Assembly (NCBI RefSeq): GCF_030704535.1
Contig: NC_081808.1
Location: 19,962,501 to 20,026,500, forward strand
Source of the DNA: Vitis vinifera
Taxonomy: Eukaryota > Streptophyta > Magnoliopsida > Vitales > Vitaceae
Direction: 5' to 3'
DNA length: 64,000 nucleotides
Shown here piece after piece: positions 1 to 64,000 of the stretch. A program made the translations under genes and the position numbers. The notes below the pieces were generated by a model. That model made no database searches. It was given only the letters and a program-made list of their open reading frames with translations, and was not told where the DNA came from. Positions within the stretch are counted from its first letter, which is position 1; each line of letters begins with the position of its first letter.

Positions 1-558
1 CCTTGAAACTTGCTACCATGAATCCAAGGACCGACTTCAACCTGGATACCTTCTTGGGGAAAGAGGTGAGAGCCAAAATTTTGCCTCCTCATTGTTTTCA
101 GGGCTTTCCTTTCTTTCTCTACCCAACGTGGCCTCATGACTGACTTGTGCCTTTAAAAAAATTATGCGATGAAGTTTCCTGCTTACGTCGCAGCCGGTTT
201 TCCAACAGCGGCTGCTTCATCAGAAATGGCCAATTTGCCCTTCCTTCAGTTTCAGCCAGTGCCGCAGGGAATCACAAGCTGTGAGCTACATATGCCAATA
301 GACCCCCCTCAATCTGCTCTTCAGATGACCACAAGCTCTTCCACATCTGTCCCTGAGATGTTCACCAACTCAACGTCCTTCTCTGTAATTTCTGTTACAC
401 CCAATGGCTTCTTTCATTCTAGTAACATCTTTGATTGATGCTATGCTGTCGTATGATGATTCTATCTCATGCTTATCATCTTTGCATTGCAGCAAGTACA
501 ACCCTTCACCACTTGGGACACTGATTTACAAAGTCTATACACTGGGGAGTTTCAGTGA
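1..558 (+). CDS. bHLH transcription factor of the bHLH48/bHLH60 type, C-terminal part (5' end outside window)
   Basis: Three terminal coding segments can be joined in phase: 3-65, 175-384 and 493-558 (stop TGA). The first encodes LKLATMNPRTDFNLDTFLGK, the usual tail of a plant bHLH domain (helix 2 plus the following NPRxDFN stretch). The second contains MANLPFLQFQPV, and the last reads QPFTTWDTDLQSLY. Both match the C-terminal signature of the bHLH48/60 group, where NLAYLQFNPVQ and ATWDADLQNLY-like segments follow the DNA-binding domain. These proteins act in the nucleus as dimerising DNA-binding regulators, some linked to gibberellin and flowering. Donors are at 66 and 385, acceptors end at 174 and 492. 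The acceptor at 174 is the least certain boundary, chosen for phase. The basic region and most of helix 1 lie upstream of the window, so specificity cannot be judged. Confidence 0.82.
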
Positions 559-2206
559 GGAAGATCAACTACTTTTTCAGCCCCACTTTCCACCACCACC
601 CATGAAGACAGACACTCCCTCATACATGGGTGTTAAATCTCAAGGACCACTAGCATGACAGGTTTCTGCAAGCACCTGATTTTTGGATAATAATCAACAA
701 CAATCTCAGAGGAATTATGTACAAAATTCAAGCGATTCTGATTACATTCAAGTTCATGATCTTTTCTACATGTATACTGGGAAAAAGTTCAAAAAAAAAA
801 AAAAAAAAGAAGGTTTTTCCTCTCTTTTGCATGGTATAATGCTTATGGTTATGCTTTGTGAGGGTCGAGGGGTTTGACGAGGAAAGAAGGGAGAGGGAGA
901 GGGAGAGGGAGATGGAGATGGAGAAACTGCAAAGCTAAAAGCATTGTGGGGGGCAACCAAGGTGGAGAGGTGTGAATGAAAGCATAAAGCATTAATGGAT
1001 GGGCCTAATGGCGGCTTCTGACTTGGGAGCCCGTCTTAAATTGCATTACAGAGCAGCCATTCCTTAGGCATTATGGATGAGAATTCAGAATTCCCAAGAT
1101 GTAAATTGGACAAGCCTTATCGTCTCTTTGATCCCCACCCACCAGCGTGTTTCGGCCCACCAAGGTTAGCTCGTCATCTTTGGAGGGCTTATAAAAGTTT
1201 AAAATTGGTAAAATTAAAATTTTCTCAGTCACTTATACACGTACAAGATAAGTGATTCGAAAACGTCACTAGAATTATAAAATTGATTGCAAGTGGGTAT
1301 TTGGGTAATGTATCAACGATTATGACATGTTAGTTGCCAATGAAGCTACTACTTGGGCTGGGCTGGTTACCCATAACTGCTCCCTACCAGTTATCAAACA
1401 AAATAATTTAGGTCTATAAGATATAAGTCATGAAATGAAAATTTAAAACCTAACAAGGTATTTGTTTTTTAGCATTTTATTGTAAGTAATTTACTTTTAA
1501 ATTTTAAGTTGTTTGTTTGTTTGTTTTTTTATTATTTTTTATTTTTTATAATTTAATAAAAAAAATCAAAATATTTATTTTTTTTAAATGAAAAAAAGCA
1601 ACATATTAATTTTTATTTTTATTTTTTAAATATATAATGAAAATAAAATATTATAAAATCAAATAACCTAATACTTAATACTATTAAGTACTATTTAGAA
1701 TTAAGTAAAGAAAAAAAAAACATCGCTTATTTAATAAAACTTAATATAACTTAAGTTGACTTTAAATTAAATTATGTTTAAGTTGTTAACATAAAATTTA
1801 TTACTTAATTTTTATTTTAAGTATTAGCATTGTTTGATAAACTTAACTTAAAAAACTTATTCTAAATCATCAAATTAATATATTTATCTGTATAAATTAT
1901 AATTATGGTAGAAAAAGTTAAGTAACAATGAAAGTCTTGAAATAGTAAAGAAGATCGTTAAAATAATTATAATAAATAAAGGTAAAAAAATTATAAAATA
2001 AAGATATGAACTTATAGTTGTTTTTAGTTATTATTTAAAATTGTTGTAACTTTAAATTATATAATTAAATTATTTTACTAAACATACTTAATTTACTTAA
2101 TAACTTAATTCATTTTAAGTTATTAAATTACCAAACATGACTAAGTTTTCACTTGCTTAAAAAAAAACTATCCGAAGAAGAGAACCAGATATTTTATACA
2201 TACATC

Positions 2207-2251
<45 letters not shown>

Positions 2252-2392
2252 TGGACCAGAGCCGAGCGTTCTGGGCCAGGACCAGGTGTGGGCTTAGTTG
2301 GGTCGTCCAATAGTACCACAATTCAAATTGGCGGACGAGGTTAGGGTTTTAAACCGTGAGAAAAGGAGGGAGGATTACCGGAAGAAATTGGA
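559..2392. other. Intergenic: bHLH 3' region, simple repeats, AT-rich element remains, APC10 promoter
   Basis: The stretch holds no recognisable gene. It contains an A-tract near 790-808, an imperfect GGGAGA/GGAGAT repeat at about 889-922, and a very AT-rich block at roughly 1420-2160. That block's right end (ACTTAATAACTTAATTC... then TTACCAAACATGAC) resembles the element remains at 15713-16340. A pure TA microsatellite follows at 2212-2246. The APC10 start codon comes 146 bp after it. No clear TATA box was seen. Confidence 0.6.
2212..2246. repeat. (TA)n microsatellite upstream of APC10
   Basis: This is an uninterrupted TA dinucleotide run of about 35 bp, ending 146 bp before the APC10 start codon. 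Such runs vary in length between cultivars and could affect promoter architecture, although nothing in the sequence shows that directly. Confidence 0.95.
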
Positions 2393-4107
2393 ATGGCAAC
2401 GGAGTCATCGGAGGGAGAGGAAGAGGGCAAGATGATCGGAGGAAATCAGCACCTGGTTGTCGACGAAGACCTCCGTGAGATGGCCAAGAAGGCTGCTTGG
2501 AGCGTTAGTTCTTGCAAGGCTGGCAATGGCGTCCTTCTTCTTCGCGACGACAACCTCGATACCTATTGGCAGTACTCTTCCTTCCCCTCTCTCTAAAACC
2601 TCTCTTTCTCTCTTTAAACCCTAACTTCCCTGCTTGATTTGGTTTCAGATCCGACGGTGCTCAGCCTCATCTTGTAAACATTCAATTCCTCAAGAAAGTG
2701 AAGTTGCAAGTGTGTATGCAATTTTGGGTTTCTGATTTTTTTCTTTCCCCCTTATCGTTTGGTTTTGGTGACTGAATGGTGAATAGATTTCTCTTAAAGC
2801 TGGTTGTAATTTATGTGGATTTCAAGCTGGACGAGAGCTACACGCCGAGTAAGATCTCTATTCGAGCCGGAGATGGCTTCCACAACTTGAAGGTGACTAC
2901 AGCATTTTTGGCTCGTTCTTGTGATTTTGAAGCTTCTTAGGACTTACATTGGTAGTAGAATCGTGCTTAGGACTAAATGCTATGTTCGGTTGTTGGGAAA
3001 CAGGAAGAAAAGAAAATGAAAATTGATGTGGAATTTAAGTTGCTTTTCTTGGGTTTTCCAGTTACCAAATATTGATGGTAAATCAGCATAATTCATCTTC
3101 TGATGAGTAATATGGAGGAAAACTCAATTTGGTTTTTCCCTTCAACTGCTTTCAGGAGATAAAGACTGTGGAACTTGTCAAGCCAACTGGTTGGGTTTAC
3201 ATATCCCTATCTGGAAATGATCCTCGGTAAGTCCACCATTGTTTTCTTAGCAACTCACAAATTTTAAACTAGTGGTTGGAACCATATCTGATATTATTGT
3301 TTTCTTCTTTGATTGCTTCAATGCTCAAATTCATTACACAGGAAGCATATAGATATAGGGATACAAAGTTACCAGGGCTTAGACTAAGACATTTTATGAT
3401 AATATCATTCATATACTTGGAAACCACTCACTTTTCTGCCCACCTGCTGATTGTGAGTCAGTGATTTCCCTTTCTTAATTCACATAAGAAAGCAACGAAG
3501 TAGAAAAAAATGAAAATGTTTAGTTCCTATACCTAGATGGCATTTGTTATTCTGGTGGAAATGCCGGACAAAATAAAGACATGATGAAGAACTAAGCCAC
3601 AGGGTAGTCGTTTGAACATGGTGCTCATTCTATTTTATGAAATGGGCAAGGGAGAGTTCATCACATGTGCTTGAAAAATGAGATTACTTGAATCTACAGT
3701 TTCTGAAATGTTAAAGATTTTTTTTTTCTTTTTTTGAAATTTCAGCTGGAGGAAATGATTGTCTAGTTTTTGACTTTTTACAAGTCGGCATGTGTTAATA
3801 TTCCTTCTGAGTACAATTTTGATTTATTTCTTCCTCAATATTTGGCAGGGAAACTTTTGTGAACACTTTTATGTTGCAAATTGCTATATTGTCAAATCAC
3901 CTTAATGGGAGAGATACTCATGTGCGCCAGATCAAAGTTTATGGGCCTCCACCGTATGTCAGAATCCTTATTCTTGTTCACCAGTCACAGATATGGGATT
4001 CTTAAACTAACCCATCTTGATGTATGCTATGTTGCAGGAACCCCATCCCACGCCAGCCCTTCCAATTCACTTCAAGGGAGTTCATTACTTACTCTTCTGT
4101 GAGATGA
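2393..4107 (+). CDS. APC10: Anaphase-promoting complex subunit 10 (APC10/DOC1)
   Basis: Six exons join in phase: 2393-2571, 2649-2709, 2800-2892, 3156-3226, 3849-3953 and 4038-4107. They give a 192-residue protein, the usual length for plant APC10. The DOC/galactose-binding-like domain covers about residues 25-185, with recognisable segments [34 protein letters not shown] and [16 protein letters not shown]10 is a core subunit of the nuclear APC/C ubiquitin ligase. It helps the coactivators Cdc20 and Cdh1 recognise D-box substrates during mitosis. The chain ends in Val-Arg, comparable to the C-terminal Ile-Arg-type tail that other APC10 proteins use to dock on a TPR subunit (family knowledge). 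The N-terminus is acidic (about residues 3-11). The gene is convergent with the tubby-like gene downstream. Confidence 0.95.
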
Positions 4108-5175
4108 GAAGAACAGGAGCATGTACTCAAAAGTACAGGGGAGAAGGAAGAGAGTACCAGAATTGTGTTAGACTCTAAAGCAAATTCGTGAAATAACATG
4201 TTGTAGTTCCCTGTTAGCATGGACTATATTAACATTCTGCTGGGGATTTCAAATCATTGATATACGATAGATTGAAGAAGCATGTATTTATAGTTCCCTG
4301 TTTCTTGGTTCCTATGTAACATTTGTTCGTCTGAAAATAGAACATAAATTTGTAAAATCAGTTTGGTTATTGTGCGTTTTCTTAGTTTGGGTTGCCTTGA
4401 CAAGTAAGCTCTAAAGCTTATACTGCCAATTGCTATGCTTTTTCTGGTGAGTTTATATTCTTGTTCCAATCGGGCATTTGACAGTGAGGCATGGCCTATT
4501 TTACGGAGGCCATAGTGGGAATGTGATGTAAACCAAAACTGATTATAGGATCCATTTGAACAATAATTAGATCAGTCATTCGATGGGGCCACGATCTGAC
4601 ACTAACGGGCCCAACTAATTGGATGCTGATTTGCAGCGAATATTTTGTGTGGGAAATTCAGTTCTTTCCAACTATACATCCAGCACAGGCAAGACCATAC
4701 ATATATGCTAAACCAGCCAAAGACGTAAGAATCTTAATTGTCTTTGAAAAGCAAGGTTCATGTTGCCTAAAGTAGTATCAAGCATCAAATAATTTAATAT
4801 CACAGTTCTTAAGGAAACTTAACCCCAAAACATGTAACCTTTTTGCCAAGAATCCAAGCCAATTAACAATGGTCGAGAAAAGGTAAGATAGTGCAACCAG
4901 ATGGATATAAATCACTTTTTTTTTCCTTGATTGAAATATAAGATGGAACAGCATGCAAGAAGTTCGGCAGAAAAAATTCTACCCACATTAAATATATTTG
5001 CAACTTACAACAACACGTATTGATTCCACTCTGGTATCAGATACACCACTGAGCGCACGCTAAGTCTCTCAGTTATGATAGGCCCCCCATGCATGATCAG
5101 CTTCCATGATGTGTAGTTATGAGACTATGAAGGCAATTTAGCATACATGATCACAATCTCCAACCAGTGCAGAAG
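4108..5175. other. Convergent 3' regions of APC10 and the tubby-like gene
   Basis: About 1.07 kb separates two convergent stop codons. It is presumably 3' UTR of APC10 on the left and of the tubby-like gene on the right. The only open frames are short and without similarity. No repeat or RNA gene was recognised. Confidence 0.6.
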
Positions 5176-7063
5176 TTATTCACAGGCTGGTTTAGTGTCA
5201 AAGCTGCTCAAGCAGATTGCAAAGGCTTGAAAGGCAGAAAGTGGATAGCGATAATCCATAGTGAAGATATCTTTGCCAATCTTCCCAAACTGCAATATTA
5301 CCTTGTCTTGCTCTACAGCAGAAACGTTGTGGGATGGCTCAACTGATGCCACAAGCTGGAAATTTTTGACAGATGCCACTGTAACACGCCCTCTAAAATT
5401 TAGGCACCAGCACTGGAGATGTTCATGCCATCTAGGTGCTTTGTTTTTAAGAATCAGCGGATCTCCTGATCCCTGGACAGGTACTAATGGCTCTGACAGG
5501 CTTGTGGAGCATATGTCTGTGACTGGATCCTTTTTTCTCAAACATGGTGAAGGAGAAAATTGCTCATCAAAGGGTTGTGGGAATGATGTTGGTGTTGGGG
5601 CAGTGCCTCCCTCCTGAATTGAAGAAATAGGAATGGAATGCATGGTGCATTGCATTCTCCTAGGTCCTCTGGTGCGAAGGACATTGAGTTCATAGGAAAT
5701 GGTGGCCACACTGTAGTTACATGCAGGTACTCTTGGAGATACCTGCTTAGAGTGGAACCGTCGACTTGACCGACTATTAGGTTGAACTGCTGTATCATAT
5801 GGAGGTTGGCTGTCGTATATTGTGAACTTCGTGCCCAGAAAATTGGATCTGATAGAAATTGTTCATAAATCATTGGAATCATAAGATGAAGATTGCACAA
5901 AGATCATTAGCATAAGCAGTGACCACATACCTCAGTTTTCCAACATATGTATTGCTGGCTCGAGAAAAATCATCTGCAACCAGAGATATCACAAAATCTG
6001 TGCTAGTTGGCCTTCGGATCCTTCTGGCTGCAAGCAACAGTTTATCACTCTGGCCCTCAGCTGTCAATTCAATAAAATCATTTAGTTAGATCCTTATTAG
6101 TTCATCAAAAGTATTCTTTTACACATTTCCATAACTCCATATGCATTATCCTGGAGTTGTCACAAATTCTCTTATCTCAATATTTGTATCTAAATGTATT
6201 AAAATCATACGCCCAAAATGATGATACATTTAGAGCCCAGAGTACCAAGTGCAAACAGGCAGCAAATGAAATGAAATGGTTTTTACCACAATCAACATAT
6301 AAAGACAAAAAAAAATTTGTATAGTTGACACAATTTTCCATTAAATTGAAGTATCAAAGGTTCAAATATTAAAAATAAAATAAGAATGCTTGCAAGCAAG
6401 ATTCTTTTAGGGAACATAACTTCATCCAGGATCTTCATACAGGCATTTCAAGTGAAGACTGAAAAATCAAGTAAATTAAGATAGACTGAGAGGGTAACAT
6501 GGCTTACAAGGTGTCAGGCCAAAGTACAAAAGATATGTAGAGGTGGCTCTATCCCTTCTAATAAAGCACTGTATTGGAGAATCACGTGGCCCCGGCTATT
6601 TAGAATTATAAAGAGAAGAATAAGACATTCATAAAAGGCAATAATTAGTATACAAGGAAACTAGAAACCAAAGAAACAAAAAGACAAAAAAGATTAACAA
6701 AAAAAGGATTACCTGCTTCAATGAAATGGGGAATGTGAGCCTTCCACATTCCTCTGGAGTTTTGACAATCTCCTTTGTAATCTCCCTCCATGACCTACAA
6801 ACTGAAGCACAAAATACAACAACATTCCTAGCAGGCCATGACGTCTCACTCTCTTCTACCCTCTGGATTATATCCAAAAGCAATTCAGGTGGTAAATTCG
6901 CCCACTGACCCTGTTGGAGGGCTCCAGAGAGGGGGCCTTGATCAGGGGCAATATATGACCTTGTTCGTCTGCGCCAATGCTTCCCTTCTACCCCACGCCT
7001 AGAAATGTTCCCAATTCCATCTTTCATTTCCTTTAGCTCACGAACAATGCTTTTGAAGGACAT
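5176..7063 (-). CDS. TLP2: Tubby-like F-box protein (TLP2-type)
   Basis: Four exons on the minus strand, 7063-6713, 6595-6508, 6060-5931 and 5848-5176, join in phase to 413 residues. The F-box lies at about residues 54-98 ([20 protein letters not shown]...[13 protein letters not shown]) and the tubby domain from about 117 to the end. Both tubby signatures are visible: [15 protein letters not shown] and the C-terminal [15 protein letters not shown]. The N-terminus [18 protein letters not shown] is closest to the TLP2 group by eye; other TLP numbers cannot be excluded. These proteins bind SKP1 through the F-box and phosphoinositides through the tubby barrel, and are released from the plasma membrane under stress (family knowledge). 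An upstream in-frame TTG adds six codons, but ATG at 7063 is the natural start. The 5' leader appears to contain an intron with its donor near 7918, giving a transcript start beyond about 8000. Confidence 0.94.
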
Positions 7064-8240
7064 CTCTACATAACATAACAATCCTTTTCTTCAACCGCTC
7101 AGCTACAAACTGATACAAATGAGAATCTTTAGGTTGCAAAACTTTTCAACGTGTGATATCATTTATAGATCCATCATACAAAACAGAACACATGACCCTC
7201 TTCTTAAATAATTTTAAGCACATTCAGTTTTGAATACTTGGTTACATCCACCACACAAAGAACTTAAAGAATCAATGGGTCTGATGTCCTAGCATCAAAA
7301 GGGTAACACTGATCCAGATGAAAATTTCCTACAACTCGCTAGCAGAGAATCAATGCCTTCTCAGTTCTTATTATCTTCTTTTATCAGTTTCCACAATTTC
7401 CCAAGCTGTAATGATTAAGACAAATTTATGAAAAACACACGCAATGCCAGGAATAAAATGGGAATCTGATCATGATTTCTGAAAATCCAACAGAATCACC
7501 AAACATTGTAGCCATAAAAAACCTGAAATATAAGCCACTGTAATCCTCACAAAGAATCCATAATTGAAAGTTTTAACTTTTATGGGGTACCATTATGCTC
7601 CGTGCGGTTCCTTATAAAATGCACGAAAAACAAATGAGTGAAGACGTTTTGAGTCCCTCATTTTTTTGCGATTTGGATCCAAGGAGAGGGAAATTTCCAC
7701 TCAACTAAGCCTTATAAAACCAATCTACTTGAGATGCATTTTCATTTTCTTTCTTTCATCAGCAACCAGAGGGTTCAATATCCTATCTGAATCAAGAAAA
7801 TCATAATCCACTAAAAAATAAAGAAACAAAAAAAATCATCTTAACAGCATTGCAGAAAGAACAAGAAACAAAAAGAGAAAAAAGAAACGGATCAACATAG
7901 AACCAAACCTTTACAATTTTCGCAGAGAAAACCGATCAATAAGGTAAAGCAGCTCGAATGTAGAATCTCATTCAAGAGCGGATCATAACAGAAGCACCCG
8001 ATATCACCATAGAACGCTAGATTCTCAGATCGGAGATGAAAGGATCAAATCGGAGATATACAGCGAAAGTCCATAATTCTGACCATGTCCTCCAACTTCG
8101 TCATCTCAAAACCCTAGATCGCCGTCCCATATATGCGACCACCGCGAACGCAACCGCCGCCACCGCCACGATCACATGTTCAATCGGAGCCCCAACTCTG
8201 GCCTTTTTTAAGCAACTTGGAGCCCTCTTTTTATTTTAAA
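7064..8240 (-). promoter_or_regulatory. Leader region and first intron of the tubby-like gene
   Basis: On the minus strand a leader exon running down from about 8050 seems to end at 7919 before GTTTGG, and the leader intron continues towards the coding start at 7063. The intron carries TCTGGTTGCTGATGAAAG at about 7770-7753 in sense, a variant of the first-intron phrase discussed in the findings. A purine-poor, CpG-containing block (about 8095-8180) suggests the promoter and transcription-start area. No TATA box was recognised. Confidence 0.5.
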
Positions 8241-10190
8241 TCCCTTACAGACGATAAATAATTAAATACAATTTTACTCGGAGAGAGGCTGGGGTCTGGC
8301 TGCTCGTACCCCCAGAACCATTCCATGCACACACGTGGCAACAACTGTGCCACGGATTTCTTAATTAACACCTCCGTGCCATCAAATTGAGTCACAGCGT
8401 TACACCTTAACAAAATTAGCCCAATTTTAAAATGAAAGGAAGATTTCATAAATCAGAAATGTGATTTTTTTTTTCCTGCCCTTTTGCCATTTCGGGATTT
8501 GGTCTGATTATACCAACCTTGAACTCCACTTACAAAAAATGACATTTCTCCTTTCTAAGTATGATATTTTGTTACATTATTTTGATTTTTGACACCCATC
8601 AAAGGTTTAAAGCCCAGTGGATGAGGAGAGAGATATTGGGGGCAAGGAAGGTGGGAGGGGTGGAACCATGGAAGGAAAGGCGGGGAACAGACAGAGACAA
8701 ATGTAGGGTCAAAGGAGAAGGCATGTGAGCAGGGGGAAAAGCACATTAAGTGGAGGAGGGGCTTGGGAGAGAGCAGAGGTCACAGCTGCACCTGCCTCCC
8801 CACCCCCTTTTCTCTTCCTATAAATGGAACCTCCCCCTCTTCTCAATCCCAATCCCATCTCTCACAATTTTATTATTTTGGTGGATGACTCATGCCCTTA
8901 TCCTTTTTCCTTTCCGGTTTTTGTCAGCCTCCCTCCCAAGGAGCATGGGTGAAGTATATATATCCAATAGTGACAAAAGGAGAGAACAGATGAGAAGAGA
9001 AGATATTTTCATGGGAGCATTCAAAATCTTGTCTATGTCTCCATTATTGAAGCTGATAAGGGGTTTTGAGTCAGCTAAGCTTCTGGAAATGTTTCTTAAT
9101 ATGATAAAACATTTCACTAAAAGTTCGGGCAAATAAGTCCGGTATCAAAGTAAAAATGGTAACGAGGGGGAAGTCAATGATGATGAGAAAAGGAGATGAG
9201 TTGGCATGAGCTTGAATTATTTAAAAACAAAGAAGATCAATTAAGAGGCAAGAGTAACATGTGTTGCAAGTAAAGTGGGCTATGAAATGAGTTGATGATG
9301 GGTTTGGTTCTTTTGAGTTGCCTGGAAGTGGAACCCATGTCCATCTTTTCACATTATGTCACCCTGTTTATTTAAATGACAGTTTGATTAGCTGGAGTGG
9401 ATTATGTTGAAGATGGCGACCCTACATACCTACATACATACAAGGGCCTCCTCACTCCTCATTCTGTGTGTAAGAGTCGGGTTCCAATTTTCGACGCAGA
9501 TAAGGTTGCTCTCTTCCATTCTTTGCCAGCTGCCTTCTCTACATTGTTCACCCACCTCCCCCCACATCACTTTTCAAACTCCGTTTCCTTCCAATTAATC
9601 TCAAAATGCAGTTTGGATTTTGAACAATCATCCTATGCAGGTATTTTTAAAAATCATACCAATTTTTTATCTTTTTTTTCCTTTTTTTTTTCCTTGCATG
9701 ATAGTTTGAAAGAAAAGGAGAGACGGTGGTCAAAAAGAGAACACAAGAAGACCATCGTGCTCTGACACGCTCAGAGGGTGCTAGTTCCGCAGAAGACTGA
9801 AGCTGATAAATACATGTCCTATTCTCAACCTCACGCCCATCTTGGAAACGATGCCCTGCACTCACCCACGCTGTGCCTTCCCAGGATTGTAGGAGTGACA
9901 CGGGCTGGGCCTGGCTTTCAGAGTTGCCTAGTGGAAGTGCCCAAAAAATCAAGCTTCAATGGATGTACTAGAACCGGGTCAGATTCGGCCCATTGAGTTG
10001 GGGCCTGAAACTTGGTCCCACTATTTTGTTGGGTTTAATTAATTACGCACCAATAGGACTACGATTTATAGCCCAAAGGTTCAAAACCTGTCCAACTTAT
10101 GGCTGAATTTTTTATGGGCCATACGTTGAGGTTGGTCCAGAGGATCTTGAACATTGCTAGAATCGGGTCTGGGCCACCAAATGAGGAAGC
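8241..10190. other. Intergenic, no supported gene
   Basis: No coding region with recognisable similarity was found. The stretch contains a TATA-like CTATAAATGG at 8819-8828 on the plus strand, followed by short open frames (longest downstream ATG frame 8945-9136, 63 codons). None has a domain I recognise. T-rich runs occur at about 9670-9690. Confidence 0.5.
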
Positions 10191-12105
10191 AGGTTGACCC
10201 AAAAGCCTTTCCCATTTTTTAACACGCTTTGGAGGTTGGGGGTACGGCTGGAGATCTTTCCCTCAGCTCACACAGCTTGCAATTCATTTGATTTCTCTTT
10301 TTATAATAGTACTATGTTAATATTATTATTTGTGGCAAGTAGATTTGGAGAAGTCCATGTTTCTCATTTATTATTCGTTGATGACACTGGTTTTCTATGA
10401 GGTCTCTTAGGATCACATAACTTATTTATATTCATTGCTTATGTGGTTTAAGGTCGTTTCAAGGTTAAAGATTATTTTGGAAAAAAAAAATGAGTTAATT
10501 TTGGTCAGATGGGTAGAGAATGTTGATGATTTAGTGATTGAGCTTGGGTGTAGGGGTTCCTTCTTATTTGGGACTTCTTTTGGATGTTCCATTTAACTCT
10601 ACAAGGATTTGGGATGGAGTAGAAGAGCAATTCTGTAAAAGATTGTCTAGGTGGAAGTGATAATATATTTTCAAATGAGGGAAGGTAACTTTGCTTTGGA
10701 GTACCTTATTTAGTTTGCCTATTTATTTTATGTCTTTATGTTGTATGTCATGAGTTGTTCGGTTGAGGTTATAACAAATTTAGAGGAACTTTCTTTAAGG
10801 TGGTAGGGCTTTGGAGTGTAAACCTCATCTTGTTAAATAGATGGTTGTTTGTTGTGACAAGAGGAAAGGAGGCTTTGGAGTTAAAAGTCTTGCACTTCTT
10901 AATAAGACACTTCTTTACAAGTGGAGTTGACATTTTGCTATTGAAAGAGGGGCCTTTTGGAACCAGGTTATTCGTAGTAAGTATGGAGAAGTAAGAAAGG
11001 GATGGGTAACTCGAGGTAAGAGAGGGGTATTGGGTTGAGTTGTGAAAAGCAATAAGGAATGATTGAAATATTGTGAGATCTAAGTGTTCGTTTGTGGTGG
11101 GTAATGGGTGGATGGTACTTTTTTGGAAGGATAGGTGATATGGGGATATCCTTTTGTATGTGTTGTTTTCTTCATTTTTTGCCTTATCGATCTCTAAGGA
11201 TGCGTGAGTGGTGGATGTTTGGAATTCTTCCGCTAAAGGGGGAGAGAGAGCGGAGGGGGGTAGGCAAGGCGAGGGTTGGAATCCTTGTTTTTTTAGAACT
11301 TTTAATGATTGAGAGGTGGATTATGTGGTGAGATTTTTGACATTGTTTGCAAGGGCAACGAGTTTGTCAGGATGTGGAAGATTCTTTGATATGGTAAGTG
11401 ACAAAAAGTGGCAAGTTTACAATGAAGTCCCTTTATCATGTTTTAGAACTAGACTTAGTTGGATTTTTTCCAATTGATGGAATTTGGATTTCATGGGTCC
11501 AACCAAAAATTAGTTTTTTGCATAGGAGGCAATGTGGGGTAAAGTTCCAACCGTGGATCAACTGTAGAGATGAGATTGATCTTTAACAAATCAATGTTTT
11601 TTGTGTCTTTGATATGAAGAATCTATTGATCATTTGTTGCTCAATTGTGAGATGATAGGGGTTTTTATAAGAGTTAATTTTTGTACTTTTTGGGATGTTT
11701 TTAGTGTTTTTTTTGCCAATTAAAGATACTTTGTTGAGTTGGTATGATTTTTTTGTGGGTAAGAAGTAAAGGAAGTTCGACAAACAATCTTTTTATATTT
11801 GTTTTGGATAGTGTGGAAGACCAAGAATAATATTGCCTTATGTAACGAGGTTTTTTTTATTCAAAGACTGAAAAGGGAGTTTGTTTGTTTTATGTGGTCT
11901 AAGGCTAAGTTATTTGTTGATAAGCACCATTGACTTTAGTTATATGTTTTGAATGGTTGGATGCTAATCGAGTTTGTTAAAGTTTTTTCTGTACTTTTGT
12001 AGTCTGACTCTTGGTGGCAAATGAGGTTTATTATCTTATATATTTGGGGTTGCTTTTTGCAACTCTTTTCTTTAATTTAATTTAATTGTTTATTTATCAA
12101 AAATA
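10190..12105 (+). mobile_element. Decayed LINE (L1-type non-LTR retrotransposon), 5'-truncated
   Basis: The DNA reads as the second half of a plant L1-like reverse transcriptase broken into several frames. HVSHLLFVDDT at about 10352-10386 is the catalytic F(A/V)DD block. At about 10864-11016 the reading is KGGFGVKSLALLNKTLLYKW, then one in-frame stop, then HFAIERGAFWNQVIRSKYGE; this is the standard L1 segment after the polymerase core. Further right, about 11490-11650 matches the zf-RVT region (WVQPKISF... then, in another frame, a TNQCFLCL-like stretch and SIDHLLLNCE). At least several frameshifts and stops are present, so it is inactive. There is no endonuclease domain to the left. The 3' end is placed near 12105, after TTTATTTATCAAAAATAA, a tail typical of plant L1 copies. 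No target duplication was identified. Confidence 0.85.
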
Positions 12106-12753
12106 ATTTTATTACTTTAAAAATGTTTAATTATTTTAATATAATATTTCTTACTTTAAGGAGTATTTCGTCTTTCTGAGTTGACAAATTATTTTAAATC
12201 CAAATTACTATTGTTTCATGATCTTATTATTATTTCAGAAATAATTCAAAGCAATTAATAAGTAAATGATCATCATGCAAAAAAATAAATAAATAAATAA
12301 TGGATACTAGGAAAAAAAAAAAAGACTTTCTTTTGTGTCTAATTAAAAGGTTGTATTCCAAGCATACCTCCCCCCCCCCACCCCCACACATGAGCCACTT
12401 ACCATTGAATAGTAGACATGTAAGTCCGCTTAACACACAAGCAAAACAACAATGAAATTAAGCACAAAGAAATGGCTCCAATGCTTACAAGTAAGTCGTG
12501 TTCAGGACCACTTTTCTTTTTCTTTTTCTTTTTCTTTTTACCCACTTTTTTTAATACAACTATGCCAACCAATGGGTAACTCACAAATTCTGATACTGCC
12601 CAGGATTCATTTTTAACTGACATCTGTCCAATAACATCTACAAGGCAGTAGTTCACTGGATATCACCTTTCTTGGATGCAAAAAAGGCAACCTTGGCAGA
12701 AGAAAAAGCCCATTCCTTTTCCTTAAAGGTAAAGCTCAGTAGCGCAGCTGGGG

Positions 12754-12760
12754 GTTAGGT
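12754..12760 (-). promoter_or_regulatory. AC element ACCTAAC upstream of the laccase
   Basis: The plus strand reads GTTAGGT, so the minus strand carries ACCTAAC. This is a canonical AC element and fits the secondary-wall MYB-responsive consensus ACC(A/T)A(A/C)(T/C). It lies about 350 bp before the laccase start codon. Lignin genes, including laccases, are commonly controlled by R2R3-MYB factors through such sites. Confidence 0.5.
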
Positions 12761-12966
12761 TTGGCCTTACGTGCCTCTCATGCCCGAAGCCTTAATTTTT
12801 CTTTTTTTTTTTCTTTTTTTTTTTTGGTAAAAAAAAAAAAAAAACAATGCCCATAGTTTGAGAAAGAGTTTTCTCAGCCTCTACGTCAGTCAATGCCCTA
12901 TGGGAAGTCTCTATCAGTATTTTGCTTACAAGCTCAATTGGCGTAGAACCCATTTACAATCTCTCT

Positions 12967-12973
12967 ACCTAAT
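12967..12973 (+). promoter_or_regulatory. AC/SMRE-like element ACCTAAT upstream of the laccase
   Basis: ACCTAAT matches the SMRE consensus ACC(A/T)A(A/C)(T/C) and lies 66 bp upstream of the TATA box at 13033. Together with the inverted element at 12754 it gives two candidate MYB46-type sites. A 7-bp degenerate site is expected by chance fairly often, so the assignment is modest. Confidence 0.4.
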
Positions 12974-13032
12974 CAGTTACAGGCCTTCTCCTTTAACAAA
13001 CTGATAGCCCACCCTTCTCTTTTCACATCCCA

Positions 13033-13040
13033 TATAAATA
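13033..13040 (+). promoter_or_regulatory. TATA box of the laccase gene
   Basis: TATAAATA stands 67 bp before the first base of the laccase start codon. With the usual ~30-bp spacing this predicts a leader of about 40 nt without an intron. Confidence 0.65.
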
Positions 13041-13106
13041 AATGCCTCACATCTTCACCACCATCCACAAAAATTCACTGCATCCACAAGCTTTTGACTG
13101 GGAACA

Positions 13107-15230
13107 ATGGGGAGCCGGTGCAGCTTCTTTCCTGGGTTAGCCTTTCTTATGTTTGGCTTTCTTGGCTTTATGATTCTTCCGGCCGCGGACGCTGCCATCA
13201 AGAAATACCAATTTGATGTAAGCTCATTGTTTCGACTTTACACAGGCTGATCAGGTGATCATGATCTGATACCATCCTTTTGATTGTGAGCTTTTCAGGT
13301 TCAAGTGAGAAATGTGAGTAGATTGTGCCATGCAAAGCCCATAGTGACCGTAAATGGGATGTTCCCGGGGCCTACTATTTATGCTAGGGAAGGAGATAGA
13401 GTCATCATCAATGTCACCAATCATGCACAATATAACATGTCAATTCACTGGTACAACCAAAATCCAAATACCTTGGGAAGATGGGAACAAGGCTGATTAA
13501 TTTTTTATGGGTTTCTTATATATTCTCATGCATTTTTGTAGGCATGGAATTAAGCAATTTCGTAATGGTTGGGCTGATGGACCCGCTTATATCACACAGT
13601 GTCCTATCCAAACTGGGAGTGCCTACACCTATGATTTCAATGTAACTGGTCAAAGGGGAACATTGTGGTGGCATGCACATATTCTTTGGCTAAGGGCAAC
13701 AGTCTACGGCGCACTTGTGATCATGCCAAAACCAGGAACCCCATTTCCTTTTCCTCAGCCGTACAGTGAGGTTAACCTTCTGTTAGGTGAGTTTTCATCC
13801 TCACTACTTGATTAAAAAATGGAAACAAAATTGGATGTCTAATTGCAATTGAAAGGAGAATGCTACAATTTGTAGGAGAATGGTGGAACAACGACATCGA
13901 AGCGCTTGTGAAGCAAGGGAACAGCCGGGGCTTGCCACCCAATATGTCAGATGCCCACACAATCAATGGGAAGCCAGGGCCACTTTTTCCATGCTCTGAG
14001 AAACGTAAGTAAAAGCCCTGGTATCATTTGAAAAGAAAAACCAAGTGGAATGATGTGGAAGGTTAATCTTTGCAACTTCTTATTGTAGATACATTTGCAA
14101 TGGAGGTTGAATCTGGGAAGACATACCTCTTGAGAATCATCAATGCTGCTCTCAACGATGAGCTTTTCTTTGCCATTGCCGGTCATGATATGACAGTCGT
14201 GGAGATCGATGCTGTTTACACAAAGCCATTCACCACTCAAGCTTTACTAATTGCGCCTGGCCAGACCACTAACGTTCTGGTTCAAGCCAACCAAGCGCCC
14301 AACAGATACTTCATGGCCGCTAGGCCTTTCATGGATGCCCCACTTCCAGTGGACAAACAAATGGCCACAGGCATACTCCAATACAAAGGAGTTCCGAACA
14401 CTGTTCTCCCAAGCCTTCCCCAATTGCCAGCATCCAATGACACTGCATTCGCATTGAGCTACAACAAGAAGCTCAGGAGCTTAAACACCCCACAATTTCC
14501 AGTTAATGTTCCTCTGAAGGTTGATAGGAACCTCTTTTACACCATTGGGTTGGGGAGGAATCCTTGCCTCACATGCGTCAACGGAACCCGACTTACTGGT
14601 TCGTTAAACAACATCTCTTTTGTGATGCCGAATATCGGGCTTCTTCAAGCACACTACTCCAAGATTAAAGGAGTGTTCAGAACGGATTTCCCAGACCGCC
14701 CTTCTACTCCATTCAATTACACGAGTGCACCGCTAACAGCCAATCTTGGGACTTCTCAAGGCACTAGACTAAGTAAGCTTGCCTTCAACTCCACAGTTGA
14801 GTTGGTATTACAGGACACCAATCTTCTAACAGTTGAGTCGCACCCGTTTCATCTCCACGGCTATAACTTCTTTGTTGTTGGAAGCGGTATTGGAAACTTC
14901 GATCCTGCCAAAGACCCAGCTAACTATAATCTGATTGATCCTCCCGAGAGAAATACAGTTGGGGTTCCCACTGGTGGGTGGACTGCTATTCGATTTCGAG
15001 CCGATAATCCAGGTAACACATATATTTCTTGCATGAAATTTGCATTACTTCATCTCCACTTTTCTCCCTCTAAATGTTGTTATGCCTATCAATATGTAGG
15101 TGTTTGGTTCATGCACTGTCATTTGGAGCTTCACACTGGTTGGGGATTGAAAATGGCATTTGTAGTAGAAGATGGAGAAGGGCCTGACCAATCTGTTCTG
15201 CCTCCTCCCAAGGATCTTCCACCATGCTAA
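13107..15230 (+). CDS. LAC11: Laccase, LAC11-type, secreted multicopper oxidase
   Basis: Six exons, 13107-13217, 13299-13450, 13542-13786, 13876-14004, 14089-15012 and 15100-15230, join in phase to 563 residues. An N-terminal hydrophobic signal peptide (about residues 1-29) precedes the mature start near [18 protein letters not shown]. The copper ligands are all present: HWHG (87-90), WWHAH (130-134), HPFHLHG (464-470) and [12 protein letters not shown] (526-537), with leucine 537 at the type-1 axial position. The two halves of HW|HG are split by the second intron. Sequence blocks such as YNMSIHWHG, QCPIQTG and [12 protein letters not shown] are closest to LAC11 by eye. Laccases oxidise monolignols in the apoplast and drive lignin polymerisation. 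Many NxS/T glycosylation sites are visible. The promoter carries AC-type MYB sites. Confidence 0.95.
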
Positions 15231-15780
15231 CTCTCCATGTCTAGCTTCTGTTTGTGGGTGCATTGGATCATGTCGGATGCACCAGTTATTTATACTTCCT
15301 GCAGAAGTTGCAGCATATTTCTTGAGGATAAAATCCGATCGAGAAAAAAGGCACATGTATAAGATTTGTTTGAGACAAAAGTGTAATAATCTGCAGTCAC
15401 AGTATTGTGTAAATTATGGAGAATATCTTACTCCACAGATGTCTTTTCATTCTTTGGATTGGACGCTACAAATTTAATTGATAAACTTTCTCCTAATCCC
15501 AACTCATTTGCACTGTCACTTGTTCATATTACAAAATATATGCATATAATTATCTTTTTTTTTTTTTTTCCAAATATACACTCATGTGGTATTTGTGTAA
15601 TTATTTCCATAAAAATTTTGCATGATATTGTTATTAGTCCCATATGATTGATTTGTGAACATAATTAAACCCCAGTACCCAACACTCTGACACGTTTTGC
15701 TTAGATTTAGTGTATTTGGTAAAACCACTTAATAACTTAATTTTAATCATTAAATTAATTAAATATATTTGTTAAAATTA

Positions 15781-16079
15781 TGTTTAGTTCTCGGAAAGTA
15801 CAAAGGAAAGAAAAAACTATTAAAGGAAAATGATTTTCTCATGGTTGGTAGTCCTATAAAATATTTAAAAGAAAATTAAATATAATTAAAATTAATTAGA
15901 AACTTATGCATTTTAAAATTATTTAATCTTTATATTGATGAGTTAAAATAAATAAAATGAGTTTGAAGTAGCAAATAAAAATAATTTATCATCTTTAACT
16001 CTATTTTTTATTTTCCTTCACTTTTCTTCTCAATTTTTTTTCCTTTGCATTTTCCCTCAAATTTTTCAAGAACCAAACA
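15781..16079. mobile_element. MITE-like element, family with GAACCAAACA ends, inserted in an older element
   Basis: The element starts TGTTTAGTTCTCGGAAA and ends TTTTTCAAGAACCAAACA, an imperfect inverted terminal repeat. Internally one half is purine-rich (AAAGGAAAG), the other pyrimidine-rich (TTTTCCTTCACTTTTCTTCT), so the whole can fold back on itself. It has no coding capacity. Similar units lie at about 44640-44917 and 63627-63945. The flanks continue an older AT-rich element (TTAATAACTTAATTTTAATC on the left), showing nested insertion. The target duplication is too short to assign with confidence. Confidence 0.6.
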
Positions 16080-16640
16080 TATAATGATATAACTTAAAGT
16101 TAAAATTAACTTTAAATAATAAATAAAAATAATTAATTTATTCTTAAATTCATATCTTCATTTTACTTTTTTATCATTATTTACATTAATTATTTCCACA
16201 ATTTCTTTTACTACAACATGACCTCAATTGTTACTTAACCCCCTTTATCCTATTGATAAATATGTTAATTTAATAAATTATAATAAATTTTAAATTTATT
16301 TTATCATACAATCTTAATATTTAAAATAAGAATTAAGTAATAAGTATTAAATTTTACCCCACACATCGACCATAATCATATACCATAACTTATTTACCTC
16401 ACATTTAACACAATCAAAATTTAATTTTTGATAAATAAATCAATTGAATTATAATTACATTAGGCTGAAAGGTTAATCATAATGATTTAAATAAAATTTA
16501 ATTTGATTTGATTATTAATTAAGTTATATAAAATTTTGGTCTATCTAATTAGATACTTTTAATTTAATCATATTTGAATTTATACTTTTGATTTAATCAT
16601 AATTTATATCATATTCGAATTGAGCAATTTAATGGAGTGT

Positions 16641-16684
16641 CTAACACACCAACATTACCCATCTAACACACCAACATTACCCAT
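16641..16684. repeat. 22-bp perfect tandem duplication
   Basis: The unit CTAACACACCAACATTACCC plus AT occurs twice in a row without mismatch, followed by a partial third start (CTACAT). This indicates a recent replication-slippage or filler event in non-coding DNA. Confidence 0.9.
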
Positions 16685-17329
16685 CTACATAAAAGTGCAC
16701 CCTTGATTCTAACTTAGAGCTAAAGTGGTCTTTGTTTTTTTCACTTAAATTTAAATAGAACTTAAAATCAAAAATTTGTATCAAATGTTAAAAAATAAAG
16801 AAAAATACTAATCTTATTTTAAGTATTTAAAAAAAATTAAATATTTTATTTTTTTTTCATTTAGTAAAAAAAATATAAATAATAAATAATAAGTCAAAAT
16901 TAAAAATAAAAAAAAATCTAAAAACAAATTATTTTAAGCAAAATTTTAAGAAAACAATCCGTTTTCTAACCTTCTATTTAACCCATTCGAGGGGAATTCT
17001 TTCTTGATCGATTGGATTATGTTAATACTGGAGGGCTGGATGTAATTAACAAATTTTAATTATTTTTAATTTATTAAATTTATCTTAATTTCTATCAACA
17101 AATAAATAAATGCAATATTCTCAGAATTTTCTTTTGGTATTTTCTCAAATATCTATCTTGAATTTCAAATCATTGTGCCCCTTCTGGCAAGATAAATAAT
17201 AATATTTAAATAAATAAATAACAGAAATACCAAGAATATCCGAATATTTTTAAGAGAATAATATAAACATAATATGCTTACATTTGAAGCAGCTGCGATA
17301 GTTATACCCGCTGTGGCACACAGACGAAG

Positions 17330-20300
17330 ATGGCTACGCTTTCTATGGTGCCAACCTCAACCCTTCTAGCTTCTTCAAACCTTGGGCGAGTCAACCGGTC
17401 AGTTGAATCGTTTTAAACTTTTCTGGGTATTCAATAATTTCTGTGTTGATAGCTGAAACGGAATCAATTGAATCTTAGATACTCGGGAATGGCGTTTGCT
17501 AGTTCTGTAAAAGAAGTCAAAGGGGAGGGCAACTTGCCGAAGCTCGTTCTCACTTCTACCCACGGTAGGTACGTATTTGTGAACTGCATTTCTTTGCTTT
17601 TATTTGTGAGGCATTTAATCCAATATTGGTATTGTATTTTCGCGATGTTGTATTTCGATTTGGATATTGAGAATCCCATCTCTTGAAACTGAAATTATGC
17701 TCTCTGAATTTTGTATCTTTAATCAACAATTGGAGTTGTGTATAATGGGCCCTGAGAAACTGTTCTTGTGCAGTGTTTTTTCTAATGATTTTTACTTACT
17801 GAATCTTTGATGATAAGGAACTGGGAAATTGACGTTTTTAACATATGGGTTGAGAGACCAGTAATTAGAAAGAAAAAAAAATGGAAAGCTCATCAAGATA
17901 ATGTATCATTACTCTGAACATTTGGAGAATGTAGCATTGCTGCATTGCTATGAGGGTCATAGTTATATGATCTCACTTGTGATTGAACTTGTTGTTTGCA
18001 GTGAGGCTGAGATATATTTATTTGGAGGTTGCGTCACATCTTGGAAAGCTGCAAGTGGCAAGGACCTCCTCTTTGTTCGCCCGGATGCTGTATTTAATGG
18101 GCAGAAACCTATCAGGTTTTGTTGTCACTGACAACTCATTACTTGCATCTCTGGAAATGATGTTTGAGCTATAGATGATTCATGGGTTTAATTTTTAAAA
18201 TTTCACCTTGTTTTGTATTTATTTATTTTAGTTCTTGTGGTAGTGGAAGTTCTCTTGTTCAAGCTGGAGTTGTAAACTCTCTTAGATGGAGTTATGATAA
18301 CTAAAAAAATTTTGAGTTTTGCTTCTTCCGGTGCTCGTGGATCCAATTTTGCTCTCTTTGGTTGTGTACTTTGATATTTTGGTTATCTTAAAACATATAC
18401 TGATTATATCTCTGTTGACAGTGGAGGAATTCCACATTGTTTCCCACAGTTTGGACCTGGCCCAATGCAGCAGGTAGGGTCCTCCATCACTGTTCCTTTC
18501 GCTAGTAATAGCCTTCATTCATCCACTTGTTTCCAGCCGTTAGGAGTTAATTGTGTAGCTCATGAGCTGTCAACTACATCATTTTGAGTGGCTGCATAAT
18601 AATGTCACCCACCAGCTATGCCTTATGGTGATGCTGCAATCAACGCTTCACCCTAAGTGAGTGCCTTTAGTATATATCCTGGAGGGTCATAATGGAATGT
18701 CATGGATCTTCTACATGGATGGTTTGGCCAAAAGCATAATGGTTAATGTGGTATGCTTGTATTGAATCTAGTGACTAGTAAGCTTGTTCCCACCATTGAG
18801 AAATCCTATCTTTTGCAAGTTGTGACAGCATGGTATACCTGTACTGCTAATGGTAGACCTTCAAGTCTTATGAAAAAGTCATTCAAGTATTCTTGGTGAA
18901 AATTATTAACACTTGCATGTGTCTTGTTTTTTAGTTTTATTTCTTATTATCATTTTGTTGCTTTCAGTATTTGATTCTAGTATCTGATGCTTTTGTGGTT
19001 TACAGCATGGTTTTGCAAGGAATATGAATTGGTCTGCTGTTGATTCTGAAAATGTGGAAGGAAATCCTGTTGTAACTCTAGAGTTAAAGGATGGTCCTTA
19101 CAGTCGTTCCATGTGGGATTTCAGCTTTCGAGCTTTGTATAAGGTCAGATAGTTGTTTAATTACCTCTATGGGAAAAGAGTTCAGCTAGCTGACTCTTGA
19201 AGATTCCCTTGGTGTATAATACCCACATTAAGGTTACATGACAAAGGACCACATAACTTGTAGCTTTGGTGTCACCTTGCCCTATGATAGTATTCTAGAT
19301 TTCCATGTGTAATATTGCATTTTTTGCATCATATCTTATGGCTTGTTTGCATATGCAGGTTATCCTGAACAAAAACAGCCTGTCCACAGAATTGGTAATC
19401 ACAAATACAGACAAGAAGCCATTTTCATTTAGTACTGCCTTGCACACATACTTCAGTGTAAGTGCCAGAGTTCCATGCTCAGGATCCAAATACTATGCTT
19501 TATCTGACTATATTGAGCTTTCTAATTTTCCATCCTTGGTGGTATTAATGAAACTTCTTGTAGTTGGACCACTATTCTGGAATTTCAAATTATGTAGCGA
19601 TTTAAATAATTCAGAAATCAGGGTATAATTGGAAAAGATGCTTTCTGATGGGGAGATTTTGGGAGAATGAATGCTATGCATAAAAGAAAAGGAACATATG
19701 TTGACATTCACAAATGGTAACTGAATGGTTCTTGGTTTGACAGATAATTTGGAATTCCATGCAGTTTCACTGCATTCAGTATAATTCTAATCATACCTCA
19801 GTCAATTGGGTTACAGATGCTTATGAAAATCAGGGTAATTTAAAATGCAGGCTTCAGCCACAGGAGCATCAGTGAAAGGCCTGAAAGGTTGCAAAACACT
19901 GAACAAAGATCTAGATCCTACTAATCCGTTGGAGGGTAAGGAGGAAAGGTTTGTATTAAGGAATTCGAGGCTTTCATTAGTTATGTCCATTTGAAACTAA
20001 AGAATCTCACAATTCATTGAATGATGCACTGGGATTTTATATGTTGTAAAATTATCTTATCCAAATCCCAATCTCCAGCTTTAAATATAAAGGGATGGAT
20101 AATTGCATGTGTTGCTTAAACACGCATACGCATAAAATAACTATGATGTTGCAGCAATCTCTTTCTGAATCTGTGGCAGAAACTGATCCATGCTCTGAAT
20201 TGGTTAACATTTCAGGGACGTAGTAACTTTTCCTGGATTTGTGGACTGCATTTACCTTGATGCCCCTAATGCGTTGCACCTTGATAACGGCTTGGGTGAT

Positions 20301-20878
20301 ATCATAACTGTCAAGAATACCAAGTATGTCAAATGGAAACCTAATTTGAAGCTCTGATCTGATTAACTAGGATTTCTGAATTTCACTCTTTTGGCTCTCA
20401 TATCATTCTTACCCATGCAGTTGGTCAGACACAGTTTTGTGGAACCCATATCTGCAGATGGAAGCATGCTATAGAGATTTTGTCTGTGTTGAAAATGCTA
20501 AGGTATTAAACTATCCATGTGCTTCCCAATTAACTAGCTTATGCACGATGGAAACTAGATTTGTCTAATTGCTACTAAATTTATTGCTCATGGATGCATC
20601 AATTGAACTAATCCAATCAGTAGACTATAATGGATACAGTATAGGCCAAGAAATTTTATTCAATTGCTTTCCTAACAAAAGAATTTGTCACCTGGCAAAG
20701 AAGAGGCATGCTGATTTGAAAGTTTGCAAATTCTCTTCCTGGAGCTTCAGATCTTTGTTTTCTCATTTTTTATGTTGGAAGTTAAAACATTTTATTTTCA
20801 TGCCCACCTCAGATTGGAAAGGTCCAGCTAGAGCCAGAACAATCTTGGAGCGCCATTCAGCATCTTAGCATTGACTGA
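17330..20878 (+). CDS. Putative glucose-6-phosphate 1-epimerase (hexose-6-phosphate mutarotase), plastid-type
   Basis: Ten exons join in phase: 17330-17397, 17479-17568, 18002-18115, 18422-18473, 19006-19143, 19359-19457, 19851-19948, 20216-20323, 20421-20502 and 20813-20878. They give 304 residues. The family interconverts alpha and beta anomers of glucose 6-phosphate. Conserved blocks are visible: GSEAEIYLFGGCVTSWK (about residues 52-68), SGGIPHCFPQFGP, HGFARNMNW, ALHTYFSAS with the likely catalytic histidine 183, and DFVCVENAK with the likely catalytic glutamate 280. The first 45 or so residues are rich in Ser, Thr and Val and lie before the fold (MATLSMVPTSTLLASSNLGR...), consistent with a plastid transit peptide; targeting is an inference. 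All introns are GT-AG. Confidence 0.92.
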
Positions 20879-21456
20879 AGAGCAGCCAAATATGGCTTCC
20901 AAGCTCTTAGGACTAATTCATCTTTTATTTATTCTGTATCTGAATTTTACCCCTGCTTTACCTTTTCAAAGTTTCCAGCATACACCATCATACTCTCCTC
21001 TTAATAATGTTGAACAATGCTGGTTATAACATTTACTTTTACCACTTTTCTAGGGTATAGGGGGTGAATTGATACCAATAAAATTTTGTGTTTAATTAAC
21101 GGGAATCACTTTTAATTATATCCAAATCAGCAGTTATCATGTTTATTCTGCTCTAGGCAACAAACATGGCCAAATGCACTGATTTCAATCAGCTTCAGGA
21201 TCTGCAAGCACCCCAGATCCCCAACTTCAGGTTATTTCTTTGCTTCATGGTGGAAAAAGGAACATCCCCCAATTAAAAATAGAGACAAGAAGAGAAATAA
21301 AAAAAAAATGAAAGATAAATAAACAAAACAAATAGTTTCGTAAATGTATCTGAATGTGCATTCCCAAAATGTATTGAACAGGTTTGGAAGCCATCAGCAG
21401 AGTCCTTGACCTCAGGAAAGGTCGATCACACATGAAATTTTCTTTTCAGATTCCTT
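20879..21456. other. Convergent 3' regions of the epimerase and syntaxin genes
   Basis: About 580 bp separate the two convergent stop codons. It is AT-rich with an A-tract at about 21299-21308, and no other gene is apparent. Confidence 0.6.
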
Positions 21457-22356
21457 TTAAGAAGTGAGCATTGAAATGAAGCACACCAGCAATATGATGA
21501 GCCCCACAGCCCAAACCCAATACACCCATTTCTTCCCCTTCTTCATCTGCTTGGCATAGACAAGACTATTGGTTCCACCACTGATGAAGTTCCCTGCAAT
21601 TGCCACATTCTCCTCTATATCATCCATCTTCTCGCCTTGACTCCCAACCAAAACAGCCATGTCAAGTAATACTTGACGAAGCTTATCCAAGCTTCTCTGA
21701 ATCTCCCTCAAGGCTTCATTCCTCTCTCTGTTCACCAAATCCCCTCCTGTTTTTCCTTCAAATGCTTCTATTTGTACGCTTCCTGTCATCATTTTCTCCA
21801 CCACTTCCTCGCTTGCTTCACTTCCAGTGGCATTATAGTACCTTCTCTTGAGAGTTTCTCTATGATCCCATAAGATCCTCTCCCGCAGTGAATGGAAATC
21901 ATTCATCATGTCCCTAAGCTTACTTCTCAATCCATTCGTGACCGACATTCTCGTCCTATCAACTGGACTTCCTTCTCTATATGCTTCTGATATTCTGCGG
22001 TTTCTTACATTTGATTTGTCTATAGCTTCTAGTCTTGCCTTCACAACTTTGGCCTTGCGAAGAATAGTGAGTGCATTAGAGTCCATGCGGTCTCTTAGGC
22101 CACGAAGGACCTCAGCGCTGTGAGTTGATTTAGTCTCTTCATTCAGGTTGTGAAGATCAAGGACGAGATTAGTAATCTCTTCCATGACAGTCTTGATAGC
22201 GGCCACTTCTTCAAAGAACTGAGAGAGGTTCTCTTCATCTTTAGGCTTGAGTTTGCCTATTTCTATGTCTGCTTCTGCTTCTGCTTCAAGATCCATCTCT
22301 GCTTGTTTCTTTAGTTCCACATAACTTAAGAACGATTTTGTCATGAGATCATTCAT
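21457..22356 (-). CDS. SYP112: Syntaxin of the SYP11 group, SYP112-like (Qa-SNARE)
   Basis: The coding region is a single uninterrupted exon of 299 codons. It begins MNDLMTKSFLSYVELKKQA, the standard start of the KNOLLE/SYP112 clade. The reading frame stays open 16 codons upstream to another ATG at 22404, but TTTCACAG ending at about 22382 looks like a splice acceptor. I therefore place the start at 22356 and treat the upstream ATG as intronic. The Habc bundle covers about residues 30-165. The SNARE helix spans about 200-262, with the zero-layer glutamine at 240 (VGSQGEKMDD) and the clade-typical ISGGTNSL. A C-terminal membrane anchor follows at about 276-297. The family mediates vesicle fusion at the plasma membrane and cell plate; SYP112 is the partly redundant relative of the cytokinesis syntaxin KNOLLE. 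The intronless coding region is usual for the clade. Confidence 0.92.
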   Translation of the reverse strand: MNDLMTKSFLSYVELKKQAEMDLEAEAEADIEIGKLKPKDEENLSQFFEEVAAIKTVMEEITNLVLDLHNLNEETKSTHSAEVLRGLRDRMDSNALTILRKAKVVKARLEAIDKSNVRNRRISEAYREGSPVDRTRMSVTNGLRSKLRDMMNDFHSLRERILWDHRETLKRRYYNATGSEASEEVVEKMMTGSVQIEAFEGKTGGDLVNRERNEALREIQRSLDKLRQVLLDMAVLVGSQGEKMDDIEENVAIAGNFISGGTNSLVYAKQMKKGKKWVYWVWAVGLIILLVCFISMLTS

Positions 22357-23680
22357 TTCTGCAACTGTTTCTAGATCCACCTGTGAAATTTTTGGAAAAT
22401 TCATAAGCAGATTGAGAATGATTCAATAAAAGAACATTGAAAGAAAATATGGGAACCCATTGGATTGTAAAAGAAAAGAAGTGCACCCTTCACAGATTGA
22501 GATTAAAGATCAAAGTCCCTGGATTCTTGGTTTCCTTTTGAATTTGTTTCTTCTCGGAGAGATCTGAATCAGATAGATAAAGATATATGAAGACAATGCC
22601 ATGAAACTCCAGACAGAAATGTGAAACAAAAAATCAAATTAACCCATGAGGATAACAAAAAAATGGGTTCAAGAAATCTGGGTGATTCCGATTCCATCTT
22701 TCTTGTTTGGTTGCCAAGAAAATCAAAAAAAGAAAAAATCCAAATTGTGAATCTCGTACTCATATTCATGTTGTTTGGTTTCAAATAAGCGAAAATGCAT
22801 CACTAAACTAAGCCTAATAGTTAGGTCCCAATTAATGAAAAACCAAAGATTCAAAACTCTATCTACCAATAATTTCCAACATTTTATTCTCAAACCCATA
22901 AGAGAAGAGGAAGTTACAACTAAAAGAGAAAGGAAAGATGATACTAAAGGTGGGGTTGGAAAAACCTTGAAGAAGAAATCAGTACTACGATGCCGATGAT
23001 CCTCTCTGTGTGATAGGATGTAGAGAACGACTTATCAGATCAAAAGAAAGAAATGTCAGTTTTAGAGGATGGCTCCAAAAGAAATGAGGGCTTGAGTCGT
23101 GATTGTTCAGTTAACGTTAACTTTGCCTTTTTTCAAATATTTGAAATTCCGTTCACATAGACATAACCGTCAATAATGTAGGCAAACAGTGCGTCCCACC
23201 AAAATAGGTGTGAATTCATAACGACAGCGTACGTTAATCTCATTGGAGAATTTGTTACTTTGAATCGTGAAATCTGCCTTTGAAATCACATCCAGTCGAA
23301 AGTCTGAATATATCAGATTGATTGAACATGTACTCACCCGAAGGAATTTCCCCCCTTTTTTTTTCCCAATCAATGTCGTGTTCGCATCCAGGGCAACTCA
23401 AATTTCCAAGAAAACCTGAAACAGGTAACTTTCTTTACTCGCGGTTTATGAAATTTGATATTTCTGTCATTGGGATTACATTCCCATGTTGACATTAAAA
23501 TTAGGAGGCCTGTGAAAAATAAAACATCCATAAATGACATAAGTCAAATGCCCATTAAAATTAATCCTTCCTAAAGTTGACAGCTTGCCTCAATTCTGCC
23601 TTATAACACATACAAATTGTCTGTTGGGACCCAAATTTGCTGCTTCTAAATTTTATTTTATTCCATCAAACATTGTTCAA
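22357..23680. other. Leader/promoter of the syntaxin gene and 3' region of the adenylyltransferase gene
   Basis: A leader intron on the minus strand probably runs from a donor near 22965 (TTCTTCAAG before GTTTTT) to the acceptor near 22382. The phrase TTTGGTTGCCAAGAAAA lies at 22706-22722 on the plus strand, antisense to this gene. The right third should hold the syntaxin promoter and the 3' UTR of the next minus-strand gene. No other gene was recognised. Confidence 0.45.
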
Positions 23681-26315
23681 CTAAACGCTATCCACCGTGC
23701 TCTCAGCCTCAAGTCTCCTCAATGCTGTGGAACTCAGTTTTTCTCCTGTCACGTCCTCAGGGAGGATATCAACAACTTCAACCTACACAAGCTACTAACA
23801 AGTAAAAACCAAAACTTTTGACAATCTTCTCAAGTAATTAATGAAGAAATCGACATGCCTAAAATAACGATAGTTGGGAATTTCAAATGGATCAAGTATA
23901 CAGAAACCAGAAACTCAAACCTTTAGTTGTGAGAGCCCTTTCTCAGCTCTCTTCTTATTTACTGATAGTCCCCCAGGTAAAGTCTCCTTGCTGCATGGCA
24001 ACCAAACTAGTTAATAAAAAATAACTCTGCCAAAACTTGCTTGGAACAAGTAATAAGAATTATGCTTCAGACTGACCAATTATATTTTCCTAAGTCTTTT
24101 GTTTAACTCTATAATTTCATCACAAATCATAAAAGTCATTACAACTATAGGTAAAAGTTCACATTCTTAGAGTTACAGGAACAGGAAGGGATATGGAGGA
24201 GGCATTAGAGGGAAGATAGAGAATGTTCAACTATCCAATCATTAGACAACTTATGGATTCCCAATATAAATACAAGCTGCATATAGTCATATAATTAATA
24301 AACTAAGAAGAATAACAAAAATGAATATACAAGGGTGCTTTGCAGCCAAAACATAAAGTAACATGTTATTGAAGATTGATTAGTGGCAAACCTGACAACA
24401 ATAGCCTCCAAATTTTCATCAATGATTGAAGGACCATAGGGGTCAATAATCGGTTCAAGTTGCACTACTAGCTCTGGTTTGATAGACTGAGAAAAAATTT
24501 GCAGGAAAAAAAGAAAAGATAAATTGTCACTACCACAATAAGAGAAAGAAACTAGTTTACTTTACACTAAAATCTGCTGTTGAAGTGACGACATAAGCCC
24601 TTTAGTACCACATTGCATCCAAACTTGGAAGTCTTTCTGATCAAAAGGAGGTTGTGGGTTTCATGATCCATGTGTTGGGTCAATTTATAATTTACTTGTA
24701 TGGGAACTTTCAGTTCAACAACCTTTTGTCATAAATATAATACACCAGTGTTTCCTCCAATCCTTTCCAGGAAAGAATGCCCCACAGTTAGGCATGAGAC
24801 AGAAGGCAATTAGACTGAAAAGTACATAATGAGACCAAACTGTGGGGAAGCACATGATGTACTTCAAAGTTCCCATCTCACCTACAATCAGCAGACCTGC
24901 CTATACAGCCCCTCATTTTTGTACTTCGGCATATGAAACCCATTTTGTATCATTTTAGAAATGGATGACATGTAAACACTGAAACTAGAAAGAAGAAACA
25001 GAACACAGCACATTCTATATTATACCTTAATATACTCTTCAACACTATGCATCCTTTTCTCAATCGGTTCTATTAGACCAGCAAACTGCAACAGAAAAAG
25101 CAAGTTGATAGAAATGCACCTATCTTGACTGTATATGGAACAAAAAGAAGTATAATACTGTCAAAAGTACAATACAATCAGAGTATGATATGAGAGAAGG
25201 AAACCCGCTAAAACTGGTAAAGCAAAATTGTTTGTAAGTGGATTGCTGATTCTTAGGGTGTGCTCAGATGTAAATTCATGGGAAAATGAGTTCTAATGAC
25301 CATTACAGTTGAGATGCAAGGTGTTTCAAGATCAGTGAAACAATCTCCAACCATCAGAGGAGTTTATTCCATAATGTTTACAAGAAATTGTTATTGACAT
25401 AATTCTTAAATGAATAGTTGCCACCAGCTTTCCAGAAGGACCTCCAGAGAGATCATTTTTAAGGAGGTGTTTAAGATGAGCTAACCCAGAACTGGCCATT
25501 AAGAGTCATCCTAAATTCATCCTCCATGAAACAAAATTACAAAAATTTCCTTTAAATTCAATTAAAAAAAAATTGTAACTTCGCATTTTAGGAGATTAAC
25601 AAGTGAAAAGTTTGTAAGGAATAATTCAAAATCTTTGAAAGTGAAAATATACGACCAAATAATAAGACATTGAATTGATGTAAATTCCAAGTATAGGATA
25701 AAATCAAGATTGAATAAGCTCAATACATGCCACAGTTGCTGAGTCAAAATGCAGTAACATCCAAAGTTTATGGGGGCTAGGTTGGAGTTCATAGGGATAT
25801 ATTTACAAACACCACATGTATGCAACGGCCTACCTAAACATCCCTGTACACCCTCTCCGATGAAATGGCTAAACCAAAGACCCAGTTTCCAGTCAGTAGC
25901 ATGCAAGAGTTCATTACATGGGTAAGTAATCCAATAATATCAGCAAAAGTCTGGCATCTCACCTGTTTTTTACTCAACATCGGTCCATCACAAACCCCAA
26001 TGACAATACGATCCCTTGCAAGCTCAGCCGATGCCTAGAACAAACATTTCACCACCATTAAAGAGAATCAAAGAGGAACCAGAAAAGCACCATTTTTTGG
26101 TTGCTGGGAAAGGGAAAGAGAGAAGAAAAACTAAATATTTTGCTTTCCGCTGTTATCCAAAGGTTTCTGGGAAATCAAACTGAAGGAACCTTGAGAAAAA
26201 AGCGATGGCCGTCGTGTAATCTATCAAAAGTTCCGCCCAGAACAACAGCTCCATATGAATTTGGTGGAGAGAGATTTGAATCAGCAAAGGAGTCTTTCGA
26301 ATTTGAAACCGCCAT
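23681..26315 (-). CDS. COAD: Phosphopantetheine adenylyltransferase (4th step of CoA synthesis)
   Basis: Six small exons on the minus strand, 26315-26190, 26034-25963, 25085-25026, 24486-24392, 23990-23921 and 23782-23681, join in phase to 174 residues, close to the ~176 of the Arabidopsis enzyme. The enzyme transfers AMP from ATP to 4'-phosphopantetheine, giving dephospho-CoA. The nucleotidyltransferase signature [11 protein letters not shown] is at residues 27-37, with the HxGH motif at 34-37. It is followed by [41 protein letters not shown] and [19 protein letters not shown]. The C-terminal [14 protein letters not shown] keeps the S-S-(S/T) element. The last exon ends soon after, slightly shorter than in relatives. 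The leader probably starts near 28650 and is joined by a 2.1-kb first intron (see next feature). Confidence 0.94.
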
Positions 26316-28660
26316 TAGTGAAATAAGATCTAGAGACAACAACTCTGGTTGTGGTACAAAAATATAAATTAAAAAGAATGAAACATTAGGGACTTTCAGG
26401 CAGGATTTTCATTTCATTCACCAGGAAAGGAAACCAAGAAAATGGTTACATACATTGAACTTGGACTAGTTCACCTGCCCCACCAACCACTTCATTCCTC
26501 TGGACGCAAGTTGAAGTCAACATTTAGAATATTAGCATTTTACAAATGTTAAAAAGATGCAGGATGATATATAATCAAAGATCTTTCAACCGGTTGGTGG
26601 GCATATATTTGTACAATTTTGACTCAACGCCCCTGACCAACCCAAGATGAACATCCATATAAGGTATCTTCTATTATGTTCAGCTTTTGGCTCTAAAAAG
26701 TGGAGAGCAAGAAACTGCATGTTAAGCCCAAAACGGGCTGATTTGGCTCTTAATTTTGGACACAAAAGTGGGCAACAGCTGAAATGTTTTTGCAGCCCAA
26801 TTGAAATGGACATTATTTGGTATTGAGGATTGTGACAAAAGGAGAATTTTGGGAGTAACCCACACAGTATAAATTATCTTTTACCTAGGCAAGTCCCGAA
26901 CCAAGCAATTTTTTACAAGCAAGACCCAACCTCAAGGTCAGAGTTTTGACCATGAAATAGCAGAAAATAAACTTGCAGATAAACAACCACATACATTGGC
27001 AACCCACCAACAAGCCCCTATTTACTGGGGTGCACAGCCTAAAGGAAGATGGTAACTTTCAGTCCTGGGAACTGACAAATTGCAAGGGCATGAGATGGCC
27101 ATTCAAGGATCAAGTTGGACCTCCCTCAGCAATGATGTTGCAGTTCTCCGAGCCAAAACTCCTTAATTATCCTACACATTACTGACTTAGAAGGTTGAGG
27201 ATGTATGGCTACCACCACACTGTTGTCTAAAGCAGGCTCCTACACCTGAATTTTCAGCACCTGACCAGAGCTTGTTGCTGGCATATCATCTTATGTTGAG
27301 GACCAAATTTGCCATTACAAATATATCGATGTGCATTAAAATTAAACAAGAAGAATGCCAAATTGTTACAAACTGAGAAATGGGAGGCTGGTTAACATAG
27401 GATATAGCACTATTCTTTATTTTCACTAAAATCCTGTTAACTTGTTTACAAGTCCTTGAGGTGGAAAATTCACATACCAACTTCAATCTCAAAGCCTCAA
27501 GTTCATTTGATGACTGTTAAAAATAAAATGCAGCTCAACAAACATCTTGTGACACATTCTGTACCACTAAAGCATAGACAATGCAAGATGCTCAAACAAC
27601 CTAAAAACAAGATGCAGACACTAACTCCAACGAGATGTTTCCATGCTTAATAATCAATATAGACCACCATGTAAGAACTGTCAATTCCACACAAACACTG
27701 GCATAGTAATAAATGAAAGAAACACCAACAAAATTAAGGAGGCTTCCTATGATTTGCTCTTTCTAAATTGTCTCAAAAACAACCATTGGGTAAAACAACA
27801 AGAACTGTGCATGTATAAAGTTAGTTCAGAAACCTGTAGCACAGAAGCACATGTGCAAAGACGTATAGAAAGATAATTGATGATTCAAATCTATCATAAT
27901 ATGGAAAAAGTGGAAAACAGGAAAATTCATCCTCTTCCAGCATTTCCCTCCACTTTCTCAGCAACCAGAACAACACAAAACCTGAAATTTAAAAGAAAAA
28001 ACAAAATCTTTTCTCCTCCTTCCCTGCATTTGTCCAGCAACCAAACAGAATTTCCAGTTTCTCAGCAGTCAAAATAACACAAAAATGAAGAAGTTAAAAA
28101 AAAAATCTTTTTTCTCTCACTTTCTGGGCAACCAAACAAAAATCCCCCACTTCTTCAGCAACCAAAACATCAAAAAAGAAAAATGCAATAAAAAATCAAA
28201 TTTATTCTCTTCCTTTCCTCTACTTTCAAGAGGGCCAAACAAAGATCCCCAATTTTTTCAGTAACCAAAACCCCCAAAAACCAAAAGATAGAAAAAGGAG
28301 GAAAAAATAAAACAAAAAATCGTTAATCTGCTCTTCCATTCTTCATCTTTCCCGGCAACCAAATCAAAGATTGATAAAAAGGAATAATCGAAGCAAAGTT
28401 CAATATGCCTTAACGAATTTTCGAAGCCCTTTACTGTCAGTGAGATTGACTAACCTAAGATGATGAGAGCGATAGGGGCCAGCGAGATGTAGGGAGAGAC
28501 CGAGATTTGAGGGGAACAAGAAAAGGGTCTGAAGATTGAGAGAGAGAAAGAGAGTGATTGGGGACTCCTTTGTGGCTATCCCAACCAGGAGGGGTTCACT
28601 CCCACTCCGGGTCGAATGACTTCCATTAGAGAATAGCATAGATCCAGTGGGCACTATATA
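26316..28660 (-). promoter_or_regulatory. Probable leader exon and long first intron of the adenylyltransferase gene
   Basis: On the minus strand a pyrimidine-rich leader-like exon (CTCTCTTTCTCTCTC..., about 28650-28455) ends with ATCTTAG before GTTAGTC. The next plausible acceptor in front of the start codon ends near 26330 (TTGTCTCTAG). That gives a ~2.1-kb first intron in the 5' UTR. It contains a cluster of eight related phrases at about 27943-28363 (see findings). The nearest to the donor reads TTTGATTTGGTTGCCGGGAA and overlaps the published intron-mediated-enhancement consensus TTNGATYTG. Assignment of this leader to the adenylyltransferase gene is inferred from orientation and splice signals only. 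Open frames here (for example 28400-28654) are best read as UTR. Confidence 0.45.
27943..28363 (-). repeat. Cluster of about eight degenerate TTTGGTTGCYGAGAAA phrases
   Basis: Reading the minus strand, the phrase (T)TTGGTTGCTGAGAAA or a close variant appears near 28363, 28266, 28232, 28168, 28133, 28066, 28044 and 27975. It is usually followed by RTGGAGGAAA-like or GAAAG-rich sequence and a T/A tract. Spacing is irregular, about 25-100 bp, so this is a diverged tandem expansion rather than a clean array. Confidence 0.65.
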
Positions 28661-30657
28661 TATAGATAGATAGACAGAAAGAGAGAGAGAGAATCAGGTT
28701 CCACAATAATTTAATGGCAGTTAGATTTAGAAGATGGCAAAGCTGTATTACTTGAACTAATTTGTATATTGATATGGGTGATAGAACAATTCAAGTTTGT
28801 CATTAAACCACACTCGATTGGATATGTAATATTATAGATTCTTTAGATGTTATAATCTGCCCTTCCCTAAGGCTTGTTGCCAGAAATGATCATTCAAGAA
28901 AAATGAAGCAGAGAAGAAAACTGAAATATTTACTTTGAAGGAGCTGTTTATTTATCTTTCATTGCCAATAGAAAGTACCGGGCTTGGGTATTGTCATTTA
29001 TCGAATTGAGCCCGATCGGTCCAACCCCAAAGTGCACCCATTTTGATGATTGATGGTGATTTTCTACACACGTTCACCGCCACGCAGCGACGAGGACGCT
29101 GAGGGTGGACTGAGAGGCGGCGACGGGAGGTGTGATGGTGAGGAAGTGAGAAATGAGAGAGAGAGGTGGAGGGGCGGCCAGGAGCTGACGCTGGAGGAAA
29201 GAAAACTAGCAAAAAATCAAAAGAAAGAATAAAGGGTGAAGAAGAGCGTTGCAAGTGGGTGACGGCGGACAAGAAAAATTAAAAAAAAAAAAAAAAGGGA
29301 AAAAAAATGCGGTTTTATAGTTTGAATGGGTGGTGAGGATCAAACAAAAATCGAAGGGGCAGGATTTACTGTTCAGTCTCTTCCTAAAGGGCAAGTAGAC
29401 CGAAGTCTGAAACTGATTCCCAATTGGGCCTGAAAACCTAGATGAAGATGGGTCATACAAACACTAACCAAATGTGCCTAAGATAAGTGCAAAATGAGAC
29501 CAAGTCTAGGACGGACTTAAACATATTTGAAATGAAATAAAAATAATAATATTTTTCATGTGTAAAATAGTTTTAAATCTATTTTATTTAAAATGAGTTT
29601 GTCAAATTTTCCATTTTATGTGTTTTTTATATAATCACCAGTGAAAATGCCTTTTTTAAAAAACATTATAAGTGATTTTCAATTTTTAAAAATGTTTTTT
29701 AAACTTTGTTTAACATAAAAGTGTTTTCTTGAAATATTGTTAAACAATTCTTATAGTATATTGGATAATATTTTTAATATTTAATAATAGTTTTAGAAAA
29801 AGATTCTTGTTTTTTTAACACTTGATAAAAAATTTCAAAGTATTAAAGAAATTAAGATATGTTTTTAATATTTTTAATATTTAAAAGATAAACTTTCTAA
29901 ATATTAGAAAAACTAAAAATACTTCATAAAATTACTATCAAACTTAATTTAAAAACATTTTCTAACATCACTATTAAACGGATTCTAAAAATATTTTTAA
30001 AATAAGTGTTTTTCCAAAAAAGGGATAATGGTTTTTCTAATACCATAAATGATTTTAAACATTTTTTTTAAATGTTTTTTTTTAATTTGTTAAACATCTA
30101 TTTCAAAAAAATACTTAAAAATGTTTTTAAAATTTTTTCAAACATCTATTTTTTTTAGAATAAAATCTTTCCTAAAATCATTACCAAGAAAGTTGCTACA
30201 CCGCTTGGGAGAGGTAACATCACAGATCAAAGCGCAAACTTCGCATCAAGTTGATTTTCCCTAAGCCCCATCCAACATAAACAACTACCTCCAAACCGAT
30301 CATCGTCCTGCTAACAACCAACCACCAACCACCCTCCATTGGCGAGTCCCCAACAGCCTGCTAACAACCATTGTGCCATGGTCATCAATGCCGCCTTCTA
30401 ATACTCATGTTAAGATCATCATCAATGCTTCCTCCTAACAACCATCCTCCACCATCATCGTTACATACTCATATAGGCACGATTCAAGAGTGAACTATGA
30501 TTCAACTTCGAGAAAAGTGAACGATAATACATCCTCTATGCCAAAAAGATTGGGAAAAGTGAAGCTACAATGATATAACAAGAGCATCAAGATTTAAATA
30601 TTGTTCTCTACCAATGCTGCCATTAATGGGCTTCCATTGCCCCACAAAAAGCAGGTT
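28661..30657. other. Intergenic with AT-rich inverted-repeat element remains
   Basis: The left part has a GATA/GA-rich simple repeat (28662-28692) and a GC-richer block with short open frames (28990-29270) without similarity. From about 29520 to 30180 the DNA is a mosaic of AT-rich pieces such as ATGTTTTTAATATTTTTAA and AAACATTTTCTAACATCAC. These belong to the same element family as copies near 47930 and 63165. 30250-30480 holds a degenerate CCTCCTAACAACCAT-like repeat. No gene was recognised. Confidence 0.55.
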
Positions 30658-33034
30658 TTACATCTTCTTGACTTCAGCCAAACACTCCTTCAAGAAATTA
30701 TGTATTTCTGAAGAATATAGATTTGGGAAAGTCCTGTAATGGTCTACATGGGGGGATAATCCAAAGTTAAAGGACCGCACTTTTTTTCCCATCCTCATCT
30801 GCTCATTGATAAACATTTCTACTGAGTGATATGGAATGACTTTATCAGCTGTGCTATACAGGTAAAGTTGTGAACAGGGAGGCTGGTTCTTTGAGAGGAT
30901 GGAGATGATCTTTGTTAACCTCCTGTAAAACGAACATGAAATTACAGTTAGCATTGACAATTTTTTATTAACTTCCATTTTCTGAAACAGCCAGTGTATA
31001 AACTTGATCATCTAAAGGAGCAAAGAAATGGGAAGCAAGTTCTTATTAGAACATTAACAGTTTCTCACCGATTTACATCAGGCAACCTTAGAATAACAGA
31101 GAAGAAGAACTCTAATACCGACAAAAGCATGGTTTCAATTATCAGAGGCTCCTTTTCTTGCACCTTTGATGAATCTACTTTGCTTTTGGATTCATTTCTT
31201 TCTGTGACTTCAACTAAAGAGTATGCTGAAGAGCTGTTTTTTTTCAGCAGTGCAGCAGAAAATCCAGCTGCCCAGACCTACCAGGGTCAAAGAGAATTTA
31301 TCAAATACCATCCTCCACATTTCATGGTTAATCAAAATGGCAAAGCAACAAAGTCCGGAACAGTAACAATCAATTAGCCACAAATGCAACCACAAACTTA
31401 GTTGAAATGAAGTTAAACCAAGTTTACTTTGAATGGGCTTCTGCATATAATTGCTGTGGGTTTTAGAGAAGGAAAACAATCCCAGTCAAACATGTATACA
31501 TTCAAAGACAAGTATTAGGGAGGGGCAGCAGAATCACGATCACATTTTCCTTATGCTCAAAGAAAAATAGCATATACTACAATCCCTTAATCCCAATAAT
31601 CATTACAAGTTGACAACAATTGTTATTCCAGTTTGTATGCATCTAGTAGGTGGGAATATGAAAGGAAATAGAATAGGAAATGGATGGGAATCATGATATC
31701 ATGTACAAGACAGGAATCAAAGCACAGTGAGAGTGTGAATTTGGTTTTCATAAGAATTTTTTTATTCTTATTCCCATTCTCAAAAACAACCCGAACAACC
31801 GGTAAGGGATAGGAGATGGAATTGATTTCTTATTCCCCATTCTTTATCCCAGCATTCGAAACATGGTCTTACATCAAAGTTTAAAAACACATCCTATAAA
31901 GCAAACCCAGAAACACATTAATCCACCAATTAGGATTACAACATAAATAACACAGCAAGGTAAAGCATATAGAACTGAATCATTTCAGATTCAATTCTTG
32001 AAATGCAATCAAATATATCTCCAATTGCTTGACAAGCAGAAGCTCAAAAGGGATGCATGACTAAAACACATAATCAAGGAAGATATATTTGTCAAAACCC
32101 AATTTTCAAAATAGAAAGTAACAAACGGAAAACCTGAGGATTTATTTCCGGGTCACCTCCCGAATCAACGACACATCCTTTGATCTTCTCCATTAGGTCC
32201 GGTCTACCCTGCAAGTGGTCAAGAATTGCACCATAACTGCAGGCATAATAACGACCAACATGATCACTACCCCGAAACCATCGTGTAATTAAGCATTATA
32301 CTTCATAGCATGGTGGAATACAGTCAGTAATGGAGAAGGAAATGATAAGAAGAGATGGGTGGATCAACCTACGCAAACCAACCGGTATTGCTGAAGGTGT
32401 GAAAAAGCAAGTGCCGCTCGCGACCATCATTTTCCGTTTCCGATAACCACGAAACCAGCTCCTGAGTCATCTCCGCGATCCGTTTCTCAACCCTCCTTCC
32501 CAAATCAATCCAGAGCACCTCTCTCACGGGAACAACGAAAGTTACGGCGTGAATTCCCCTGGAAGTATACAAATCCACGTACCTCCTCAAGTGCTTCGGC
32601 TTCGCTCCAAGCCAACCCAGCAACACCACCGTGACGGCAGGACCACGATCCCTTACACTTCCGCCATTAACGCCTCCCTCGGGAGCTCGATTCCACTCCA
32701 GAACCTTCTCATTGGAATCGAACTCCAGCGGAGGAGAGGAGTGAGAATGAGAGAGAGATAGAAGAAACCCAAATGGATTAGAATTTGGAGAAGGGCACGG
32801 CGGAAAAGGCCCGATCGATGAGGAAGCGCGAATGCGAGCGAAACATTTGGGGTTTATGGAAACAACGTTGGGAAAAGCGACGAAGAGCGGAGAAGACGGC
32901 GAAACCCTCCGACAGAGTGAAGGACGGTGAAGGGTGGGAGGGAATTTGAGAGAAGTAGATTTGTTAAGAAGTGAAGCGGAGAGGTGGCGGCGATTGAGAG
33001 CCGAGGAATTGAAGATCCTGAATGAAGCCTCCAT
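30658..33034 (-). CDS. DUF829/TMEM53-like alpha/beta-hydrolase
   Basis: Four exons on the minus strand, 33034-32373, 32236-32134, 31277-31069 and 30922-30658, join in phase to 412 residues. The DUF829 fold covers about residues 130-405: [29 protein letters not shown], and a nucleophile-elbow motif HTFSNTG with serine 215. Aspartate 351 lies in YSTADKVIP, with histidines 383/386 in SPHVDHYR. This is a plausible Ser-Asp-His triad, although no substrate is known for plant members. The first ~125 residues are Ser/Arg/Pro-rich and look like an organelle-targeting extension; targeting is inferred. The first donor was set at 32372 (GTAGG) because it restores the AYG reading across the junction. The gene is head to head with another, unrelated-family alpha/beta-hydrolase 709 bp away. 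Confidence 0.9.
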
Positions 33035-33742
33035 GGCGGAGAGTAGTGTGTTGAGGGTCCGAGTGAGATGGGTTTAATGTGGATCAATGCGGACAATGGC
33101 TGTGTGGAGATCCCAACCGTCAACAGAATTGTTGAAGACGGGGAGCGCCTTCACAGTATCTCCACTGTTGACATCATTGCTCTGTCTGCCCTTTCCATTT
33201 CGGACATTCAAATTGTCAAATTGTCAAATTGTCAAACTGGTTTCTCAGATTAGATTTGATTTGCTGCCGTTCAGGTTGTATGCTCTTATATAGCCATTTT
33301 AATTCTCAAACTACGCTTTGATTCAACTTAAATTAATTTTTATTGGATTTTTATTTTTAAAAACAACATGTATACGAAAATAATTATTTTTTAAAACTGT
33401 TCCTAAAAATAAATACAATCAATTAAAATAAATTTTCAGAAATAACAATAAGTTCTTAAAAACATGTTTTCAAATCTAAGAAAATTAGTTTTTTGTTTTC
33501 AGTAAACAAAAACGCGTTGTATTCAAGGCATTTCACACGCGCGAGCTATGGATAGTAGATAGGCAGCTTGGAGATTTTATTTGGAAAAGAAACCAGAACC
33601 AACGGCGAAAACAAACATCACTGGGCCTAGAATTCGCCACAACTCCAAACATACACCCCACCATAGTTCTATAAACCTTACAAAAATCTCGCAGCTCTTG
33701 CTTCTGCAAAGCAATTTAGGGTTTAGAATTTTGAGAGCTCAA
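33035..33742. promoter_or_regulatory. Shared 0.7-kb divergent promoter region
   Basis: The two start codons face away from each other with 708 bp between them, so both promoters must fit here. A triple direct repeat of TCAAATTG lies at 33208-33233. The middle (33295-33500) is AT-rich and resembles element remains seen elsewhere. No TATA box was recognised for either gene. Confidence 0.5.
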
Positions 33743-36700
33743 ATGTCTTGCTCTTCTTCAATCACAACCGACTTGTTCAACCCCAATGCTAACAGACTTG
33801 TCATTGCGCCCTCAACTACTTTCCACCCCACTGATAGTAAGCTACCAAGCTCTCTCACTTCTGCAATTTTCTTCCCAATCCATCTACTCAATTTCCCCTT
33901 TTTGTGTGACTTGTTAAGCCCTCTTATCTTTCTCAGGAAGTAGATGCAAATGTGTAACCAACAGAAGGGGTTTTGCCTTTAAAGGAATCGTTGCTGCGGG
34001 TGTTTCAGTCATGGCTTCTTCTGTGATTACTGACCCTGTTCAAGGTCATTATTTGGTTTTTCTGTTGCAACCTGAGATAACTATTGGAGGAATCTATGCT
34101 TTCATGAATGAAATTAGATAACGTTATGTGCTCACTTAAATGGAACTTGTTTGAATTCTGTTTTTCTTCAGGGCTGGAGAGATTACCATTCAAGCCAGAG
34201 GGTTATAATTTTTGGACATGGCGAGGTCACAAAATACATTATGTAGAACAAGGAGAAGGATTTCCGATTGTTCTTATTCATGGATTTGGTGCTTCCGCAT
34301 TTCATTGGAGGTTGATCATTTTATACCCATCTTCCCTGTCATGAGCTTCATGAATTAGTAGAGTTCATTGGAGTAGTTCATTCAATCTTTACAGTGTATA
34401 ATGTTATAGGTAGCCATTTTTGAGATTGCAATCCAATCAATTATGTTAGCACCTAAGCAGGATGGACAGAAGATGGAGAAATAAATTCTTTCTTATATCA
34501 TGTGATTAGTATTTTTAGCTAGACCGAAATGGTAGTGAGAGAGGCTTTAGGTTTATCTTCCTGTTGATTGAATGATATATGGATTTTATTTGCCTCAAAG
34601 TATGACAAAGTTCTTTATTTTCTCATAGGTATAACATTCCTGAATTGGCTAAAAGATACAAGGTTTATGCGATCGACTTGCTAGGGTTCGGGTGGAGTGA
34701 TAAAGCGATTATTGAGTATGATGCCATGGTATGGAAGGATCAAGTAGAGGACTTCTTGAAAGAGATAGTGAAAGAGCAAGCAATTTTAGTCGGGAACAGG
34801 TAAGAACCAAGAATAACTGTTGTATCTTCACTTTGGCCGCATCTGCCAAGTTACCTCTTTACTACAATTACTACAACGAGTAATTTGGATGATGACAATT
34901 TCCATGAGTTAGAAATTACATGGTTTTCTTTTAATTAGTAAAAGGTGAATTTGAGGATTCCTTAAAATCTTCCATTCAAGTATTTGTCTTATATATGTCC
35001 TCTCATTCTTAGCACCATTATATGCTGGCTGCCTATATGTTTGGACGCTTTTTAAGTCCCACATTTCAACTTTGAAATTCCTCATCCTGAATCGTAGTCT
35101 AGAGAAATTGAAATCTGTCCTTTGATATAAAGTAATCATTCCCTGTTCAATTTGTAATCATGTGCATACAGGTGTAATTTGTAAACAGAATCTTTGTTGG
35201 TGTATGTAACTGGATGTCCAATTTTTAAAGATGCTGAGGCATGAGTAGGGGGTGTAACTATTTAACAAAGAGATATTGTGTAGTTAGGCTTGTTTTTATC
35301 TCACTTGAATTTGGTGCAAATCATTACATGTGGACTTTATCTATTATCATATCTGGCTTCTCATTGCTTTTATTTAGTTAATGTCTTCTTTTCTTTATTT
35401 ATTTATTACACAATATGGAAGCTGACTTCCTATTTTCTTTTTCCTTTTTAATGGTTCTTCATGTTGATTTTTTCTTACCATCTTGAGTGATCAAGATTCA
35501 AGTTCTCTTTTGAGGTGGCATTTAAAATAATGACCATGTGACTTGTGGTTATTTTTCAGTCTAGGTGGATTTACTGCTTTGGCTACAGCAGCAGAGTTGC
35601 CTGAGCAGGTTGTTGGAGTTGCTCTATTGAATTCTGCAGGACAGTTTGGAGATATAAAGGGTGAAACCATCAAGTCTGAAGAAACAGTCCTGCAAACCTA
35701 CTTTCTGAAGCCTTTGAAGGAAATTTTCCAACGTATAGTTCTTGGATTTTTGTTCTGGCAAGCAAAGCAACCAGCTCGAATTGAATCTGTCTTAAAGAGT
35801 GTATGTCATTTGCTCCCTAATTAAAAACTTGGGCTTTCTTTTAAAGCTTAATTTGGAATTCAAGAAGACTAAGGGTTATCTCTGAGTCAGCAGTATTATA
35901 TATTTGGGATTAGTGCTCATCTCCTAAACCCATAGATGAACATACTTCTATAATTTACAGAATGGATAAAGACAACCATCCTTGATTTAAGTGTCTTAAG
36001 CATCAGGAGCATATTTGGTGACCAAACTTTTCAAAAAACCCACAATCCAATAGGTCCCTTCTTCATCCATGGGCAGTTCTTTCCATTATTTTATTTTTCT
36101 GTTGCATTTAGTATAATTAAGGATAACCTTGGTGAAACCAATATAACTGTGGATAACCCATGTGTGAATACTGTGGTTCTATAAGATGAGATATGATTTC
36201 TAATCTTCCATCCTTTTGCAAGTATAACATTCTACAGTTCTACTCTATCTTGTTTCTTGAAATCATGATGTTTGCCAGTTGCCACCCAGTATTTGCAATT
36301 AATTTCATTACTATGAACATCTGATGGACACATTTTGTTTTCCCAATATAGGTGTATATAAATGCCTCCAATGTGGATGACTATCTTGTGGAATCAATAA
36401 CAATGCCAGCAGCTGACCCCAATGCTGGAGAAGTCTATTACAGGTATGGATGTGAATGTGTTCCTCCATTCTATCACAGTATGAACAGGGGCTCCATGGC
36501 TTTAAAAGTCGCATAAATCTTTGGTTTAGAAACTTGTTAGGCCATGTGGGGTTTTCTTCCTTTCTCTGTGAAACTGAATGCTATATACCCTTCCCTTGCT
36601 TATGATGCTGTCCTCTCTGTTTTCTACAGATTAATGACCCGGTTCATGATGAATCAAAGCAAGTACACCCTTAACAGTGTCTTAAGCAAACTCTCTTGCC

Positions 36701-36888
36701 CGCTGTTGTTGCTCTGGGGTGACTTAGATCCATGGGTAGGTCCTGCCAAGGCAAACAGAATCAAAGAGTTCTATCCAAATACATCACTTGTAAACCTACA
36801 GGCAGGGCACTGCCCGCATGATGAAGTTCCGGAGCTTGTCAATGGTGCCTTGATTGAATGGCTGTCAAATGCTGTTAACATGTCCTAA
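33743..36888 (+). CDS. CLD1: Alpha/beta-hydrolase, chlorophyll dephytylase CLD1-like
   Basis: Seven exons, 33743-33836, 33937-34044, 34172-34310, 34629-34799, 35560-35800, 36352-36443 and 36630-36888, join in phase to 367 residues. The hydrolase core begins near residue 75. LIHGFGASAFHWR is the oxyanion region, VGNSLGGFTALATAAELPEQ holds nucleophile serine 171, LLLLWGDLDPW holds the acid (313 or 315) and AGHCPHDEVPE the histidine (342 or 345). These blocks match the CLD1/pheophytinase-related group of plastid hydrolases. CLD1 removes the phytol chain from chlorophyll during turnover at steady state and after heat. The first ~65 residues (Ser-rich, then KCVTNRRGFAFKG and a hydrophobic patch) fit a plastid transit peptide. 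CLD1 identity rests on overall similarity recalled by eye; related esterases remain possible. Confidence 0.9.
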
Positions 36889-37395
36889 TTTTTTTGTAAA
36901 TTTATAACCCACTTCTGGTTTACTTACAACCGTACAATAATATGGCAGCACCACTGCAGTCTACTGCTTATTTTGTTCAAATATGGAAACATTCTCGCAG
37001 TCTCCCCTACTGTAAACGATATTAAATTGGGGAAAGTGGGGACGCTTTTGTAATATAGAGGACAAAAGGTATCTTAGAAATAACAGGAAACTTATGGTTG
37101 GTGTTGAAGAGTTGTAAATCCGCTGGAGCAAACCCACACATCGCATCGTCTTCTCCAATGTTTCATCTTAGGAACCATCGCTCTCTTAAATTTAAGCATC
37201 TCTTTCTCCTCCCCTGTTTCTTCAGAATCCTCATTTCTTACCATTCTCTATGGACTTCAAGATTCCGTTTCTTAGCTTCTCCAATTCCTTGTAGTCCAAG
37301 CCGTGGATCCCCTGCCTTTTTGAATCTCCGAGTTAAGGTAGCTTCTGAGTGGAATTTCCGTTCAGGCCTGTTTGGACTTGCTGCTCCTTCTGGTG
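36889..37395 (+). other. Short intergenic region between CLD1-like and RFC3-like genes
   Basis: Tandemly oriented neighbours are separated by about 0.5 kb, so this holds the CLD1-like 3' UTR and the promoter and leader of the RFC3-like gene. An open frame at 37098-37481 overlaps the next coding start in another frame and has no similarity that I recognise. Confidence 0.5.
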
Positions 37396-40300
37396 ATGGA
37401 GAATTCCACCAGATACGGCAGAACCTCTCTGCCTCATTTCCCACCTTCCAAGTCAAGGCGGAGCGGTTACGAACCTTCTGATACGGAGACTGACTGGCAG
37501 GATAGTCCGTGGCGTGACCGCAATGAAACTAACGGACCTTTGCGCAGTGAACTGCCCAGAACTCCTTTCGACCCGTTGCCAAAGATCAGTCCCATGATAC
37601 CCAGCCGGAGACACTCCTCCAAGATTGAATATGATGCCTCTTCTTCTACCAAGGCTTCCGGAACTAGCCCAACTAGAAGGAGGCACAGTAAGTCGCCATA
37701 CAAGCCACACAAAGGTGAAGCGGGTTCCAATATTCGTAGGAATGTTAGTCCTCTATCGAAATCTGAGCGTTGGAGAAATATTTCTCCATATAAACTTGCA
37801 AAAGAGCACAATGCAATTTTGGAAATTGAGACTATGAGTTCGAATAGAAAGCAAAATCACAGAATGCATGATAAGCATACGAGTTCCGAGGTGAAGGGAG
37901 CTGATTCACAGCTTGCTGAAGTTAGTAGAACGAGTGAGAGGCCAAACTCCAGTCATAGATCAGCATCTGCCCCAAGAACAAAAGCAGCAGAGAAGGACAG
38001 ACAGATCAACTATGGCCGTCTGGAGCAAAGAAGTGAAAGAACCCCCTCACCGTTGGCAAAGAGCACGGCTCGGAAACAGATTGAATCTTCCCCCAAGAAA
38101 GGTCCCTCAGTCAGCGAAATCAACGTAATGGTGGCTACTGAAAGGCTCGCCAGAGGAGGAGTCCGTGATTTTTCGAAGTTCGACAGCACGGACTCCAATT
38201 TACCTGGGGATATCTTTTTCTCCCATGATTACACAGCCTTGGCTTTGCAGAAGAATGTATTGCAAAAAAACAATGTTTTTGAAAGCAGATTTCCCTCAAA
38301 CCCAAATCCCAATACAATCACCAAAAGAAATTTGGCCACTAATCAAAGAAGCAGAGGCAATGATATTTTTTATCAGAACACTCAAGGGAATTTGTCCAGT
38401 ACTGTTCTATCAGGAACAGCTCCCAGCTCTGCTGTAAGCAGAGAGAGTAGTGGTAGAGTCAGCACGGAGAGTAGTAAGATGAGTGATGCTAGTGGGAGCT
38501 TGAAAAAATTTACAGCCAACAGAAGAAAGAGCCATTCAGATGCCTGGTTTGCTTGCATGAGGAAGGGGCCTTGCAAAACCAGAAAATCACCTGAAAAGAG
38601 AGACGTTGATGAAACATCATTTATTCAGAAGGCACTTGTGGTGGAAAACCTGAGACAATTTTGGGCTGATAAGCATCGGCCTGCTTCCTTGAATGGTTTC
38701 ACGTTGCACAAACAAGAAGCTCAACTTCTCAAGCAACTCGTAAGCTGAAATTTGGCAACCTCTTCTTTCCCCTTTTCCTGATTGCATTGTCCATACTGCA
38801 ATAACACTGTCTCATATTAGCCATCCTTTTTCCTAGACATCAATGATTTTCTTTTCTTTTTTCTTTTTTGATGATCTCTGACTCATATATTTTATTTTAG
38901 GTATCTAGTGATATCTGTCCACATGTTCTTTTCAAAGGACCTTCTGGTTCAGGGAAGAAAGCACTAACTATGGCTCTTTTGCGTGAAATATATGGTGATG
39001 CATCTTGGAATGTATGTCTCCTGGTTATCAATTGCTATAACATTGAATAATTTTTCCCTTTGGACACTCCTTTTGGTGCCTAATCTGACTTTACTAAATT
39101 TTTTTCATTTGCAGATTTCTCATGAGTTAAGATCTTTCCATGTTCAGGTATGTTGGACTATGATTGATTTTAAGAATTTCCCCCCAAAAAAGAAATTGTT
39201 GAGAACACGATAAAAAAAATGTTCCAAGAACTTTCCTGGCATTCTTGCTGTTCTGAAAATTAACCTTTTGAACTGTGCTGTGACAATACAATCCATAAAG
39301 AATAATATCTGCTAGACTGGACTGAAGATTCTGACTATTTACATTTCACTTTCCCCAATCCTGTTTGGAATTTCACCTTATCTTGGATAATATCTCTAGT
39401 GACATCTTAGGAGGAAAGGAATTTTTTTTCTTTTTTCTGTAATATCTATTGGTGTCTGTTTTGGACGTCCTCTTGTCCCTTTAGACTCTTCTACTTGAAA
39501 CACATCCCCCTGTTCCCATTGGTGTTTAGTGCACATGACCATCTCTACCACTTGAAACAATGGCTAGGTTGTGTAATTAACTTTTATCATAATCAACTAT
39601 AATCCTAATAATCTTAAAAATATGTGGCATTTTTTTGAAAAATCCATACTGGAAAAGGGCACATACACAGGTATCAGTGTCAACATGAAAACATGTCTGA
39701 AATGAAGACTCAAAATGGTGGATTTTATGCACTTTTTGTGTAGGAATGAAACATATAGATCCTTTAAGATTTTCTGATTGAATAGCTTGCCCAACAGAGG
39801 TTTCTAAAAAGACTGCTAAGATATTGGTTTGCAACATGGATCTCGGTGCTTGATACACATAAATATACTTGTAACCAACACTGTCATAAAGGAGGAGTGC
39901 CCAAAATTGAACTCCCCTGGTTATGAAGGAATCCACACATCTTGATCTTGGAATATTGTACTGATTAGATTGTGCTTCCATCTTGGGTAACTACCATGAG
40001 AGAAACGATGTCCAGATACTATTAAAAATCATTGGTGCCTCAGTAGAATCTATTACTAATCATGTTAATATTATTGTTCTATTTGATTTTTTTAAATCTA
40101 TTTTTATCAGAGTGGATTTCTTGGGAAGCTGGAACTTGAAATACGAAAAATCAATTATTATTTTTATCTAATATAGCATTTATCCAATTGTTTTTTAATC
40201 TTATCAAAGATTTAGTGATCTTCTGTTTTATAAAAAGTGATGGAAGAAGAAAGAGGTGTTTCCAAAATGGTGAATATTAGTAATTGAATTGCATCTTTAT

Positions 40301-43300
40301 CTCTCAAACTGAATATTGGCTCACCTATTATTTTGTTGACAGGAAAAAAGGCCCATGCAAGTAGTGGTACCTTTAACATCCAGTGCTCATCATGTGGAGC
40401 TTAATGTTAACTTGGAACCATATGCTAGACATGCATTGATGGCTATAGTGAAACAAATCAGAAGCAATTGTGAAATCACCCCCGAAGTCAGCAATGTTGA
40501 TTTCAAGGCAGATTATAAAGGTTCCTATTCTATGAACATACTTATAATACCTCTAAATCAGTTTGAATTATTCCTTGAACTTAGCATGGTTCCATCTTGT
40601 TGATTTCAGTATTAGTTCTCTATGAGGTTGACAAAGCAGCAGAGAATATTCAGTACTTGATAAAATGGATCATGGACTGCTACACAGATGCTTGTCAACT
40701 CATAATGTGCTGTGAAGATGATGTAGATGTCCTTGAATCAGTGAAAAACCGGTGCAAAGTTATTAAGCTTGAGGCTCCTGTAACTCACGAAGTAAGCATA
40801 AACAATTGCAGATTAATTTTGAAGTGAATATGTTGTTGGATGGATTTAGTAAGTCATTCCATGGATTTCTTTTGACAAGCAAAAAGTCATATTCAAAGAC
40901 TATACGTCATTATTGTTCATATTTTAGCATCACAATTCTGCTTCTTTTCTCTGGCATTGTTTTCTATCTATTCTGAAATTGCTCTGAAGACGTATGTCTA
41001 AACTCCAGAAGCAGTCGCAAAACTGACAGTCAAAATGTTACTCTGGTACAAGACTAAAATTTAGGTTCAAATCTTAAGGACTACTATAGGTTCTGTAGTC
41101 AATTTTATATATTGGACATTACTTCAAGGTGTGGCTCATCAGTTGGGCTGACTAGATTGATGGCATGTGCATCATTTTGTACTGTATGAAATCCATGAAT
41201 GGTGATCAAGCAGTAATTGTGCCAGCTAACTGAATGGGTATAATTAGATAAACATGCTTAAACAAGTTTCCGTATTTTGTCTTTTGGGACGAAGACTCAT
41301 TCTTGCCATTTGGGACTCTCCTGAAACCAAAAAAAACTGGGAACAGATTATGGAGGTTCTTATTCAGATAGCAAGGAAGGAGGACTTTGACCTACCCATG
41401 AGCTTTGCTGCTAAGATTGCCACAAAATCAAAGCAGGACCTGAGGAAAGCAATCATGGCTCTTGAAGCGTGCAAAGCACACAAGTAAGAACTTAAAGAAA
41501 GATACATAGTTTACACCTTCCTAATGAAATATAGTTCCACTCATTAGTGATGTTGTGATCATGCAGCTATCCTTTCCTTGATGACCAACCAATTCCACTT
41601 GGATGGGAAGAGGTCCTGGTAGAACTAGCTGCTGAAGTCTTAGTTGATCCATCACCTAACAGGTAGATTTTTTTTTCCCCAAGCCGAAGATAACTTTTAA
41701 CACATTACTAATATAAGGACACTGCCCAAATATGTTGAAAGTATGTTGTTGATGCTCCATTATGTATTTGATTTTTCTGTTAACAAAACAGGTGTCAAAA
41801 CATTTTGTATAGAACATGTTGGCTTGATAGGGTTCTTTACTTGAGGAAAATTTTAATGCACTTTGATTCTGTGAATGGAAAGATCCCTCTAGAATGGACT
41901 TCTGGCCATTTTCTGCAGAGCCTATTTGTCTTGTGGAACAAAGTGGCATTTCAGTATATGACCAATTAATATCTATGGAGGCTTTCTAAATTATGATTTT
42001 TTTTAAGGAGATTATCTTCTATAGAATTTTTACAACATACAAGCTCTTTCCTGTGAGTAGTTATGCAATGCAATATTAGCTGGAAGAGAGAGCAACAAGC
42101 CAGGTTGAGGAGGCCAGGACTTGTTATGAGGGAAACCTAGGATTTTGGAAACACGGAGTTTGTGTGAGAGTTGAACTATGACTCTGATAGTGTAAAACCT
42201 TATAAGTTGGCAAAAGTTTCGCATTTTATCAATTCTTTCTCAATTAACATTTTAGAATTGCTTTGAATGATATTCAAGGCTTAACATTTCACATTTCTGG
42301 TTTTACTCAGATTGTTTTATTTACGGGGAAAAATTCAAAAGCTTCTTGTGGATTTTGTTCACCCCAAACTGATTCTTCAGGTGATGCATCAGATGCACCA
42401 ATTGGAATGCTTTATTTCAACATTTACCTGAAACCTTATCTTTTGATAGTACTGTGTACATTGTGCAGAAGCTTGTTGAACAATTTCTTAAAGGGACTGA
42501 TGCTAGTCAAAAGAGGGACCTTTATTATTGGCATGCTTATTATGTAAGTTCTATTCTTTCTTCTATGTTATTTTGGTTTTATGACAAGGAGAAAGTAACT
42601 CAAGGTCAACTTGTATAGGATAAGAGACTTCCAGCAGGAACAAGTGCTTTACTGAAATTAGAAGGTAAAATACACAGAGCATCATACAGAGCTTATTGTT
42701 TAAAAGATACATATGCATGCATTACACGGTTTACACCATTCCAGATGCATCCATATATCTGCACATAGGTTGATTCAATATTTCTGACTTCATAGGAATG
42801 TTGTTTTTTCTGAACTTTTTGCATTAAAGGAAGGGCTCCCCTAACCAAAACTAAACTGAATCTTTATGGTTTTTATGTTTTCTAAACCTTTTGGCATTCA
42901 TGATTGTTAGAGTACATGATATACATTGTGAGGGTGCACAAATGACTTACGACAAGACGGGTTCTTTTTCTAAACAGAAGTCTAAATAGAAGTAACCAAA
43001 GGTGCTAAATGCAACCAAAATATGAACTGGATATTCATAGTTTTTAGTAGGTTCAATGATATAGAGATTAATTCCTTTTTCTGGCAGCAAAGATATTTCA
43101 TCTCTTTGTAACACAGGGTGAAGCCACCCTGCCATATCCAAATCAAAGCATGGATGAAAACCATTGACAGGCCTCTACCAAAAGAAGAAAAGAGTTTTCC
43201 TTTTTCACCCATGTTCATTCAGTAAGCAAAATATTTCCCCTGTGGATTATGGTGGAGTGCATGGTTGTTCTTGGAATTTGTTTAGTATAGATGTGTCCAG

Positions 43301-43450
43301 GGCCCATAAAACCATGCATGACTGAAATTTTAACTTGAGTAGTTACCATTTTGGTCATCTTACAAGTTTGTCATGTGCTTTGGTGCAGAATTTGTGGCCA
43401 AGTTCATGAGCATACGCAGGAAGAGTTTGGGCAACCGTCAGTACACATAA
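37396..43450 (+). CDS. Replication factor C subunit 3-like AAA protein with long basic N-terminus
   Basis: Eleven exons join in phase: 37396-38739, 38901-39011, 39115-39147, 40343-40520, 40610-40791, 41347-41483, 41567-41662, 42311-42380, 42469-42543, 42619-42664 and 43389-43450. They give 777 residues. Residues ~1-425 are Ser/Arg/Lys-rich and probably disordered ([33 protein letters not shown]). From ~428 the protein follows RFC3: [14 protein letters not shown], Walker A GPSGSGKK (461-468), Walker-B-like LVLYEVD (557-563), then [22 protein letters not shown] and the C-terminal collar [29 protein letters not shown]. True RFC3 loads PCNA at replication forks. Here the arginine-finger SRC motif reads NRC (602-604), and the conserved LRRTMEKY helix has become LIKWIMDCY. 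It is therefore a diverged paralogue rather than the core clamp-loader subunit, and its role is unknown. Confidence 0.88.
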
Positions 43451-43775
43451 TTTACATGAGCCTGATGGTAAGTTAATCTCTTGCTACACATACATATAAT
43501 ATATGTACTTTGTTAAGATGTAGCTGCGTTTAGTAGATACATTCATAAGTGGAGAATTGGATGTTTCTTAGGGTTTTATTGGACCACAAGAGTGTAGGAG
43601 CTAATGGGCATATAGAGGAAGAGTTTGAGCTGGCAGTACATATAATTTGGTGGGAGGACTGTTGGTCCTCTTGCCACGGACATGTAAAAGTTTGTGTTAA
43701 GATGTTGCTATATTTACTACTTGACATGCTTAAAATAATGGAATCATTAGATGTTCCCAGAGGTTTTCAGTGGAA
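43407..43775 (+). repeat. Old tandem duplication covering the last exon of the RFC3-like gene
   Basis: The segment starting ATGAGCATACGCAGGAAGAG (43406) is echoed by ATGGGCATATAGAGGAAGAG near 43604. CAGTACACATAATTT is followed by CAGTACATATAATTT. The next part (TTTGTTAAGATGTAGCTGCG, ~43509, to TTTTATTGGA) is echoed by GTGTTAAGATGTTGCTATAT (~43694) to TTTTCAGTGGA. The units are ~190-197 bp apart, with clear divergence. The second copy lies downstream of the stop codon. Confidence 0.7.
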
Positions 43776-45298
43776 TACAACACTTCAGTTGTCCATCTCT
43801 CTAGCAGTTACATTTGTTGGCTTTGGCAGCCAATTCTTTCAATTACAATGAATAATCTATTGGACAATCACCCCCATAAAAAAAATGCTTAAAGTGGGTT
43901 ATGATGCAACCCAATCAATCTTTTATCAACTGAGCATTACAATCATGCAATTATTTTTCTTCACATCCCTTCCTGCGTTCTTTTCCGAAAAGAAATGAAT
44001 TATTTTGAGCCTTATTTCTTGCAAACTGTTCTTTGTGTTGTGTTCTTGCAAATTTTCCTGTATCTCATTTTCACTTTCCTGCAAAGCTTGGACTATCAAA
44101 CGAAAACTTCAAATTTTTTTCTTTGAAATCAAAGGGAAAAGCAGTGACAATATTAACTATAATAATGCTGTGGTCTAGATATATTTGATACTGGCTCTCT
44201 CAAGTTCAGGTGATGAAAGGAGATGGGATAGTAAGTGTTCAAGTTTTTGGAATTACTCTAATCCTGATTATCGTTGCAAATATAAGCTTAATTAGACCTT
44301 ATTGGGATGGAGTTTGGAGGCTTCTAAACCCTTTTGGCTAATTTTGTTTTAAAAAGCTTATGACTTGGGAGGAAAAAGAAAAAAAAAAAAAGGAAAAAAC
44401 CTTAATATGAAAAGTAAGAAAATATTATTATTATTATTATTATTATTTTATAGAAGCTTTATTTTTTACATATCCAATAAGTGCTTTTATATTTAATAAA
44501 ACTTTGACAATACTAATGTTACTCTACAAAAATTGTGATTTTAGTTTAAATTTCAACTAATATCAAAAATAGAAAGCCATCCTAAAGTAGGCTTAAATAG
44601 GGTATTCGATAAATCAACTTAATTACTTATGCTCTAATTGATTTTAGGAAAGTACTAAGTAAAAAGAAAAAATGTTAAAAAAAATAACTTTTTTTATATC
44701 TGTTTTTGGTATAATAAAGAGTATAGAACAAAATAAAATGTAATTAAAATTTTATATATATTTAAATTATTTAAAAGAGTTAAAATAAATTAAATGAGTT
44801 TCAATTATCACATAAAATTTATTTTATATTTTCATTCATTTTTTCTTTCCATTTACTTTTTCTTTCTATCCTCTTTCTTTTATATTTTCCCTCAATTTTT
44901 TTTTTAGAATCAAACGGAACCTTGATAACTTAATTTAATAAATTTAATTTAAGTCATTAAATAAAGATCAAATGTTAATTTCGTAATGGGAAGAAAGAAC
45001 AAAGCAGTTGAAGGGAGTTTTTGCTGTAATATCATATGAAAATAGAATATTCATCCTATAGGTATGCACAATCAAGCTTCACTTCTGGCCGACTGACATT
45101 GATTGATAGTCCATGAAACCATAAAGATGAACCTCAGCACCGGAGAGAAGCAAAACTTTCCAGAATCTGAACCCTTAATAGAGTTTGGGAGGAAACCCAT
45201 TACAATGTGAAGGACCCAACATCAAAACGCTAAAAGCAGTTAAAAACTTGAGCTCCATTCCCAGGGTCCGTTGGAGAATGGAAATGCGCAGCTTCAGT
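43776..45298. other. Intergenic with microsatellite and nested AT-rich elements
   Basis: Contains an (ATT)n microsatellite (44422-44447), AT-rich element remains whose outer parts (TCGATAAATCAACTTAATTAC at left, GATAACTTAATTTAATAAAT at right, ~44608-44960) surround a MITE-like insert at about 44640-44917, and the RER1 3' region at the right. No gene was recognised. Confidence 0.55.
44640..44917. mobile_element. MITE-like element, second copy of the GAACCAAACA-end family
   Basis: It begins in a purine-rich half (TTTTAGGAAAGTACTAAGT) and ends with a pyrimidine-rich half and TTTTTTAGAATCAAACGGAAC. The layout matches the copy at 15781-16079: central TTAAAATAAATTAAATGAG, then TTTTCATTCATTTTTTC. 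It is inserted in an older element whose two halves lie on each side. Non-coding, with diverged ends. Confidence 0.5.
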
Positions 45299-46709
45299 TC
45301 AGTCTCTAGCTAACCGGCTGCCACTTGCAGAAGGCTTCTTCCCAGTGTACCTCTGTCAAATGAAACAAAGATGATACAATTTGAGAAGCAGATTTTAAGA
45401 ACAAATAAAAATATAAGGAGATTGAATGATCAGAGCAAGTCCAACTATGATCAACAAGAATAACACTATTGAGACAGCAACACTAATCATGATAACCTTT
45501 TGATTCCTAAACTAATCATACTCACCATCTTTCCCATGTCAAATGGGACGTATTTGTATTTGATCATGTGTAGAATTTGACGCTTCATCGTGAGGACAAA
45601 CAGAAATATCCAGTAGCATAACAATATGGGCCAGAAAACAGGTACATCCAACATAGAGAAGAAGGTCAATCCGAATGCAACAACAAAAGCCTTGGTAATG
45701 GAATACCTGAAAAAGCCGAAAACAAATATGTGATCATCACATCAAAATGCAGAATCTATAAGCAACAGGGTGATTCTCCTGTTTATCATATCCTGGAGCT
45801 CAAAAGTGGGAGAGGATTTAGGTAAAAATATTAGTTCTTCAAGCTGGGTAGACTCTATAAAAATGATTTGCTTGGAATGTAGTCCAAATACATAAGACAT
45901 GCCAATTAAGCCCTTAAGCCCCATTAGAATGCAGCACCTCTTGGGGAAAGGGGACAAATAAGTTTCGTGATCTTTATCAGGAATACTCCAAGAAAAAACA
46001 GACTAGCAAGCAATTTGCAGAGTCACTACTTGGCAGCTTATGAACTCCCCAAAATTCTAGTTTGACCAGGTTTCATTTCAATCACTGGAAACCCCATCAA
46101 AACCCCTAAAATGCAAGATCACACGATGGAAAATCCGAAAGTTCACAGTTGTTTCTTGAGAATTTTAGGCATTGATGATAACACTAGATCTCAGGTGGCT
46201 ACTAAATAATAATAATAGAATTTCCCAAGAAACTAAGGATGACAATGCAATCTTAAGCAGAGAAAAGGCAAAGAATTATTCTCCTAGCATACAACCCCAA
46301 TCAAACCCATAATAAAGATGTAAAGAACATAATGGGAAAATGAGTAAATATTGCATTACCAGAACTTAAATTCAGGGAGGCGTCTAACGAAAGGCTTAAA
46401 CTCGTCGGAATCTTTCGTGGGCAGCGAAGCCCCATCCAAAGCCTCCAGTTCAGGATCAACCTTGGGCGACAGAAAGCCGATCAAGAGATTCAAAACATAG
46501 ATTCCCAACCCATAGGAGATCACATAAAACCCTTGAACATAGTAAACTCGCAAAAAGTAAATTGATGCTGCCACTAGTGTTCCTAGCCACCTCTCAGCTA
46601 TATGTGGTGCAGATCTATCCAAATAGTACTGAAAAGCCCTCGAAAAGTCGCTCTTCCATTTGGCCAGCGGCGCCGCAGCCAAGGCGAAATCGCCTCCGTT
46701 TTCCTCCAT
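45299..46709 (-). CDS. RER1: RER1 protein (retrieval receptor for ER membrane proteins)
   Basis: Three exons on the minus strand, 46709-46360, 45706-45526 and 45352-45299, join in phase to 194 residues. The family signature [16 protein letters not shown] is present, followed by [11 protein letters not shown] and [36 protein letters not shown]. Four membrane segments are expected, in two hairpins (about residues 45-90 and 125-170). RER1 sits in the early Golgi and returns escaped ER membrane proteins via COPI vesicles. The start MEENGGDF is the first ATG of the frame; upstream codons are open but lack an ATG. The C-terminus [20 protein letters not shown] is basic and cytosolic, as in relatives. 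The leader contains an intron with its donor at 47170. Confidence 0.95.
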
Positions 46710-47230
46710 GTGAAGTGAGATTTCACTCTGATTTTCTGACAAGTTCCATCAAAAACCCATTTATAACAACAATAACAATAAAGAGTGACGCATTGATACA
46801 AACTAGGGCAAGAAACAAAAGGCAGAAACGTAAGGAAGAAGAAAGAGACGAGAAGAAAAGGGTCAATCAAGAAACACAACCCAGAAACATCCCCAGAGAA
46901 GAGAAACGTTTCTGTTCGTTCGGTTGCCAAGAAAATACGAGCAAAAAGAAAGGAACCATAAGTCCTGCTGTTAAAATTTTCATCGACCGTGACACTATCA
47001 AATCAAGCCACACACATCTATTCCGCTTACCTGAGGACTCATCACGAAACCAGAAAACAGCACAAGATGTAAGATAAAAACAAAAAAAAGAAAAAAAAAA
47101 AAAAGGTAAAAATGTTCTTTTCTTTACGTTCCTTTTCTCGGAAACCAAACAGAGTGTGAGAAGATGGTACCTGTTTCTTGGTCCCACGAAACTCAAATCT
47201 TGAATTGCAGGGCTCTCCTTAAAACACAGA
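46710..47230 (-). promoter_or_regulatory. Leader intron of RER1
   Basis: On the minus strand a leader exon (down from about 47230) ends with GAAACAG at 47171, before GTACCATC. Twenty bases into this intron stands GTTTGGTTTCCGAGAAAAGG (47150-47131), one of the recurring first-intron phrases. A related phrase lies on the opposite strand at about 46919-46935 (GGTTGCCAAGAAAATAC). The intron ends before the coding start; the exact acceptor was not fixed. Confidence 0.5.
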
Positions 47231-48372
47231 TAAACCCCTGGATAATAATGGAGGGATAGAAAGTTTGAGGATTGAAGAATCAAACTAAAAGCAATCAAGT
47301 CTGGAAAATGGGTTTGTTTCTCAAGGTTAGGATCGGAATCAAGGAACACTTGAACATCCACTCAAGGTCGCTCCTCCCATCTTGTACCACCGCTACACGT
47401 GGCGAGCGGTTATCTTCATATGTTGATTCCAAGGGTAATATTGTCATTTCTTTATCATAGAACGTCACTTTGGCTTTTCCTTTTTACTTTTTAGAGCTGG
47501 GCTTGGTTGTTCTAGTGCATGCCTCCACCGTCCCTCGGAGCCCTTCCAATGGGAGGCCCACTTGAGCTGTAACAGCCTTTTAGATCTGGGCTTAACATTG
47601 AAGCAGGCCCAAAGAGCCCATTCAACTTTATCATCACTCAAAATATCATTAATATTAGGTTTTGTTTGTAATCAGGATGACAAAGGCGGATCCGAGTATA
47701 ACTTTCTCCATCTGGTCGCGAATATATATAATATTAAATAAAAAATATTTTAATTGTTTCTTAAGAGGTAAAAATTTTTAAAACAAAATATTATTATTTT
47801 TTTAGAACAGATATCTTGGTTTATAGAGAAAATGATTTTATAGCCATTATTGTTTTTTTCGCATTTATGATTTTGACTTTTAATTAAAATAAGAAAAAAA
47901 AATTTAAAATTGGATTTACGATTTATTTGATAGTGATTTTAGAAAGCGTTTTTAATATTTTTAATATTTAAAAAAATTTATCATTCAAATGTTAAAAATA
48001 TTAGAAACGTTTTTTAAAATCATTTTAAATACATTTTTAATAAACATTTTAAAATTTTTTTAAAATTTCTTACAATGTTTTCTAAGAAAAAAACTTTGAA
48101 AGGTAATCATTTTTAAAATACTTCAATTTGAGTGGAAAGAATTCGAAAGCAAAAGGATTCTTAATACTTTAACATGGCACCAATAACAAATCAAATGACA
48201 CATTGATGATGATGACAGATTTGTACAAACATCTAACATGATTCTAAACCCAATAAATGCATATACTTTCACTTGAATAAGTAATTATTCTTGTCAATTA
48301 CAACGTGGGCCGCCGCCCCAATACACTAGGCACAACCTATTCTCCATTTTATCCTTAATGCACCATTGGAAG
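47231..48372. other. RER1 upstream region with an AT-rich MITE
   Basis: The RER1 promoter should lie at the left, though no TATA box was recognised. An AT-rich inverted-repeat element occupies about 47930-48040 and is annotated separately. The hAT-type element begins directly at the right edge, after its 8-bp target duplication at 48365-48372. Confidence 0.5.
47930..48040. mobile_element. AT-rich MITE, TTTGATANTGATTTTAGAAA family
   Basis: Left end ATTTGATAGTGATTTTAGAA, then AGCGTTTTTAATATTTTTAA. The right half mirrors it (AAATATTAGAAACGTTTTTT, then AAAATCATTTTAAAT), forming an imperfect inverted repeat with a short non-coding centre. The same unit occurs at about 63163-63279, and fragments lie at 29750-30000. 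Confidence 0.6.
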
Positions 48373-49670
48373 TAGGAATGGCAACGGGCGGGTTTGGGAC
48401 GGGTCACCCCTATCCCATTCCCGTCCCAAGTAGATTTAGTTATTTCCCAACCCGTCCCAAACCCGGGACGGGGCGGGGCGGGGCATTCCCGTCCCCGTTA
48501 TAGGGTTAAATTTAAAATCCCATCCCCGGCCCGTCCCGACCCGGGTATGTGTTGTCGGGGCGGGGCGGGGCGGGGCGGGCCACCCTAAAACCTCGACCAC
48601 TGCAAATCAAACACAACACACCAAGAAAAACGAAACATCAGCGCGCCAAATCGCAGACACGATCGGGCTGCCAAGAAACCGCATAAAAAATTAAGGAAAA
48701 CCTTCCAGCAAAATATCGTGAGAGCATTGACGTTTCCTTCATAATTTTCCAAAATTTTCTCGCCAACCAAACGGAAAAGAACAAAATTAGAAACTACACC
48801 TGATTCAGTGTCCATTACCGAGAACCGGAGTGAGCGACAGAATCTGGATTTTTTGTTCTCTGAAATTCGAAAAAATACAAATCGTGATAACGAGATTGCA
48901 CCTGTGTCTCGTTGTATTGCGATGAATGGTGAGGATCCAATATATATAGAGAAAGAGATGGGAAGGGAAGGGAAGGATCTGGTGCCTGTCAGCTTACCGT
49001 ATGAGACTCCAAGACAAAATGGACTCGTAATGGACCTGATTGAAGTCCCCCTCTACAAACACTGATCTTAAATCTAAAAGTGCAAACACAGCCCCAATTT
49101 GCCTTACAATAATCCAACCCACAAGACCAAAGAAACAGATTCAAAACCCTAAATAGCAACCCGAAAACTAATAGAAAAAAAAAATCCTTCAATAATCTGA
49201 AACTGGAAATGGAAAAATCCTAAATTTTGTATCTCATTCCCGAATTAGAAACGGAATACAACACCAAATCAAGGCATCATTCAACCAAAAAATCTCATCG
49301 GTTTGTAGATACGTGAAGATAACAGGTGTGATTCTTGATTTCTTGTGAATATGGGATAAACAAGGATGAATCGAGACTGATGGAGGAAAAACCCTAGCGT
49401 TGACAGGAACGAGAACTGAGACGGAGAGAAGAAGACCTAAAATGAGGATAGGAAACTAATATTTATAAGTGGGGGGTAAAGTGGTAATTTCATATTCGGG
49501 GCGGGGCGGGTCAAATTATAACTACACCCGTCCCCGCCCCGAACCCGATTCGGGTTTTTTAAAAAAACCCCCAAACCCGGCCCATCCCCGATTGGCATGT
49601 TCCTATACCCGTCCCAATAGGGGCGGGTCGGGGCGGGTGACCCGGGAAACCCGAGAATTTGCCATTCCTA
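48373..49670. mobile_element. Non-autonomous hAT-type DNA transposon carrying host-like 5' gene sequence (Pack-type)
   Basis: The element is bounded by perfect 12-bp terminal inverted repeats, TAGGAATGGCAA and TTGCCATTCCTA. It is flanked on both sides by the same 8 bp, ATTGGAAG (48365-48372 and 49671-49678). An 8-bp duplication and TA-starting short ends are hallmarks of the hAT superfamily. Subterminal regions (48373-48590 and 49497-49670) are packed with CGGGGCGGGG-type repeats facing each other. No transposase is encoded. The ~0.9-kb centre (48591-49496) is of different composition. On the minus strand it reads like host gene 5' ends: a TATATATA box (48941-48948), a leader-like exon ending TTCTCG at 48819, GTAATGG donor, TTTGGTTGGCGAGAAAA at 48771-48755, and TTTGATTTGCAG as acceptor just inside the left subterminal block. 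Identical target copies suggest a recent insertion. Confidence 0.85.
48591..49496 (-). other. Cargo of the hAT element: captured promoter, leader exon and first-intron sequence
   Basis: Read on the minus strand, the right part (49440 to about 49000) contains AGGTCTTCTTCTCTCCGTCT and GCTAGGGTTTTTCC, typical of plant 5' leaders. The left part has a TATA-like box, an exon-like piece, a consensus donor at 48818, a ~215-bp intron with the first-intron phrase, and an acceptor near 48603. This may be one gene end or two joined fragments. The source gene is not recognisable because hardly any coding sequence is included. Any transcript would run leftwards out of the element towards RER1. Confidence 0.55.
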
Positions 49671-49810
49671 ATTGGAAGCAATTCCCCAAGTCAAAAACAA
49701 GAAAGACATTTTATTCCAGAATATTACAATCGATCTATACATGGGAAAGCGTAACCCTGTAACCAAACACCATTTATGGAATGTTCCTTTGGAGTTTGGA
49801 CCACTTGTCG

Positions 49811-49816
49811 CACGTG
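49811..49816. promoter_or_regulatory. G-box in the pyrophosphatase promoter
   Basis: CACGTG within GTCGCACGTGTCATC, about 215 bp upstream of the TATA-like sequence. The extended GCACGTGTC form resembles abscisic-acid/bZIP-type sites; binding by bZIP, bHLH or PIF factors is possible. A second ACGTGG core lies at about 49899. Confidence 0.5.
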
Positions 49817-50025
49817 TCATCCCACTACTCCCAAGTCCCCAATTAAAGTAGTAGACTTTACTACAAGGTTCCCCGTTTCACGAGAAATTCGGGTCCTGAG
49901 ACGTGGGTATCTCGGTGCCCTCTGATCCATTCAGGACGTTATCCAACGGCGGTTGTTGACCGAAGACCGGCCGTTGAAGCATGACCGAGAAGTGACAGCA
50001 AAGCAGCTTCTTCCTCCACCCTTTC

Positions 50026-50032
50026 TATATAT
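50026..50032 (+). promoter_or_regulatory. TATA box of the pyrophosphatase gene
   Basis: TATATAT is followed about 30 bp later by the start of the leader exon inferred from the donor at 50087. It is the only TATA-like site between the transposon and that donor. Confidence 0.55.
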
Positions 50033-50398
50033 CATTCGTAATTGTCGTGCACAAATCAAAGCTCTACTTCACGCGAGTGGTTCTCTGTGAGTTTCCCTTA
50101 TCCCTTTTCCATGGTTTCTAACAGTTTCGCCGTCGTTTGGTTGATGAGAAAATGGAGGAAAAACTGCAGGAAAACCCAATATTTTTACACCCGTTTCTCA
50201 TCAACCAAGCGGGGCGTTACTTGTCTTACGGACTTTATTTCATCTCAATACGGACTTTAATGGGTTTGATCTATCCTTTATGAAACGGCATTGATGATAT
50301 ATTTATGACTTTGTTGACTGCGGGTGCGAATTGGTTGTTTTAATTCTCGTATTTTTATGATTTTCATGTCTGTGTCTCGTTCTGGATGGTTAAATTCG

Positions 50399-50795
50399 AA
50401 TAAAATTGTTGTCGTTTGGGTTTTCACTACTATCCCAGTTCATCCATGCTTGGTGATTGCGGACAGATTTCATGGAACATATGATTGTCATCAGTATCAT
50501 GATCTTGATAACTCCTAAATTTTAATTATGGGTTTGTATCAGGAATATGATTTTTTTTCTTTACTGATTGCCTTTTCCAAATCTGTTTGTAACTGTAATA
50601 AAATTGTTGTCGTTTGGGTTTTCACTACTATCCCAGTTCATCCATGCTTGGTGATTGCGGACAGATTTCATGGAACATATGATTGTCATCAGTATCATGA
50701 TCTTGATAACTCCTAAATTTTAATTATGGGTTTGTATCAGGAATATGATTTTTTTTCTTTACTGATTGCCTTTTCCAAATCTGTTTGTAACTGTA
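50399..50795. repeat. Perfect 198-bp tandem duplication in the pyrophosphatase leader intron
   Basis: Copy 1 (50399-50596) and copy 2 (50597-50794) appear identical base for base, including an eight-T run. Each starts AATAAAATTGTTGTCGTTTG and ends with CTGTTTGTAACTGT. The absence of differences means the event is very recent, or possibly an assembly artefact. Confidence 0.93.
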
Positions 50796-51035
50796 CTGCT
50801 GTGTGTCCTTTTGCCCTAGAGTTGTAATTGTGCAAACTCTCTCTGTGATGGAAGGTAATTGGTTTCGGTTTTGTTTCCATCTGCAATTTTTTGGCAGGAT
50901 GTGACTTCTCTCCTTTTTCCCTGTGTTCTATAATTCATTCCTTTGATTTTGAAATTATATTATTTGGTTAGAAAATTTGGGTGTATGATTATTGATTACA
51001 TTCTTCACTTCTATTTAGTTGTTGTGAAGGAAGAA

Positions 51036-54000
51036 ATGGCTAACCATGATGGAGAAATAAGCTCCAAAACTTCGGGATTCCCTCATCATGTAGTTCTCAA
51101 TGAAAGGATCCTTTCTTCTATGTCACGGAGATCTATTGCTGCTCATCCTTGGCATGACTTAGAGATTGGTACAGTTTCTGTGCGCCCAATATTATTTACT
51201 TCTTGGTCTCCAATGAATGGTATTTGTTTGTTTCACATCAAACTTATTTAATCGATGCGCAAGTAATCCTGGCCCGATATATTTACTGGTCCCCATGAAT
51301 AGAATTCATTTGCTCTACACCAAATTTATGGTTTTTTTTCTCCTCCTAGATAGATTGGTTATAGTTGTATGCCCGCTGTGTTCTTTTAATCCCAATTATT
51401 TTTGCCTTTTTATCTATTGGTCTAGTTGGAACCATCAAACCTTTTTCCTTTTGGGATATTATATGTTTTGGCATTTATGCCTGTTATTTTAACCTATGCA
51501 GGACCGGGTGCTCCATCAGTTTTCAATTGCGTAAGTTTTAATCTCACCTGCTTCCAAGTTTGGGTATCTGTGAATGGATTGTTGAAGAGGGTAGAGGCAA
51601 TCTTATGGTACCAGGTCATATTGCTGACAGTTCCTCTCTATGATGGAAGAGAGATGTGAGACCTCAAAGGAATTATAGACCTTGACAGTCATCCAATTAG
51701 GAGGCCATGTCATAAGTTGTTTTTAGTAGATGAAAGTATGTTTCCTCTGACAAATTTAGGTGGCATTCCTAATTCTTAACATGTAATTTTTGGGCAGGTA
51801 GTTGAAATTGGCAAGGGCAGCAAGGTTAAGTATGAGCTTGACAAAGCAAGTGGCTTGATAAAGGTGCCATTCTCTTGTTCTTTTCATCTTTTTACTATTT
51901 TTTGTTTATTATAGTTTTTTTTTTTTTCAATCCTTGGAGATTTAATTCAACATGACTTAAGCGTGTTTTCTCTATTGCTAACTAGCTTAGTATTTTCTTA
52001 ATTCGGGTAGGATTACTTTTCTTATGAACTGGTAATGACTAGGTAGAACTTATAGCTAAGGATGTAATATGTTTACTCAATACTTGTAATGCTTTCACTT
52101 GAATTTTAAGACATATTTTTGGCATCTTCTAGACTTAAATAAAACTTGAGCTCTTTGTGGATGAAGTTCAGCAGGGCCAAAGTTGCACTAGTCTATCTTT
52201 TTCCCATTGAAACAGCATTAAGCTTTTACAATTTCATGAGTGTGTGAACTAATAGATATTATACAGCATGATGAGTTCTTTAGCTGTTTTTTAAGGACGT
52301 GATGTATAAACAGCATCTTTGACATGCTGTGTTTATGATAAGAACAAGAACCTGCTAGTGAACAGATCCCACCATCAAGATCTCTATGCATTACTACTTG
52401 TTTGAGTGCTTGTGGCCTTCAGATCTATTTACCTTGTAACTTGTTGAGTATACATGGAATTAGTTCAGAGAAAGATGCATATATTAGATGTGGACACAAG
52501 GAATTAGTTCAGAGAAAGATGCGTATATTAGATGCTTACAACTTCAAATTAATATTTGTTTTCCAGAGTTAGGTCTACATTTTGTATGGTGGAGACAATT
52601 CCCAACTATCTGTGATTCTCAAGAATTTTGAACACTTCCAGTATAATAGGTTATGGGCCTTATCTGTCCTGATATTCCATTATATTTACCAACCTCAAAA
52701 CCACCAGCCTTGAATTTTCCTAAATTAACTTAAAATTTCTTGTTTTTTATTTATTTATTTATTTATTATTACAATTTGTTGCTCAAATTTCCTCCAAGAT
52801 GGAATTATCACCATGAATTAGAACTGCATCTCCATCTTGAAGTGTTCCTTCATCATTGGATTGGACTTTTTAATGTTGAGGCCATATTTACTGCCCTTTA
52901 TTTTCATGTTTTTTTGCTTATATTGCTGTTATAGTGTTGCTAGATTATATCTGATTTGTGTATGCACTCAATATATAAGATAGCTAAAGAATGGAGTTCT
53001 CCAAAAATAGGTTGATCGTGTTCTTTACTCATCAGTTGTTTATCCACATAACTATGGTTTCATCCCTCGAACCATCTGTGAAGACAGCGATCCTATGGAT
53101 GTCCTGATTCTAATGCAGGTAGTGTCATTTGACATACCATCTTACCACAATCATGATACATTACATCTTTTTTATTTTTCTAATTAAATCTTATAAAAAT
53201 TCATCAATTCGCCCTCTCGTGTAGGAGCCGGTACTGCCTGGTTCTTTTCTTCGTGCTCGTGCGATTGGATTAATGCCTATGATTGATCAGGTAAAAAAAA
53301 TTTCTTTCTCTGTCTAACTTTTTATTCTTGACATCCAGAATCTTCTTTTGAGTAAACACTATTACCCAATCAAAGGGTTGTTTAGGAAAAAAATTCATGG
53401 TAGCCAAGGATGAACTAGAACAAAGTTCCACTTTATTACATTGGGACCTGAGATCCTATTCCCAAGGTCATTTATTGTCACACACATCTATATAAAAAGC
53501 AGGCTAGGTTGATTAGGTTATCTGCATTCTGGTTCAGTGTGAGGTTCAAGTCCCAACCTTTAATTGAAGGGTAAAATATCATATCCTTATCCTAGGTATT
53601 GATATATTCACTTTGTGTCTCCTTCCCTCATGAAATTTCTCACTTTATACCCTGTTCAATCCCAATCAGTATTCATTTATGTTGGGATCAGGTTTGAAAT
53701 GGTCAGTTGATTTTTTATTATGTGAAACAAAAGTTCATTAAGGGTAATAGATCATGTTGGCATCATTCTTCAAGTGGTGTTTCTTTATGGAAATTCCCAA
53801 ACAGTCTCTATATATTTAAATTAGACGTGTTTTTTCTTGATCATATGTTTCAAGACACCATTGAAAGTGTGATTACCAGGTGATACACAAATCCTTTTGC
53901 AGGGTGAAAAGGATGACAAAATAATAGCAGTGTGTGCTGATGACCCTGAGTTCCGCCACTACAAAGACATCAAAGAGATTCCCCCACATCGCCTTGCTGA

Positions 54001-54396
54001 GATCCGCCGCTTCTTTGAGGACTGTATCCATTCACATGCCTTTACTCCTTTTATATATAACTTGTTGCTAGTCATAGACTCACAATTATTTAATACTATA
54101 CATAAATTGTTTTCCTAAGTGCTACCAAATTGACATGTTTTTTGGTGAATTTACATTATCTATTACTGGATAACCTTCACTCCCCATGAATGACAAAGAC
54201 AAGAAGAACGAAAACAAAGAAGTTAACGTGAACGACTTTCTTCCAGCTGATTCTGCCATTGAAGCCATCAAGTACTCAATGTGAGTAGAAGTGTTTCCTT
54301 TCTGCAGCCTATTCTAGCCATTAACTTTCTTACATGGATGGTTGCTATTGCAGGGATCTGTATGCTTCCTACATTGTTGAGAGCTTGAGGCAGTGA
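51036..54396 (+). CDS. PPA: Soluble inorganic pyrophosphatase (family I)
   Basis: Eight exons, 51036-51168, 51502-51530, 51798-51863, 53011-53118, 53225-53290, 53903-54023, 54199-54280 and 54354-54396, join in phase to 215 residues, the normal size of cytosolic plant enzymes. It hydrolyses pyrophosphate with Mg2+, pulling biosynthetic reactions forward. The family signature DSDPMDV is at residues 101-107. Other blocks are [71 protein letters not shown] and [37 protein letters not shown]. The variable N-terminal ~20 residues ([15 protein letters not shown]) show no transit peptide. The second coding exon is only 29 bp. A leader intron with a recent tandem duplication precedes the start. Confidence 0.96.
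52456..52543. repeat. 44-bp near-perfect tandem repeat in a pyrophosphatase intron
   Basis: GGAATTAGTTCAGAGAAAGA starts at 52456 and again at 52500, with nearly identical continuation (TGCATATATTAGATG versus TGCGTATATTAGATG). The unit lies in the 1.15-kb intron between exons 3 and 4. Confidence 0.85.
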
Positions 54397-55144
54397 GACT
54401 CATCTGGAGGCTATGACCCCGACCCCATAATTATCATTTTAAGAAGTCTGGATAGACTTTCTTGCTTACTATGCTTGTCTGTCTGCACCATGTCAAATAC
54501 TTGAAAATATCATATTGCCGATTTCAGTTTAAATAAGTGCTTATACTGCACTATATTATGTGATGATGCCGCTTGAATATGTCAGTTTGAAGTTAGGGTT
54601 TAAAATAAGAGGGATTTGTTTGTAGTGGAAGGGTATAGGTGAAGTTAATTAAGATTCAAGAACGTCCCTGGTGATAAAGATTTTGATGTTAACTCGAAGA
54701 GTAGAACTAAATATGAGGTGAGAAGCATGTAGAAATGAAATAGAATGAGCAGCAGTTGAACCATCTAACATGGAGTGATTTCAAAGCATTTTGTGGTATT
54801 CATCGTGGAATGTTGTTTAATTACCCAAAACAGCATTCAAATAAGCACCTTCTGAAGTAGAGTTTAAAAGGATAGATATATTTTTGGACAGGCGAGTCCG
54901 AAAAGAAGCAGGTTTGAATTGATAAACTCATCTTGCACTATCCGGGCACTCTAGGATGCGTTTGGTTAATGGGATAGGATATAATAGAATATATATTTCT
55001 TAAGATATTATTTGGTGAGAAATACATGATATCTAAAAGGATATCAAGGATATGATATCCTTGAGTATTAGACATGATACTTTAAACATGATACTTTAAG
55101 GTGAAATATGTAATGAGATATATTATATTATATTATATTATATT

Positions 55145-55195
<51 letters not shown>

Positions 55196-56615
55196 CTCTC
55201 TTATTTTTTAACAATATTTATGATTAAAATTTTTAAATTTCATAAATAAAATTATTGTCATCTTGTGCATTTTTTAATTTATATTATATTATATGTTATA
55301 TTATAAATAAAAATTATATCATATTTCAATATTTTATATATATATATATATAATCTCTTATTTTTTAACAATATTTATGATTAAAATATTTAAATTTTAC
55401 AAATAAAAATTATTTTTTTCATCTTATACCCTTTTTAATGTCAACTTCTAAAACAGTATGATTTAAAAATAATTTTTTGTTTGAAATTTATCACTTCCTA
55501 AAAACAAATCACCACATTTGAATCTAAATTTATAAAAACAGAAATTTTTTTAACTAAATTTAATACAATGTTTCACCCCTTTTTATCAACATTGAAAGTA
55601 AATTGTATTTTGCAAAGGTGGTATCTTTAGATTGTTATGGAAATTTATTGATACAAATATATAAATTTTAATACATAAAAATCAAATGACAATAAATAGA
55701 GACAATAAAAGTTAATATATTTTATATAGATATGTGTAAACAGACTATCTTAATATCATTATAGTTTTCCTAAATGCAAATATTAATCGTGGATGATAAT
55801 TTCAAAATACAATTTAGAGAGCTCTTGTGTCTTCTCTGTGAACATACAAGTGATTTCTTTTCTTTTGTTGGCAGTGCAAAACCTCTTCACTAGGGTTTTG
55901 TTACCCTCTATTGTTAAGATTCAACCTTTTGTGGAGTTTGTTGAGTACCTTTATTATAATCAATTACATCAAGTTTACTTGTTAAAGCGTATCTAGCTCT
56001 AAAAGACTTTGGTTTGCCTAATTCCTCATAACATTTCATGGAGTGGGAACCTCAAGCTTAGAATCCTTCAACCCTTAACACACGCTTCCTTTCCTGAGGC
56101 ACCCGTTTCCACCAAATGCATTTATCTCTAATCTCATTAGCCAAAAAAAGAGTGAAGTAATAGAACAAAAACTTTTCTACCTTCAAACAAAGTGGGGTTT
56201 TGCTTTTAAATTTTTAAGCCGTCTCAAGAGGTTAGGAAGATGATTGTGAACATAATGAAATATTTCCTTTCGTATATAGCTATAGCTGAAAATGTTAAAA
56301 GGCAATTACATTTTAAGTGATGTTTTACTCACCAAACCAATAAATATTTTTATTCAATTTTGCAGTAAATAATAATAATATAATTAATCTTAATGTAAAT
56401 TAAGTATACAAGGTAAACAAAAAAAAATTAAAGGTAAAATTAAACAACAATAGGAGGAATAGACAAAGGAATGACATAATTAGAATAATTAACTTTCTGT
56501 GAGTTTGTAAATTTGGTTATCCTCACAGGATTTATAAGTTATTTATCATCTTTTTACATCATTTTTTCCAAAACAATTTCCGATTATTATTCCTTTTATA
56601 TTTAATTAGAAAAAA

Positions 56616-56646
<31 letters not shown>

Positions 56647-56962
56647 CCTCTTTCCATGGATTTTTATAACATGACGTCATCTGGCCCAACGCGCCCATTA
56701 TTTAATACAAAATGTCATATGAAGCAAGTGTTCCGAAAAGAAAATATGGTCATATGCCCTTTTGGCAAAACTTTAAATGACGTGGCAAAAAGTTATTGGG
56801 CAGCCCAGAAATGGCAAGATGATTAACCGCAGAAAGCTGGTTTGGTTCCCTCTCTCCTCGATTTGTTGTCTCTATCAGTGAATCGGAAACTTCTCCCCCG
56901 AATGCTTCGCTCTCGCGCACACACCTGAAAAGCCCACCACCACATCCGAAGGCTGAAACAGG
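54397..56962. other. AT-rich intergenic region with microsatellite and repeated segments
   Basis: After the pyrophosphatase 3' UTR, GGATGCGTTTGGTTAATGGG (54954) begins an element-like block with a palindromic core (AAGGATATCAAGGATATGAT). A TA microsatellite follows (55148-55192), and then two diverged copies of a ~90-bp segment. From 55500 to 56650 the DNA is AT-rich, with an (AAAAC)n tract at 56610-56647. No gene was recognised; 55793-55996 is an open frame without similarity. Confidence 0.55.
55188..55440. repeat. Diverged direct repeat flanking TA-rich tracts
   Basis: TCTTATTTTTTAACAATATT followed by TATGATTAAAATTTTTAAAT occurs at about 55198 and again at about 55356, each after a (TA)n tract and each ending near a TCATCTT(G/A)T segment. 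The spacing is about 158-163 bp. The unit includes the TA run, so the pair looks like a duplicated microsatellite-plus-flank. Confidence 0.75.
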
Positions 56963-59900
56963 ATGGGAAGTCTCGGAAGAGCAATCTACACGGTCGGAGT
57001 ATGGTTCCGTGAGAGCGGCCAAGCCATTGATCGCCTCGGCTGCCGCCTTCAGGGCAAATACTATTTCCAAGAACAAGGCACATTCCCAATCTTCATGTCT
57101 CCTTCCTTCACTTCAAAATTTTAGATTAGTGCATTTCCATGGATTAGACATTTGTCTTATGTTCTTTTGGCTATATTATTGTTTTTTCTGTGTTCTGTAT
57201 TTTTGCCGAGAAAGTGGCGGAGATGTCACAAAATTTTGAGGTCAGCCAAGTGGAGCTGATTGTGAATGAGATAAAAGCGAAAGGGCCTCTCCCTCGATCT
57301 GCGTGACGGAATGCATCCCTCTGGATTGTTCTAGAATTCCCCTGATTTTCTTGGCCTTTAAGCTATTTCATATAATAATTGAAAGACTGTTTAATAAGCT
57401 TTATTGATTGGTTTGTCGTCAAGGGGTATCGTTTTCTGTTAGTCCTTTTTTCTTTTTTTGTCTTGGTTGTGTTTTCCTGCAATCGGTGTATACTTCGTGT
57501 ACACGGAACGCTCGTTTGATGGGATGGATTCTTCTTGATGATGATGATGATGATGATTAGCATGAGTGCATTGGTTGGAGTGATCATGAAGGGGACAGAT
57601 AGGGGTATGTCGTGCATCTATGCGTGTGAAGTGTGAGCTTATGAATTTGTTTGACAAAGCTCCTGTGGTCGCTAAGGATGCGTCTGTATCTGTTGCTCCG
57701 ACTGCATCTGTCATTGGGGATGTTAAGGTGGGACAGCGGTCTTCCATTTGGTATGGATGTGTTTTGAGAGGTACGCTGCTCTGCAGTTTGAACATGAGGA
57801 TATTTATGTTGGCTAATAGTTTTAATATTTGTCTCCATATAATTGCAACATTTTTTATTTTTGAATCTTCTAATGCTTAGTAGCCTAGTAGTGTAATTGT
57901 GAAAACAAAGTGTGGAGGCACAAATTTTGTAATGTCCTACAAAATAAGCAAAAGAATTATACGAAAAATAATATGAACAAAAATTTTGTATTAAAATTAA
58001 TTGGTGGGTACAATCTTTATGAGAATATTTTTTTTATAAATAATATTTCCTCTTATTTAATCACTTTTATCATGATTCGAATGATGATAATGAAAGCGTT
58101 TTATCGGATTTGAATATCATTTTAGGGCTTCGAGTGTTTTTTTCTCAAATGAACTTGTTGTATGAGGAAAAATATGTGTATAACACTTCTATGAGGAAAA
58201 TTTTATGAAGCATTTCTTTATATGTGAAGTCTCTTTTCCCTTAAGAAATCTTTTTATTGATTTTCTTTCGTTAAAAGAAGTCACACTTATTTATAAGTAA
58301 AGATAAGAATTGAAATTTGAATTCTCAAAATTTGATTGCATAATTCAAAGAATTTGATTCATTCATTTTAATTGCCAATTCTCTTTCCTCCCAAACAGTT
58401 TTGCAAACCTAATTTTATAATCTTTCAAATTTTGTCACGCGTTACTTTCTGAATTACATGCTCCAATGATTTGTCGAGCTCAAATTTTATTGAACTATAA
58501 AATTTGAACTACATATAGTTGCAAATTTATGGGATGAAGGAGGGGGTGGAGGTGGTCATTGAGGTATTCAATTTTGAAGACCCTTCCAAAATTGAGAGAT
58601 AAAGGAGGTGATCCAATTTTTTAAGCTTATTTATTCTTTGAAAGAGTAAGAAGAAGAAAACACTTTACTTAAGAAAGATGATATATTTTAGTATTAAGTT
58701 GTAGTATAAATCATTTTTAAGTGTTGAAAGTAATTTAGTATTCCTAACTAAAAAGATTTGGGTATCTCAAGCTCCCCCTAAAATGTGTTTTGTTTTTTTT
58801 TTTTTTTTTTGCATGGGAAACTGTTTGGGGAAGGTCTTAATTGTAGATATGTTAATGAAGAAGGGATGATCCAATGCAATGAATAATCAATTGATCACAT
58901 CTTGATTCATTATAAAAAGACACAAGCGTTACGGGTTTTTTTGTTGGAAGTCTTTGGCTTGAAACGGTTTTTTCCGATTTCAATAAGAAACTTCCTCCTT
59001 ACATGGAAATTTAAGGGTCTTGATAAAAAGAGAAAAATCGTTTGGCGTGTGGCTCCAATTTTCTTATAATAGTGTATTTGAAAAGAGTGTAACCAAAAGA
59101 CATTCGATGATGAAGAACTCTCATACTAAAGATTGAAGGAGTGCTTCAATAATTCACTATTAGAGTAGTCGCACGCTTCATTGGAAATTGTATTATAATG
59201 TTTTGTGCATACTGATGATATACCTAGGGTGAGCCCCCCAATTGTGGCTCTGGGCCATAGATGGTAAATAGTAGCATTGTGCCTGCAGGGGTATTCTCAC
59301 TGTGAAATGCAGTAGCGAAGGTGCTGAGATATTAATTAGCTGAGTTGCATCAACTGCTGGTTGCAATTTGTTTTTGTAATCTTCACTTTCACTTTCTTTT
59401 GCTTAGGCTGGTGACATTGGGGAAACTACACCATTGTATATGGTTTTTGTCACACTTCAAAAAATGGCTCCATTTTGTTGTGGAATTTGAGTTGCTTATC
59501 ATACTCCTCATGGGCGCTATTATCTTGAAACTCAGTATTCATAACTCAAAAATCCATCTGTTCTCATTCTTGTCTGAATGTGGCAGGTGATGTGAACAGC
59601 ATCAGTATCGGGTCTGGAACAAATATAGAAGACAACGCTCTTGTTCATGTAGCAAGATCGAGCTTAAGTGGGAAGGTTTTACCAACTACTATTGGAGACA
59701 CTGTTACTATAGGTGAGTAACATGCCACCAATGTCAAATATGATATGGCCTGGTCCTGCCATGGTTTTTATTCAAGCGTCCTACTTTATGATCTCCAATT
59801 TAAACTGGACAGGTCACGGTGCTGTCTTACATGGATGTACTGTTGAGAATGAGGCATTTATTGGTATGGGTGCTACCCTCCTTGATGGGGCTTTTGTTGA

Positions 59901-60616
59901 GAAACATGCAATGGTTGCTGCTGGAGTCCTTGTACTGCAGGATACTAGGATCCCCTGTGGAGAGGTTTGCCAACCACTTCCATTATTCTTGTGTTTACTT
60001 GGGCTAAATTACCTGCAGCAATTGCTTATGAAACGTATGATGTTTTGGCTTAGATATTCAGTTTAGGAATTACCGTCCGATATGTTGCAATAGTGTGACA
60101 ATGGCGGGCTGCCTCCCTTTCTGTGATATCGTCACATCTGGCTTCTTGACCTAAGAGGAAGTTGCTTTTAGTCATTGCAAAATGGCTTGTAGTTTATATG
60201 ATTCTAACAATTCACTTGTGGATTGTCTCAATGGGTTCCAGCCCAAATCATTGAACGTTCACTTCATTAATTTATAACAATGGATGGGACTGATGAAAAA
60301 ATTTTAGGCGATTAATAAGTGATCTTTTTCATCACAGGTATGGGCAGGTAATCCAGCAAGGTTCCTGAGGAAGCTCACTGAAGAGGAGATTGCCTTCATT
60401 TCTCAGTCAGCGATAAATTATTCTAACTTAGCACAGGTCCATGCCAAGGAAAATGCAAACAGCTTTGATGAAATCGCGTATGAGAAGGTGCTTCGGAAGA
60501 AGTTTGCATACCCTGAGACAGATTATGCGGCATTGGTGAGTGTCGACCGTGAAACACCTCCTGAGCTCATCCTCCCTGATAATATCCTACCAGAAAGGCT
60601 CCGAAAGGCCACTTAA
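56963..60616 (+). CDS. Gamma-carbonic anhydrase-like subunit (mitochondrial complex I type)
   Basis: Exon 1 starts at 56963 (MGSLGRAIYTVGVWFRESGQ, then AIDRLGCRLQGKYYFQEQ), the conserved N-terminus of plant gammaCA1/2. Later exons 57620(or earlier)-57770, 59587-59712, 59813-59964 and 60338-60616 join in phase. They contain SIWYGCVLRGDVNSISIGSG, DNALVHVARSSLSGK, TIGHGAVLHGCTVE and GAFVEKHAMVAAG. The three zinc-ligand histidines (VHVA, IGHG, VLHG) of the left-handed beta-helix fold are kept. Plant members form part of the matrix domain of mitochondrial complex I. The end of exon 1 is a problem: CAAGAACAAG is followed by GCACAT, not GT, and no acceptor gives a clean reading to ELMNLFDKAP. Residues such as AKDASVSVAPTASV are also less canonical. 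It may be a GC-AG intron, an altered first exon or a decaying paralogue. Confidence 0.85.
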
Positions 60617-61743
60617 AGTGAAAATTTCTGAGGTAGCTCTCCTCTCTTGGGATCTCATGTCTATGGAAATTTGTTGCTAATGCAAGGATATACAAACAAA
60701 TGGTTAATTTCTATCGCCAATAATTTTTTTTTTGTGGGGAGCTCAGCGGGTCAGTGAAGTAACAGAAGATCAAACTGTCTGGTATGAGATTCTGCTCATC
60801 CCTTTCGGTTAAACACAAAGTTGGATTTTTTTTTTCCTCATCCAGGATGGTCTCATAAATCTGTAATTTGGGACTCCACTGGTTTCCATGATTTGACCAG
60901 AAATAAAGATTGCGGAACTAGGTTTATTTGAGCATTGACTAGAACTTCTCAGATACCTTTGGCCTATGCTGTATGCACCACCCCATTTTGGGTAGTTCAA
61001 GCTTAGTAGATTTTTTAAAAATGCCAGGAAATTCATCAATCGCAGGAGGCTGAAACGTTGCACAACTAGAAACTTGAACTCTGTTACCGAAAAAGATTAT
61101 GAAGACAAGTTGTTGAGCTTTAATCCCAATGAAAGGGCTGTAACTGAGGTTTGAGAATGAGAAGAACCCCTAGTTCCTAGACAGGGTGTTACTCTAATTC
61201 TCTCCTGCTTAGAAATGATCTTCCTCCCACCCCTCAATAGAATAGAGGCTAAAAAACAATTTTTTAAAGAGAAAAAAACGATGAGGGTTTTATTCAAGGC
61301 TTCTTTGCCCTTGAAATCTATAATCTTTAATTAGTTTCGGACATATTAAGAAAACTTTTAATAAATATGTTTTTTATAAAAGTATTTTTAAAAGAATTAT
61401 CGATCTAATGTTTTTTCAATAAATATGATAAATAATTTTTTAATATTTTAAAAATACTTTTAAATTTGGCTAAACATATGATTTTTTTTTTAATTATTAT
61501 ACTAAAATACTTTTCAAAGCATTACCAACCACACCTCCTTTTGACTGTTTTTGGTATGGCCGGTGACACATGTGCTTGATCGGTCGGCCCTTAATTTCAA
61601 CTCTAGCATGGCTGCATGAGTACCTCATATCATAAATTCTTTGAACCAAGGATTCTTTAATTATACAAATCATCTTTAGTCCACTTCTGTTCCGTACCAT
61701 AAGAGAGTCAGTACCTCTCCTCTATACATCATCAGCGCTCTCT

Positions 61744-61983
61744 TCAATCACCATCAAGTATCAACCCACCCACATCCCTCAACTTAGCCATTCCCCAAAG
61801 CTGATCCGACGCAATCCGCAACTTTCTGCCAAATTTTGAGTCACTCCACCTCATCCACGTCTTCTTAGATTCTTTCCACTCAGTTAATGGTGGCCACGAA
61901 CATCTGCCACCCATCTCACGGCAAAGTTTAGTCATGTAACAGTGCAATTTCTGTACCTCCTCAATCACAACATGCTCCCACAA
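61744..61983 (-). other. Open frame of unknown standing, 79 codons
   Basis: The minus strand reads WEHVVIEEVQKLHCYMTKLC, then REMGGRCSWPPLTEWKESKK, TWMRWSDSKFGRKLRIASDQ and LWGMAKLRDVGGLILDGD. The composition (W, K, R and D in a balanced pattern) looks more protein-like than neighbouring chance frames. The first codon is TTG, however, and the nearest ATG lies about 18 codons inside. I recognise no family. It could be the last exon of an unannotated gene, a gene fragment, or chance. Confidence 0.2.
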
Positions 61984-63162
61984 TGGCCGGCGTTTCTATA
62001 ATTTGGTCTGCTTGCTTGCGTATCCAATCCAAAGTAAGCGCTTACTGCTTCCCACTAACTCCGTCAACCCAAATTCAAGCCCATACATTTGTATGAATCA
62101 AATAGTAATAGTAGATATTGTGGATTCAGCTACACGCCTACAGGCCTGTAAGTCTAATCTCCTGTGTACCAGTCACCACACATCATAAGACCACTCAAAC
62201 TGATGATTCTCACATTCATTAACCGTTGCATCACATAAAATGATGAATCGATTCATGGTACAGTAATTTGAGATATAATTTCTCCATACTGGTGATGATG
62301 TATGATACTCATAGGTACTCATATAAAATATTAATGTTCGATGGTTGGCGGTGGATCGTTGGTCCAGAAGGGGTGTATAAAAAAGGCCATCATGGAATTG
62401 AAATACCTTCTTGAATATTACTGGATGCAATTATGTACAATGATAATAACATGTATTGATTAGAATTAAGTAAGAGCAAAAAAAAAATTGATTAGTGCAG
62501 GAATGAATGATGATGATGGGGCTTAAGACTTAAGAGGGTCGGATGTGACAGACAATAAAGTGGCCAACACGTGGGCCCTGGAAGACAAAGACCCTCCTCT
62601 TTTTCTGGTTTTGATATCTGGAAATGGGCCTCCACCCAGTCGTTTTAGCTTTTAATAATTGAACTTTCTTTTCTTTTTTCTCCACCAAAATGACACAACC
62701 GCCCTTGCTGGGGTGTGAGCACGGTTGGGCAGTGGGACTGGATCCATGCATTTGGATGTTGTCTCTTTCTTTTTTGTTTCGGTTAGCTGTGTATGATTTT
62801 CTTTGAATCTTTGAATAAAACAGAGATGGGGTTTCAGGTATTAAAGAAAGCGAAAGCAAGTAGTCTTTCGTTTGGCTCATGCCGGGATGTAAGGACCAAA
62901 AGAGCCAAAGTAATCAAAAGAAGATACTATCATCGTTTTGCTAAAGCCTAAATCCCACATTTGGATGCCCAAAACCTTGTTTTATGCTTTTTCTTGCTTC
63001 CTGCTTTTCTTTTCTAGAAGCCTAGAAGGGAGGCTTCGGTTCCATTCATATTTATATAATTATTTTAAAAATAACTTTTATTTTCGATTATTTTTTAAAA
63101 TATAATTTTTATTATCAAATATATTTTTAAAAACTATTTTAAAATATCTGAAATTTAAATCC

Positions 63163-63279
63163 CATTTGATAATGATTTTAGAAAGCGTTTATATTATTTT
63201 TAAAACTTAAATATTTGTATCATTTAAGCATTAAAACGACTGAAAATGTTTTATAAAATCATCGTCAAACGCACTCTTA
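63163..63279. mobile_element. AT-rich MITE, second copy of the TTTGATANTGATTTTAGAAA family
   Basis: Starts CATTTGATAATGATTTTAGA and ends with ATAAAATCATCGTCAAACGC, so its termini pair as an imperfect inverted repeat around GATGATTTTA. It is about 117 bp long and non-coding. Its left end matches the copy at 47930 closely (GATTTTAGAAAGCGTTT). Confidence 0.65.
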
Positions 63280-63626
63280 ATTTTAAAAACATCACGGATG
63301 GTAGAAATGACAAGGAACAAAGGCCAGGGTAGAATGTTTTGATGACAAAAGTGACAGTTGAAAAGTCTCCCTCCATAGGAATGTAGTTATGCAAAGTTAT
63401 AACCATATTCCATATCATCACCCACCCCCCTCTCTTTTCTGTGTGTTCCCCACTCGTACAAGTTTTAATGGCAACACCAAATTTTGCTTCTTTTGTTGCC
63501 ATTTCCAACCAACTTTCTTTCTTGGATCGAATAAGGTGAGGCTGTGATGGACACCCAATTATATGCCCTTCTTTAAGAAATTTGACACTTTAATGTACTT
63601 TTCTTACAATCAAAAATTCCCCAGCC

Positions 63627-63945
63627 ATGTTCGGTTCCCACCCACACAAAGTGTGAAGGAAAGAAAAATAAAATAATAAAATAAATAGTTTTTTATATTT
63701 GGTTTTCATAATGAGAAATATAAAAAAGAGTAAAAAATAAATGAACAAAATTAAAATTAATTAAAAATTTATGCATTTTAAAATTATTTAATCGTTATAT
63801 AAGAAAAAAAAGTAAAATGAATTTGAATAAACTTATAAATATAATTTATTGATTTTAAATTTATTTTTTATTTTTCATTTTTTGTCTCTATTTTCTTTCA
63901 TTTACATTTTCTCATAATTTTTTTTAAAACTAAGTATAACCTATG
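63627..63945. mobile_element. MITE-like element, third copy of the GAACCAAACA-end family (diverged)
   Basis: Begins ATGTTCGGTTCCCACCC and ends with TTTTTTTAAAACTAAGTATA. The interior matches the other copies: AATTAAAAATTTATGCATTT, TAAAATTATTTAATCGTTAT, then a pyrimidine-rich half. The copies at 15781 and 44640 share this order. Confidence 0.5.
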
Positions 63946-64000
63946 AAAAAAAATGTGTTTTCATACACTCATATAAAAAAATTGTAAAATAAAAACCAAA

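Follow-up and report, generated by a model that had tools for sequence, protein, structure and literature searches.

A single-copy hAT element of grapevine that probably acquired the start of a thioesterase-like host gene

That hAT elements capture gene sequence has been published before, for grapevine as well, and the element at positions 48373-49670 of the window analysed here is a single further example. In grapevine, transduplication is described as common in all superfamilies of cut-and-paste transposons, and the account of the Hatvine-6 family gives its members TIRs and transposase sequence in common, the remainder being often unique and often matching host introns or exons (Benjak et al. 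2008, PMC2528002). Maize Ds2 elements are presented as deletion derivatives that keep about 200 bp of hAT arm and contain filler copied from elsewhere; gene fragments occur in two Ds2 and nine Ds-l4 elements, one of them an exon-intron-exon piece with its donor gene on another chromosome, and errors in the repair of excision breaks are a suggestion discussed there for maize Ds (Du et al. 2011, PMC3260210). Among animal Pack-TIRs, the frog element hAT-N8_XT carries a 291-bp piece of the 5' UTR of CAPSL, and single-copy captures are explained by gap filling with microhomology, the data given there agreeing better with internal breaks of the element than with its excision (Tan et al. 2021, PMC8277862). 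The Pack-hATs of plants are characterised as non-autonomous hAT elements that contain host coding DNA and are flanked by an 8-bp TSD (Gisby and Catoni 2022, PMC8903248).

The window is the whole stretch of 64,000 nucleotides that was analysed, C4:19962501-20026500 of a 495.6-Mb Vitis vinifera assembly in 21 contigs, and this assembly was the genome searched throughout. Like Hatvine-6, the element in the window belongs to the hAT superfamily and carries host gene sequence; unlike the members of that family, which are described as sharing a transposase (PMC2528002), it contains none, and the lengths published for Hatvine-6 (TIR 13 and TSD 9 in Table 2 of that paper, against 12 and 8 here) make it an inexact fit as far as the published description goes. 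The combination of hAT arms, filler and a captured gene fragment is also found in maize Ds2 and Ds-l4, which represent a different hAT family in a different host, whereas the piece captured here is a gene start with a TATA-like box and a start codon. Single-copy capture is shared with the Pack-TIRs of PMC8277862, where a hAT with a 5'-UTR piece has already been described; the hosts there are animals, however, and the frog case is multicopy, unlike our single-copy element. With plant Pack-hATs the element shares being a non-autonomous hAT with an 8-bp TSD and host coding DNA, although the Pack-hAT passages of PMC8903248 concern rice and maize, and its main text is without the words Vitis, grape or promoter.

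We propose, with a probability of roughly 0.85, that this locus is a single-copy Pack-type hAT, that is, an internally deleted derivative of a large hAT whose middle would have given way to a 42-bp filler and a copied thioesterase-gene 5' end, most likely via gap repair. The features on which this reading is based are collected in Table 1.

Table 1. Features of the element and its flanks (window positions; element positions where given)
Feature	Window position	Element position	Strand	Remarks
Non-autonomous hAT element	48373-49670			1,298 bp; 12-bp TIRs and exact 8-bp TSD
Left TSD ATTGGAAG	48365-48372		strandless	identical copy at other end
Left TIR TAGGAATGGCAA	48373-48384		+	12 bp
Left arm of hAT family	48373-48579			94.7% to left end of 10,838-bp element C15:1881941-1892778
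Captured host segment (cargo)	48581-49009	209-637	-	98.1% to C15:22687261-22687689; 8 mismatches in 429 bp
First 19 nt of exon 2	48581-48599		-	3 mismatches to parent
Intron 1, GTGTAG ... TTTGATTTGCAG	48600-48799		-	200 bp
Start codon and coding part of exon 1, ATG GAC ACT GAA TCA G (MDTES)	48800-48815		-	exon boundary predicted from the parent's reading frame
TATA-like box TATATATA	48941-48948		-	identical in parent; putative function
Filler	49010-49051	638-679	strandless	42 bp; final six bases TCCCCC common to right arm
Right arm of hAT family	49046-49670	674-1298		95% to 10.8-kb element
Right TIR TTGCCATTCCTA	49659-49670		-	12 bp; perfect inverse of left TIR
Right TSD ATTGGAAG	49671-49678		strandless	identical copy at other end

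Both hallmarks of the hAT superfamily, perfect 12-bp TIRs and an exact 8-bp TSD, are present, and in this an earlier, sequence-only reading of the window was correct: the TIRs start and finish exactly at 48373 and 49670, the 8-bp flanks are identical, and the rich subterminal blocks that it had described are G+C-rich blocks of the CGGGGCGGGG type close to both ends. The G+C content is 64% in the left arm, 42% in the cargo, 36% at 49052-49492 and 58% at 49493-49670, with 30% and 40% in the 1-kb flanks. The claimed lack of a transposase likewise held: apart from one base (element position 208) the element consists of arm, cargo or filler throughout, the arms align solely to two parts of the 10.8-kb relative (1-206 and 10200-10838) that do not reach into its transposase-type ORFs, and the longest stop-to-stop ORF (155 aa, 48585-49052, minus strand) is a read-through of the cargo.

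Searching the genome with the whole element gave 60 listed matches after scoring of the best 40 of 484 first-look candidates, and the copy counts that follow are lower bounds. Among the listed matches besides the element itself, those to the left arm fall within element positions 1-206 and those to the right arm take up the whole or a portion of 674-1298; a single match, on C15 at 98%, lies over 209-637. Twenty-five family loci, forming part of the listed right-arm matches, were compared. Both ends and a TSD (eight exact, one with one mismatch and one with two) are present in ten of them; an eleventh complete locus is the 10.8-kb relative, assembled by joining L029 with L049, which has the exact TSD CATCCTGT, a single change in its left TIR, and matches to both element arms. 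No matching left end was found in the stretches examined at the other 14, L034 having a left arm but a non-matching flank, and these loci served just to compare the right arm and to see that the cargo is absent within those stretches. The search for further copies with the same ends, which the earlier reading had proposed, bears on the cargo as follows: it was not found in the sequence compared of any of the 25 other family loci, the element being incomplete there for 14 of the 25. The ten complete copies of small size fall into two sets, one with seven members of 1.26-1.52 kb and the other with three of 0.93-0.95 kb; interiors are common to the members of a set, and none has the cargo.

Longer members of the family have coding potential. 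A 433-aa frame is present in seven of the ten longer loci listed for stop-to-stop ORFs (the exceptions being L033, L034 and L042), and a second ORF of 243-289 aa in nine. The ORFs of L032 match hAT-like_RNase-H (5.1e-32) and Dimer_Tnp_hAT (5.8e-32), with zf-BED at 19.7 bits, below the cutoff of 20.6; the 433-aa and 255-aa minus-strand ORFs of the 10.8-kb relative sit in sequence 98% identical to L032. Large members contain in addition an ORF of 182-191 aa (L032 6023-6568 and L029 6019-6591), coiled-coil-looking by eye and, in L032, with a weak, sub-cutoff match to CREPT, which may be another captured host piece; if it is, this hAT family captures repeatedly. L029 on C15 and L030 on C5 are 99.3% identical over 7.5 kb with differing right-hand flanking 8-mers, which suggests that a large and possibly autonomous element has moved recently.

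A search with the interior of the element (query 48572-49060, E up to 0.001, 11 of 11 candidates scored) returned the element itself, a match on C15, and nine places sharing just about 50 bases, mostly filler. The only full matches to the cargo in this search are the element and the C15 locus, the latter at E 1.7e-211 (98% over 429 bp). The host gene sequence therefore has an identifiable parent, as the earlier reading had supposed, and its central claim of a Pack-type hAT element with captured 5' gene sequence is upheld by a parent lying on another contig and by the absence of the cargo from the sequence compared of the other family loci. Its extent requires revision: the cargo had been taken to be the whole central ~0.9 kb, which is ruled out since the right part of that interior is the ordinary family arm.

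Read from 5' to 3', the cargo comprises about 60 bp before the TATA-like box, the box, a leader, the ATG with four codons and one base, intron 1 and 19 nt of exon 2. The gene-start features named in the sequence-only reading (TATA box, leader, intron and TTTGATTTGCAG acceptor on the minus strand) are all there, with adjusted borders. Its splice donor at 48818 is ruled out by the reading frame of the parent gene, which places the 5' splice site 19 bp away at 48799, where GTGTAG directly follows ATGGACACTGAATCAG; the final base of the intron, for which an acceptor at ~48603 had been given, is 48600. The exon that had been called leader-like does contain a leader, but because the donor is at 48799 it also holds the ATG start codon. 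Since an intron is present, the captured copy was made from DNA rather than mRNA. The phrase TTTGGTTG..GAGAAAA has three exact occurrences (28110-28136, minus; 48755-48771, minus; 50136-50152, plus; 0.01 expected from shuffles), the middle one inside the captured intron and the same in the parent gene; the source of that copy is thus the host intron, not the transposon.

On the minus strand of the parent locus (L009) lie TATATATA, the leader, ATGGACACTGAATCAG, the intron from GTGTAG to TTTGATTTGCAG, and then further exons, which we joined by eye at GT/AG borders. The resulting partial protein (199 aa) matches cNMP_binding (E 2.1e-10), 4HBT_3, the acyl-CoA thioesterase N-terminal domain (E 1.4e-5), and part of TIGR00189, tesB acyl-CoA thioesterase II (3e-16, 59.7 bits, below the full-length cutoff of 292.85). 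Three weaker NCBIfam matches are all below cutoff, namely PRK10526 (acyl-CoA thioesterase II), family 2B encapsulin and the regulator YeiL; the encapsulin and YeiL matches fall on the nucleotide-binding part. By these domain matches, the parent is the 5' end of a predicted cNMP-binding, acyl-CoA thioesterase II-like gene, the protein of which presumably resembles Arabidopsis thioesterases. In the 3' direction the gene extends far past the 429 bp in common, and in the 5' direction the locus goes on without further element match; because the locus continues beyond the shared segment on both sides, the direction of transfer was from gene to element.

Of the eight differences between cargo and parent, three are C in the parent and T in the element, CpG being the context of two of them, and another two look like the reverse, a loss of CpG in the parent. 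Three cluster in the exon-2 piece, within 17 bases adjoining the left arm (window 48581-48597 against L009 4762-4778), the element having C each time; this cluster could mark a second, tiny template switch.

Element positions 629-679, which include the filler, match nine other genomic places at 92-96%. Since eight of these precede the end of a listed right-arm match on the same strand, by about 7-10.5 kb, the filler probably derives from large members of the same hAT family; the ninth place, C15:20913509, has no right arm nearby among the matches listed. In element coordinates the left arm stops at 207 and the cargo occupies 209-637; the filler passes into the right arm by way of TCCCCC. This last microhomology amounts to 6 bp, and when breakpoints in the 10.8-kb element and in a single filler place (L055) were paired at random, 256 of 100,000 pairs had at least six bases in common. 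The left-arm/cargo and cargo/filler junctions have at most ~1 bp of clear microhomology, making one junction of the three striking. Divergence of the cargo from its parent (8/429 substitutions, 1.9%) is close to that of the right arm from the 10.8-kb relative (11/617, 1.8%, over element positions 680-1298), whereas the left arm is more divergent from this relative (10/206), and the element that actually served as donor may therefore be a different copy.

Under the proposed origin by gap repair, transposase would have cut the parent element out and the cell would have begun to refill the excision gap by copying a template; the copying strand would then have switched templates at short sequence matches, passing from the left arm to the thioesterase gene, to the transposon-borne stretch and to the right arm, or in the reverse order. 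We favour template-switching gap repair because the transposase region has been lost, the insert is in two parts, and microhomology is present. The near-complete loss of the interior, with breakpoints towards the ends, fits the excision version by an expectation expressed in PMC8277862 itself, and, as repair of this kind acts where the element has been cut out, the cargo could have been assembled in situ. An origin by insertion and re-mobilisation, in which two neighbouring family copies flanking the thioesterase start moved as one unit and later lost inner sequence, has in its favour that it is the model preferred for plant Pack-TYPE elements by Gisby and Catoni (2022, PMC8903248); we consider it unlikely for this locus, where there is a single left and a single right arm, the edges of the cargo meet arm and filler without inner hAT ends, and no further element match was found in the 9.9 kb examined around the parent at E 1e-8. 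There is next to no chance that the central sequence is ordinary hAT-family sequence with a fortuitous likeness to a gene start. The right half of the element is indeed ordinary family sequence, but for 48581-49009 such a status is refuted by the absence of element positions 209-637 from the compared sequence of the 25 family loci and by the strength of the match, at 98% over 429 bp, to one gene.

The sequence-only reading had gone further, in suggesting that the element would be a mobile expression module, and we put this forward as a hypothesis only. The cargo points along the minus strand towards an ORF for Rer1 (46356-46748, minus strand; PF03248, E 6.6e-40), whose apparent ATG at 46709 is ~1.66 kb from the element end; on the other side, the plus strand carries an inorganic pyrophosphatase exon (53873-54118), and an ORF near 51.0 kb resembles a first pyrophosphatase exon. 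A working module, in which the captured promoter, leader and intron would drive transcripts, for instance towards Rer1 ~1.7 kb downstream, could call on this same-strand arrangement, on a TATA-like box, start codon and intron ends that are the same as those of the parent, and on a chimeric ORF of 59 aa that splicing yields on paper and that stops at 48436, within the left arm. We nevertheless judge it very improbable, as just ~60 bp upstream of the TATA-like box were captured and only one element was found to have the cargo; the T-for-C differences, two of them at CpG, are such as methylated, silent DNA might show, an argument that is weak given the two others that look like parental CpG loss. 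It seems equally far-fetched that the putative portable 5' module of promoter, start codon and splice-competent intron 1 gives Rer1 an alternative start or produces a chimeric transcript beginning with MDTES. The word mobile in particular found no support: outside its parent the cargo occurs in one element only by the fully scored interior search, with no copies moved or amplified along with the element. PMC8277862 nevertheless includes single-copy captures among the Pack-TIRs, so movement is required for that word and not for membership of the class.

This locus represents a clean, apparently young case of a hAT element acquiring host DNA, in which a source is matched for every base but one and the cargo is precisely the start of a gene. 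As such, the element is suited to serve as a test case for capture by gap repair and for whether captured promoters work.
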